Source: Gammaproteobacteria bacterium MedPE
Lineage (GTDB): Bacteria > Pseudomonadota > Gammaproteobacteria > Enterobacterales > Psychrobiaceae
Direction: 5' to 3'
Assembly: GCA_001874365.1 (NCBI GenBank)
Contig: MPDF01000011.1
Coordinates: 1-48,795, forward strand
DNA length: 48,795 nt
The position numbers and the translations under genes were made by a program. Below the pieces are notes generated by a model. The model had not been told where the DNA came from. It searched no databases and saw only the letters and a program-made list of their open reading frames with translations. Shown here one piece after another: positions 1-48,795 of this stretch; the first letter of the stretch is position 1; each line of letters opens with the position of its first letter.

Positions 1-171
1 TTCTTGTGTCACGTCATCAACCGTTGGAATAACTCTATTTGGAACAATTAAAATATGAGTGGGTGCTTTAGGCGTGATATCTCTGAAGGCTGTCACGAGA
101 TCATCCTGATATACCATATCAGAGGGAATTTCCTTGCGGATAATTTTACTAAAGAGAGTTTCTTCACTCAT
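1..171 (-). CDS. hinT: HIT-family purine nucleoside phosphoramidase, 3'-truncated by window edge
   Basis: The first 57 codons are present and the rest lies beyond the left edge. The N-terminus ([18 protein letters not shown], then an aspartate-rich stretch and [10 protein letters not shown]) is the characteristic start of HinT proteins, which hydrolyse AMP-lysine and similar phosphoramidates in the cytosol. The catalytic His-x-His-x-His motif would be in the missing part. The ATG at 169-171 is the only start that gives the family N-terminus. The identity rests on the N-terminal pattern alone. Confidence 0.85.
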
Positions 172-281
172 AATAAGTCCTTAATTTGACGAAAAAATGA
201 TACCCGTACGACATCTAACAAATGAGTGTAAAGTAATACGGATAGAGGATTAGAAGTGTAACTTAAGTGTTGAGGTTGACG

Positions 282-1109
282 CTAGCGCTTTGGTACTAAA
301 AGCTGAGGATCAATTCGCTGATTCATCCAGTTCATCCGCCAGTCTAAATGGGGGCCCGTCGAGCGCCCTGTATTACCGATTTCGGCAATGAGATCCCCTT
401 GTTTTACCGTATCACCGGCCTTAACATGCCCTTTACTCAAATGGAGAAAAGTGGAGCTGACGCCCATACCGTGGTCAATAATTAAGGTGCCGCCCGAATA
501 AAACATATCCGGTACGTATAATCGCACGACACCATCGGCAGGTGCGACGACCTTAGTACCAATCGGTGAAGCCATATCAACGCCATAATGAGGACGACCC
601 ATTTTGCCGTTATAATAACGAACGGAGCCATAGACACCGCTAATTCTACCTGGCGCAGGCCAGATAAAAGATTGCGTAAAATGTTGTGCATTGGACCAGA
701 TAGCGCGCGCCGCTCGCACTTCTTTTGCATCTTTTTTAGCTCGGGCGACATTTTTAGGATTTGGGTTGGTTATCTTTTTACTGATACCGGTCACCCGGCT
801 TTCTCGATATTTGCGTTTAGCTAACTCAAAATCAACCGCGTTTGAATCACCCTCAAATGTAATGGTTAACTTTTGCTTAACAGACGCATCGCGCCCAAAC
901 CCCAGTACAAAAACGCCGTTACCATTTACTTTTACCGGAACATCATTAAGTCTAACTGTTGAGGATAAACGCGTTTTACCAATCAGCATACCGCCTTGGA
1001 TAAAATCACCTGATAGAGACGTATTCGGTGTCAACTGACGTTCTTCCCCCATTGCATTGATTGATAAAGTGCAACAAGCTAAGACCATTAACGGCAAACG
1101 TCTCTTCAT
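282..1109 (-). CDS. M23-family peptidase (LytM-like), exported
   Basis: A 275-residue protein with a basic N-terminus and a short hydrophobic stretch (about residues 4-20), consistent with a Sec signal peptide. A beta-rich N-terminal region is followed by a Lys/Arg-rich linker (100-135) and a C-terminal M23 domain (about 150-265). Visible metal and active-site positions are H174 and D178 (HYGVD) and H223 (FLHLS). The final motif reads GPHLDW around H254 instead of the usual HLHF, so one canonical zinc-ligand histidine is an aspartate. The family cleaves peptidoglycan cross-bridges, but with this substitution the protein may be a divergent enzyme or a binding/activator protein. It stands alone, 33 bases downstream of the pterin-synthase-like gene on the same strand. 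Confidence 0.85.
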   Translation of the reverse strand: MKRRLPLMVLACCTLSINAMGEERQLTPNTSLSGDFIQGGMLIGKTRLSSTVRLNDVPVKVNGNGVFVLGFGRDASVKQKLTITFEGDSNAVDFELAKRKYRESRVTGISKKITNPNPKNVARAKKDAKEVRAARAIWSNAQHFTQSFIWPAPGRISGVYGSVRYYNGKMGRPHYGVDMASPIGTKVVAPADGVVRLYVPDMFYSGGTLIIDHGMGVSSTFLHLSKGHVKAGDTVKQGDLIAEIGNTGRSTGPHLDWRMNWMNQRIDPQLLVPKR

Positions 1110-1142
1110 TGATAAATATCCTTAAATTGTCTAAATAAACGA

Positions 1143-2033
1143 CTATTTTTCTATTTTGGCGCTGACCATTGCGCCTTTATCGACACCTTCATAGCCAATT
1201 ACGCTAATTTCATCGCCAACATTTTCATTCGCTAGCGTATGCGCGACAAAATGAGTAAGTTGCTCAACGGTGGTATCAAAGTCAAGTATTTCACAGACAT
1301 CGGCTGGGATCATAAGTTCAAACCGACCTTGAGGCGCATCGTAGGCAACACTATATAAATTTGGGACATGGCGCAGCGCTTCCAGTGCCTCTGGCACAGT
1401 AATATCATCACTCGTGACCATGTCATCTTCGGTTATTAAATAAATGTCTTGCCAGCGCAGCGCCCAATAGTGCTCTAATGCTTCATCCTTTTCACCATTG
1501 CGTTCTATCTCGATAATACTGCGATGACCGTGAGCGATTCGTTGACAATTTCCGTCGTGTTTCTTCAGTCCATGGCTGTAATGATAAAATGCGCCAAAAA
1601 TTGGCTCTGCCGCAAGCTTGAGTACTAAACCTGTCACATTCTCTGGCAATACCTTCATGATCGCCGTTTCAAGATGCTCAATGATGCCATTCTCGTCGAC
1701 GACATCTTTGTCGATCAGTGCGAACGCCTCATGCGGACAGTTAAGGTAAATAGGGAGTTGTTCAGGGCGATCAAGTAGGATCTGTGTTGAGTCTTCTAAA
1801 ATGTTAAATGAAATACATTTGTTTTGAGCAGGAATTAGCAATTTATGATCGACCTCATCATCAATTACCGCTTTAATTTGCTTTTTAACTAGCCCAAAAT
1901 CCAGCACCATACATTCATCGTTAAGACTCCCATCAAGTTCAATATCGACGATCAGGCTTTCACCGACCATACCACGCTCTTCACAAAGGTATGAGTAATC
2001 GATGACCGTTAAATTATTTACAAAAAGTTTCAT
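1143..2033 (-). CDS. 6-carboxytetrahydropterin synthase-like protein with two T-fold domains
   Basis: A 296-residue protein. Residues 1-75 (MKLFVNNLTVIDYSYLCE, then MVLDFGLVKKQIKAVID and DHKLLIP) resemble one half of the 6-pyruvoyl-tetrahydropterin synthase/QueD fold. The segment FYHYSHGLKKHDGNCQRIAH followed by GH carries histidines and a cysteine in the arrangement of the zinc and catalytic site. YEGVDKGA near the C-terminus fits the family's terminal glutamate motif. It is about twice the length of ordinary QueD, so it looks like a duplicated or split-function member. I chose the ATG at 2031-2033 because an AGGAAA Shine-Dalgarno sits just upstream; the frame is open further upstream but adds an unlikely hydrophobic leader. 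No other queuosine gene is nearby, so the pathway is uncertain. Confidence 0.75.
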   Translation of the reverse strand: MKLFVNNLTVIDYSYLCEERGMVGESLIVDIELDGSLNDECMVLDFGLVKKQIKAVIDDEVDHKLLIPAQNKCISFNILEDSTQILLDRPEQLPIYLNCPHEAFALIDKDVVDENGIIEHLETAIMKVLPENVTGLVLKLAAEPIFGAFYHYSHGLKKHDGNCQRIAHGHRSIIEIERNGEKDEALEHYWALRWQDIYLITEDDMVTSDDITVPEALEALRHVPNLYSVAYDAPQGRFELMIPADVCEILDFDTTVEQLTHFVAHTLANENVGDEISVIGYEGVDKGAMVSAKIEK

Positions 2034-2168
2034 GAAGTTTCCTACGTTGGGCGGAAAAACAGTCCACCCTATTAAAATTAACGAGATTATAACCAACTCA
2101 CTGGAAAATTAATCTCGGTAACGAAAATGCGCTATGATTCTGTGATCAAGGCATTGTTTTGTCGACTA

Positions 2169-3194
2169 TTACTCGCTATCACTTGATAGACGTCTTGTCA
2201 GTTGGTCACGTAAATTAGGTGGGATACCAACAATGGTAACCGTGTCATTGTGTAAATCAACAACAACGCGCTCCCCTAAGTGTTTTTGTTCAAAGCCAAC
2301 CGTTACGCCACCGCCAGTACCAGAAAACTTTTTGAGCTGGCGTAATGTTGTACGGTCACCGGGTATTTCGTCTTCGAGTTCATAGCCTTGTTGATTCACA
2401 AATTGGTAGAGGCCGCTTTCGCCGTCGCTGGCCACAGAATTGGATAGTGATTTTATGCCAATCTCTTCACCACTATCAATTTTGTCTTTACAGTAATCAA
2501 ATACTTTCTCTCGGTACTGCTCTTTTTCGCTGCGATCAAACTCATTCGCAGAACAATAGTCTTCAACGGCATTCATCAGACTTTTGTTTTGCTCTTTAAC
2601 GTTAATGCCTTCTTTACACCCCATAAAGTCAAGAAAGAAGTCCGATACCTTACGTCCTGCTCGACCGCGAATAAATGAAATGTATCGATTACAGTCAGGC
2701 TGCGCCTGCCACATCGTTAAATCGATGCGGGCTGCTAACTGTAAATTATTGAGTTCTAAGTGCTGATTTGCACTAACTTCTAACGTTTCGTCAACGGCAA
2801 TTGAATCTTTTGGAGAAATTAACGCTACGAATAAGTAGTTACTGGCGACATGGGTATAATTAGCAAGCATAAGATAGCCTTGCTCGGCGAAGTTATACTT
2901 CATCAACTCCGTTTGTAGTAACTTGATTGCTTGTTGTGAAAAAGAAACAAAGTCATTGTCTTGGTCTAGATAGTCCGTTAATGCACGGGAAAATTCTTGC
3001 TCGCCGTCACCGCCATCAGCGAAAAAACCGTAACCCTTGCCCTGTTTACTGTTGTAGATACGGTGTAATTCGCTCACTAAGGTTTCTACGTCGTGGTTCA
3101 AAGATAATACTTGATCGCGCGCTTCAAAAGTAACGTCACCGTCACTGGTGGTGTTAAGTTGATGTAAAATGATATGACGAATCGATACACTCAT
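2169..3194 (-). CDS. yejK: Nucleoid-associated protein YejK/NdpA
   Basis: 341 residues, close to the usual length of about 335. The start SIRHIILHQL, the early LVSELHRIYNSK.GKGYGFF segment and the central FIRGRAGRKVSDFFLDFMGC segment are hallmarks of the YejK family. These proteins bind double-stranded DNA and associate with the nucleoid. It lies divergent from yejL and yejM, the same neighbourhood as in enterics and vibrios. The intergenic region of about 150 bases holds the divergent promoters; an ATTATA (TATAAT on this strand) lies at about 3226-3231. Confidence 0.95.
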   Translation of the reverse strand: MSVSIRHIILHQLNTTSDGDVTFEARDQVLSLNHDVETLVSELHRIYNSKQGKGYGFFADGGDGEQEFSRALTDYLDQDNDFVSFSQQAIKLLQTELMKYNFAEQGYLMLANYTHVASNYLFVALISPKDSIAVDETLEVSANQHLELNNLQLAARIDLTMWQAQPDCNRYISFIRGRAGRKVSDFFLDFMGCKEGINVKEQNKSLMNAVEDYCSANEFDRSEKEQYREKVFDYCKDKIDSGEEIGIKSLSNSVASDGESGLYQFVNQQGYELEDEIPGDRTTLRQLKKFSGTGGGVTVGFEQKHLGERVVVDLHNDTVTIVGIPPNLRDQLTRRLSSDSE

Positions 3195-3344
3195 TTGATA
3201 TTAGTCCCAAGCCAAAATTTGCTGTATTATAGCCGTGTTTTATTCCAATTATCCCGAAGTAATTGTCTACTTTAGATAGATTGTGCAAATTAGCATCATC
3301 TCATCAACGAATGACAGAACTTCTTAGTCAATTAAGAGAGCAAC

Positions 3345-3569
3345 ATGGCTGTAAATTCAAAATACACTAACGAACAAGTCGAAAGTTTAATCATGCAATT
3401 ATTAACTGTTTTAGAAAACAGTCAATCAAAAGCAGATCTAAGTTTAATGGCCTTAGGGAATGCCGCGACGTCTGTCATCAATAATAGTGTTAGCCCTGCC
3501 CAGCGAAAACAAGTTGCTGCTAGCTTCGCCAAAGCCCTTGAAAGCTCGGTTGAAGTCGATCTTCACTAA
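3345..3569 (+). CDS. yejL: UPF0352/DUF1414 family protein YejL
   Basis: A 74-residue soluble protein typical of the YejL family in length and sequence: KYTNEQVESLIMQLLTVLEN, then DLSLMALGNAATSVIN and a C-terminal AQRKQVAASFAKAL. The function of the family is unknown; it forms a small helical bundle. The start ATG follows AGAGAG at good spacing. A rho-independent terminator follows closely, so it appears to be transcribed separately from yejM. Confidence 0.92.
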   Translation: MAVNSKYTNEQVESLIMQLLTVLENSQSKADLSLMALGNAATSVINNSVSPAQRKQVAASFAKALESSVEVDLH

Positions 3570-3586
3570 TTTTGAGTAACTAAATG

Positions 3587-3622
3587 AAGGCACGCACGAT
3601 TATCCAACTTGCGTGCCTTTTT
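3587..3622 (+). terminator. Rho-independent terminator after yejL
   Basis: A perfect 10-bp stem AAGGCACGCA/TGCGTGCCTT (3587-3596 and 3610-3619) with a 13-base loop, followed by T residues. It lies 18 bases past the yejL stop codon. Confidence 0.85.
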
Positions 3623-3681
3623 AGTGCGTGTGATAATCTGCTGATTACTAATATAAATTTCGCTAATAGATAGAACATCTT

Positions 3682-5415
3682 ATGGTAGATAATTCAAATT
3701 CATATAAAGACCGAGTATCCCGACTTATTAGCTGGGGCCATTGGTTCATGTTTGCCAACATATTATTAGCGATGTTAATGGCGGTTCGGTATATTTTCGC
3801 CGCTGATGGACAAGCAACATTTATCTCGGTGTTTTATGTGCTGATGACTTGGGTTGGGCATTTTGGACTGTTGGGCATCATCTGTTATGTCTTAGTGCTG
3901 TTCCCACTGACCTTTGTTTTTCCCTACTCCCATATATTACGGGGCGTTGGTGCAGTGCTAGCGACCCTTTCGATTGTCGCACTGTTGATCGACGGCAGTG
4001 TCTATCAAAATTATCAATTACATTTTAATTTATTCGCGTTTGATTTGGACGGATTTAACCTCAATAACACGATTGGCTGGAGCTCGATTAGTTTGTTTTT
4101 AATCGCGCTGCTTGTGGTCGAACTTACCATTGCTAATCTGATTTGGAAACGACTCCACATTATTCGCCAATGGGACATTGGCAACAAAGTGACTGCCTTT
4201 TTTGGCGCAATGTTTTTGTTAAGCCACGTTGTCCACATATGGGCTGATGCGACGATCTATCGACCTGTTCTATCATTTGATCGCATGTTCCCTTTTGCAC
4301 ACCAATCGACCGCTCGCAGTTTTATAAAACGTCAGGGTTGGTTAGATGAAACTCATCAAAAAGATTTGATGATTAATAAGAGTGCAAAATCTGTGGTTTA
4401 TCCATTGAGTCCTCTTCAATGCCATGCCACTGATACGAACCTGCTGATCATTACCATTGCCAGAGTCAATGAAGACTTAGTCACACAGCAAATTATGCCA
4501 AACTTAGCAATGTTGTCGTCACAGGGATTATCAGCCCAAAATCACATAACTAACTCTCTCGAAGATGATGACGCTAATTTTGGTTTTGAAACGGGCTTGC
4601 CAGCGATTTATCGTCCCGCATTTTCGGCGCAAAAACTATCGAGTCCGTTAATTGAATTAACAAATCAAAGTATTCGAAAGCGTTTTGGTGTGCATATCGA
4701 CCAACTCCCTCAAGAAGACGCACTAACCGTAGATAAGGGCAATGTAGCAAGCTTAAGCCAATGGATAAGCGAGCAACGCGGCGCCCCCTATTTTGCCAAT
4801 ATTACGCTTTACGCGAGCCAAGAGTTGAGCATAGGAACCAATGCATTACTTAATTTTGATCATGCATTAACCCAAACAAGTTCAGCACCGCAACGCGTGC
4901 TTGCAACACAATATGTTAACTCATTGCATTACACAGACAAATTGATCGGTGAATTACTTAAAGCAGTCGATTTAACAACGACAACCGTGGTTGTTACCGG
5001 ACATCGTGGTAACGATTTAACGCGATTGTATAATCAATCTTCATCAGATTATTCTCAAGTCAATTTAAAGGTTCCGCTAGTCATTGTTGGGCCCAATTTT
5101 GAAACACAAAAAGTCAACAAGGCAACTTCCCACTACGATGTGTTGCCAACACTTTTAAAGAGTCATTTTAAATGTGGCAACCCAGCAAGTGATGTCAGCG
5201 TGGGTTATGACATAAAGAGTACTCAGAAATCGGATATGTTTTATTTGGGCAACGCCCATTATTTCTCGTTATACAAAGATGGCAACAATACTCAAATCGA
5301 CCGTCAGGGGCAATATCGATTCTTTGACAAGCACTACATCCGTCAAGACGATGGCAAGTTGTCATTTCAATCGCTTGTCGATTTAATGGCAAATATCGAA
5401 CGTTTTGAACCTTAA
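3682..5415 (+). CDS. yejM: Inner-membrane sulfatase-fold protein YejM (PbgA/LapC family)
   Basis: 577 residues, matching the family length of about 586. The N-terminal DUF3413 region has about five transmembrane helices; SWGHWFMFANILLA, LFPLTFVFPYS and SHVVHIWADA match conserved family segments. A periplasmic alkaline-phosphatase/sulfatase-like domain starts near residue 250 (NLLIITIARVNEDLV) and ends in a LPTLLKS-type segment. In enterobacteria YejM senses periplasmic lipopolysaccharide and controls LpxC turnover through LapB/FtsH; this role is inferred here. Classical sulfatase catalytic residues are not evident, as expected for a non-catalytic sensor. glpE follows 32 bases downstream. Confidence 0.93.
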   Translation: MVDNSNSYKDRVSRLISWGHWFMFANILLAMLMAVRYIFAADGQATFISVFYVLMTWVGHFGLLGIICYVLVLFPLTFVFPYSHILRGVGAVLATLSIVALLIDGSVYQNYQLHFNLFAFDLDGFNLNNTIGWSSISLFLIALLVVELTIANLIWKRLHIIRQWDIGNKVTAFFGAMFLLSHVVHIWADATIYRPVLSFDRMFPFAHQSTARSFIKRQGWLDETHQKDLMINKSAKSVVYPLSPLQCHATDTNLLIITIARVNEDLVTQQIMPNLAMLSSQGLSAQNHITNSLEDDDANFGFETGLPAIYRPAFSAQKLSSPLIELTNQSIRKRFGVHIDQLPQEDALTVDKGNVASLSQWISEQRGAPYFANITLYASQELSIGTNALLNFDHALTQTSSAPQRVLATQYVNSLHYTDKLIGELLKAVDLTTTTVVVTGHRGNDLTRLYNQSSSDYSQVNLKVPLVIVGPNFETQKVNKATSHYDVLPTLLKSHFKCGNPASDVSVGYDIKSTQKSDMFYLGNAHYFSLYKDGNNTQIDRQGQYRFFDKHYIRQDDGKLSFQSLVDLMANIERFEP

Positions 5416-5447
5416 CGAAAAGCACTTACGCAGTAACAGGAATTATA

Positions 5448-5756
5448 ATGGCATATCAGCACCTAAGTGTTCAGCAATTACAAGACATGCTGGCACAACG
5501 CACACTCAACATTGTCGATACACGAGATCCACAATCTTATGCATTGGCATGTATTCCCAATGCGTTTAACCTAAATCAAGGAAATTTAGAGCAGCACCTT
5601 AGCGATTTAGACATGGATGAGCCACTCGTTGTTTGTTGTTATCATGGAATAAGCAGTCAGGGCGTCGCTCAGTTTTTGTTTGAGCGTGGTTTTGAAGAAG
5701 TTTACTCGCTCGATGGCGGTTTTGAAGCCTATCAAAATGCACAATCAACCCGTTAA
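5448..5756 (+). CDS. glpE: Single-domain rhodanese, thiosulfate sulfurtransferase GlpE
   Basis: A 102-residue single rhodanese domain. The active-site loop is CCYHGISSQG, in which the second cysteine is the persulfide-forming residue, and VYSLDGGFEAY near the C-terminus matches GlpE closely. It transfers sulfane sulfur from thiosulfate to cyanide or to protein thiols in the cytosol. A clear Shine-Dalgarno (AGGAATT) precedes the ATG. It sits directly after yejM and before a strong terminator, so the two may be co-transcribed. Confidence 0.92.
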   Translation: MAYQHLSVQQLQDMLAQRTLNIVDTRDPQSYALACIPNAFNLNQGNLEQHLSDLDMDEPLVVCCYHGISSQGVAQFLFERGFEEVYSLDGGFEAYQNAQSTR

Positions 5757-5781
5757 ACACAGTCGCTGATAGACAATCGAT

Positions 5782-5808
5782 AAGGCCAGATTCGTACTGG
5801 CCTTTTTT
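5782..5808 (+). terminator. Rho-independent terminator after glpE
   Basis: An 8-bp stem AAGGCCAG/CTGGCCTT with a 7-base loop, followed by a run of T. It sits between glpE and the convergent histidine kinase gene. Confidence 0.88.
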
Positions 5809-5825
5809 GTGTTTGTTACGATAAC

Positions 5826-7337
5826 CTAAGTGATGCGATATCGTGGTAAATAGAAGCTGAAGCTAGTTCCCTGCTCCTCTTCACTCTCTACTTCAATATC
5901 ACTGTGATGAAGCGCAAGCAGTGCTTTAACAATCGCCAATCCGAGCCCAGCATTACCCGATTCACTGTCAGTTTTGTTGCTGGCCCTAAAATGTGCTTCA
6001 AAAACACGTGGGAGTTGATCTTTACTTATTCCAACCCCACTATCTTGAACCGTAATATGGACCTTTTCTTGATTATCAAAATTGACGAGATCAAATCTGA
6101 TCACAATACGCCCGCCCGGCGGTGTATGACGGATTGCATTAGCGACTAAGTTACCAAATACCCGCTCAAGTTTGGCAATATCAGCATCCACCTGCAATGA
6201 GGTATCTTTAGGACTTACATCGAGTTCAACACCGGCTTGTTGTGCACGTAAGTCAAAGGAATCCATAATATCCTGTGCCAGTTCCGCCACTGCGATTGGC
6301 TCTCGATGGAGTTCAACGCTACCAGTTTCTAAGTGGGCTAATTCAAAAACCTGTTCCACCAATCCACTTAGTACTTTAGCATTACGCTGGGCTACATCAA
6401 TATAATGTGCGCTACTCTCTTCAGCTGAGTCACCGAACTGTTTTTGCCATGTTTCTATATATCCCGTTAACGATGACAACGGTGTGCGTAAATCGTGGGA
6501 AATATAAGACAATAATTCTTTGCGCTGTATATCCTTGATTTTTAATTGTTCGAGCTGTCTAGCGATTTTTTCAGACATGTTATCGATCACACTTGCCAAA
6601 GCGACTTCCTCATTTGAACTAAGCCAAGAAGTCGAGTTTTCCACAAGGTTCAACCGCTGATTGCGGTGCCAGCGCTGTTCTTCTTGATACATCAGCACGT
6701 TACATGTCATTCTCGAAAGCGGTCTAGTGATTAGCCAAATTAAAATGGTGCCAACAAATAACGCAAACAGTAACGCGCTACCCCCTAAGATCAGGGATTC
6801 ATTTAACAATCGATTATTGGTTAAATTCGCAATAATTTTATCTTCTAGCTCCGAGCCAATAATGACATAGAGGTATCCTTGGTGACGCCCTTCGTAATTA
6901 ATTGGCGCTGCGGAGAATATTTTTTGACGATTGGGATGGCGAGGATCATCGCCAAGTAATGGAAACTGAACTTCTGGCGAAATAAATGCTTTAATGGGGT
7001 CAAGCGAGATTTTATCCCGTTTTATTTTTCCTTCCTCAGCCGCATGAGCAAGGAGGTTTCCTTTCGTATCTGTGACGTAAATCTCGAACGCTGGCCCTAG
7101 TAACATCATATTGTGAAAGGTATATTTCAGCGCCTTGGGGTCAATTTCCCCATTCTTTAAAATCTGCGCTTCAATTAACATATGCGCAGCCAACTCTTCA
7201 TGCAGTGCCTGTGTCGCTTGCTGTTCATAACTTCTTGATGAATTTCCCATAAACCAAAGAAACATCAAAGTAATAGAAACAAATACTAAAACAAATAGGA
7301 TAATTAGCCTACTCGTCAGTCCTTTAAATAATTGCAT
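5826..7337 (-). CDS. Sensor histidine kinase of the spondin-linked two-component system
   Basis: 503 residues. TM1 is at about 9-30, a periplasmic sensor at 31-180, TM2 at 182-203, then HAMP, a HisKA dimerisation helix with the phospho-acceptor H281 (SYISHDLRTPLSSL), and a HATPase domain with the N box (GNLVANAIRHTP), G1 (DSGVGIS) and G2 (GNAGLGLAI). I chose the ATG at 7335-7337 because GGGA lies at Shine-Dalgarno distance and the hydrophobic TM1 follows directly. An alternative in-frame ATG lies at 7349, and longer starts run into the regulator gene. It is 20 bases downstream of its cognate regulator. The sensor region resembles no family I can name, so the ligand is unknown. Confidence 0.9.
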   Translation of the reverse strand: MQLFKGLTSRLIILFVLVFVSITLMFLWFMGNSSRSYEQQATQALHEELAAHMLIEAQILKNGEIDPKALKYTFHNMMLLGPAFEIYVTDTKGNLLAHAAEEGKIKRDKISLDPIKAFISPEVQFPLLGDDPRHPNRQKIFSAAPINYEGRHQGYLYVIIGSELEDKIIANLTNNRLLNESLILGGSALLFALFVGTILIWLITRPLSRMTCNVLMYQEEQRWHRNQRLNLVENSTSWLSSNEEVALASVIDNMSEKIARQLEQLKIKDIQRKELLSYISHDLRTPLSSLTGYIETWQKQFGDSAEESSAHYIDVAQRNAKVLSGLVEQVFELAHLETGSVELHREPIAVAELAQDIMDSFDLRAQQAGVELDVSPKDTSLQVDADIAKLERVFGNLVANAIRHTPPGGRIVIRFDLVNFDNQEKVHITVQDSGVGISKDQLPRVFEAHFRASNKTDSESGNAGLGLAIVKALLALHHSDIEVESEEEQGTSFSFYLPRYRIT

Positions 7338-7357
7338 GAAGATTCCCATCGATAAGA

Positions 7358-8053
7358 TTAAAGATATTCGAATTTGTATCCAACGCCCCAAATAGTATGA
7401 ACAACTTTTGGTAACGTGTCGCACGCTTCAAGTTTAGCGCGCAATCTATTGATATGTGAATTTACAGTATGTTCATAGCCAAGATGATTATAACCCCACA
7501 CAGAATCAAGTAACTGACTGCGGCTAAAGACTTGACCAGGATTACTTGCGAGAAAATGGATGAGATCAAACTCAGTTGAGGTTAATTCAATGGGCGCGTC
7601 ACGAAATGATACTTTATGACGTTCTGGTTCTATACAAAGATCGCCGAACACAAGGTCTTGTGATGGTGTTTGAACATCAACGTTAAGTTGAGAACGTCTA
7701 AATAACGCTCTAACCCGTGCCTCTAGTTCTCGAATGCTAAAAGGTTTGGTGAGGTAATCATCTGCCCCCATGTTTAAGCCCATTATACGATCAGTCTCGG
7801 TATCACGTGCGGTTAACATCATAATAGGCGTAGAAGGATCGTTTAAACGTACTTGGCGACAAATTTCCAATCCATCAACCTCTGGCAGCATAATATCCAA
7901 CATCATGAGGTCGAAATTGCCACTGAGCGCCAATGACAGTCCAGTTTTTCCGTCATTGGCTTTGGAAACTTCAAAGCCAGCATTGATTAAGGTTATTTCA
8001 ATTAAGTTAGCAAGATCTACTTCATCTTCAACGATTAATATATGCTGGCTCAT
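7358..8053 (-). CDS. OmpR/PhoB-type response regulator
   Basis: 231 residues. The N-terminal receiver domain has the acidic pair E9/D10, the phospho-acceptor D53 (MLDIMLPEVDG), T81 (LTARD) and K103 (LTKPF). The C-terminal winged helix (about 130-230) carries the ELTSTEFDLIHFLASNPGQV, VWGYNH and HINRLRAKLE segments of OmpR-type DNA-binding domains. It lies 13 bases after the spondin lipoprotein gene and just ahead of the kinase, so all four genes are probably one transcript. The natural inference is that it controls its own operon, including the spondin proteins, but no operator was identified. Confidence 0.93.
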   Translation of the reverse strand: MSQHILIVEDEVDLANLIEITLINAGFEVSKANDGKTGLSLALSGNFDLMMLDIMLPEVDGLEICRQVRLNDPSTPIMMLTARDTETDRIMGLNMGADDYLTKPFSIRELEARVRALFRRSQLNVDVQTPSQDLVFGDLCIEPERHKVSFRDAPIELTSTEFDLIHFLASNPGQVFSRSQLLDSVWGYNHLGYEHTVNSHINRLRAKLEACDTLPKVVHTIWGVGYKFEYL

Positions 8054-8066
8054 TTATTTTCCTATT

Positions 8067-8813
8067 TTATTTAACGCGTTTAACAGTCACCCTTGCAACA
8101 AGGTTGTCAAAGCGGTGTGTCGAATCCAACACAGAATCTGGTAAACCATCATCTTGTGTGACAACACCTGGGTGCATGGTGACTTGGTCTGCGCGGTCAT
8201 CACGAGCAGCATTAAATCCTTCACCTTGTCCCATAGTCGCAGGCCCTGGTATCGTCGCTGCTGTTTCCGAATCCGCTTCTGTACCTGAGTCATAAACGTT
8301 TAAACGAAATGACATACTGTCGCCAACATTATAGTTAGTGAGGTCGTGACTATTAAGACCTGTGAAGGCGTCATTTGTATTCACCAACATCGATAAAACT
8401 GACAAATTTAACGTGGTATCAGTTGTTTCAATAGTTTGAGTTGATGTTTTGCCAGGGCCTAATGGGTCAGTATCACTTGCTTTATTAACAACGGTTGATA
8501 ACGCCAGTACTTCAGTGTTGTCTCCCGCTTCCGCTAAAAGTTCAAGTGCTGCATCTGCTGGTTCACCAATACTAAATGGCTTGTAGTCATCATTATGAGT
8601 AACTAATGTTATCGGCGACAATGGCTGGTTACTGGTAATGTTTGTAACCGTCACTTCATATTCATACGTTGGTGTCGGTGCTGGCGTTGGCGCAGGTGTT
8701 GGCGTCGGTGCAGGAGTAGACGAATTTGAACTACCGCCACAGCCAGCTAACGTCAATGCGGATACACACGCCAGAGCGATCATTGATTTTTTCGGATTAA
8801 ATAGATTCTTCAT
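8067..8813 (-). CDS. Spondin-domain lipoprotein
   Basis: 248 residues. A lipoprotein signal peptide ends in the lipobox LTLAGC (C25). A low-complexity Pro/Thr linker (about 33-48) follows, then a Spond_N-type domain (50-248). Markers shared with the neighbouring paralogue are a VTNITxxxxxSPITLVTHND-like start, TNDAFTG, VYDSGTEADSE, and a terminal HPG...THRFDNLVARVTVK. Spondin N domains are known from extracellular matrix proteins and have a C2-like, metal-binding fold. The bacterial function is unknown. The protein is predicted to be lipid-anchored at the outer membrane, projecting through the linker. Confidence 0.85.
   Translation of the reverse strand: MKNLFNPKKSMIALACVSALTLAGCGGSSNSSTPAPTPTPAPTPAPTPTYEYEVTVTNITSNQPLSPITLVTHNDDYKPFSIGEPADAALELLAEAGDNTEVLALSTVVNKASDTDPLGPGKTSTQTIETTDTTLNLSVLSMLVNTNDAFTGLNSHDLTNYNVGDSMSFRLNVYDSGTEADSETAATIPGPATMGQGEGFNAARDDRADQVTMHPGVVTQDDGLPDSVLDSTHRFDNLVARVTVKRVK
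8670..8714. repeat. GT/GC-rich low-complexity tract coding a Pro-Thr/Pro-Ala linker
   Basis: Imperfect 6-12-base tandem units (ggtgtcggtgctggcgttgg type on the plus strand). On the minus strand they encode alternating TP and AP units just after the lipobox of the spondin lipoprotein. Such tracts can change length by slippage and act as flexible spacers. Confidence 0.8.
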
Positions 8814-8823
8814 AAATCTCTCC

Positions 8824-9537
8824 TTACTTAACTGTTACAGTTACTCGTAGCACTGGATTCAACCAACGGTGAACAGTATTGCTGACATCACTTTTACCGC
8901 CGTCTTGCATTGCATCACCAATATTTCCTGGGTGAATATGAACCGTTTTATTGGTGTCTTCAGTAGATAAACCTGTACCGTTTTCACCAGCATCGCCTAA
9001 TGGAAACGCTGGGATCCCAAGTTGACCCGGCATACCCGCGCCCATCACATAAAGTTCATTATTGGCTTCAGTACCCGCATCATACGCGTTAACATTGATC
9101 GTGTAAGTTCCTGCTTCAGTAGGAATAGTCCAAGCATCAACACCAGCAAATGCGTCGTTCGTTGGTAGTAACATTGCGGTTAGTGAAAGGTGTGTATCTG
9201 ATTCGGTATTCAGATCAAATTCTGGTGTTGATTTGCCAGGCATTAATAAGCCAGCATTAGGGTTAGCTACTTTGTGACCATTTGCAGCATCGATTTGAGC
9301 GCCAAGATCATCAATGCTTCCACCTTCAGCCATTTTCTGTAGAGCAACAGAAGCCGCTTCGCCTGTTTTAAATAGATGAGTATCACTGTCATGACTTGCG
9401 ACTAGCAATGGCGTAAATACCATACCGTGCGTGAGGTTTGTTACTTTGATAGTTAATTCAGCAGCAGAGGCTGAAGCACTAGACAGTGCGATTAAACCAG
9501 CAACGCTTGTAGCGAGTAAAGTCTTCTTATTATTCAT
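8824..9537 (-). CDS. Secreted/periplasmic spondin-domain protein
   Basis: 237 residues with a Sec signal peptide (KTLLATSVAGLIALSSASASA, cleavage after about residue 26) and no lipobox. The mature part is one Spond_N-like domain. It is clearly paralogous to the downstream lipoprotein: VTNLTHGMVFTPLLVASHD, LLPTNDAFAGVDAW, NAYDAGTEANNE, a terminal HIHPGNIGD and HRWLNPVLRVTV. A 10-base gap separates the two, so they look like a tandem duplication in which one copy is soluble and the other lipid-anchored. It is the first gene of the presumed four-gene operon with the two-component system. The biochemical role is unknown. Confidence 0.85.
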   Translation of the reverse strand: MNNKKTLLATSVAGLIALSSASASAAELTIKVTNLTHGMVFTPLLVASHDSDTHLFKTGEAASVALQKMAEGGSIDDLGAQIDAANGHKVANPNAGLLMPGKSTPEFDLNTESDTHLSLTAMLLPTNDAFAGVDAWTIPTEAGTYTINVNAYDAGTEANNELYVMGAGMPGQLGIPAFPLGDAGENGTGLSTEDTNKTVHIHPGNIGDAMQDGGKSDVSNTVHRWLNPVLRVTVTVK

Positions 9538-9632
9538 GATATTTGCTTCCTTTGATTTAGTGTTGCACTCATCTTAGAAAGCAAATATCCCGAATTTATC
9601 GTCAATTTATCACAAAATTATAACAAATTATT

Positions 9633-10355
9633 TTATCCAATAATTACAACAACTTCGTACAATAATATTTGAGAAATTAGGACTAAAAATGTCGCAACAC
9701 CCAATAAAGTGTAACTTTGTTCGTCATTGGTGAATAGTGGCAACAACCACAGCCCTAAACCGACGATTAGAAAGGCGAAAAACCAATACAATTCCGGTGT
9801 TATTTGATCAAGTAACAACGTACTATCGTGGCCCATAAAGGAAAAACCGAAAATGATCAGGCTCAAAACACTCGTTGCAACACCAATAATTGGTAACAAT
9901 TGATTAAAAGCAACCAAACGATGTTTCGCCTTTACCAATATTAACTGAGCGAGCACACAACCCGTTACTATCACTGGCAAGAGTACAAAAATGGTTGTTT
10001 GCGTAAACGCAACGCCAAGTGCATAAATGCCTAATGGAATTAACGCCCCATAAATCGCTTTATCTGGTATAGCGCGCTTGTTCGGCAGTTTGCCTTGCCA
10101 AATGCTCAATAATACACCGTAAATTCCGCCAAGAACGCCAACACCAAGGAACCAGTTAGACAACGCTGTTTCTACCGCCATCATTAAAGAAACAAAAATC
10201 ACTGTCCATATTGTGATTAATTCCCCTTGAATCCTGCTGTGTTGTCCAGGACACAATTGCCCTTTCTTTAGAATTAAACAGAGTATTGAAAACGCAAAAA
10301 ACGGAGAAAGTGCAAGAATTGGCACCACGATGTTATAGAAGGAAATATCAATCAC
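9633..10355 (-). CDS. Multi-pass membrane protein of unknown function
   Basis: 240 residues, strongly hydrophobic, with about seven or eight predicted transmembrane helices (for example around 8-30, 46-84, 98-140, 150-172, 188-207 and 215-238). No recognisable catalytic or transport motif is visible. It starts with GTG preceded by GAGA. It lies 52 bases downstream of the thioredoxin-like gene and 95 bases upstream of the spondin genes on the same strand. It could belong to either unit or neither. I do not recognise the family. Confidence 0.7.
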   Translation of the reverse strand: MIDISFYNIVVPILALSPFFAFSILCLILKKGQLCPGQHSRIQGELITIWTVIFVSLMMAVETALSNWFLGVGVLGGIYGVLLSIWQGKLPNKRAIPDKAIYGALIPLGIYALGVAFTQTTIFVLLPVIVTGCVLAQLILVKAKHRLVAFNQLLPIIGVATSVLSLIIFGFSFMGHDSTLLLDQITPELYWFFAFLIVGLGLWLLPLFTNDEQSYTLLGVATFLVLISQILLYEVVVIIG

Positions 10356-10407
10356 GAAATATTCTCGTTATAAAAATTTGCGTGAATTATACCGAAACCT
10401 TCAAACT

Positions 10408-10839
10408 TTACGACAAGGAGTTTGCAATAAATTGCGCTAGCTCTTTTGGACGCATTCCACCGTTGACCATTCCTTTTAATTTACCTTGTTTAAATAGTGC
10501 AATAGTCGGCACACCACGTAACTTATATTTAGTCGCGAATGCTTTATTCTTGGGTAAATAGGCATGAGCAAATCTCACCTTGCCAGAATGAGCCTTTGCA
10601 CTTTTCTTAAATATCTCATAAAAAGATTTACAAATAGAGCAATTGGGGCCAGACATGAACACCACTAACGGTATCTTAGACTTTGACAGCGGCAGAAAAT
10701 GATGTGGCAGCATTTCGACCACAACACCGTCTAGCAACGATTGCCTGCAATGCAAACATCGTTGATCGCTATTTATACTAGGAATAGAAAGCTTGCAAGG
10801 TTTCCCACAAGCACTGCAATTGATTGATAAGTTTGTCAT
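10408..10839 (-). CDS. Thioredoxin-2-like protein with non-canonical CSIC active site
   Basis: 143 residues, matching TrxC in length and layout. An N-terminal zinc ribbon (C8/C11 and C28/C31) is followed by a thioredoxin fold with the cis-proline at P111 (RGVPTIALF) and a glycine-containing C-terminal segment. The active site is atypical: the family WCGPC motif is replaced by NCSIC (C67 and C70), so the tryptophan and the Gly-Pro pair are lost. Both redox cysteines remain, so disulfide chemistry is possible but the redox potential should differ. It could act as a reductase, isomerase or redox sensor. Confidence 0.8.
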   Translation of the reverse strand: MTNLSINCSACGKPCKLSIPSINSDQRCLHCRQSLLDGVVVEMLPHHFLPLSKSKIPLVVFMSGPNCSICKSFYEIFKKSAKAHSGKVRFAHAYLPKNKAFATKYKLRGVPTIALFKQGKLKGMVNGGMRPKELAQFIANSLS

Positions 10840-11110
10840 AAAAGCTCTAGTTTGAGATAGAAATTGAAATTTTGCGCTAGCAGTCGTTAACTTCTACATT
10901 ACACTTACATAAATTCTATGGGGATCGTAGCATTTCGACGTGGACAAGCAATCATTATTGCTCAATGACCTCGCTTGATCCTCTACTTTTCAAAATTATA
11001 GAGAACAATATTATTAATCGACTATTTTTTAGCCGCCAAACAACATCTCGACTGGTCTTCTTCCCCAATGCTGATAAACTTTCGTCATTACACTATCAAT
11101 AACGTTTTCT

Positions 11111-12523
11111 ATGACAAACACTTCTCAACCAACTATTTTGTGGCACGATTATGAAACCTGGGGTGCTGATACGAGACGCGATCGCCCTGCTCAATTTGCG
11201 GCTATTCGCACCGATCTTGATCTTAATATCATCGGCGAGCCCATCGAGCTTTATTGTGAATTAGCAAATGACTATTTACCCGCGCCACAAGCTTGTTTTG
11301 TGACAGGACTCACGCCTCAAAAAGTCAATCGTCTCGGCATGCCTGAAACGCAATTTATAGAGAAGATTAATGAAATTTTTAGCCAACCCAATACGACAGT
11401 AGCTGGATATAATAATATTCGTTTTGATGATGAGATTACGCGGCAAACGCTGTATCGAAATTTTCAAGATCCTTACGCACGAGAGTGGCAAAACGGATGT
11501 TCACGTTGGGATATTATAGACCTAGTTAGAACCTGCTATGCGCTGCGCCCCGAAGGTATTGAATGGCCTACTAATGACGATGGCATCGTCAGTTTTCGTT
11601 TAGAGCTACTGACCGCTGCTAACAATATCGCTCACGAAGGTGCGCATGATGCGATTAGCGACGTTATTGCGACGATAGAGATGGCGAAACTCATCAAAAC
11701 AAAGCAACCGAAACTTTTTGATTATGTATTTAACCTTCGTCGTAAGGCACAAGTGAGTAAACTGTTCGACTTGGTGAATTTCACGCCATTAGTTCATATT
11801 AGTTCAAAAATTCCTGCGGCTTCTGGCTGTTCAACCTACATTGCGCCAGTTGCTTATCACCCCACTAATAAAAATGCGATGATCTGTCTAAATCTCAATA
11901 TGGATTTAACGCCACTGTTGGAATTAACGCCACATGACATTGTTGAACGCATGTATACAAAACGAAGTGAACTAGGCGATCTTCTGCCAATTGCGCTAAA
12001 ACTCATTCACGTCAATAAGTGCCCCGTTATCGCACCAGCGAAAACACTGACTAAGGAAGCTGCCGATCAACATGGCATTGACCGCGTATTATGCCGTAAA
12101 AACCTCGATTTATTACTCGCCAATCCACAACTTCGAGAAACGGTTACCCAAGTCTATCAGATTCAAAATGACCACCCTGAAGAAAAAAATCCAGATTTGA
12201 TGCTTTACAGTGGCGGGTTCTTTTCTCATCATGATAAAAATGCGATGGAAAGACTGCTGCAAACGCCGCCAGAACAATTGCCTGCCGTCGCATTCAATTT
12301 TGAAGATAAACGTCTTGACGAAATGCTCTTTCGCTATCGCGCTCGGAATTACCCATTAACGCTATCGGCCTCAGAACAACAACGATGGAATGATTACCGC
12401 ATGAATACAATGGATGGACAAGGTTATGCATATCAATTAGAAACGCTGGCGTTAGAGCATGGCTCCGATGAGCGAAAGATGGCTATTTTAAAGGCCCTGT
12501 TCGAATACGCCAACAGCCTGTAG
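11111..12523 (+). CDS. sbcB: Exodeoxyribonuclease I
   Basis: 470 residues, compared with about 475 in E. coli. The DEDDh exonuclease motifs are visible: D13 and E15 (WHDYETWG), the central NNIRFDDE segment, and the EGAHDAISDV segment with the catalytic His/Asp. The SH3-like and C-terminal helical regions of ExoI follow (YSGGFF and FRYRARNYP). The enzyme digests single-stranded DNA 3' to 5' and works in recombination and mismatch repair. It is monocistronic and divergent from the thioredoxin-like gene; the 271-base spacer contains a small AGCAAT/ATTGCT hairpin and no gene. Confidence 0.95.
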   Translation: MTNTSQPTILWHDYETWGADTRRDRPAQFAAIRTDLDLNIIGEPIELYCELANDYLPAPQACFVTGLTPQKVNRLGMPETQFIEKINEIFSQPNTTVAGYNNIRFDDEITRQTLYRNFQDPYAREWQNGCSRWDIIDLVRTCYALRPEGIEWPTNDDGIVSFRLELLTAANNIAHEGAHDAISDVIATIEMAKLIKTKQPKLFDYVFNLRRKAQVSKLFDLVNFTPLVHISSKIPAASGCSTYIAPVAYHPTNKNAMICLNLNMDLTPLLELTPHDIVERMYTKRSELGDLLPIALKLIHVNKCPVIAPAKTLTKEAADQHGIDRVLCRKNLDLLLANPQLRETVTQVYQIQNDHPEEKNPDLMLYSGGFFSHHDKNAMERLLQTPPEQLPAVAFNFEDKRLDEMLFRYRARNYPLTLSASEQQRWNDYRMNTMDGQGYAYQLETLALEHGSDERKMAILKALFEYANSL

Positions 12524-12585
12524 CGTATTTCATCAAATATACTCGTTACCAGTAAAAGTGTGTGGTTCAGAATGCGGGGATATTA

Positions 12586-12604
12586 GGCACCTTAATCAGG
12601 TGCC
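12586..12604. terminator. Hairpin between convergent sbcB and dehydrogenase genes
   Basis: A perfect 7-bp stem GGCACCT/AGGTGCC with a 5-base loop lies in the 94-base convergent gap. There is no clear T run on either side, so it may be a factor-assisted terminator or RNA-stabilising hairpin. Confidence 0.45.
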
Positions 12605-12617
12605 CATAATTATATGA

Positions 12618-13487
12618 CTACTTCTGCTTAGTTAAACGCGCGTGCAAGCTCGATGTATCCCAGCGATTCCCGCCCATGTCTTGAACGTCGCCATAGAATT
12701 GATCAACGAGTGCAGTCACCGGTAACTTTGATTGATTTGAGCGTGCCTCATCGAGGGCTATACCTAAATCTTTGCGCATCCAATCAATCGCAAAACCAAA
12801 TTCGTATTCATTATCAATCATCGCATGGTAACGATTTTCCATTTGCCAGCTCTGCGCCGCGCCTTTAGAAATCACCTCTATAACTTTAGCAACATCGAGA
12901 TTTGCCTGTTTGGCGAAATGAACGCCTTCGGCGAGCCCCTGAACTACACCGGCAATACAGATTTGGTTTACCATTTTAGCAAGCTGGCCAGCTCCAACAT
13001 CGCCGATCAGTTCAGCGCACCGCGCATAAGCACCTAACACAGGACGAACAGACTCAAAAACGCCTTGCTCACCACCTACCATAATGGTTAATACGCCATT
13101 TTCAGCACCTGCTTGCCCGCCAGATACTGGTGCATCGAGAAAACCAATTGATTTACCGTTACAAATACCCGCCAATTCCCGCGCAACATCCGCTGAAGCG
13201 GTGGTGTGATCACAAAGGATCGTATTTGCAGTCATGCTTTGTAATACACCATTTTCACCAATGGTCACTTCTCTTAGGTCGTCGTCATTGCCGACACAAC
13301 AAAAGACGATTTCTGCATTGTCGGCTGCTGCCGCAGGCGTAATCGCGTGGTGTCCACCATACTCATTACACCAATTGACGGCCTTTTCAGTCGTCCGATT
13401 GTAAACAACGACGTCATGTCCTGATTTTTGAAGGAAACCTGCCATTGGATACCCCATGACGCCTAAACCTATAAATGCTAATTTCAT
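12618..13487 (-). CDS. NAD(P)-dependent beta-hydroxyacid dehydrogenase (HIBADH/tartronate semialdehyde reductase family)
   Basis: 289 residues. An N-terminal Rossmann fold carries FIGLGVMGYPMA (residues 5-16). The substrate-binding motif DAPVSGGQAGAENG (118-131) and catalytic lysine K171 (GAGQLAKMVNQI) are intact. Substrates in this family include 3-hydroxyisobutyrate, tartronate semialdehyde and sulfolactaldehyde; the sequence does not decide between them. Its ATG follows AGGAAAAACA. It lies 8 bases after the FGGY kinase gene, so the two probably act in one small sugar or polyol-derived pathway. Confidence 0.88.
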   Translation of the reverse strand: MKLAFIGLGVMGYPMAGFLQKSGHDVVVYNRTTEKAVNWCNEYGGHHAITPAAAADNAEIVFCCVGNDDDLREVTIGENGVLQSMTANTILCDHTTASADVARELAGICNGKSIGFLDAPVSGGQAGAENGVLTIMVGGEQGVFESVRPVLGAYARCAELIGDVGAGQLAKMVNQICIAGVVQGLAEGVHFAKQANLDVAKVIEVISKGAAQSWQMENRYHAMIDNEYEFGFAIDWMRKDLGIALDEARSNQSKLPVTALVDQFYGDVQDMGGNRWDTSSLHARLTKQK

Positions 13488-13495
13488 TGTTTTTC

Positions 13496-15043
13496 CTAGT
13501 ATTTGTTGTAAAACGGCCGTAAATAGCTATAAATTTTTGAACTCTTTTTATCATAAATTTGCTGGTAAAGTGTCGCGTTTTCACTCGGTTCAAAACGCTT
13601 GCCATGCTTGACCATTGCCTTAGCTCCAGCGCTAATGGTGTCATAAAAACCAACGCCCTTCGCACAGGCTATCGCCGCGCCAAGACCAGACGTTTCATGA
13701 GTTTGCACTCTCTCGCAAGGTAAGTTGAAGACATCACTGGCAATTTGCATAACAACGTCACTTTGACTCCCTCCACCACTAATACGAATAAGATCAATTT
13801 TTTTAGGAGAAATTTTTTCCAACCTTAAAAGGCCTTGTTTTAATGACAACAAAATGCCTTCTATCAATGCACGATATAAATCAAAGCGCGTGTGATCAGG
13901 TGTAAATCCTACAATAGAACCCCGTGCTTCTGGTCCAGGATATATCACTCCAGGTGCCCAAAACGGTTGAACGACCAATCCATTACAGCCAGGAAGTATA
14001 TCGACAATTTTTCGACAGATGAACTCTTCCGTTTTAATACCAAGCCTTTGTGCTTCTTGAACATCTTCTTGTCCATATTGCTCAATAAAATGACTTAACA
14101 ACCAAAACCCACGCTGCAAAATAATTTCGTTGATAAAACTCTTCTCGACCAAAGACGGATAAGCGGGCAGATAGCGATAGGCTTCCTTGTATTCTTGTTG
14201 GGTAATGGAGACAGTGGCGGCCGTTCCTAGGCTTATACTCGCAATATTAGGAGATGCTGTACCAGATGTTAATGTCTCACACGCTTTGTCCGCGCCCGCA
14301 CTAATAATTGGTGTGCCAGCGGTTAATCCTGTTTCAGCGTGTGCTTGTTCATTAACCTGACCAAGCACTTCACCAGGTTCGATCACATCAATCATTTGAT
14401 TTCTAGTCACATCAATGGCTTCCCATTGCCATGCCCAAGGCATGCCCCATTTTCTCTTTTTATAATTAAAGGGAAGATAACCTACTTGCGAGGCGACGGA
14501 ATCAGCCAATACACCGCTAAGTTTATAATTGAGCCAAGCGGAGAGAAAGCCAATTTTATCGGTTTTTTCTGCTACATCGGGCTGATGTTCAACTACCCAA
14601 TTACACTCTGATTCACCTTGAAAATAATTCAGGCGCCTAGTCATACCAATCACACCGAATGCTACTTTCCACCACGGTGAAAACGGCGGCAGCTTATGGG
14701 CCCGCCGATTGTCTGGCCACATGATTATCGGCCTTAAAGGTCTGTATTCTCGATCAAGATGAATGACACAGTTACGTTGAGTCGTCAGTGAAATACCAAT
14801 AATCTGACTTGGTGTAATATTCGACTCACGCCAAAGCTGTTTAAGCACCTCGCAGACCTGCTGCCAACAATAATTGGCGTCTTGTTCCGCCCAACCCAGC
14901 TCGGGAACATTATAGGGGATCACTTGACGCATGCTCTTGGTAATGAGCTGACCATTGCTGTCGAATACCAGCGCTCTTACGCTCTGGGTACCGTAGTCAA
15001 TGGTTATAAGATACTGATTTTGTGATGTATTGATATCTAACAC
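13496..15043 (-). CDS. FGGY-family carbohydrate kinase
   Basis: 515 residues. The N-terminal ATPase lobe begins ITIDYGTQSVRALVFD, followed by PELGWAEQDANYCWQQ. The catalytic aspartate is in the ISAGADKACET segment, and the adenosine motif is ISGGGSQSDVVMQIASDVF. These are typical of xylulokinase/glycerol-kinase relatives that phosphorylate sugars or polyols with ATP. The specific substrate cannot be read from sequence. A GTG start (15041-15043) places the phosphate-1 motif near residue 15. No transporter or regulator gene is adjacent, so induction is unknown. Confidence 0.88.
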   Translation of the reverse strand: MLDINTSQNQYLITIDYGTQSVRALVFDSNGQLITKSMRQVIPYNVPELGWAEQDANYCWQQVCEVLKQLWRESNITPSQIIGISLTTQRNCVIHLDREYRPLRPIIMWPDNRRAHKLPPFSPWWKVAFGVIGMTRRLNYFQGESECNWVVEHQPDVAEKTDKIGFLSAWLNYKLSGVLADSVASQVGYLPFNYKKRKWGMPWAWQWEAIDVTRNQMIDVIEPGEVLGQVNEQAHAETGLTAGTPIISAGADKACETLTSGTASPNIASISLGTAATVSITQQEYKEAYRYLPAYPSLVEKSFINEIILQRGFWLLSHFIEQYGQEDVQEAQRLGIKTEEFICRKIVDILPGCNGLVVQPFWAPGVIYPGPEARGSIVGFTPDHTRFDLYRALIEGILLSLKQGLLRLEKISPKKIDLIRISGGGSQSDVVMQIASDVFNLPCERVQTHETSGLGAAIACAKGVGFYDTISAGAKAMVKHGKRFEPSENATLYQQIYDKKSSKIYSYLRPFYNKY

Positions 15044-15123
15044 TCTTAGATTAATTCAAGCGTTGCTATGGTATACCAATTTTCCTTCTAACCCAACGCC
15101 ATTAAGCTGCTCTTTTAACTCAT

Positions 15124-15154
15124 AAAAAAAGCCGCTTACATCGTTAGCGGCTTT
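15124..15154 (-). terminator. Terminator downstream of asmA
   Basis: A 9-bp stem AAAGCCGCT/AGCGGCTTT with a 9-base loop, followed on the minus strand by seven T residues. It lies between the asmA stop and the kinase start, so the kinase-dehydrogenase pair must have its own promoter. Confidence 0.85.
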
Positions 15155-15195
15155 CTAGATTAGTTGATGTGTAGGTTTACGTTAACACCGTAGTA

Positions 15196-17055
15196 TTAGA
15201 ACAAGCCCTTTAATTTATCTTTAAGTTTATCTTTCGCTTTTTTCTTCGCTTCTTCTTTTAATTTATCAGCTTGCAATTTCGCCTTCGCTTTTAGGGCTGC
15301 CTTTTCTTGATCTAGTTTTGCCTTTAATGCTCCGCTAGTGTCCAAACCAAATTTTGGATCAGTAAAGCTACCAGTAACTTTCAACGGAATTGCAAGCCCA
15401 GTTAGATCACTACCGCCATTTTGCCCTTTCGACGTGCCGACTAAATTAACCTTAAGGTGATAGTCCACTAGTTCTTGTAAAATGTCAGCCGTGCCTTGAC
15501 CATTTAGGCGTAAAAATGGCGCTTCCATTAACAACGCTGTGTTGTTAACAATGCCTTTTTGGATCGTGAATTCACCCGTGAGTGCAGTGAAATCTGTTTT
15601 CTTTTCTTCTTCACTTGCACTGCTCCCTAGTGCCGCTTTTGCACTGCGCAATTTTTGAGCGATATTAATGCCGTATAAAGCGCCGTCACGAATAGCAAAG
15701 CTTCCTTTGCCTTCTAACCCCTTCTTTATTTTGCTGACTGTTAAGCCACGCCCGTTAGCCACTAGATTAAATTCCGTTGCACCAGCTAGCATATCTACAT
15801 CAGCGGCATCCTTTAATAACGGAAGAATTTGTACCCCTTTTAATTGGTTATCAATTGAATAACTATTTCGGCCATTATCATGACTAACGGTTGCGTTTAA
15901 CGTCATGTTTCCGTCATATAAATCAACTGACAGCGGAGCAAGCTTCGCATTTCCATCTTTAACGTTTACATTGAGTAACGTTTGACCAATGTTAATACCT
16001 TTTGCTTTAAAACCTGCGATCGTTAGCTGACCGTCAACATCTAAGGTGGTTAAAATACTTAAATCAGGTTCTATTTCAGCTACCGGTTCTTTTGATGGAG
16101 CTGTTTGTTCAGTCTCTTCGTTTGCTGCTGGAATCAGTGGATTTAGATCCCATTCATTCCCTTTTAAATCAAAACGTACTTTCGTTTTGTCAAGTAATGC
16201 GACAGACGCATTACCATCAATTTTCATACCATTAACATCTAACGATAAATGTTCAATCGTCGCAATCATTGGAGATAACTGAACATTCGCACTGGTATTT
16301 AGTGCAATAGTCATCTGCCCTGCCGGTACGTTTTCGCCATTAAGCGCACCATCAACAGATAGGGACTTAAGCGCAACATTTGAAATATCAGCGCTGACGT
16401 TCATCATCGCTTGAAGATTTAAGTCACCAACGAATTCCTTCGTCGCGACGCTTAAAATGACATCAAGTGTCGTATCTTTACCCAGTTCAAATGCGCCCAA
16501 TTCAATCAGTTTGATGGATAAGTCTGTTTCCGTACCGAGCTTTTTATCAATAACGGTAATTAATGTGTTAGTGATATCGATGCCCGCCAGCGCAAGCTTT
16601 GGTAACTCACTTTTCGTGTTGCTTTGGCTTTCTGTTGGCGTTTGAGGAGTTGTTGTTTCACTGCCAGCTCCCATACCATCAAGGTTTGTTATCCCTTGAG
16701 CATTTGTTTCTAAGTTGAAATTCAGACCATCTAAGCTGAGCTGTCCCAACTTTATTTCACCAGAAAACAATGGCATCACGTCTACAGATACCGACAATTT
16801 ATCAATCTTTGCTAGGTTTTCTTGACTAAAACCTGGCGCGTTTTTAAGCTCAATTTGACCTGTACCAATGGCAAGTTTTGGAAAAATAACCCAACCAAGA
16901 TCGCCATTGATTGCCAATTTACGATTGAGAGACTTTTCAGCTTGTTGTTCAATTTCTGCTTTATAGTCGTTTGGATCGACCAAAACTATTAATGCTACAA
17001 CAGCAGTAATAATTAAGATAAGGATAGCGATAACTATCTTAAGAAAACGTTTCAT
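15196..17055 (-). CDS. asmA: AsmA-family outer-membrane assembly/lipid transport protein
   Basis: 619 residues, close to E. coli AsmA (617). One N-terminal transmembrane helix (about 5-27) is followed by a conserved AsmA N-terminal region (VDPNDYKAEIEQQAEKSLNR, then GDLGWVIFPKLAIG), long beta-rich repeats typical of the bridge-like lipid transfer fold, an AsmA C-terminal domain (VDLYDGNMTLNATV, LANGRGLT-type segments, GKGSFAIRDGALYGIN), and a Lys/Ala-rich helical tail (about 585-619). It is anchored in the inner membrane with the body in the periplasm. Members influence outer-membrane phospholipid and porin assembly. Confidence 0.9.
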   Translation of the reverse strand: MKRFLKIVIAILILIITAVVALIVLVDPNDYKAEIEQQAEKSLNRKLAINGDLGWVIFPKLAIGTGQIELKNAPGFSQENLAKIDKLSVSVDVMPLFSGEIKLGQLSLDGLNFNLETNAQGITNLDGMGAGSETTTPQTPTESQSNTKSELPKLALAGIDITNTLITVIDKKLGTETDLSIKLIELGAFELGKDTTLDVILSVATKEFVGDLNLQAMMNVSADISNVALKSLSVDGALNGENVPAGQMTIALNTSANVQLSPMIATIEHLSLDVNGMKIDGNASVALLDKTKVRFDLKGNEWDLNPLIPAANEETEQTAPSKEPVAEIEPDLSILTTLDVDGQLTIAGFKAKGINIGQTLLNVNVKDGNAKLAPLSVDLYDGNMTLNATVSHDNGRNSYSIDNQLKGVQILPLLKDAADVDMLAGATEFNLVANGRGLTVSKIKKGLEGKGSFAIRDGALYGINIAQKLRSAKAALGSSASEEEKKTDFTALTGEFTIQKGIVNNTALLMEAPFLRLNGQGTADILQELVDYHLKVNLVGTSKGQNGGSDLTGLAIPLKVTGSFTDPKFGLDTSGALKAKLDQEKAALKAKAKLQADKLKEEAKKKAKDKLKDKLKGLF

Positions 17056-17142
17056 CTAGATTCCCTGATTAGAAAGTAATTGTGAGTATTATGATAGACA
17101 ACTAGTCATCACATCAATTCATTTATTGCGTGATTGAGCGGA

Positions 17143-17175
17143 AAATAAAAAGGCAGCGATAAAAATCGCTGCCTT
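17143..17175 (-). terminator. Terminator downstream of the dUTPase gene
   Basis: A perfect 11-bp stem AAGGCAGCGAT/ATCGCTGCCTT with an AAAA loop. A T-rich tract follows on the minus strand. It ends the yebG-DUF1415-dut unit. Confidence 0.88.
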
Positions 17176-17191
17176 CTTTTCACAGATTGGT

Positions 17192-17818
17192 TTAGCTTGG
17201 GTAGGCGTCACTTAGCGCTTGATAAACATTATCCGCAAGCGATGCATCACAGGCTAATGCATTTAATGCGTCTGCAAGGTGTTCATTATCTTCGCGATCG
17301 TTCCAAACTTTGATGTATGAACCATCTTTATAGCCGTGATCTTGACGGAAGTAATTTAATACATTTTTTCCAATGTACCATTTATAGAGTGCGTCAAAAT
17401 CAAATTCAACAACTGACATGACTTTACAAAATTCACTGTACGGCATTTCTGACAGGGCTGATTTACCAACCAACGCCTTTGCTAGCGGTAAAAACTGACC
17501 AGACTCGTGTTTATTCCCAAAGTGGTCTGCCCAAATCTGCGCACTTTGAACTATTGCTTCGTCAATTGGTAATGCAGGATGACGTTTCAATTCTGCGCTC
17601 ATTAAAAAGTGCCAAATGTCCACCAGCTCAAGATGGACTTGTTCGATATCAGGTGTTTGATGCTTCCACCATTTCCATCCGAAGTGATCAATCATTTCTG
17701 CGCCTTCTACGACGACAGCACAATGCCAATCTTGTGATGGATCGTTAATCCAATCTGGGTTAATTGCTGCGTTAAGTTTGTTTTGCATTTCAAACATTTG
17801 TCGAAGTTGCGCAATCAT
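17192..17818 (-). CDS. Dimeric (all-alpha) dUTP diphosphatase
   Basis: 208 residues. The metal-binding acids of the dimeric dUTPase/MazG-type fold are visible: E38 and E41 (VVVEGAEMIDHFGWKWWK) and E64/D67 (HLELVDIWHF). The enzyme hydrolyses dUTP, and often dUDP, to dUMP, limiting uracil incorporation and feeding dTMP synthesis. This type is unrelated to the trimeric Dut. It is the last gene of the yebG-led unit, 23 bases after DUF1415, so it is likely raised during the SOS response. In the same window dcd makes dUTP and tmk uses dTMP. Confidence 0.88.
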   Translation of the reverse strand: MIAQLRQMFEMQNKLNAAINPDWINDPSQDWHCAVVVEGAEMIDHFGWKWWKHQTPDIEQVHLELVDIWHFLMSAELKRHPALPIDEAIVQSAQIWADHFGNKHESGQFLPLAKALVGKSALSEMPYSEFCKVMSVVEFDFDALYKWYIGKNVLNYFRQDHGYKDGSYIKVWNDREDNEHLADALNALACDASLADNVYQALSDAYPS

Positions 17819-17841
17819 AAATCTTCCTATTATAATGTTGA

Positions 17842-18432
17842 TTATTTTGCAGTGGGCGTATCATAACATGAGTCTAATAATGACTGCATCTGTGCTACAC
17901 CTTTACGTCTAGTATATTCGATATTGCGTTCTGGGATCATTTCAGGTCTAAGAAAATTACTGAGTGCCTTTGTTATATCGGACTCTCGAATAATATGAAG
18001 TGTCGGATACGGCGCCCTATTAGTATAGTTTGCTGCATCTTCCTCCATCTGTTCATCAAAGCAGTAATCGGGATGAAAACTCGCCAACTGATAAGTGCCT
18101 AGATAATTATCATTGGCCAATTGAGTCTGGGCACAATCGAGTAAATCAAGGTACTGATCGAAATCCATTTCTGGATCTGAAAAGATCAACAACGTCGTGG
18201 CAATTGTTGAGTCATTATCAAGTTGTTGACAGGCATCCCAAAACTTATCGAGATAACGATTGAATCGCGCTGGTGGAACAACCAGATATTGAATTGATTG
18301 TGCTTGAACTTCCGCTTTGGCAAATGGGCAAATATTCATTCTAACGATAACTTTATCGACCCAAGCTTTTGTATGCTCAATGATAGCCGCGTGGTTATCT
18401 GCAAACTCGCGGCGTTTTTCAACGGTGCTCAT
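17842..18432 (-). CDS. DUF1415 family protein
   Basis: 196 residues. KAWVDKVIVRMNICPFAKAE near the N-terminus and the following segments are typical of DUF1415, a family without known function. It is cytosolic, with no signal or membrane segment. A conserved CPFA motif and several Asp/His residues hint at metal binding, but this is not established. It sits 3 bases after yebG and 23 bases before the dUTPase, so it probably shares the LexA-box promoter. Confidence 0.85.
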   Translation of the reverse strand: MSTVEKRREFADNHAAIIEHTKAWVDKVIVRMNICPFAKAEVQAQSIQYLVVPPARFNRYLDKFWDACQQLDNDSTIATTLLIFSDPEMDFDQYLDLLDCAQTQLANDNYLGTYQLASFHPDYCFDEQMEEDAANYTNRAPYPTLHIIRESDITKALSNFLRPEMIPERNIEYTRRKGVAQMQSLLDSCYDTPTAK

Positions 18433-18435
18433 GCC

Positions 18436-18720
18436 TTATGAGGCTTCCTCAATCGATGTAACGTTGTCGTCTTCACACAAATCAGGTTGTTTTCCCTTTA
18501 GCGCTTTTTCAACGTTCTTAGCGTTTAGCGCCAAATAGATAGTTAACGATTCTAAATCGTCTTCCTTAAGTTTAGGAAGCACATTGTCATGGCGCAGAAG
18601 TTGCTGTAAAAGTTCTGCATTATCGAGGGCTTTATCATAAGCATCAGCGGCTTTCTTATCTGCAGTACGCAATTTTTCTACCCCTCTTTTATCTTTAACA
18701 ATATATTCGATTTCAATCAT
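18436..18720 (-). CDS. yebG: YebG-family DNA-damage-inducible protein
   Basis: 94 residues. EYIVKDKRGVEKLRT, then KKAADAYDKALDNAELLQQLL and an acidic C-terminus match E. coli YebG, a small LexA-regulated protein of unclear biochemical role. GAGGA lies 8 bases before the ATG. A near-consensus LexA box lies 32-51 bases upstream, which supports both the identity and SOS control. It leads a tight unit with DUF1415 and a dUTPase. Confidence 0.9.
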   Translation of the reverse strand: MIEIEYIVKDKRGVEKLRTADKKAADAYDKALDNAELLQQLLRHDNVLPKLKEDDLESLTIYLALNAKNVEKALKGKQPDLCEDDNVTSIEEAS

Positions 18721-18751
18721 TAATCTGTCCTCAGTATTTGAAACTCAATAG

Positions 18752-18771
18752 TACTGTATATTAAACCAGTA
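18752..18771 (-). promoter_or_regulatory. LexA (SOS) box upstream of yebG
   Basis: The 20-mer TACTGTATATTAAACCAGTA matches the gammaproteobacterial LexA consensus CTGT-N8-ACAG, including the flanking TA, with one core mismatch (CCAG for ACAG). It lies just upstream of the yebG start, between yebG and tatD. Confidence 0.85.
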
Positions 18772-18795
18772 TAGCAACCATTTTATTCATAACGC

Positions 18796-19563
18796 TTATT
18801 TTATAAACAAGTCATGAAAATTTTTGCTGGTTTGCTGGGCAAGTTCCTCAACAGAAACCTGTTTAAGATCAGCAATAAACTCGGCTACATCTTTCACAAA
18901 CGCCGGCTGGTTTTCCTTACCTCGGTGTGGAACCGGCGCTAAATAAGGCGAATCCGTTTCTATGAGTAGGCGATCCAATGGCAACTTACTCACTGTCTCT
19001 CTTAACTCTTTAGCATTTTTAAAAGTCACAATGCCAGATATCGAGATGTAAAAGCCCAAATCCATCGCTTGTTTAGCCATTTCATAGCTTTCTGTAAAAC
19101 AATGCAGTACCCCGCCCACTCGATCAGCGTGGCCTTGCTTTAAAATATCGATGGTTTGCTCTCGAGCATCACGCGTATGAATAATCAGTGGTTTATTTAC
19201 AGTAGTTGCAACGTCAACATGTTCAATGAAACTTTGGGTCTGCACGTCTATCGTTTCTGGTGCATAAAACGCGTCTAAGCCTGTTTCACCCACCGCAACG
19301 ACGCGTTTATTTCTGCAATACTCTTCGAGAATGGCAGGATTTACCATTTCCTCTTGATACAACGGGTGTTGACCACAACTCGCATGGATAAAATCATAAG
19401 GTTCAATCGTATTGAGCATTGCTGGATAGGATGCTAGGTCAACACTGACACAGAGCATTTCATTGACTCCGTGTGCTAACGCGTTATTGACGACATTATT
19501 TAGGTCATTGTTATATAACGACAGATCGAGCCTGTCGAGGTGGCAATGTGAATCTATAAACAT
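18796..19563 (-). CDS. TatD-family metal-dependent hydrolase (YcfH type)
   Basis: 255 residues. The TIM-barrel metal ligands are visible: MFIDSHCHLDR at the start, VGETGLDAFY, IHTRDA, HCFTESYEMAK, and TDSPYLAPVPHRGKENQP. This is a YcfH/TatD-type hydrolase; family members have 3'-5' DNase or D-aminoacyl-tRNA deacylase-like activity. It is the last gene of the long apbC-to-tatD run, 28 bases after pilZ, with the yebG promoter immediately downstream. The pilZ-tatD order next to holB is conserved in many gammaproteobacteria. Confidence 0.93.
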   Translation of the reverse strand: MFIDSHCHLDRLDLSLYNNDLNNVVNNALAHGVNEMLCVSVDLASYPAMLNTIEPYDFIHASCGQHPLYQEEMVNPAILEEYCRNKRVVAVGETGLDAFYAPETIDVQTQSFIEHVDVATTVNKPLIIHTRDAREQTIDILKQGHADRVGGVLHCFTESYEMAKQAMDLGFYISISGIVTFKNAKELRETVSKLPLDRLLIETDSPYLAPVPHRGKENQPAFVKDVAEFIADLKQVSVEELAQQTSKNFHDLFIK

Positions 19564-19591
19564 ATTTTTCTTTAAGTTCTGCTAGTAAGGG

Positions 19592-19918
19592 TTACATCGT
19601 CGATGTTACATCAGCGCCGCTTAGTTTAGCGCCTAATAACTTTTCTATTTCACTACGTAATTTAATTTGGCTCTCATTGAGTGACACACCGAAGCCAACA
19701 GGCCGGCCACCTTGTGCGCCGAGAGGATTAATCCAGATCACATTACCTTCAAATTCGGTCGGTTCAAGGTCATCTGGTAACATCACACTCACCTGAATCT
19801 TTTGTCCCAGTTCGACTTGTTCCTGACTGATAAAGAATAAACCGCCATGGTTAACGAATGGCATATAGCTTCCATAAAGCTGCTGCACATTCTTAAATTC
19901 TATACTGATGGCTACCAT
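19592..19918 (-). CDS. Short PilZ-domain protein
   Basis: 108 residues consisting of one PilZ-like beta barrel. The linkage holB-pilZ-tatD matches the type IV pilus protein PilZ locus of Pseudomonas and relatives. The N-terminal c-di-GMP-binding RxxxR motif is not apparent, and only the central beta segments (NHGGLFFISQ, VSVMLPDD, EFEGNVIWINP and RPVGFGVSL) are clear, as in the non-c-di-GMP-binding PilZ orthologues that work in pilus assembly. No pilus genes are in this window, so a twitching role is inferred. Confidence 0.85.
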   Translation of the reverse strand: MVAISIEFKNVQQLYGSYMPFVNHGGLFFISQEQVELGQKIQVSVMLPDDLEPTEFEGNVIWINPLGAQGGRPVGFGVSLNESQIKLRSEIEKLLGAKLSGADVTSTM

Positions 19919-19929
19919 TGTGTTCTTCC

Positions 19930-20976
19930 CTAATCTTCAATTATTCTTTCAGTAATCTCAATCATGATACTGCGTAATTGCATTAAACCATTGAGACCTG
20001 TGTTATCTGCTAACTGATGGCGTAACTGATTCATCTTTTGATCAAACTCAGTCAAACTTAAAGCATCTATCTTATTAACGCTTGTCTGCAACGGCAGCGC
20101 AAGCAATGAATTATCTAGGTTAGACACTAACTGTCCTTTAGCTACCCAGTGATTAAATCGAATCAACATCATTAAGGATTCGCCAAATATCAACGGATTA
20201 CTCTTCTCGTTAGCGAGCTTTTCAATTTCTTGTGCCAGCATAATAGCCGCCGAATAGGCGCTATCGAGTTCGCGATTTTGCCACGCCAAATATAACGCAT
20301 TATATTGGTCTAACAAGGGGGATATCTGCGCTAATCGATCATTCATGAGTGCATCAATAGCCTTTAACGGCGAGTCGCCAAGTAGTGTCAATTGATCGCG
20401 AGTAATAGATTTTCCGCTTTTACGCTCAAGCCAATTAAGTAGTTTATCACGTTGCGGTTGTTCAATAAGCATTTTGAAACAACGACTAAGGATCGTGGCA
20501 GAAACCTGGGCAATATTCGATGTAGATAACAAAAAGTACACGTGCAATGGTGGCTCTTCTAGGATCTTAAGCAACGCATTTTGGGCTGATTCTGTCATCA
20601 ATTCAACCGATTCAATAATCACAACTCGTCGTTTGTTCACTAAACCAGTGCCCATCAGTTTTTGGCTAAGGGTTCTAACTTGCTCGATACTAATTTGGTT
20701 TTTATTATCCAAACAGCGGATGTGATAATAATCGGCATGTGTGTTGGCTGCATGAAGCTGACAATGTTGACATTCCCCACAAGCTTTACTTTCACTTACG
20801 CTAGCACAATGAATAAGTTTAACCAATCGACCGAGCAGCTGTGATTTACCCAAAGACGCACTCGAGTGAAATAGCAGCGCGTGATGAAGCCTGTCATTAG
20901 CTAAATCGTCCGCTAACGACAGATATGGTTTTACTAACCATGGATATAAGCTTTGCTGTGGTTTAGTATCAATCAT
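19930..20976 (-). CDS. holB: DNA polymerase III delta-prime subunit
   Basis: 348 residues. The clamp-loader AAA+ fold includes a zinc-binding cysteine cluster (CGECQHCQLH), the segment QNALLKILEEPP, and ATILSRCFK (sensor 1/SRC region). The Walker A equivalent (HSSASLGKSQL) is degenerate, as expected for delta-prime, which does not hydrolyse ATP. It forms the clamp loader with delta and the dnaX products; dnaX lies at 43.8-46.2 kb in this window. It starts 10 bases after tmk. Confidence 0.93.
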   Translation of the reverse strand: MIDTKPQQSLYPWLVKPYLSLADDLANDRLHHALLFHSSASLGKSQLLGRLVKLIHCASVSESKACGECQHCQLHAANTHADYYHIRCLDNKNQISIEQVRTLSQKLMGTGLVNKRRVVIIESVELMTESAQNALLKILEEPPLHVYFLLSTSNIAQVSATILSRCFKMLIEQPQRDKLLNWLERKSGKSITRDQLTLLGDSPLKAIDALMNDRLAQISPLLDQYNALYLAWQNRELDSAYSAAIMLAQEIEKLANEKSNPLIFGESLMMLIRFNHWVAKGQLVSNLDNSLLALPLQTSVNKIDALSLTEFDQKMNQLRHQLADNTGLNGLMQLRSIMIEITERIIED

Positions 20977-20986
20977 CGATAAGCGC

Positions 20987-21616
20987 TTATTGATTGTTTG
21001 CCGTAATAAAATTGACTAGCGCATCTTCGATGTCTTGTGCGACTTTATCAATTGACTGTGATGCATCAATTTTAACAACACTGTTATCATTACGTGCTGC
21101 TTCGAGATAAACCTCTCGTGCCCGTTGAAAAAAGCTCAGTGCATTTTGCTCTATTCTATCAAGTTCACCACGTGCTTGGGCACGTGATAACCCTAGGGTT
21201 GGATCAATATCAAGATAGAGGGTTAAATCTGGTTTAAAATCGCCGAGAACTGCATTTTTAATGGGCGCCATTATACCCTTAAGCCCACGTCCACCGCCTT
21301 GATAGGCTTGAGACGATAAGTCATGTCGATCGCCAACTACCCACTGGCCCGCAGCGAGTGCCGGTTTAATAACCCGTTCAACTAGCTGACTACGCGCAGC
21401 ATACATTAGCAATAACTCACTTTGAATGGTGAGTTCTTCATCTGCATGTGCTTCTTTAACGAGTGCACGCATAGCTTCGGCGAGTGGTGTACCACCAGGT
21501 TCTCTCGTCGATACTACATTGTTGATATTATGCGTGTTAAGGACAGACATAATGTGACCAATAGCAGTTGACTTACCTGCGCCTTCGAGGCCTTCAATGA
21601 CGATAAACTTTGACAT
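20987..21616 (-). CDS. tmk: Thymidylate kinase
   Basis: 209 residues. The P-loop is [10 protein letters not shown] (9-18), followed by [15 protein letters not shown] (dTMP binding), the DRX motif in [17 protein letters not shown], and the LID region [12 protein letters not shown]. It converts dTMP to dTDP. It lies between mltG and holB, as in most gammaproteobacteria. Confidence 0.96.
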
Positions 21617-21635
21617 ATTAATCTCTAAATTCTTT

Positions 21636-22718
21636 TTATTGTTTTAATTTTTCTAAATAACGTTTTGTTGCGCGGTTGTGATCTTTAAGGTTCGTTGAAA
21701 ATACATGACCACCGTCACCTGAGGCAACAAAGTAAATATAAGGCGTTGTCGCCGGATTGAGCGCGGCATGAATAGCCCCTTCACTGACCATCGCAATCGG
21801 TGTCGGCGGCAATCCTTTGATGACATAGGTGTTGTACGCATTTTTATCGCGCATGTGGGCGTAAGTGATATCACCATCATAGACATCTGCCATACCATAG
21901 ATAACAGTAGGATCCGTTTGCAAACGCATACGGCGATTGATGCGATTGACAAAAGCAGATGCAATGTCTGGTCGCTCACTCGCAATCCCTGTTTCTTTTT
22001 CGATAATTGAGGCCAGCACTAACGCGTCGTGCTTAGAGGCTAACGGCACGGCTTTATCTCTTTGTTGCCACAAGGTCGTTAACTTTTGTTCAAGCATGGT
22101 ATTTGCGCGCTTTAATATCGCAACGGCCGGTGTCTGAGCTGTAAAGTGATAAGTATCTGGAAAGAACTGTCCTTCGACACGGGCGAACCGATATTTCTCT
22201 TCATTGACAGAACTTGCCTTAAAGCTTTGAACATAGTCACTTACACGCTGAGCACTAAATGCTATATGTGGATGATCTTTTAAGATCGTCAGCCACTGAT
22301 TAAAGGTACTGCCTTCAATAAATGTCACTGAAAATTGTTTCTCAATGCCACTGCCAAGTATCTCAAGTAACTGTGTCGGCGTCACATTTTCCGGAATAGC
22401 ATAGTGACCTGCTTTCAACTGAGCAAGTTCAGGCTGCAAGATAAATAAGGCTTTAAATAGATCATTTTGACGTATTTGACCGTCGACTTGTAATCTATTG
22501 ATAACTTTATGGGCATTATCGCCTCTAGCAACCACGATATCCGTTGCGTTAAATTGAGATAAGGGTGCTAACGCCCATTGATTTAACCAATAACGTCCAC
22601 CAGCCAAACTCACTGCTAGTACGATAGTCGCTAGCAGCACTCCGGAGAGCAATCGTTTAAACCAACGAGCAACCGAAGACGATGCGTTATTTCCTGTTGA
22701 TTGTTGCTGTTCAGCCAT
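21636..22718 (-). CDS. mltG: Endolytic murein transglycosylase MltG
   Basis: 360 residues. A single N-terminal transmembrane helix (about 27-45) is followed by a LysM-like subdomain and the YceG/MltG catalytic domain: [20 protein letters not shown] with the catalytic glutamate, [20 protein letters not shown], and [14 protein letters not shown]. It cleaves nascent glycan strands near the inner membrane and terminates their elongation. It overlaps the end of pabC by 8 bases, so translation is coupled. Confidence 0.95.
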
Positions 22719-23535
22719 TGGTGTCCTTACTATTTAGCACGCTTTGCAGCCTTTGGGTTAATTCACCAATGTGATATTGCTTAGATTCAATGGCCACTAC
22801 GGGCACTATTCCCATCAGGCAATTGGTCATAAATATTTCATCGGCATCGATAATGCTACTGAGTTTAAACCGATCTTCAACAAGTTGTATATTACTGGCA
22901 GTCAAATCAGACAACACTTGTTGACGCATCAGCCCTTTAACACCAGAAAAATCAAGATTTGGCGTATAAACAATCTCGCCGCTTCGCCAAAATATATTTG
23001 CCATACTGGTTTCTATAACACAGGCTTGACAATCTAGGACCACAGCGTCGGTCCATTGGTTCTCGTCAATTTGTTGCCTAACTAATACTTGCTCTAGACG
23101 ATTAAGATGCTTGATCCCGGCGGTTAATGGATTAAGACCGAGTGCAATAGTGCTAACGCCTAAGCCCACACCGTTTTGCTGCCAATCTTGATACATTACA
23201 GGCAATGCTGATGTACTAATGACAATTGTTGGTGAGTCACACCCAACACTTGAGTATCCGCGTTGTCCTTCACCACGGGTTACAACGACTTTAATCACGC
23301 CAGAGATTAATGACTTAGCAACATTACTAATCTCATCGAGCAATGCTTTAAAGTCTATTTGAGTAATGGCTAAGGCTGTTATGCCTTGTTGCAGGCGCAC
23401 TAGATGCTCACTCAACAGTTCGCAACGAGCGTTAGTGACTTTAATGGTTGTAAATATGCCATCGCCATAACTAAAGCCGCGATCAGTTACCGCTATCTGA
23501 TTAGTCGCAACGCCATTAACCCATGTATTACTCAT
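22711..23535 (-). CDS. pabC: Aminodeoxychorismate lyase
   Basis: 274 residues. The fold-type IV PLP enzyme has the Schiff-base lysine in IKHLNRLEQVL, plus DRGFSYGDGIFTT and ETSMANIFW. It converts 4-amino-4-deoxychorismate to p-aminobenzoate and pyruvate for folate synthesis. The first base of its start codon overlaps the last base of the dcd stop. In typical pabC-mltG-tmk-holB clusters pabC comes first, whereas here the run continues upstream into dcd-udk-apbC. Confidence 0.93.
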   Translation of the reverse strand: MSNTWVNGVATNQIAVTDRGFSYGDGIFTTIKVTNARCELLSEHLVRLQQGITALAITQIDFKALLDEISNVAKSLISGVIKVVVTRGEGQRGYSSVGCDSPTIVISTSALPVMYQDWQQNGVGLGVSTIALGLNPLTAGIKHLNRLEQVLVRQQIDENQWTDAVVLDCQACVIETSMANIFWRSGEIVYTPNLDFSGVKGLMRQQVLSDLTASNIQLVEDRFKLSSIIDADEIFMTNCLMGIVPVVAIESKQYHIGELTQRLQSVLNSKDTNG

Positions 23536-24119
23536 TATTTATCTTGACCAATGCGGCTCGCCACTGCGCCAGTTTGATCTTTATATTTTGCGTTTACGCG
23601 TTTGTTGTAAGGGTTCTGCGCTGGGCTTGATAAGGTTTCAAAGTTTAACGCGCCAATCGGCATACCTGCCCGCAAGGCCAATGGCAATTTGCCGGCATTA
23701 ATAAACTCTAAAACGATGTTACCAGACCAACCAGGGTCAATACGATGGGCAGTCACGTGAACCATTAGTCCTAGTCGCGCTAACGATGAACGTCCATCTA
23801 ACCAACCAACAATATCATCCGGCAATGTGACAGACTCTAACGTCATCGCCAGTGCCAATTCACCAGGGTGTAAAATAAACGGTTGGTCACCTTCAAGAAT
23901 GATCTCATCGCTCATCACACTATCGAGTGCATCTTGAACAGCGGCTTTCGGGCCACTAATATCAATAAACGGCGCATTGTGACCTTCAAAAACACGAAAT
24001 TTGTTACCTAGTCGAACATCAACAGTGACACCGCTGATACTTTCAGGATCTGGCGCTGGCGCGATCACAATCTTTTCTTGCGCGAGATAACTCTTAATTT
24101 CTACATCACTTAAGCGCAT
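23535..24119 (-). CDS. dcd: dCTP deaminase
   Basis: 194 residues, compared with 193 in E. coli. The start [12 protein letters not shown], the central [20 protein letters not shown] and the catalytic-glutamate segment [14 protein letters not shown] are diagnostic. It deaminates dCTP to dUTP, which then needs a dUTPase; one is encoded at 17.2 kb. It is 21 bases after udk. Confidence 0.95.
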
Positions 24120-24140
24120 GCGCTTGGCTCCTTGCGGTGG

Positions 24141-24773
24141 TTAACGATTTAAAAGACGATGAATATCTGATTTCAACATTTCGATAGCGATGCGGTTTTT
24201 ACCACCACGTGGCACGATAATGTCAGCGTACTGCTTAGACGGCTCAATAAATTGTAAAAACATTGGGCGTACCGTGTTTTTATACTGCTGTAATACGGAC
24301 TCCATCGTTCGGCCACGTTGTTCAACATCACGTGATAAACGGCGCATTAAACATACATCTAACGGCGCGTCCATGTAAATGGATGCGTGGAAGAATTTAC
24401 GTAATTCTGGATTGGTGAGTAACAAAATACCTTCCAGTACGATCACGCGTTTGTTACCCATATTCAGCGTTTCAGGCAAACGAGTATGGGTGGTGTAGCA
24501 GTATTGAGGTAATTCAACGGTATTACCGTTCTGCAACTCCTCAAGGTGAGACATCAATAAGTCATGCTCAAGAGATGACGGGTGATCGTAGTTAGTCTTT
24601 ACGCGCTCTTCCATACTTAAATGGTCTTGATTGCGGTAATAGTAATCTTCGTTGATGACACCAATTTGATTACTACCCACTTCATCAATCAACTCCTTAA
24701 CGATAGTTTGAGCCAATAAACTCTTACCAGAGGCCGACGCGCCAACAATGGCGATAAAAATACAGTCTTTCAT
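24141..24773 (-). CDS. udk: Uridine/cytidine kinase
   Basis: 210 residues. The P-loop is [12 protein letters not shown], followed by [25 protein letters not shown] and [13 protein letters not shown]. It phosphorylates uridine and cytidine to their monophosphates for pyrimidine salvage. It starts 1 base after the apbC stop, an order (mrp/apbC-udk-dcd) familiar from enterobacteria. Confidence 0.96.
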
Positions 24774-24774
24774 A

Positions 24775-25869
24775 CTATTCTCCGATAATAAGTGATGGAA
24801 TACTTTGGTTTGTTTTATTTAAATTAATGGCACAACGGACGGCGATAGCTAAATAGGCCTTCGCTGCACCTGAATCTGGTTGCGATATGAGGGTTGGACG
24901 ACCGTTATCAACGTCGTGGCCAATATCACCACTTAAAGGTAAGTGCCCAACTAATTCGACCTTGGCACGTTGTGCTAATGCCCTGCCGCCTTCTTCGCCA
25001 AAAAGATGACTGTGATGACCACAATTATCGCATTCGTGATAGCTCATGTTTTCAATGACACCGATCACCGGCACATCAACTTTATTGAACATACTAATGC
25101 CCTTTTGGGCATCCTTAAGAGCCAAATTTTGGGGTGTTGTTACAACAACAGCGCCGCTCACAGGCACGTCGCTGGACATCGTCAGTTGAATGTCACCAGT
25201 ACCCGGTGGCATATCAACGACAAGATAATCAAGCGTTGGCCACTGCGTTTCATAAATAAGTTGCCCTAAGGCACGTGACGCCATCGGTCCACGCCAAACG
25301 GTGGCATCATTTTCATCGACAAGAAATCCTAAGGACATTGTATTTAAACCATGAGCTACCACAGGGTCTAACAATTTACCGTCCTTTGACACCGGTTTAG
25401 CCTGCACAGCACCAACCATTGTTGGCAACGATGGGCCATAGATATCTGCATCGAGCAGCCCCACTCTAGCTCCGCCGTGCGCGAGTGCTAGTGCAAGATT
25501 GACTGATGTGGTGGATTTACCGACACCACCTTTACCAGATGCAACCATGATGATTTGCTTAACTTGGGTAAGTTTTTCGCTGTGATTAACACGCTTAATA
25601 TCAATATCAATCGTTAAATCGATGTCAGTAAAGTCAGCTGCGCCGTGAAATAATTCGCTAAAATAGTCGACAAACTCACCTTGTTGGTGAGCACATGGAA
25701 TTTCTGCACTAATGTCTAACTCGAGGATGCCCTTCTTTAATCGGGCACGATCTAAATTGATCAAGGATAACAACGGTGATGCACTATTAGGAAAAGTCGC
25801 TTTTTTCATCAACGATTGAAGCGTCAACACTAGCGATTTATCATTATTGGAGAAAAGCCCCATTTGCAT
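24775..25869 (-). CDS. apbC: Mrp/ApbC-family iron-sulfur cluster carrier ATPase
   Basis: 364 residues. An N-terminal FeoC/DUF59-like region (about 10-95) is followed by a deviant Walker A ([20 protein letters not shown]), Walker B ([13 protein letters not shown]), and the cluster-binding CxxC in [15 protein letters not shown]. It carries [4Fe-4S] clusters to apo-proteins. The start at 25869 has AGGT upstream; a second in-frame ATG lies two codons later. It is the first gene of the nine-gene minus-strand run and divergent from metG. Confidence 0.93.
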
Positions 25870-26114
25870 TTAACCTGTCATCTAAAAATTTCGCGCTATT
25901 GTACCGAAAAATCATTAACTTTTCGATATATAACGAGGCTAATTTGTTGATGAATTTGGCAGTTAACTAAGGTATTATTGGCGCCATTTCCACGCCTCAT
26001 AATGTGTTTGTATAAAGAAGCAGCAAATCACGCTAAAATCAGCGACCTTGCTCACAATGTTCAAATCTATACAACCATCATGGCGTTTTCTATTTGAAAA
26101 AGGCGATTTACAAC

Positions 26115-28145
26115 GTGACTGCAAAACGACAAATACTAGTGACTAGTGCACTTCCCTATGCCAATGGCCCAATCCATTTAGGGCACATGCTTGAATATAT
26201 TCAGACAGATATCTGGGTTCGCTTTCAAAAACTACGTGGCCATGAATGTCATTATGTTTGTGCAGATGACGCCCACGGTACGCCAATTATGCTTAAAGCA
26301 CAGCAACTTGGTATCACGCCAGAAGAGATGATTAATCAGGTTAATGTTGAGCATCAAGCTGATTTTAAAGATTTCGGCGTTAAATTTGATAACTTTCACT
26401 CTACGCATAGCGAAGAGAATCGTCACTTTGCTGAAACTATCTATAACAGCTTAAATGATAACGGCTATATCTCGACCAAAACTATCGAGCAGTTATTTGA
26501 TCCTGAAAAAGAAATGTTCCTACCTGATCGTTTTGTTAAAGGTGATTGTCCAACCTGTGGTAGTGAAGACCAAAACGGTGATAACTGTGACAGTTGTGGC
26601 GCAACGTACAGCCCAGTAGAGCTAAAAAATCCACGCTCTGTGGTATCAGGCGCAACACCAGTGTTAAAGGAAAGTGAACATTACTTCTTTGAATTACCAA
26701 AATTTGAAGCCATGTTAAAAGAATGGACTCGCAGCGGTTCATTACAAGAAGAAATGGCAAACAAATTAGCAGAATGGTTTGAAGATGGCCTTAAAAACTG
26801 GGACATCAGCCGTGATGCGCCTTATTTTGGTTTCAACATTCCGGGAACGACTGATAAGTTCTTCTACGTCTGGTTAGATGCACCAATCGGTTACATCGGT
26901 AGCTTTAAAAATCTGTGTGACAAGAACCCTGACATAGACTTTGATGCGTTTTGGAATAAAGATTCAACTGCCGAGTTATATCACTTCATCGGTAAAGACA
27001 TCATTTATTTCCACAGTCTATTCTGGCCTGCGATGTTAGAAGGTGCCGGCTTAAGAAAACCAACGTCAGTGTATGCTCACGGTTTTGTTACCGTAAACGG
27101 CGCAAAGATGTCTAAATCTAAAGGTACTTTCATCAAAGCCCGTACTTATTTAGAACACTTAAATCCTGAATATTTACGTTATTACTACGGCGCTAAATTA
27201 ACAAGCCGTATCGATGACTTAGATTTAAACCTTGAAGACTTTGCCCAGCGCGTGAACTCTGACATGGTTGGCAAAGTGATTAACATCGCCAGCCGTTGTG
27301 CAGGGTTCATCACCAAGAAGTTTGACGGCAAACTTGCAGCAACAGTGTCTGAACAAGCATTAATGGATGAGTTTATTAGTGTGCAAGACGACATTGCTCA
27401 GTGTTATGAGCAACGAGATTTTGCTAAAGCCGTACGTCAAATTATGGCGCTCGCCGATAAAGCCAACCAATACATTGCTGACAAAGAACCGTGGCAATTG
27501 GTTAAAGATGAAAGCAAGTTAGATGACGTACAAAACATTTGTAGTGTCGGTATTAACTTGTTCAAGGTACTTATCACTTACTTAAAACCTATCGTGCCAA
27601 GCCTTGCCGAGCAAGTAGAAGCATTTTTAAATGTTGAGCTCACTTGGGATAGCGTCAATACCCCATTAACAGATCATGGTATCAATAAGTTTAAAGCGAT
27701 GATGCAGCGTGTTGATATGAAACATGTGGAAGCTATGGTTGATGATTCAAAAGAGAACCTCGAACCAATGAAGGCACCACTTGATCCTAATTCACCGTTG
27801 GCTAAAGACCCTATTTCACCAGAAATTAGTTTTGATGATTTCGCGAAGATAGACCTTCGTATTGCCCGCATTGCAAAAGCAGATCACGTTAAAGGCGCTG
27901 ATAAACTGCTGCGTTTAGAGTTAGATTTAGGCGGTGATACCAAGCAGGTTTTTGCGGGTATTAAATCCGCTTATCAGCCTGAAGATATTGAAGGTAAGCT
28001 GACGGTAATGGTGGCAAACCTTGCACCGCGTAAGATGCGTTTTGGCATGTCAGAAGGCATGGTATTAGCAGCAGGCCCTGGTGGTGAAGAGCTGTGGATC
28101 CTAAACCCTGATGACGGCGCTCAACCGGGAATGCGTGTAAAGTAA
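26115..28145 (+). CDS. metG: Methionyl-tRNA synthetase
   Basis: 676 residues from the GTG at 26115, compared with 677 in E. coli. I prefer this start because [18 protein letters not shown] aligns with the family N-terminus; an in-frame TTG lies at 26094. The class I HIGH-like motif is in [10 protein letters not shown], the zinc knuckle is a four-cysteine cluster (CPTC...CDSC), KMSKSKGTF is the KMSKS loop, and a C-terminal tRNA-binding OB domain (about 575-676) mediates dimerisation. It charges initiator and elongator tRNA-Met. It is divergent from apbC across about 245 bases. Confidence 0.96.
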
Positions 28146-28165
28146 CTTTAAGACTTATCACATAC

Positions 28166-28192
28166 AAACGGCGCATTAAGCGCCGTTTTTTT
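28166..28192 (+). terminator. Rho-independent terminator after metG
   Basis: A 9-bp stem AAACGGCGC/GCGCCGTTT with an ATTAA loop and a run of seven T, 20 bases after the metG stop. Confidence 0.92.
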
Positions 28193-28237
28193 ATGGGAAA
28201 TGCCGTTTTTACTTAAGAAGAGCTTTCTTTGACAAAG

Positions 28238-28759
28238 CTATGGCTTTAAATAGAGCGTATTAGATGCAATATCGATAATTGCTTCATGAGCAACGAGAAT
28301 ATCTTGGCCGATCACGCCAGCAATAGGCACAGTCGAAATGCTATTAAGTGCATTAACAACATGAGAAAGGTCCATCGCAAAGATATGCGTGGTGTTGGTT
28401 TTAAAATTTTGAATTTTTAAACTATCAACGTTAAATGATTGTGCATTAACATTACCGCCTAAGCCAGTTGCTTGAGCGTTATCAATTTGCGATGTGGGGA
28501 TCAATCTAAACTTTATTAGCTCATCATTGTTAACAACACTAACACTAGCACCGCTATCTAAAACAAAGTGTGACTGTTTACCATTAATGGAGACGTTGAC
28601 GATTGCGTGTTGACTCGACAATTTCTGATAACAAAACTTACTAAAGCCTTTTTTTGACAAGAAGCGGTCAAGGGAGGATAGATTTTCCGTCGAGCAATTT
28701 GCCAAAACATTAGATGTTAAAAACATCCCTAACAGCATCACCATCGCTCTACATTTCAT
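28238..28759 (-). CDS. Retropepsin-like aspartic protease, exported
   Basis: 173 residues with an N-terminal signal peptide (cleavage after about residue 20, VLA-NC). One clan AA aspartic protease half-domain carries the catalytic motif FVLDSGASVSVV (D68) and a later IAGVIGQDIL segment that fits the psi-loop/flap-side glycine region. With one catalytic aspartate per chain it should work as a homodimer, like retroviral proteases. Four cysteines (C3, C22, C43 and a possible pair) suggest a periplasmic environment. The substrate is unknown. It is monocistronic. Confidence 0.82.
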   Translation of the reverse strand: MKCRAMVMLLGMFLTSNVLANCSTENLSSLDRFLSKKGFSKFCYQKLSSQHAIVNVSINGKQSHFVLDSGASVSVVNNDELIKFRLIPTSQIDNAQATGLGGNVNAQSFNVDSLKIQNFKTNTTHIFAMDLSHVVNALNSISTVPIAGVIGQDILVAHEAIIDIASNTLYLKP

Positions 28760-28915
28760 GATCCTTATTTACTCCTCGTGCTATTGCTTCTGTTGTTCGT
28801 TAACTAATGTTAGTCAATTAAAGCATCATAGATTAATGGATTATTTTCAAGATGTCATGATATTTTAAATAGCGCGTTTGATAGGTTGTCGTTACGGAAG
28901 AATGTTTTATGTGTA

Positions 28916-29122
28916 ATACCAATTGCATCAAATAATTGCCCACATGTACTTGTTAAAACTAACTAAGATGGCGTTGCTTTCAATCCTAATAGCCAGCTAT
29001 TAGCCGGCAATCTGCTCCTGCGTTGCCCTAATAACGACATCCATGTCGAAATCAATCGAGCGCCTTGTTTTAGCTGACTTTATCTACGCACAACAAGAGC
29101 ACTTACTCAATGCAATTGGTAT
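28916..29122. mobile_element. MITE-like non-coding element with terminal inverted repeats
   Basis: About 207 bases bounded by ATACCAATTGCAT at the left and its reverse complement ATGCAATTGGTAT at the right. The inverted repeats continue imperfectly inward (TAATTGC against TAAGTGC). Inside are two perfect small hairpins, TAATAGC/GCTATTA (28987-29002) and CGACAT/ATGTCG (29035-29048). No open reading frame of note is present. The size, structure and intergenic position fit a miniature transposable or REP-like repeat. The copy number cannot be judged from one window, and no second copy was seen here. Confidence 0.7.
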
Positions 29123-29124
29123 AA

Positions 29125-29153
29125 TAGAAAAGGTGGCGCTAAACTCCACCTTT
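29125..29153 (-). terminator. Terminator downstream of the chemoreceptor
   Basis: An 8-bp stem AAAGGTGG/CCACCTTT with a 9-base loop. On the minus strand it is followed by a short T-rich tract. It lies 16 bases beyond the chemoreceptor stop and abuts the MITE-like element. Confidence 0.6.
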
Positions 29154-29168
29154 ATCATTTAAACAATC

Positions 29169-31280
29169 TTAAGTTTTTAGTTTGCTTAGCTGATTCTCTT
29201 GCACTTTTACAAGCTCAGCTAAATTAACGCTACTACCATAGGCTTCATCAGCAAAGCTCGAAAGCTCTGCCGCTGATGTTGAAATTATCGTAATATTCTT
29301 GTTAACTTCTTCCGTCACTGCACTTTGCTCTTCAGCAGCAGTAGCGATATGGCTCACTTTGCCAGAAACCTCGTCAATCTGTTCAACCATTTCATTAAGT
29401 GATGTCAGTGCATCGTTAGTTTTCGACACAGCCATTTGTGCTTGCTCGGTGCCCTTTTCAATGACACTAGAGGCGTTAATGACTTCGGTATGCAAAGACT
29501 CGATTAACTGGCTAATTGTGTCAGTCGACTCCTGTGTTTTAGACGCCAAAGAGCGAACTTCATCGGCAACAACGGCGAAACCTCGACCTTGATCGCCGGC
29601 ACGTGCTGCTTCAATGGCAGCGTTAAGTGCCAATAAGTTCGTTTGATCGGCGATAGCACGGATAACTTCAACAATGGAGCTAATATTGTCGCTACTTTGT
29701 GACACTTTATTCACCGCGTCACGTGCTTGTAGTGACTCTTGTGACATTGTCGATACATAATCCATCGCTGTTGTAAGGTTTGTACGACTCGCTTTGACAT
29801 TCTCACTCATTGCGTCGGCTTCACTTGCAGTATCTTCTGAGGCTCTAGCGACTTCCAAAGCCGTTGAGCTCATTTCGTTCATTGCCGTAACAACATTCTC
29901 AATTTCAATATATTGCCCGTTAACACTATCGCGAATACTCTGCGATATCCGCGCTGTCTCTTCACTTTCTTGTTGAGTTTTCGCCGTCAGCTCTTTTAAT
30001 TCATCAATTAATGCTTTGAGTTTTTCTAAGAAGCGATTAAACCAACCCGCTAACCCAATGAGTTCAGCGTGCGACTCGACAACCATCGTCTTGGTCAAGT
30101 CACCATCTTCACTAGCAAGGTTTTCCATTCTGTCTTTAAAGACATTAATTGGACGCACGATGCTTCGTGTTAGGAACCAAATAGCGATGATTGCAATAAC
30201 TGCCGTGATAAAGCCAATCAATAACTGTAAAGAATGAAGTGATTGAGCGTTGTCACTCATTGTTTCATCTAGCTGATAAACACGAGCAAATGCGTCACTT
30301 TTTTCCACTTCAATAATAATTGACCACTGGCTATTTGAGACAGGTATATCAATGGATTGCGCCACTGTAATAAATTGGGCGTCTTCAAGGTACCCATTAC
30401 CACGATGAAGTTGTTTCAATTGAGTTGCACGAGCATTATTAACAGCTTCGCTAAATGGACGCCCAAGTTTATTGTAATGACTTGATGCAACAATAAATCC
30501 CTTTTGACTTAGCAAGGTAACTTTGGCATTGCCGTTATAAAGTTGTTTTGATAACTCGCCGATGAATCGTTGAAATATTGGTAAATTCAAATCAGCACCA
30601 ACTAATCCTTTGAACTGACCGTCCTTCATAACGGGCACCGTCAACGACGTCATTAGCTCTTTATTACCAGGCGATATCTCGTAAAGATAAGGTTCCATTA
30701 AACAAGGTTTGCGGTTTTCCTTGGCACATAGAAACCACTCAGCCGCACGAACACCAAATTCGTTAAGTGTTGTGTCGTATTTATCATTGGCGTCTTCTAT
30801 TTCACTCTGGACAATGACGCCATTTGCTTCACGAACAAAATAAACTTCAAACGAACCGGCCCCTTTAACACTATGCATACTGTTTAGATGCTGATCGTCA
30901 AATTGATCGAATCCATTGGCTTCAAACTGCGCATAAAACGATGAAAGTTGTTTGTTATGTTGCAATGTATCACTGACTGCTTTCTTCGCTAAATCACGAT
31001 TTATAGCATTAGGACCTGTATCATTTAGTAATGCCACAAACGAGAAAGGTACACGGTAAGCTTCATTAATAAATCCCGCTATGCGCTCACCGTATTGCGA
31101 TGCTTGTGCATTGAGCTTAATTTTTATTTCTTCATTTAACGCTTGCTTAACTTCCTGTGCAACGACGTCATTACTATTACTCTGTGCAATCCACACACTG
31201 ATTGATAGTGACAGAACAGTGAAAAGAAACAAACTAATAGACATCCACAATAGCTTCGAACTGATTGAGTATTTTTTCAT
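29169..31280 (-). CDS. Methyl-accepting chemotaxis protein with a Cache-type sensor
   Basis: 703 residues. TM1 is at about 10-30. A periplasmic double-Cache-like sensor (35-345) contains [13 protein letters not shown] and [16 protein letters not shown]2 (about 350-372) is followed by HAMP and a signalling coiled coil with the invariant hairpin tip ([20 protein letters not shown]) and [17 protein letters not shown]. It senses small organic ligands outside and signals to CheA. GAGGAAGAT before the ATG is a strong ribosome binding site. No other chemotaxis genes are nearby. Upstream is a weak sigma-28-like promoter. Confidence 0.93.
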
Positions 31281-31600
31281 ATCTTCCTCGATGAAAGTGG
31301 TGGTAAGCGCATAAAACGCTTATCGACAAAATGAATAAAATCATTGAATGAATATATTATAACGAATAAAGAAGGTGAGTACTTAACTGAGCCTAAGATG
31401 ATGATTACTAATGTGCGCCCTTTCGTGTAAAAAGTTCAGAAAGTGTCCTTTTTTTGAAGGCGCATCACCTTTTGTAAAGCACTAACAACTATAGATTTAT
31501 TAAAGAATTAGCCGAATTAATCAACAGGGTAATTTTACTGAGTCATACGTTCAACATAATTATGCACCCTGATTCATAATTAGTCAGTTTTCTGGGGCGA
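31281..31600. other. 320-base intergenic region between chemoreceptor start and SSB-like gene end
   Basis: It holds the chemoreceptor leader and its possible promoter (31281-31350). The remainder is AT-rich sequence with no convincing open reading frame, terminator or repeat. A small AAGCG/CGCTT inverted repeat lies at about 31304-31320. Confidence 0.5.
31320..31347 (-). promoter_or_regulatory. Possible sigma-28 (FliA) type promoter of the chemoreceptor
   Basis: On the minus strand TCAA, 16 bases, then GTCGATAA, compared with the FliA consensus TAAA-N15-GCCGATAA. The -10 part matches 7 of 8 positions; the -35 part and the spacing are poor. Its distance from the start codon (about 40 bases) is suitable. 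Confidence 0.3.
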
Positions 31601-32233
31601 CTAACTCAAAACACACGTATGCCCTTCAACCCAATATTGGTGATTGAAACTATCACCAACCTTTTTAGATTGCCCACTAAGCGCCCCCTCTACCATCGCG
31701 ATCGTTGGCGCGTTTTCCTGAGCCAGTTGATTGGCGATATATTTGGCAGTTGCTCCTTTTAACTTCACTTCAGTATGTATTGTTTTGTCGTCAAGATTAG
31801 AAACATCTAATTCCAATGTTAACAAATCAATACCGTTGATGGTTTGTACTAATTCTGAATGTTTCACAACGGTTCCAACGAGATGCGCTTGATTCCAGTT
31901 AATAGCAGTCGACTTTGGAATCAACTTAACCTGCTGCGCTTGCAGTGTATCTTTACCCGTTGTGGCCTGACTTTGCAATTGTCTTATTTGAGCTCGAACG
32001 TAAATTCCCTGCCCCGCAGAAGCATTAGCAACTGCGTTCTCAGCATCATTTCCCAATAATGTCACACTAAAATAATTACTGTGCTCTTGCCAAACCCCTT
32101 GGCTGTCACGCCATTTGCGTTTAGTAATAACCTCAAGAGGTAACATCGCGGTACCATCAGCAAAATAGCGAATTTGATTATGCTTACTAACGATATTTCC
32201 CAATAACACAATGTGATTGTCATGAAGATTCAC
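31601..32233 (-). CDS. SSB/PriB-like protein with two predicted OB folds
   Basis: 210 residues. Residues 5-105 read like a single-stranded-DNA-binding OB fold (HIVLLGNIVSKHNQIRYFAD, then WRDSQGVWQEHSNYFSVTLLG and AGQGIYVRAQIRQLQ). Residues 108-205 start again with HLVGTVVKHSELVQTINGID and have a similar strand pattern, suggesting a second OB domain. There is no acidic DDDIPF-type SSB tail. I chose the GTG at 32233 because GGAG lies 6 bases upstream; an in-frame TTG lies 12 bases earlier. It could be a PriB-like primosomal protein or an accessory SSB. The identity is inferred from pattern only. Confidence 0.6.
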   Translation of the reverse strand: MNLHDNHIVLLGNIVSKHNQIRYFADGTAMLPLEVITKRKWRDSQGVWQEHSNYFSVTLLGNDAENAVANASAGQGIYVRAQIRQLQSQATTGKDTLQAQQVKLIPKSTAINWNQAHLVGTVVKHSELVQTINGIDLLTLELDVSNLDDKTIHTEVKLKGATAKYIANQLAQENAPTIAMVEGALSGQSKKVGDSFNHQYWVEGHTCVLS

Positions 32234-32361
32234 TGGCGACTCCAACGATTATAGTTACTGCAATTATAATATAAAAATCAGTTTGTTATAAATTTAAATT
32301 GTGAATTTTATAAAATACACCTATCCTTACACCGCAAACCAATTTACCAATAGGAATTAAC

Positions 32362-33633
32362 ATGACCAAAAATGGAATTATCGGCCTTTCAGCAGGAGCT
32401 ATTATTGTTCTTGGCGGTCTTACTTTTTACACCCATTCAGCATTTTCAAGCCAAATAGAACAAGCTATCGCAGAAAAAGATAATGCCCAATACACGGTAT
32501 CAATAGAGTCTAAAGAAGATGGATTTTTGAGCAGTAAAGTTCAATATAAATTTACGCTAGATAAAAACATTGCAGCCCAGATGGGTACAAGCTTACCAAG
32601 CGATGTAGACTTTTACATTAACCATGATTACGCGAGCTATCCGTTGCTAGTTGACAGCAAATTTACGGTAGATTTTACAAAGGGCGCTGGCAAAGAATTT
32701 ATCGACGCATTAACAGCAGACAATCTTGAGCACATGGTAACGCTTAGTACCAATTTATTGACACAATCAAACGCACTAGACATTGAAATTCTGCCAGCAG
32801 TACTGGAAGATCATGCTCAAAATGTCGTCACTTTAGGCAGTGTAAAAGCAAGCTTTGACGGCGATTTAGCATTTAGCCAAGGTGACTTTGCTTTTGCATT
32901 TAGTGAAATGGATGCGCAAATGAAGCAAGGCGGCAGTTTCCAACTGAAAAGCTTATCGAGCGCTGGAACAATTGATTCGCAAAGCGGATTTACCTTCACG
33001 AAAAACTCTGTAAGTGCGTTAGAAGAAGCGAGTTATAAAAACGACGCTGTTCTGGAAAGTTGGTCAGTCAATCATTTATCAGCGATATCATCTTCAAAAG
33101 GCTTCGATACTGATGTCATTTCTGGCGAAACTAAGATTGCAGCACAATCAGTGTCAGTCAAAAATGCATTATTGAATTACATGGTAACTGATACAGAAAT
33201 TGACCTAATGGTCCAAAACCTTGATAAGGCTGGCATCATTGAATTGAACAAATTGTCAAGTTCAGCGTCACAACTTCCAGAAATCTTAGCGTCGACAGAA
33301 GGCATTATTAATCGTGGTTTTGATGGGAAAATCACTAAACTAAAAACAACCGTCAATGACGTCTCTTTAGATTCTTCAGGTACGTTTGACTTCCCTGCAT
33401 ACACGGGTGAAATGAATCAGCAAATGATAATGATGCACGTTGCTCAGAAATTCAGCCTCGATTATTCAGCAAACTTATCAAATAACTACGCAGAAGTCTT
33501 TCCACAATATGCACCAATGATTGATGGCTTGACGGCACAAGGGTTCGCTGAGAAAGATCAAGACGGCAATGTCAGTACGACAATTAAAATTAAAGATATG
33601 GCTATCACAGCAAATGATAAGCGTATTAGATAA
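32362..33633 (+). CDS. DUF945 (YdgA-like) protein
   Basis: 423 residues. An N-terminal membrane anchor (about 5-25, GIIGLSAGAIIVLGGLTFYT) precedes a long periplasmic beta-rich body. The overall composition and layout match DUF945/YdgA proteins (E. coli YdgA is about 500 residues), which have no settled function. AGGAATTAAC precedes the ATG. It is divergent from the SSB-like gene and followed by a convergent terminator. Confidence in the family is moderate because the sequence is divergent. Confidence 0.72.
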   Translation: MTKNGIIGLSAGAIIVLGGLTFYTHSAFSSQIEQAIAEKDNAQYTVSIESKEDGFLSSKVQYKFTLDKNIAAQMGTSLPSDVDFYINHDYASYPLLVDSKFTVDFTKGAGKEFIDALTADNLEHMVTLSTNLLTQSNALDIEILPAVLEDHAQNVVTLGSVKASFDGDLAFSQGDFAFAFSEMDAQMKQGGSFQLKSLSSAGTIDSQSGFTFTKNSVSALEEASYKNDAVLESWSVNHLSAISSSKGFDTDVISGETKIAAQSVSVKNALLNYMVTDTEIDLMVQNLDKAGIIELNKLSSSASQLPEILASTEGIINRGFDGKITKLKTTVNDVSLDSSGTFDFPAYTGEMNQQMIMMHVAQKFSLDYSANLSNNYAEVFPQYAPMIDGLTAQGFAEKDQDGNVSTTIKIKDMAITANDKRIR

Positions 33634-33660
33634 TTGATATTATAAACAGCACGAGAATCG

Positions 33661-33697
33661 ATAAGGGCGCTAACAAAGCGCCCTTATTCTTGTTTTT
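33661..33697. terminator. Convergent terminator between DUF945 gene and pyrC
   Basis: A perfect 10-bp stem ATAAGGGCGC/GCGCCCTTAT with a 7-base loop. T-rich sequence follows on the plus strand, and the spacing suits both converging genes. Confidence 0.82.
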
Positions 33698-33709
33698 AAC
33701 CACTTACAA

Positions 33710-34747
33710 TTAATAAGCAGTAACTGTCCACTCAATTGTCTCAGTTGCCTTTAACGGAACAACAACATCACTGCCCAGTGGCAACGTTTCTGGCACTGTC
33801 CAAGCCGATTTCTCTAAAGTAATAGTGTCTTGATTTCGAGCGATGCCATAAAAATCGGGACCAAAATGAGAAGCAAAGCCTTCGAGTTTATCTAAGGCAT
33901 TTTCTTTTTCAAATACTTCAGCATAGAGCTCAATTGCCGCAAACGCCGTGTAGGCACCGGCACATCCACATGCAGCTTCTTTGTTATCTTTGGTATGAGG
34001 TGCAGAGTCAGTGCCCAAGAAGAATTTCGGGCTACCGCTAATTGCGGCTTGTATTAACGCCTGTTGATGAGAGTTACGTTTTAAAATTGGCAAACAATAG
34101 TAGTGTGGCTTTATCCCGCCCACGAGCATGTGATTTCTGTTGTACAACAAATGATGTGCGGTAATGGTTGCACCAATGTTAGCAGGCGCTGACATCACAA
34201 AATCAACGGCTTGCTTAGTCGTGATGTGCTCCATAACAATTTTTAAAGAAGGAAAATCGTTCACAACATTCGTTAATATCTTGCTAATAAAGATTGCTTC
34301 TCGGTCAAAAATATCGATGTCATTATCGGTCACTTCGCCATGAACAAGTAATGGCATGCCAAGTTCACTCATCATCGCTAAAACTGGGTAAATATTTTTA
34401 ACGTCAGTAACACCAGAGGCTGAATTCGTCGTCGCACCAGCCGGGTAAAGTTTAGCAGCGTAGACTTTACCACTCTCATACGCTAGCTTCATCTCTTGTG
34501 GCGACGTTGCATCGGTAAGGTAAATAACCATCAGTGGCTCAAAGTTACTGCCATTGGGTTTACTGGCTATGATACGATCACGATATTTCAACGCCTGTTC
34601 AGTCGTTGTCACAGGTGGTACCAAATTTGGCATAATAATGGCGCGGCCCATATATTTAGCGCTATCAGGAACCGTCGTTGCTAGTGCTTCTTTATCTCTT
34701 ACATGTAAATGCCAATCGTCCGGACGTGTAATGGTAATTTTTGTCAT
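33710..34747 (-). CDS. pyrC: Dihydroorotase (type II)
   Basis: 345 residues from the ATG at 34747; E. coli PyrC has 348. Zinc ligands are visible in DWHLHVRD, the carboxylated lysine in [14 protein letters not shown], and further ligands in [15 protein letters not shown] and LGTDSAPH. It closes carbamoyl-aspartate to dihydroorotate in pyrimidine synthesis. An in-frame GTG 12 bases upstream lacks a ribosome binding site, so I did not use it. It is monocistronic. Confidence 0.95.
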
Positions 34748-34949
34748 AAAGAAGCTCACTTATAGTCATTATTAAATTGGCGCATAGTGTAGAGATTAGT
34801 CACTATCAAGTAAAGGTATAGCACGGACTGAGCGATAAATTAATCAGTTATCCAAGGATCATTAACTTTGTAGCGCACTTCATTTAGAATTGGTTTAGAA
34901 TAGCGCCTACGATATGGCTAATTCAGCCAAAAATTTTAGGAAAAATATT

Positions 34950-35279
34950 ATGGCTAAGACGTCAGCAATTGATAGCGACTTATTAATCGGTTTTGCATTG
35001 GATCTCTTTGAAGAACATGCCGGCGATAATTTAGATGAACCCGATCTTAATTATTACCTCGAACAGTGTGAAACTGCCGCAGCAGTAGAGCTTGTCAGTG
35101 CGTTTAATGATTGGCAAGAGATTGCAGAGTTAACGCAAGACGAATTAGATAGCGATTATATTGAAGTACGCATCGGCTTAATGGAAGATGATGAATTTGA
35201 TCTAATTTATGCTCGGGTCTTACTTAAAGCAAATCAAAAACAATTGAATGAATTTAGCCAAATAAAGTGGAAGCGCTAA
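34950..35279 (+). CDS. Small acidic protein of unknown function
   Basis: 109 residues, rich in Asp/Glu, with no signal peptide or membrane segment and mostly helical by composition. The ATG at 34950 follows TAGGAAAAATATT, an ideal ribosome binding site; an earlier in-frame ATG at 34914 has none. Its family is not recognised. It is divergent from pyrC and ends at a strong bidirectional terminator. Confidence 0.75.
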   Translation: MAKTSAIDSDLLIGFALDLFEEHAGDNLDEPDLNYYLEQCETAAAVELVSAFNDWQEIAELTQDELDSDYIEVRIGLMEDDEFDLIYARVLLKANQKQLNEFSQIKWKR

Positions 35280-35295
35280 ATGAGTGTTCGTCATT

Positions 35296-35325
35296 AAAAA
35301 AGCCGACTAACGTCGGCTTTTTTGT
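35296..35325. terminator. Bidirectional terminator
   Basis: A 12-bp stem AAAAAAGCCGAC/GTCGGCTTTTTT with a 4-base loop, A-rich on the left and T-rich on the right. It serves both the small acidic protein gene and the convergent YebC-family gene. Confidence 0.92.
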
Positions 35326-35338
35326 TTCTATTTGTTAA

Positions 35339-36061
35339 CTATTCAGGTAACACGGCATTGTGATACACGTTTTGAACGTCATCGCAATCATCGAGCATTG
35401 TTTGAAATTTCTCAAAATCTGCTAAGTCATCAGCACCAATTTCAGACTCAGTTTGTGCAACAAAGGTGATTTCTTCCACTTCAAATTCTAATTCACTGTC
35501 CATATCATGCAACGCACTCTTCACTTTAAAGAATTCTGTGTGGGGTGCAAACACAGTAATTTTGCCGTCCTCATTCTCAATGTCGGTTACATCAACATCG
35601 GCTTCCAATAGTGCTTCATAAGCAGCATCTTCATCGTTGCCTTCATATCTAAAGATAGCTAAATGATCAAACATGTGTGCAACAGTACCTGTGCTACCAA
35701 TTTTAGCGTGAGATTTTACAAAACAGTTACGTACTTCAGTGTAAGTACGTTTGTTGTTATCCGTTAAACAGTCAACGATAACCATGCATCCACCAGGCCC
35801 AAAACCTTCGTAGCGCGCAGTTTCATAGTTTTCACCACCACCGCCGGTCGCTTTTTCAATTGCTCGGTCAATAACGTGTGTTGGTACTTGATCTTTTTTT
35901 GCTTTTTCAATCAAGCGCTTTAAAGAGATATTGGTGTCTGGATCCGCTCCACCATTTTTCGCACTGACGTAAATCTCTTTACCGTAACGAGAGTAAACAC
36001 GAACCTTAGCACCTTGGGTTTTTGCCATCGATGCCTTTCTGTTTTCAAAACTACGACCCAT
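35339..36061 (-). CDS. YebC/PmpR-family protein (YeeN type)
   Basis: 240 residues. The start [19 protein letters not shown], the segment [40 protein letters not shown] and the final VQNVYHN are diagnostic of the TACO1/YebC family. Within it the version lacking the usual GHSKW start resembles E. coli YeeN. Family members bind DNA as regulators or relieve ribosome stalling at proline stretches; either may apply. It is monocistronic, between two terminator regions. Confidence 0.9.
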
Positions 36062-36171
36062 TATTGTTCTCTTTATTTATTCCAAAAATTTATGCTCCGA
36101 TTCTAACAGAATATCGGTTCAAGATGCTAGCAACGAAATATTGCCCGTTGCTTTAATAAACAGCTCGCCCG

Positions 36172-38910
36172 TTACTGGGTTCTAAATTGACGAAAACCAA
36201 TGATACAAATCCCCAAAAATACTAAGCTCACTGCGCCGCCTGACGAGTTGCTCTCTGATATGGCCAACGTATTCGTCGCTTGAGAGACCGTTATTTGTTT
36301 GGTTACCTGACCAACGACGCCGACATTATCAGAGATGGTTAAAGTAACATTGTAAGTACCACTGTTACTGTATACGTGATTCGGCAGTTGACTCGACGCG
36401 GAGCGACCATCACCAAAATTCCATTGAAACACGGCGTGATCCGCAGGAAACTTGATGTCAGGCGTAAATGCTACAGTTAGGTTATTGGCACTGAACGAAA
36501 AATCACTTCGTTGCACATTAATCAGTTGCTCTGTTTGGTACGTCGCTCCAGAGGAATCTTCAACTGATAGTACGATGCGATATTGGCCACCACTCTCATA
36601 GCGATGACTCGGGTTTTCTTGGTCTGAGAAGTTGTCATCCCCGAAATCCCAGTGTGTTTTCACGATTGGATAACTCGATTGAACGTTCTGATTAAAACTT
36701 ACATCCAGCGCGTCGCGACTAACCCCTATCTCAGTCGACAAAACGATTGCGTTTCTGCTCAATAAAATTGAGGCATTTCGGCTTTGAGTGTCCTGCTCTT
36801 CAATAGTGAACTTAATACCCCACAATGGCAGTTTAGTACCACTTTGTGGTTGTGCCGGCGCACTGTAGTCGTTTTCATCACTAAATTGACTATTGGCCGT
36901 CAAGTGGGTGTCGCCCGACAGCGGTGTTTGTGGATACAAACTAAATGCCGCGTCACGGATCTGTCGCTCCGTATTTCCAAAACTTAGGCGATTTTGGTCT
37001 GCATCAATCACAGAGATGAATCCTTGACCCGGATGCTCACTAGAATTGTTGTTCGTATATGCGTCATTGCGATACCACAGTAATACCCCTGGATCATAAC
37101 GTTCACCAACTAATCCTACATCTAACTTTTCATTCGAACGAACTTGAATGTAATAATACTCGGGGGCTGCGTCTTTGTATTCAGAAATCCGTTCAAACGA
37201 TGTAAAGCCTTCAATAGATGTTTGCGTGAAAGCTGTTTCAAAATCATCAATTAATCGGTTGCCGTTATCACTCAATATTTTAATGTCATCGATAGCAATG
37301 CCAAAACCGCCAACGGCAGGGTCGGTCACATACTCTATGGATAACGTAACGCGTTGTCCTTGCCACGCACTAAGACCAAATACGAGGTTAGTCCAGGGTG
37401 AACCCGTTAATTGGCCAGTAAGCAAATTAGTAACATTTGGAATATTAGAAGATGATCCAATTGTAAAGTCGTTACGCAATGGATTACCGTTAATTAAAAA
37501 CCGCGCATAGTCGTAACCTTGTTCGATCTCCCACCGCGCCCAAAGTGACAATTGTACATTTGAATCATTTGGCACGTTGATCGAAAAATCTTGACGAAAG
37601 TGGACTTGATCTTGATGGTCAGCCAGCAGTTGATATTCACCTTGCTGTGCTTTACCAAAGCGCTCTTTATGAGGAGGTAACGTAATTTTCGCTTGATTAA
37701 TCTTCGTGTTGTGGTCGCTAGCTTGAGTGAGTGCTACCTTGAAATCAGCAGAAGTAAGTGTCGCCGCATCAATCTCTTGCTGATTAATCCAACTCCCGCC
37801 AAATTTCTGTTGCAATAGATCACGTGCCAACGGACTAAATGACGTTGGTTGTGTACCGCGGCGCTCGCCAAGCCAACTGCCACCAGACATAATCGACCAA
37901 TAGCCAACTGGTGAACCAACTAACGTTGAGTTCAAGTCATATTCATCATTGAGCCCAAGATCATGGCCAAACTCATGGGCTATCACACCAGAGCCTGAAT
38001 CAATCGGTACTATAGTGTAATTTCGTACTTTAACAGCACTCCCAGTAATCGCTGACTCTTTCTCACTCACTGAAAATCGATGAGACCATATTGCATTGCT
38101 TCCTAATACACCGCCGCCGGCTTCTTCACCAACACTAGAATGCACGATGAGTACATGATCGATATAGCCATCAGGTTCATCAATGACATTGTCTTTATCT
38201 AAATCTTGGGGATCTTTTTTGTCGTAATCGTTGAGATTGACACTGCCATTAGCTACTGCGGCCTCAATAGCTTCAACCACTAACGCTTCGACATTACTAT
38301 CTGAGCCCCCTTCTCCATTCCCACCGTAGAAAGCAGCTGGTTGTGTTGAGCGATACCAGCCATAAGCTTGTCCGTTAAAGTGAAAGGTACTACCTGATTC
38401 TAAATCATAATACTGATTGACTGACATTAAGTTTTCACCGCTAGGGCCATCAAAGCCGTCGGCAGAAAAAAGTAAATCACGGTAATGAGCCAAGGAATAA
38501 TCATTGTAAAATAAGTCGGTATCATTACTCGACAATCCATTGCTTGAATACGTAAGGTTAGGAAAGTCGATTAGTACAGCTAACACGTTAACATCGGTCG
38601 ATTGATTGGTATTAGTGATAGCGTATTGCCGTCCAAACTTGTTTGATTTGTCTTGGATTCGATAGTTTTGTGGCAATCGAATATTGCGCTTATCAAGTGA
38701 ACGGTAACGCTTAATATAGGCGGCAACCTTAACTTTAATCTCAGCGTCGCTATCAGCAGACGTTATTTCTCCCCGCTTTTCAAGCCAGTACGCAATTTTA
38801 GATTCATTAACTAATGCATCATCGATAACGCTATGCTGAAGTTTTGCTGCTAAGGCGACCGATGAAAAGCTCATCAGTCCAAATACGACTAAACTGGCTA
38901 TTTTTTGCAT
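36172..38910 (-). CDS. Secreted M6 (immune inhibitor A-like) metalloprotease with PKD domains and GlyGly-CTERM
   Basis: 912 residues. A signal peptide (1-22) is followed by a pro-region (35-75) and an M6 catalytic domain with the Asp-rich calcium-type motif (DLDKDNVIDEPDGYIDHVLI, about 237-255) and zinc site HEFGHDLGLNDEYD (312-325). A MAM/lectin-like beta domain spans about 430-560. Two PKD domains (WDFGDDNFSDQENPSHRY and WNFGDGRSASSQLPNHVY, about 735-875) precede a tail with SSGGAV, a hydrophobic helix and a basic end. That tail is a GlyGly-CTERM signal for rhombosortase processing in type II-secreting bacteria. GAGAGG precedes the ATG. The first 13 bases overlap the upstream lipoprotein gene. 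Confidence 0.92.
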   Translation of the reverse strand: MQKIASLVVFGLMSFSSVALAAKLQHSVIDDALVNESKIAYWLEKRGEITSADSDAEIKVKVAAYIKRYRSLDKRNIRLPQNYRIQDKSNKFGRQYAITNTNQSTDVNVLAVLIDFPNLTYSSNGLSSNDTDLFYNDYSLAHYRDLLFSADGFDGPSGENLMSVNQYYDLESGSTFHFNGQAYGWYRSTQPAAFYGGNGEGGSDSNVEALVVEAIEAAVANGSVNLNDYDKKDPQDLDKDNVIDEPDGYIDHVLIVHSSVGEEAGGGVLGSNAIWSHRFSVSEKESAITGSAVKVRNYTIVPIDSGSGVIAHEFGHDLGLNDEYDLNSTLVGSPVGYWSIMSGGSWLGERRGTQPTSFSPLARDLLQQKFGGSWINQQEIDAATLTSADFKVALTQASDHNTKINQAKITLPPHKERFGKAQQGEYQLLADHQDQVHFRQDFSINVPNDSNVQLSLWARWEIEQGYDYARFLINGNPLRNDFTIGSSSNIPNVTNLLTGQLTGSPWTNLVFGLSAWQGQRVTLSIEYVTDPAVGGFGIAIDDIKILSDNGNRLIDDFETAFTQTSIEGFTSFERISEYKDAAPEYYYIQVRSNEKLDVGLVGERYDPGVLLWYRNDAYTNNNSSEHPGQGFISVIDADQNRLSFGNTERQIRDAAFSLYPQTPLSGDTHLTANSQFSDENDYSAPAQPQSGTKLPLWGIKFTIEEQDTQSRNASILLSRNAIVLSTEIGVSRDALDVSFNQNVQSSYPIVKTHWDFGDDNFSDQENPSHRYESGGQYRIVLSVEDSSGATYQTEQLINVQRSDFSFSANNLTVAFTPDIKFPADHAVFQWNFGDGRSASSQLPNHVYSNSGTYNVTLTISDNVGVVGQVTKQITVSQATNTLAISESNSSGGAVSLVFLGICIIGFRQFRTQ

Positions 38911-39176
38911 ATCGAACCTCTCGAGTTCTTTGTCTGAATATACGCATCTAACTTTCTATACTGCACTTCTTTTGAGTCAGTTTCCTTGATATCCCCTGAC
39001 TTTATTAACATCGTTATTAGTTTTTCATGGTGAATAATCGGGGGAGACATTTGGCAAGGTTTAGTGTTAACTGGCGAATTTTTTACGGAAGCATCCTCTG
39101 ATGACATTGAACTATCGACACTTTCACATCCCAATATCAACAGTAAAGGAAGAAATACAACACAACACTTTTTCAT
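38898..39176 (-). CDS. Small lipoprotein resembling the pro-region of the adjacent M6 protease
   Basis: 92 residues from the ATG at 39176, chosen because AAGG lies 6 bases upstream; an in-frame ATG lies 15 bases earlier. The lipobox is LLILGC (C17). A Ser-rich spacer follows, then residues 51-87 align without gaps with residues 34-70 of the protease: 12 of 37 identical, including KL...L.K.G.I, DS, and K..AYI. Two cysteines (C41 and C90) could form a disulfide. It overlaps the protease start by 13 bases, so the two are translationally coupled. I infer an inhibitor or folding partner of the protease; this is not established. Confidence 0.8.
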   Translation of the reverse strand: MKKCCVVFLPLLLILGCESVDSSMSSEDASVKNSPVNTKPCQMSPPIIHHEKLITMLIKSGDIKETDSKEVQYRKLDAYIQTKNSRGSICKK

Positions 39177-39316
39177 TAGTACCTTATTCATCTTGCATTT
39201 ATGCGTTTACTATAACGTAATGACGTAGAAAATATTCATGAATTTAATGATTTATTTGGCCTCGCACTTTGTATACAATATAAATTAATGACTAATTGAA
39301 ATAATTAAGGTATCTC

Positions 39317-40540
39317 ATGAATAATGGTATCGGCGGCTCAACGACGCAAGAAGCCCTATCAAGACTTTCAACGATGACAGCGGGTTTTAATGCCCCGTCT
39401 CCTCAAGAATATGCTCAACGGATAAAACGCGCAATCGAACTCATGAAAGAGCATAATATTGATGCCATCTACTTAAATGCTGGCACGAATATGACGTATT
39501 TTACCGGTACTCCTTGGTATGCGTCAGAACGACTGGTTGGCGCGTTATTAACTAACAACGGAGAACTAACTTATATCGCGCCGTGGTTTGAAGAAAGTAC
39601 CTTAACTGAATTTATGACCATTAAGGCACCAGTCGCGACATGGCATGAACATGAGTCACCATATAATGTGGTTGTAGAGCTGGCGAAGAATAATGATATT
39701 GAACAACTCGCCATCGATGAATCAACCGCATTTTTCATTGTCGATGGAATTAAACAAGCCGCGCACAATCATGACTACTCACTCACGTTTGTTAATAGTA
39801 AGGCAGTTACTGCTGGATGTCGCATGCAAAAATCAGACGCTGAGCTTCGATTGATGCAACGAGCCAAAGACATGACAATGGAAGTCCATAAAGCGGCTGC
39901 AAGCATTCTAACACCTGGCATCACAACGACGCAGGTTAGCGAGTTTATCAACCTCGCACATCAAGCTGTTGGCGCAAAAGGATCTTCCTTTTGTATTGTA
40001 CTCTTTGGCGAAGCAACGGCTTACCCGCATGGTGTCAAAGAACCTCAGACATTAAAATCGGGCGATATGGTATTGATTGATACAGGGTGCCAACTTCACG
40101 GTTATAATTCAGATATCACTCGAAGCTATGTATTCGGTGAAGCAACTGAGAAACAGAGAATGACTTGGCAGCATGAAAAAGACGCGCAACTTGCAGGCTT
40201 TAACGCTGCGAAGATTGGCGTAGCCTGTGAGGAAGTTGACATTGCGGCCCGCAATTACCTTACTCAGCAAGGGTATGGCCCGGATTACAACGTGCCTGGC
40301 CTGCCCCACAGAACGGGTCATGGATGTGGGCTTGATATCCACGAATGGCCTTACCTCGTGCGAGGTGATAAGACGCTTTTGGCCCCCGGCATGTGTTTTT
40401 CAAACGAGCCGATGATTTGTATTTATGGAGAATTTGGCGTTAGGCTAGAAGATCACTTTTACATGACAACCTCAGGGCCCAAATGGTTTACTGAGCCAGC
40501 GTTTGCCATTGATGATCCTTTCGGATCCGCAAAGACATAA
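39317..40540 (+). CDS. M24-family metallopeptidase (Xaa-Pro aminopeptidase/dipeptidase-like)
   Basis: 407 residues. An N-terminal creatinase-like domain (about 30-165) precedes a pita-bread domain with the five metal ligands D255 (LIDTGCQ), D266 (NSDITRS), H335 (TGHGCGLDIHE), E364 (FSNEPM) and E378 (VRLEDHF). Members cleave Xaa-Pro dipeptides or N-terminal Xaa-Pro bonds, and some cleave other C-N bonds. There is no signal peptide, so it is cytosolic. It stands alone between the lipoprotein gene (divergent) and the SDR gene. Confidence 0.92.
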   Translation: MNNGIGGSTTQEALSRLSTMTAGFNAPSPQEYAQRIKRAIELMKEHNIDAIYLNAGTNMTYFTGTPWYASERLVGALLTNNGELTYIAPWFEESTLTEFMTIKAPVATWHEHESPYNVVVELAKNNDIEQLAIDESTAFFIVDGIKQAAHNHDYSLTFVNSKAVTAGCRMQKSDAELRLMQRAKDMTMEVHKAAASILTPGITTTQVSEFINLAHQAVGAKGSSFCIVLFGEATAYPHGVKEPQTLKSGDMVLIDTGCQLHGYNSDITRSYVFGEATEKQRMTWQHEKDAQLAGFNAAKIGVACEEVDIAARNYLTQQGYGPDYNVPGLPHRTGHGCGLDIHEWPYLVRGDKTLLAPGMCFSNEPMICIYGEFGVRLEDHFYMTTSGPKWFTEPAFAIDDPFGSAKT

Positions 40541-40661
40541 TAATTTTTACGTCAAGTTGTTATAAGGGGCAATTCATGTCCCTTTTTATTATTTCTTCTC
40601 TTCAATACCAGTGACTTAATATATAATTAGTTTACATCTATTCTAATGGGCTATTTTTGTT

Positions 40662-41405
40662 ATGAGTCAACCAGTTGCTTTAATTACAGGTGCTGCTAAA
40701 CGCCTCGGTGCGAACACAGCGCTGCGCTTACATGAACTAGGGTTTACAGTAATCATTCACTGCAATCAATCGCTCGAACACGCCAATGCGTTTGCACAAC
40801 GCCTCAATGATATTAGAGATAACAGCGCTTTGGTTATGCAAGCAGACTTGAGCGATATAACAAAGATTAACGATATCATTCAGTTTATTTCACAGCGCTT
40901 TTCAAAACTCGATGTGTTAATAAACAATGCATCTTCATTTTACCCGACACCATTAGTAAGCTTAACCCACGAGCAATATCAAGACCTCATTGCCACTAAT
41001 ATGACCGCGCCATTATTTCTCACCAAAGCCTGCACGGCATTACTTAAAGCTGCTCATGGCGTCGTTATTAATATGTGCGATATTCACGCGACACGTCCGC
41101 TAGAAAATCACAGTGCTTATTGTATGGCAAAGGCGGGACAACAAATGATGACCTATGCATTGGCCAACGAACTTGCTCCAGAAATTCGAGTCAATGGCGT
41201 TGCGCCAGGCGCAATAGAATGGCCAAATAATGGCATTGATGGCGAAGCAATCGAAGAGGTGTTAAAATCAATTCCATTACAGAGAAAAGGTCATATGAAC
41301 GACATCGCTCAAGCGATTGAATATTTAATTTCAGCGCCTTACGTGACTGGACAGATCCTAACCATTGATGGCGGGCGCCAACAGGTAGCATCTAAAGGTG
41401 CTTAA
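40662..41405 (+). CDS. Pteridine reductase-like short-chain dehydrogenase (FolM/PTR1 type)
   Basis: 247 residues. The cofactor motif TGAAKRLG (9-16) has the TGxxxRxG form typical of pteridine reductases. NNASSF follows, and the catalytic set is D140 in place of the usual serine (INMCDIHA), Y153 and K157 (HSAYCMAKAG), the PTR1 arrangement. The C-terminus ITGQ-like VTGQILTIDGGRQ is standard SDR. It probably reduces dihydropteridines such as dihydromonapterin or dihydrofolate with NADPH. The CPXCG gene follows after 12 bases. Confidence 0.85.
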   Translation: MSQPVALITGAAKRLGANTALRLHELGFTVIIHCNQSLEHANAFAQRLNDIRDNSALVMQADLSDITKINDIIQFISQRFSKLDVLINNASSFYPTPLVSLTHEQYQDLIATNMTAPLFLTKACTALLKAAHGVVINMCDIHATRPLENHSAYCMAKAGQQMMTYALANELAPEIRVNGVAPGAIEWPNNGIDGEAIEEVLKSIPLQRKGHMNDIAQAIEYLISAPYVTGQILTIDGGRQQVASKGA

Positions 41406-41417
41406 TGAGGTATCGTT

Positions 41418-41627
41418 ATGTCTATGAATGGTATTACTGAAAAAACTATCACCTGCCCCCATTGTGGTCATCACACTCATGTAGAAATAGATCCCAGTAA
41501 TGGCGATCAAAACTACTACGATGAGTGTACTAATTGCTGTCAAGAGCTTCATTTAACGACTCATGTTGATGAATCAAACGACACCCTAGATGTCACAATT
41601 GACGCCGATGACGAGCAGTTTTATTAA
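41418..41627 (+). CDS. CPXCG-motif cysteine-rich protein
   Basis: 69 residues. Two Cys pairs, CPHCG near residue 14 and CTNCC near residue 39, form a likely zinc ribbon, and the acidic C-terminus (DDEQFY) is typical of the family. Its function is unknown. GAGGT lies ahead of the ATG. It follows the SDR gene by 12 bases, and its stop overlaps the end of the convergent riboflavin synthase gene by 4 bases. Confidence 0.87.
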   Translation: MSMNGITEKTITCPHCGHHTHVEIDPSNGDQNYYDECTNCCQELHLTTHVDESNDTLDVTIDADDEQFY

Positions 41628-42238
41628 CGAGTAGCTTGCTGAGCCATTACACGTTCAACCGTATCTACAATGGCCTGAGTTTGACTATCTATCTCAACAT
41701 TGTACGGGCTATGCAGAGGTTTATTATCTAACATTGTTAGAGAACGCGTCTCAGGGATCAGATAAACCTCAAACCAGTCAGCGCCGACCTCACCAATGGT
41801 AAGGCTAGCACCGTCAATCGCTGCAAACCCTTTAGGTAGAATGTATTTCATCCATCGGGCATCACAAGAAAAACGTAATCGTGAATTAGTCGGCGTTGCC
41901 TCTCGTTCAATTAGCGTCGCAGTCATCGCAATATGCCCAGACAAAATATGACCACCCACTTCGTCACCAAAGCGCATCGCGCGTTCAATATTTAACAGGT
42001 CACCGACACGACACTTCGACAGGTTCGTTATCTTCAACGTTTCATCCATGACATCAAAATAAACAATCTCGCCATCTTGGCTAGCCACTGTTAAACAAAC
42101 CCCATTGTGAGCAACACTTGCACCATGCTTTAGTTGGTCAGTGAGTTGCGCAGTGAATTTCATGCCAAACCGCCAAAGCTTCTCTTGTTTGTCTAGAGAC
42201 ACGATTGGGGCCATGGCTTGTATAATGCCAGTAAACAT
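41624..42238 (-). CDS. ribE: Riboflavin synthase, alpha subunit
   Basis: 204 residues. It starts with the invariant MFTGIIQ, then SVAHNGVCLTVAS, the second lumazine-binding repeat with GHILSGHI, and DGASLTIGEV; the C-terminus QAIVDTVERV matches E. coli RibC. It converts two 6,7-dimethyl-8-ribityllumazine to riboflavin plus the pyrimidinedione. It is a solitary gene with no other rib gene nearby and no FMN riboswitch visible upstream. Symbol usage differs between species (ribC or ribE). Confidence 0.94.
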   Translation of the reverse strand: MFTGIIQAMAPIVSLDKQEKLWRFGMKFTAQLTDQLKHGASVAHNGVCLTVASQDGEIVYFDVMDETLKITNLSKCRVGDLLNIERAMRFGDEVGGHILSGHIAMTATLIEREATPTNSRLRFSCDARWMKYILPKGFAAIDGASLTIGEVGADWFEVYLIPETRSLTMLDNKPLHSPYNVEIDSQTQAIVDTVERVMAQQATR

Positions 42239-42370
42239 AGGTTATTTCTCACGGTTTTAATGTTATGTCAGACAATTTACAGCATCGCTAAAAATAGTCA
42301 TCAATAAAACAAAGAAATTTAGTGTGTTGTACATTCCCTGTTCAATCACACACTTAAAGCGAAAAAGGCC

Positions 42371-42399
42371 TTGCCAATAATTTGAGGCAGCTATATGAT
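42371..42399 (+). promoter_or_regulatory. Sigma-70 promoter of the tRNA-Val gene
   Basis: TTGCCA, exactly 17 bases, then TATGAT, followed by a GC-rich discriminator (AGCGCTCG) as is typical of stable-RNA promoters under growth-rate control. It lies 30 bases before the tRNA 5' end. Confidence 0.75.
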
Positions 42400-42428
42400 A
42401 GCGCTCGTTAACACGTAATTGTTTTGAC

Positions 42429-42504
42429 GCGCGATTAGCTCAGTTGGTAGAGCGCTAGCTCGACATGCTAGATGTCACAAGTTCAAGTCTTGTATCGCGC
42501 ACCA
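42429..42504 (+). tRNA. tRNA-Val(GAC)
   Basis: 76 bases with the 3' CCA encoded. The acceptor stem is GCGCGAT/ATCGCGC, D stem GCTC/GAGC, anticodon stem CTAGC/GCTAG and T stem ACAAG/CTTGT, all fully paired. The T loop TTCAAGT is normal. The anticodon loop is TCGACAT, giving anticodon GAC (valine). Position 33 is C where U is nearly universal. Confidence 0.93.
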
Positions 42505-42585
42505 ACTTTCCTCTCTATTAGTTTGTCTTATTTTATCAACAATAAATCGAATCAAGAGACTGGTATGCGTAGCAAAACGCCGCTC

Positions 42586-42661
42586 GCCGCATTCGCTGTG
42601 TTGTTAGAGCACTCACTCGACATGTTAGATGCCACAAGTTCAAGTCATTTATCAGGCACCA
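42586..42661 (+). pseudogene. Decayed duplicate of the tRNA-Val(GAC) gene
   Basis: Exactly 76 bases that align without gaps to the intact tRNA 81 bases upstream, with about 60 of 76 positions identical. The anticodon loop TCGACAT, the segment CACAAGTTCAAGTC and the terminal GCACCA are kept. Acceptor pairs 4 and 5, a D-stem pair, an anticodon-stem pair and two T-stem pairs are broken. It is therefore unlikely to be functional as a tRNA. Confidence 0.8.
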
Positions 42662-42719
42662 AATACGTCCCATGATATCTCTCAATCAAACTACGTCCTT
42701 GTAGCGTTATTCTTGCCTG

Positions 42720-43322
42720 CTATTTTATCGCCACTCGACCATTAAATGAATGGCTTAATGTCGTACCATCGACATACTCAAGCTCGCTACCCACCGGGAC
42801 ACCATGGGCAATTCGACTGGCTTGTATGTCATAATCGTTGCAAATGTCGGCAACGTAATGTGCAGTGGCCTCACCTTCAACGGTAGGATTAGTTGCAAGG
42901 ATTACCTCGCTAAAATCACCAGACTCAATTAAAGCTTCAAACTTATCTAAACCGATATCGTCTGGTCCAATACCATCTAGCGGCGAAAGATGTCCCATCA
43001 AGACAAAGTATCGGCCGTAATAATAGCCCGTCTGTTCGAAGGCGATCACGTCTGCTGGCGTTTCAACGACACACAGCTGTTTACTCTCTAAACGTTTGGG
43101 ATTCAAGCAAAGATGACAGATATCTTGCTCGGTTAACGTACGACAAACACTACAATGCTTAACGTGAGACATTGCATTATCAAGCGCCTTTGCCAACGCC
43201 AAACCACCTTGTCTATTGCGCTCTAGTAATTGAAAGGCCATACGCTGGGCAGATTTTGGCCCGACGCCTGGCAAACAGGTTAACCCGTCAATAAGTTCGG
43301 TGATATAGGGACTAAACTTCAT
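42720..43322 (-). CDS. recR: Recombination mediator protein RecR
   Basis: 200 residues. The N-terminal helix-hairpin-helix [17 protein letters not shown] is followed by a four-cysteine zinc finger (CSVCRTL...ICHLC) and a Toprim domain ([16 protein letters not shown], then [17 protein letters not shown]). With RecF/RecO it loads RecA at gaps. It is the last gene of the dnaX-ybaB-recR order, but a strong hairpin terminator precedes it. Confidence 0.95.
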
Positions 43323-43360
43323 AATGATTCTTATCAGTTAATGTTATTTTTTTGAGTGGA

Positions 43361-43386
43361 AAAAAAAGCGCTATTTAGCGCTTTTT
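43361..43386 (-). terminator. Terminator/attenuator between ybaB and recR
   Basis: A perfect 10-bp stem AAAAAGCGCT/AGCGCTTTTT with a 4-base loop. On the minus strand it continues into a run of T. It lies in the 79-base gap between two genes that are usually co-transcribed. Confidence 0.85.
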
Positions 43387-43401
43387 CTTTGCAATCTGCA
43401 A

Positions 43402-43731
43402 TTAAAATGGCATTTTCATACCCGGTGGTAGTTGCATACCGCCAGTCACTGATGCCATTTTATCTTTGTTAGTTTCTTCAACACGACGTGCTGCGTCATT
43501 AATTGCTGCGGCAATTAAATCTTCTAACATTTCTTTGTCATCTTCCATTAGATCCGGATCGATTTCTACACGGCGAACGTTATGGTTACCTGTCATAGTG
43601 ATTTTAACTAATCCAGCACCAGACTCACCAGTTACTTCCATATTAGCAATTTCAGCTTGCGCTTTTGCCATATCGTCTTGCATCTTTTGGGCTTGCTTCA
43701 TTAAGTTGCCCATTCCGCCTTTTCCAAACAT
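43402..43731 (-). CDS. ybaB: YbaB/EbfC nucleoid-associated protein
   Basis: 109 residues. [20 protein letters not shown], then [18 protein letters not shown] and the terminal [13 protein letters not shown] are diagnostic. It is a small dimeric DNA-binding protein with tweezer-like shape. It is positioned between dnaX and recR, as in most proteobacteria. Confidence 0.95.
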
Positions 43732-43844
43732 AACTTCTCTCTTTTCTTTAGGGTACGACTTTTTTGCCGCACAATATTAATATTTTACCCTGTATCCACT
43801 CAGGTACAAGTGATATATGGTGTCACTACTAATAATTTCAAGGG

Positions 43845-46238
43845 CTAGCTTATCGCTTTTAACGTTCGATACTTGATACTCTCGTCAACCAAGTTGGCAT
43901 CAAACTGCTCAATGAAATGGATAACACCGTCGTCTTCTTTGATTCTTTGTGCTGCTATCAATAAGCGCTCCTGGTGTAATTCCTGAGCAATTTGATAGGG
44001 CGTCTTAATGTCGTTATCGCCTATTTCAATGATGAGTTCGATAGGTAACTCAAGTAATAACGCGAGCTTTTTACTCAACGCATCAACTGCTGTCTCGGCA
44101 TTAAGGTGTCGATGTTCATGAGCCAATAAAAGATGAACAACCTTGTCGTTACGTTCGTAAACAGAATGTATCGCCAACTGACGTAATCGACCGCCTAAAG
44201 CCATGTCCTCTATTAACAATGTCCATGGATCTTGTGAGTTAGGCGCTAATAACAACGCAGGATCATCTAACAAAGCCACCGGTGATTCATCACTTGACGT
44301 GTTATCAACAGGGATTTCTTGAGTTTCTTTCACCAAATTCGATGAATCGACAACAGGCAGCGATGCAATATTTTTCGTAATAACGTCACTTTCCAAATCC
44401 GGCAAACGATTTCCTCGTTGATTAACAACGTTATCATTTACCGCTTGTGGCTTTTTTTCAGTATCATCCTCCGCATTGACGCGTTTGGATTTTAAATCAT
44501 TTTTAGCCTTCAAAAATGCATTAATATCACCGGCATTAAAGCTCGAATTAGCAGTGGTTGAAGCGGACGGTGATTGCGCCGCTTGTTCATCGTTAATCAA
44601 TTGGGTCTGATTAATGTCTATTGGCTCATAATCACCTGGTTCTTCATGCGCTAGCGCCATCGACATATTCATCATCTCTTCTTCAGAAAATTGAGTAGAA
44701 GGCGTATTTGAAATCGATTTACTATGTTGAACAGGGGGTGCTTGTTGAGACAGTTGGGCATCGACTGTTGGTTTTATTTCAGGCGTAAACGGGTCTTTTT
44801 GTTCACTTTGCGACTGCGCTGATGGAACACTGCTATCAAGCTTATCGATTGCCGAAAGTTCAACATTCGTTGAACCCTGTTTCGCAAATTTGTCCTGTCC
44901 TTCGTCACTTTGCTGCTCATTAGAGGATACTGCGGTTTGTGGCTGACTTGTATCTCGACTGACGGTCTTACTTTCTGTATTGTGAACCGTTTTTTGCTGT
45001 TCTTGCAAAGCAGCACGGACCTGCGCTAAACCACTAGGCCCTTTAGTATTTCGCTGTGTTTGAGCTTGTTCAATAAGCGATGCTTGTTCCTGCGCTAGTA
45101 CCGTAGCAACATCGTCGTCACCCGCTGAAACAGGTATGGATTGCACAGTATTTGTCGGTGGCTTAGGCATAAAAGCAATTAACCTTAATAGCACCATTTC
45201 GAATCCACTGTGGGGATCATTTGCCAGTGGCAACTCTTGTCGGCCCTGAATAAGTACACTGTAAAACAGTTGTAATAACTCAGCGTCAAATTGAGCGAGT
45301 TCAATCACTGCTCTTGGCTGATCCGCGAGACGTGCGCTGTTTTTGACCAGTTTAGCCATCGATGCAAAATGAACACTGTCGATCATTTGTCCCAATAGCG
45401 CATCAAAATTCGGACTAAGTTGTGCGACTTCATCACTGTAGTTAAATAACGCATCACTATTGCCTTGTAATGCAAAATTCAAGAGTTTGGCACTGTGGTC
45501 AACATCGATTGTTCCCAACATCTCGCCGACCAACGCTTTACTTAGATTTCCACTAGCATGTGAAATAGCTTGATCAGTTAGGCTCAATGCGTCACGCATA
45601 CTGCCCTTGGCACTTTGACTCAATAGATTTAACGCACCGTCGTCAAACGCAACATTTTCTGCTGACAATATTGTATTAAGCTGATTTGCAATTTGACGAG
45701 GGCTTAAGGCTTTTAGATTAAATTGCAAACAACGAGAGAGAATGGTCACTGGCAACTTTTGTGTTTCGGTCGTCGCAAACAAAAACTTAACGTGTTCAGG
45801 GGGCTCTTCAAGTGTCTTGAGCAACGCGTTAAAGCTGCTGCGCGAGAGCATATGAACTTCATCGATAAGGTAAATTTTATAGCGAGCCCGCGTTGGCTTA
45901 TATTGAACATTATCGAGGATCTCACGCGTATCTTCGACTTTAGTTCTGGACGCTGCATCAATCTCAATTAAATCAATAAAACGCCCCTGCTCTATCTGCT
46001 GACAACTTTCGCATTCACCACAAGGTGTCGCTGAGACACCTAGATCACAATTAAGACATTTTGCCAATAAGCGCGCAATTGAAGTCTTGCCGACGCCTCG
46101 AGTACCACTAAATAAATAGGCATGATGCAACCGTTGCTGTTCAAGCGCATTGACCAACGCTTGTAGAACATGCTGTTGCCCCACAACCTCGTCAAATCGA
46201 CTTGGTCGCCATTTTCTTGCTAATACTTGATATGACAT
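43845..46238 (-). CDS. dnaX: DNA polymerase III tau subunit (gamma by frameshift)
   Basis: 797 residues, longer than E. coli tau (643) because of an extended hydrophilic linker. Domains I-III (1 to about 370) have the P-loop GTRGVGKTSIARLL, a zinc cluster (CLNCD...CGECESC), EVHMLSRSSFNALLKTLEEPP and the SRC motif. The linker (about 370-640) is rich in Gln, Ser and Asp and contains a programmed frameshift site at codons 594-596. The C-terminal domain (about 650-797) would bind DnaB and the alpha subunit. It powers the clamp loader with holB. It is upstream of ybaB-recR and 42 bases after apt on the same strand. Confidence 0.95.
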   Translation of the reverse strand: MSYQVLARKWRPSRFDEVVGQQHVLQALVNALEQQRLHHAYLFSGTRGVGKTSIARLLAKCLNCDLGVSATPCGECESCQQIEQGRFIDLIEIDAASRTKVEDTREILDNVQYKPTRARYKIYLIDEVHMLSRSSFNALLKTLEEPPEHVKFLFATTETQKLPVTILSRCLQFNLKALSPRQIANQLNTILSAENVAFDDGALNLLSQSAKGSMRDALSLTDQAISHASGNLSKALVGEMLGTIDVDHSAKLLNFALQGNSDALFNYSDEVAQLSPNFDALLGQMIDSVHFASMAKLVKNSARLADQPRAVIELAQFDAELLQLFYSVLIQGRQELPLANDPHSGFEMVLLRLIAFMPKPPTNTVQSIPVSAGDDDVATVLAQEQASLIEQAQTQRNTKGPSGLAQVRAALQEQQKTVHNTESKTVSRDTSQPQTAVSSNEQQSDEGQDKFAKQGSTNVELSAIDKLDSSVPSAQSQSEQKDPFTPEIKPTVDAQLSQQAPPVQHSKSISNTPSTQFSEEEMMNMSMALAHEEPGDYEPIDINQTQLINDEQAAQSPSASTTANSSFNAGDINAFLKAKNDLKSKRVNAEDDTEKKPQAVNDNVVNQRGNRLPDLESDVITKNIASLPVVDSSNLVKETQEIPVDNTSSDESPVALLDDPALLLAPNSQDPWTLLIEDMALGGRLRQLAIHSVYERNDKVVHLLLAHEHRHLNAETAVDALSKKLALLLELPIELIIEIGDNDIKTPYQIAQELHQERLLIAAQRIKEDDGVIHFIEQFDANLVDESIKYRTLKAIS
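44434..44472 (-). promoter_or_regulatory. Programmed -1 ribosomal frameshift cassette in dnaX
   Basis: On the minus strand an internal Shine-Dalgarno GGAGG (44468-44472) lies exactly 10 bases before the heptamer A AAA AAG (44457-44451) in frame. The -1 frame then reads GCC ACA AGC GGT AAA and stops at TGA (44436-44434). This copies the E. coli dnaX arrangement (SD, slippery A AAA AAG, early stop), giving a predicted 601-residue gamma. A short CGTTG/CAACG hairpin lies further downstream. Confidence 0.85.
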
Positions 46239-46280
46239 AGGACTCTCAATTCGTGCTCATCATTGATTCAATATACTGTG

Positions 46281-46826
46281 CTATTCGCCTTCAAATGCGA
46301 CTAACGTCGTGATAGCGATATCTAATGCAGATAGACGTTTCTCGCCACCTAGATCGGGAAGGGAAATAACAAATGCGGCATCAGTTACTTGCGCGCCAAT
46401 CTGTTGTATAAGTTTAATTGTTGCCTCGACTGTACCACCTGTTGCTAAAAGATCGTCGACGATTAATACTTTGTCTTCACTCGATAATGCATCTTCGTGA
46501 ATTTGTAGTGTATCTGTACCATATTCAAGTGTGTAATCTTGAGATATTGTTTTACGAGGTAGTTTGCCTGGTTTACGTGCAGGAACAAAACCAATGCCTA
46601 ACGCAAGCGCCAGAGGCGCGCCAAAAATAAAACCACGAGCTTCGGTGCCAACGATTTTTGTAAATCCTTGGTCAGCAAATTTTTCTGCTAATAACTCAAT
46701 GGTCAAAGCAAACGCTTTTGGATCTTCAAGTAATGATGTTACATCGCGAAACATGATCCCTTCTTTTGGATAATCAGCGACAGCTTTAATACTAGATTTT
46801 ATATACTCAATAGATTGTTGATCCAT
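46281..46826 (-). CDS. apt: Adenine phosphoribosyltransferase
   Basis: 181 residues from the ATG at 46826; the frame is open upstream but only this start gives the normal length. [17 protein letters not shown], then [15 protein letters not shown] and the PRPP motif [16 protein letters not shown] are diagnostic. It converts adenine and PRPP to AMP. The apt-dnaX-ybaB-recR order is the standard gammaproteobacterial one. Confidence 0.95.
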
Positions 46827-46990
46827 GTTACTCACTTTGATTGTTGCATGGCTAAGCCATAATAAATTTGTAATGATTATAGGGGAGACAGTATTTGAAA
46901 GGAAGTGATGCCCCACAAAATCAGAAAGATTGTTAAGTAGGGCCACAAAACATTGATTTAAATGCTGAAATTTAAACCAATTGTAAGGTA

Positions 46991-47923
46991 TTAACCATCA
47001 CTAGTGATGCGAGAGATCAGACTGTCTAACACGTCACTAGCTTCGTCTGTTGGAATTTGGCAGGTTCCTGCGGCGTCATGGCCACCACCATTGTTTTCAA
47101 GCATCAAATCACCAACATTGGTCTTAGATGAACGGTCAAAAATTGATTTACCCGTAGCGAAGACAATGTTTTGCTTTTTAAAACCCCACATCTGATGAAT
47201 AGAAATATTGCATTGAGGGAACAATGCATAAATCAAAAATCGATTACCCGCATAGATGACATCTTCATTACGCAAATCTAACACGATAAGGTTTTTATGC
47301 ACTACACTGCAACGCTCTACTTGCTCTTTGAACAAGTTTTGCTGCTCTTGATACAAACTGACCCGTTCTTGAACATCAGCGTGTTTCATGATGTCTTCGA
47401 TACTGCTTGTGCGACACAGATCAATCAACGCCATCATCAATTGATAGTTAGAAATTCTAAACTCTCTAAATCGCCCTAATCCTGTCCGGGCATCCATGAT
47501 GAAATTAAGAAGATCCCACCCTTGAGGGTTGATAACTTCATCCATACTAAACTGCGCAGAATCTCCCTTATCAACCGCTTCCATCATGCTATCCCATGAC
47601 GCTGGAAATGACCGATGGCCACCGTAATATTGCCAAACAACGCGAGCAGCAGACGGCGCTTTTGCATCAATGACGTGGTTATTAAGTCCTTTATCGTTAC
47701 GCTTCGTTTCTGATAAATGATGGTCAAACGCAATATGAACGCTGGAGACGTAGGGAAGGTTCGTCGAAATATCGTTGTTGGTGACTTCAATTTTTCCATC
47801 TTGCATATCTTTAGGGTGAACAAAGAGTATATCGTCTACTAACTCTAAATGTTTCAGTAGTACTGCTGATACCAATCCATCGAAATCACTACGCGTTATT
47901 AATCGAAATTTACCTGAGGCCAT
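46991..47923 (-). CDS. DHH-family phosphoesterase
   Basis: 310 residues. The metal-binding motifs are D13/D15 ([12 protein letters not shown]), DHH at 67-69 (AFDHHLSET), and a terminal DHHA1 motif [13 protein letters not shown]. Relatives include NrnA/RecJ-type nucleases, exopolyphosphatase-like proteins and nanoRNases; the sequence does not tell which substrate applies. It is cytosolic and monocistronic. Confidence 0.88.
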
Positions 47924-48040
47924 GCAACCATTCTCCTTTACTACGTTGACTTATCAAACTGTCCAATTAATACCCATTATTACCTCATACAATGGTTTAC
48001 AACAAGCAGTTTTTTATCGAAGTCAATGCTCAGAAAATAA

Positions 48041-48066
48041 AAAAGCCAACGATAAATCATTGGCTT
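48041..48066 (-). terminator. Terminator downstream of the DcaP-like porin gene
   Basis: A 7-bp stem AAGCCAA/TTGGCTT, extended by GAT/ATC after one mismatch. A T-rich tract follows on the minus strand. It lies just past the porin stop codon. Confidence 0.75.
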
Positions 48067-48088
48067 AGCATCACTAATCGACAATTAA

Positions 48089-48795
48089 TTAGAATTTAAA
48101 GATCGCTGATACCTGTAGGTAATCAGAACTTACTTCGTCAGTCCCATCGTCATCTTGGGTGAATCGGCCATACTCCATGCCGACTGATAATTTATCAGTT
48201 AGTGCTTTGAAGTAGTTAACACCAAACTGAGAACGATTTCGGTTAGTTAGCTCAGTATCTGCATTTGCATAATAAATTGAAGAGCGATCGCCTTCATTCC
48301 AGAAGTGGCGATAAGCGACAGTGAATGCAGTCTGCTTCTCATATTCGCCATTCACCAACGCTGTTGATGTCACAACCCCCACATAACGTCCAGTCTGACC
48401 ACCATGGAGTTGGAAACGAATATCATCTTTTCCACCGGCTTTAATGCGACCAGCAATCGAATAGCCAATGCCTGTTTCGCTACTCACATCAGAATCAACT
48501 TTTTGCAGTACAGCGCCAACCGAAACATTCCCCCAATCGCCTTTAAAGGTATATTTACCAACTAAGTCAGGTACATTGTCATTAGCGGTACTTGCTGTGT
48601 TTCCGTTGATATCGCTACCCCACGTTTCTGGATTTTCAATGGCCACTTGGAAATTACCGTTGGTATAACGGATCTGACCTTGACGTACGAACGCTAAGCC
48701 CATCGTCCCGCCAGCAAAATCGACTGCTTCAGGAATTGCTGTTAAGTTCATAAAGGTTGACCATGTTTGACCCATCAACCATTTGTCATATTTAA
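48089..48795 (-). CDS. DcaP-like outer-membrane porin, 5' part beyond the window edge
   Basis: The C-terminal 235 codons or so; the frame is open to the right edge (KYDKWLMGQTWSTFMN precedes the rest). The GQTWSTFMNL segment, alternating beta strands (YTFKGDWGNVSVGAVLQ, VAYRHFWNEGDRSSIYYANA, FGVNYFKALTDKLSVGMEYG) and the terminal phenylalanine (SAIFKF) fit a trimeric DcaP-type outer-membrane channel. Such proteins import small organic acids or related substrates. A terminator follows the gene. Confidence 0.85.
   Translation of the reverse strand, partial: KYDKWLMGQTWSTFMNLTAIPEAVDFAGGTMGLAFVRQGQIRYTNGNFQVAIENPETWGSDINGNTASTANDNVPDLVGKYTFKGDWGNVSVGAVLQKVDSDVSSETGIGYSIAGRIKAGGKDDIRFQLHGGQTGRYVGVVTSTALVNGEYEKQTAFTVAYRHFWNEGDRSSIYYANADTELTNRNRSQFGVNYFKALTDKLSVGMEYGRFTQDDDGTDEVSSDYLQVSAIFKF

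What the first reader, a model, noticed from the sequence alone, without database searches (positions are those of the whole stretch)
38898..39176. A stand-alone prodomain-like lipoprotein overlaps the M6 protease gene
Seen: the small lipoprotein's C-terminal 37 residues align without gaps with residues 34-70 of the protease just after its signal peptide (12 identities, with KL/KI...L.K.G.I, DS and K..AYI), and the genes overlap by 13 bases. Known: propeptides of secreted metalloproteases keep them inactive, and free propeptide-like inhibitors exist for other protease families. Inference: the lipoprotein is a cis-encoded immunity protein or folding chaperone that holds the protease inactive in the periplasm before type II secretion. 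I know of no described case for M6 proteases.
Basis: partly seen in the sequence, partly recalled or inferred. Interest (0 to 1): 0.72.

Follow-up and report, generated by a model that had tools for sequence, protein, structure and literature searches.

The report
Stand-alone pro-domain beside its protease
A tiny membrane-anchored protein encoded directly in front of a secreted protease is a detached relative of that protease's own built-in safety domain, and the same gene pair recurs in other bacteria, including Shewanella, Vibrio and some Bacillus relatives, so it is probably an antidote that protects the producing cell.

Summary
The 92-residue lipoprotein (39176-38898, minus) overlaps the M6 protease gene (38910-36172) by 13 bases. 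Its C-terminal half is homologous to the protease's own pro-region. The pairwise match is modest (BLAST E 0.007), but profiles settle it: a model built only from the genus's lipoproteins hits 51 of 81 M6 ORFs of named loci at E<=0.001, against none in shuffled or reversed controls at E<=0.01.

The free domain recurs: beside M6 in 24 of 80 named M6 loci, and all 51 free copies found in 394 genomes of the order lie upstream of an M6 gene on the same strand. It has three forms: cysteine-paired lipoprotein (this one), Sec-exported (Vibrio, Photobacterium), Bacilli lipoprotein. AlphaFold gives the same helix-loop-helix pattern in both proteins.

Best explanation: a free, lipid-anchored pro-domain that holds the neighbouring M6 protease inactive inside the envelope, working like AprI or SUB1-ProM. 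Homology and linkage are shown; inhibition is inferred (0.6). My literature searches found no such pair described for M6. The partner is optional: 56 of 80 named M6 loci lack it.

The parts
38898..39176 (-). Free pro-domain lipoprotein gene (92 aa; signal peptide residues 1-16, lipid-attachment Cys17, linker 18-40, hairpin domain 41-92)
   Evidence: orthologues in 7 of 9 genus genomes, own included
39126..39128 (-). Codon of the lipidation cysteine (C17) after the lipobox LILG
   Evidence: Sequence; C17 invariant in the 7-row genus alignment
38904..39026 (-). Two-helix hairpin of the free pro-domain (helix 51-60, loop, helix 69-91)
   Evidence: AlphaFold2 model, pLDDT block means 94-97 over residues 51-80, 79 over 81-90; profile match to M6 pro-regions
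38907..39056 (-). Span between the two conserved mature cysteines C41 and C90, which bracket the hairpin (probable disulfide staple)
   Evidence: 18 of 18 type A proteins have a Cys before the hairpin and another 47-51 residues later (counted from the positions printed); the disulfide itself is inferred
39182..39185 (-). AAGG ribosome-binding motif of the lipoprotein gene
   Evidence: sequence
38898..38910 (-). 13-base overlap of the two reading frames
   Evidence: the same 13-base overlap in two sister genomes (L009, L010)
38917..38922 (-). GAGAGG ribosome-binding motif of the M6 gene, inside the 3' end of the lipoprotein gene
   Evidence: sequence
36172..38910 (-). M6 (immune inhibitor A-type) metalloprotease, 912 aa: signal peptide, pro-region, catalytic domain, MAM and VEG domains, PKD domains, GlyGly-CTERM-like tail
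   Evidence: Pfam PF05547 E 9.2e-91, PF20773, PF20774, PF18911; NCBIfam TIGR03296
38695..38814 (-). Cis pro-region of the protease homologous to the lipoprotein domain (residues 33-72; helices 36-45 and 55-74)
   Evidence: Profile hits at 38695-38814, E 0.03 and 38698-38817, E 4.7e-4; model, pLDDT block means 64-85 over residues 31-70
37786..38604 (-). Catalytic domain PF05547 (residues 103-375), zinc motif HEFGHDLGLND at residues 312-322
   Evidence: sequence
36175..36246 (-). GlyGly-CTERM-like tail (SSGG, hydrophobic stretch, basic end)
   Evidence: By eye; not reported by TIGR03501

Best explanation
The small gene encodes a free-standing M6 pro-domain tethered to the cell envelope by a lipid anchor. 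It is made just before, and probably translationally coupled to, the M6 protease. Exported through Sec, lipidated at Cys17 and stapled by a C41-C90 disulfide, its two-helix hairpin docks in trans on the site of the catalytic domain that the protease's own pro-domain occupies. Any protease that sheds its cis pro-domain too early, or that lingers at the envelope, is thereby held inactive until it is secreted (probably by type II secretion). In short, it is an immunity protein for a secreted protease. Shown: the gene, overlap, lipobox, cysteine pair, homology to the pro-domain, matching predicted helices, conserved linkage to M6 across families and in a few Bacilli. Inferred: binding, inhibition, disulfide, periplasmic face, coupling.
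Against: No inhibition or binding data and no complex model. The partner is optional: 56 of 80 named M6 loci lack it, and 19 genomes of the order have an M6-size pro-region hit and no free copy. Some genomes with the pair hold further M6-size hits elsewhere (G443, G458, two in G459) whose neighbours were not checked. Free and cis domains of one locus are only 12-62% identical over at most 40 columns, below 35% in 24 of 30 pairs. The Foldseek matches are not significant individually (E 6.4 and 9.5), and the VIA Z to 5abk is only 2.6, below an unrelated chain at 3.2. As I recall from the InhA2 structure paper (not held), latency there depends on the free N-terminus of the pro-peptide reaching the zinc. 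A lipidated N-terminus cannot do that, so docking of the hairpin alone might not block the active site.
Confidence: 0.6

Rival explanations
1. In-trans folding chaperone: the anchored pro-domain helps the protease catalytic domain fold in the periplasm, as the lipase foldase Lif does (recalled), and inhibition is secondary.
For: Pro-domains often act as foldases (general knowledge). In the order the free gene is upstream of M6. In one locus (L049) the cis pro-region looks degraded in its second helix while the free copy is intact.
Against: 22 of 24 linked proteases in the named loci have a cis pro-region hit at E<=10, and one more by eye, so a second foldase looks redundant. Bacilli copies sit 286-293 bases upstream or even downstream of M6. 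The domain is only about 40 residues.
Confidence: 0.15
2. Tether or releasable ligand: the lipoprotein binds the protease to hold it at the envelope or pilot it to secretion, or is itself cleaved and released by it, as Listeria Tim is by the metzincin Mtz, without a protective role.
For: Lipid anchor plus long low-confidence linker; precedent of a metzincin and lipoprotein gene pair in which the protease cleaves and releases the lipoprotein (PMC8235301, abstract and passages).
Against: The Vibrio and Photobacterium forms have no lipobox yet the same linkage, so tethering is unlikely to be the shared function.
Confidence: 0.12
3. Activator or competitor: the free hairpin competes with the cis pro-domain for its docking site and so hastens, rather than blocks, activation.
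For: It holds the hairpin but, being lipidated, cannot carry a free N-terminus to the zinc, which (recalled, paper not held) is the inhibitory contact in the InhA2 zymogen.
Against: An envelope-anchored activator of a general protease made inside the cell would be self-damaging; AprI and SUB1-ProM precedents point to inhibition.
Confidence: 0.08
4. Chance similarity or a non-functional duplicate of the pro-region.
For: The pairwise match alone is modest (E 0.007).
Against: Profile evidence with controls, constant Cys spacing, three groups of free copies and linkage to M6 in all 51 cases found.
Confidence: 0.02

Closest known systems
Cis pro-peptide of M6 proteases (InhA2 zymogen 4yu5/4yu6; PrtV N-terminal domain 5abk)
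   Same: Homologous domain with the same helix-loop-helix pattern; same partner enzyme type. The single-structure matches are weak on their own.
   Different: Here it is a separate lipoprotein with its own signal peptide, a conserved cysteine pair and no free N-terminus.
AprI/Inh periplasmic inhibitors of serralysins (M10)
   Same: Small exported protein encoded by the gene for a secreted metalloprotease and thought to protect the periplasm (PMC4070987, abstract and passages).
   Different: No Pfam match to it here, not pro-domain derived and not a lipoprotein (as far as I know); uses its free N-terminus on the zinc (PMC4070987, passage).
Propeptide-like inhibitors: SUB1-ProM (subtilase) and the I29 family (CTLA-2, crammer, BCPI)
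   Same: A free copy of a protease's propeptide that inhibits it; SUB1-ProM is also encoded beside subtilase genes (PMC6993865, abstract; I29 seen only in the search listing).
   Different: Other protease classes, from eukaryotes. Inhibition is proven there, not here.
Mtz-Tim of Listeria (metzincin plus TIMP-like lipoprotein)
   Same: Adjacent genes for a secreted metzincin and a lipoprotein proposed to act with it (PMC8235301, abstract and passages).
   Different: Tim resembles TIMP by predicted fold, not a pro-domain; it is cleaved and released by Mtz.
PepSY domains of M4 propeptides and free PepSY proteins
   Same: A propeptide module that also occurs alone and is suspected to regulate peptidases (recalled; no paper on it was read).
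   Different: No PepSY hit here; a different fold and protease family (recalled).

Membership tests
M6 pro-domain homologues (the group I file this under) | Significant profile similarity to M6 pro-regions | tested here: met
   (51 of 81 M6 ORFs at E<=0.001; shuffled and reversed controls 0 at E<=0.01)
M6 pro-domain homologues (the group I file this under) | Short helix, loop, long helix as in the protease's pro-region | tested here: met
   (predicted models); solved-structure matches point the same way but are not significant
Free pro-domain linked to M6 | Gene adjacent to an M6 gene | tested here: met
   All 51 found in 394 genomes of the order; 24 of 80 named M6 loci have one
Propeptide-like protease inhibitor | Inhibits the cognate protease | not testable with these tools
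   Needs protein; no complex prediction was possible
Propeptide-like protease inhibitor | Encoded separately from the enzyme yet homologous to its propeptide | tested here: met
Peptidase family M6 (partner protease) | PF05547 catalytic domain with HExxH zinc motif and InhA MAM/VEG domains | tested here: met
   HEFGHDLGLND
AprI/Inh (I38) inhibitor | Sequence membership of the Inh Pfam family | tested here: not met
   P0001 has 0 Pfam families at E<=1; not among the 10 families matched by any of 24 free copies at E<=0.1
PepSY | PepSY Pfam domain | tested here: not met
   no match
T6SS immunity lipoprotein NF045617 | Score over the curated cut-off of 43 bits | tested here: not met
   15.7 bits, residues 6-72
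Bacterial lipoprotein | Signal peptide ending in a lipobox with Cys | tested here: met
   LILG-C17 by inspection and invariant C17; no dedicated predictor was run

The most novel reading that the evidence does not exclude
A general, so far unnamed self-protection scheme for M6/InhA-type secreted proteases: the pro-domain was detached at least twice, perhaps three times (gammaproteobacterial cysteine-stapled lipoprotein, Vibrio-type soluble protein, Bacilli lipoprotein), and recruited as an envelope-resident antidote encoded next to the enzyme.
Probability: 0.5. Interest if true: 0.72.

Novelty: new variant of a known kind. Interest (0 to 1): 0.62.

Why it matters
M6 proteases include PrtV and InhA, studied as virulence factors. 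As far as I know, how producing cells survive them while they pass through the envelope has been explained only by the cis pro-domain. A free, gene-linked pro-domain would add a second safety layer, turn an unannotated small protein family into predicted specific M6 inhibitors, and make 'why do some M6 producers need an antidote and others not' directly testable by gene removal.

Tried and rejected
Chance match: rejected.

Known family: no Pfam family at E<=1 for the lipoprotein; for the 24 free copies, ten Pfam families each matched by one member at E 0.012-0.099. NCBIfam: 45 families at E<=0.1, of which 25 are shown, each matched by at most 3 of 24 members; the best is LpoB-type TIGR02722 at 1e-5 in 2 members; I take these for lipobox similarity but did not inspect the alignments.

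Free copies not linked to M6: searched in 22 genomes of the 24 positive loci (23 handles given, L053 not given, L049's record not held). No further small-frame hit covering the hairpin appeared. The remaining hits are M6-size frames, or cover only the signal part of the profile, except two in Bacilli (G456, 297-aa frame; G457, 467-aa frame) that run from position 1 to 77-78 and were not examined. Two of the 22 genomes (G438, G442) show only the free copy, their M6 pro-region staying under the threshold. In the 394-genome search one hit (G656, profile positions 1-55) was of the signal kind and was left out of the counts; only 12 candidates per genome at most were scored there, so its counts are lower bounds.

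Narrow genus profile over 369 genomes of the class: only the own genome plus one weak hit (E 0.004) with stops in frame. only repeated, the family holding no other genus.

Recent duplication from each locus's own protease: not supported; free copies group with each other in three clades rather than with their neighbour. The tree rests on 40 columns; the Bacilli and Vibrio forms sit among or next to Bacilli pro-domains.

Plasmid-borne copies: none for one Vibrio form.

Fold searches: 5abk and 4yu6 appear but without significant E; VIA ranked an RNase P chain above 5abk.

Rhombosortase: a hit at 60.7 bits is under the 84-bit cut-off, and that search rings in all 14 control genomes, so it says little. 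Promoter and terminator scans found no more than shuffles do.

Complex prediction was not possible with the structure tool. I considered reading one locus through the lipoprotein stop into the protease to get a fused model, and did not do it.

Literature: ten searches (one search was rejected and not counted), some of them on analogues rather than on M6, gave no description of a free M6 pro-domain in the listings. Most subscription papers are not in the library.
Full report
What is there. On the minus strand, a 92-aa ORF at 39176-38898 ends 13 bases inside the start of a 912-aa M6 metalloprotease gene (38910-36172). Upstream of it, 140 bases away and divergent, is an ORF at 39317-40540 that looks like an Xaa-Pro-type peptidase by eye. 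The small protein has a lipobox (LILG-C17). A ribosome-binding motif AAGG precedes its ATG, and GAGAGG precedes the protease ATG from inside the small gene. The protease carries the M6 catalytic domain (PF05547, E 9.2e-91), the InhA MAM and VEG domains and PKD repeats. Its last residues (SSGG, hydrophobic stretch, basic end) look like a GlyGly-CTERM tail by eye, but the curated model TIGR03501 did not report it. A type II secretin gene is present over cut-off. GlyGly-CTERM tails route a T2SS substrate to the cell surface in V. cholerae (PMC6219818, abstract and passages).

Is the similarity real? Pairwise it is modest: BLASTP E 0.007, 31% over 39 residues (47-85 against 33-71); 24 of 20,000 shuffles of a 37-residue segment score as well against the whole protease, 12 of 20,000 against its first 110 residues. 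With relatives it is clear. Seven of the 9 genomes of the genus, own included, have the lipoprotein. Searching those genomes with the seven-row alignment brings up, besides the lipoproteins, M6 pro-regions in three genomes at E 0.017-0.044 and one partial match in G008 at E 0.003 that covers only profile positions 1-48. An HMM of the seven lipoprotein domains, run on 3767 ORFs of 96 loci, hits 51 of 81 M6 ORFs of the named loci at E<=0.001, 61 at E<=0.01 and 73 at E<=10; ORFs of 200 aa or more that are not M6 give none up to E 1. Shuffled and reversed ORFs give none at E<=0.01 (best 0.28). An alignment of 24 free copies with no protease in it finds the window's own pro-region at E 4.7e-4 in the whole genome. 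Profile against profile gives 99.1%, E 1.5e-18, an optimistic figure because both sets were placed by the same HMM.

How far does it reach? Of these 80 named loci, 24 have a free copy within 300 bases of M6. By my reading of the record titles, that is 20 of 35 gammaproteobacterial loci and 4 of 45 others, all four Bacilli: Alkalihalobacillus macyae, Bacillus sp. RAR_GA_16, Pseudalkalibacillus spartinae, and Fictibacillus nanhaiensis (where it lies downstream). Not every Vibrio or Shewanella has it: L080, L087 and L088 (Vibrio) and L048, L051, L059 and L118 (Shewanella) do not. Two of the 24 are weak: L053 is a fragment in a MAG, and L068 scores E 0.99 with this HMM though it aligns with its Vibrio-type relatives. 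In 394 genomes of the window's order, 70 have a hit with the 24-row alignment at E<=0.001 (107 rows). I sorted these by frame size: 51 free copies in 51 genomes, 55 protease-size hits in 55 genomes, and one hit to the signal part that I dropped. At most 12 candidates per genome were scored, so these are lower bounds, and some of the genomes are those of named loci used in the alignment. Two free copies (G785, G524) have long frames in the table; I classed them as free copies from their loci. Of the 51, 35 lie within 2 kb upstream of a protease-size pro-region hit on the same strand, 15 more are directly upstream of an M6 ORF on inspection, and the last (G003) is upstream of an M6 start cut by the contig end. 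Nineteen genomes have a protease-size hit and no free copy. Of 15 gammaproteobacterial M6 genomes without a neighbour, 8 gave hits (10), all in frames of 759-1021 aa, so no free copy showed elsewhere at E<=0.01. In 22 positive genomes no further small-frame hit covering the hairpin appeared; two hits in longer frames (297 and 467 aa, Bacilli) were not examined.

Three forms. Type A (18 proteins; window genus, Shewanella, Colwellia, Ferrimonas, a Kangiella MAG, other MAGs and G013) is a lipoprotein with one cysteine before and one after the hairpin, 47-51 residues apart in 18 of 18, and a C-x(2-5)-P-P motif by pattern in 15 of 18. Type C (4; Bacilli) is a lipoprotein without the pair. In a 115-domain tree on 40 columns the three forms make three groups, apart from the pro-domains of their own neighbours, the Bacilli and Vibrio forms lying among or next to Bacilli pro-domains; the tree is too short for firm dating.

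How it probably works. A pro-domain freed from its enzyme, exported, fixed to the membrane, stapled, and made beside an enzyme that keeps its own pro-domain is best read as a second, trans-acting lock: an immunity protein. The position in the envelope would fit both groups: periplasm in Gram-negatives, outer face of the membrane in Bacilli. For comparison, AprI is thought to protect Pseudomonas against its alkaline protease and binds the zinc with its free N-terminus (PMC4070987, abstract and passages), and SUB1-ProM is a free propeptide that inhibits a subtilase and is encoded beside subtilase genes (PMC6993865, abstract). A lipidated N-terminus cannot make an AprI-type zinc contact, so in types A and C the block would have to come from the docked hairpin or the linker before it; the Vibrio form should have a free N-terminus and could use it. 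These steps are inference.

What speaks against it. Most of the M6 loci examined (56 of 80) do without the partner; no binding or inhibition is shown; the individual fold matches are weak; the hairpin might dock without blocking. Foldase, tether and activator roles remain open at 0.15, 0.12 and 0.08.

Verdict. The inhibitor interpretation is the most likely but untested. I found no description of a free M6 pro-domain in the listings of ten searches of the open-access library, some of them on analogues.

Noticed in passing
L023 (genome G002, C6:188001-189962): A second M6-like protease in a sister genome gave no hit to the free-domain HMM and no free copy beside it was found.
   Followed up: partly
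L049:2995-5958: The protease's own pro-region looks degraded in its second helix (no HMM hit at E<=10) while the free copy upstream is intact: a candidate for a pro-domain supplied only in trans.
   Followed up: partly
L053:131-331: Free copy in a Shewanella MAG lacks a signal peptide in its ORF; probably a fragment or assembly fault.
   Followed up: no
A4 rows of Vibrio and Photobacterium (L064-L071): A Cys-x-x-Pro-Pro-like motif sits before the hairpin in most lipoproteins, while a similar Cys-Ile-x-Pro motif is at the C-terminus in several Vibrio forms, as if the flanks had been swapped.
   Followed up: no
L100:2482-5424: In Fictibacillus nanhaiensis the free copy lies downstream of the M6 gene rather than upstream.
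   Followed up: partly
L048, L059, L118 against L013: Three Shewanella M6 genes with the same upstream gene as G013's (an ORF starting MDIFSAAVMLFLIMDPLG) lack the free copy that G013 has, which suggests gain or loss at one site.
   Followed up: partly
L135, L136 (G433:C1:9024-9143 and 12209-12328): Two protease-size pro-region hits about 3 kb apart in the Vibrio penaeicida genome: perhaps a tandem pair of M6-like genes.
   Followed up: no
window 42429-42504: tRNA-Val (gac) on the plus strand, the only tRNA in the window; the ORF at 42472 overlaps it and is unlikely to be a gene.
   Followed up: no
L103: Record titled Chryseobacterium carries an M6 gene whose pro-domain groups with Bacilli; perhaps a mislabelled or contaminated assembly.
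   Followed up: no
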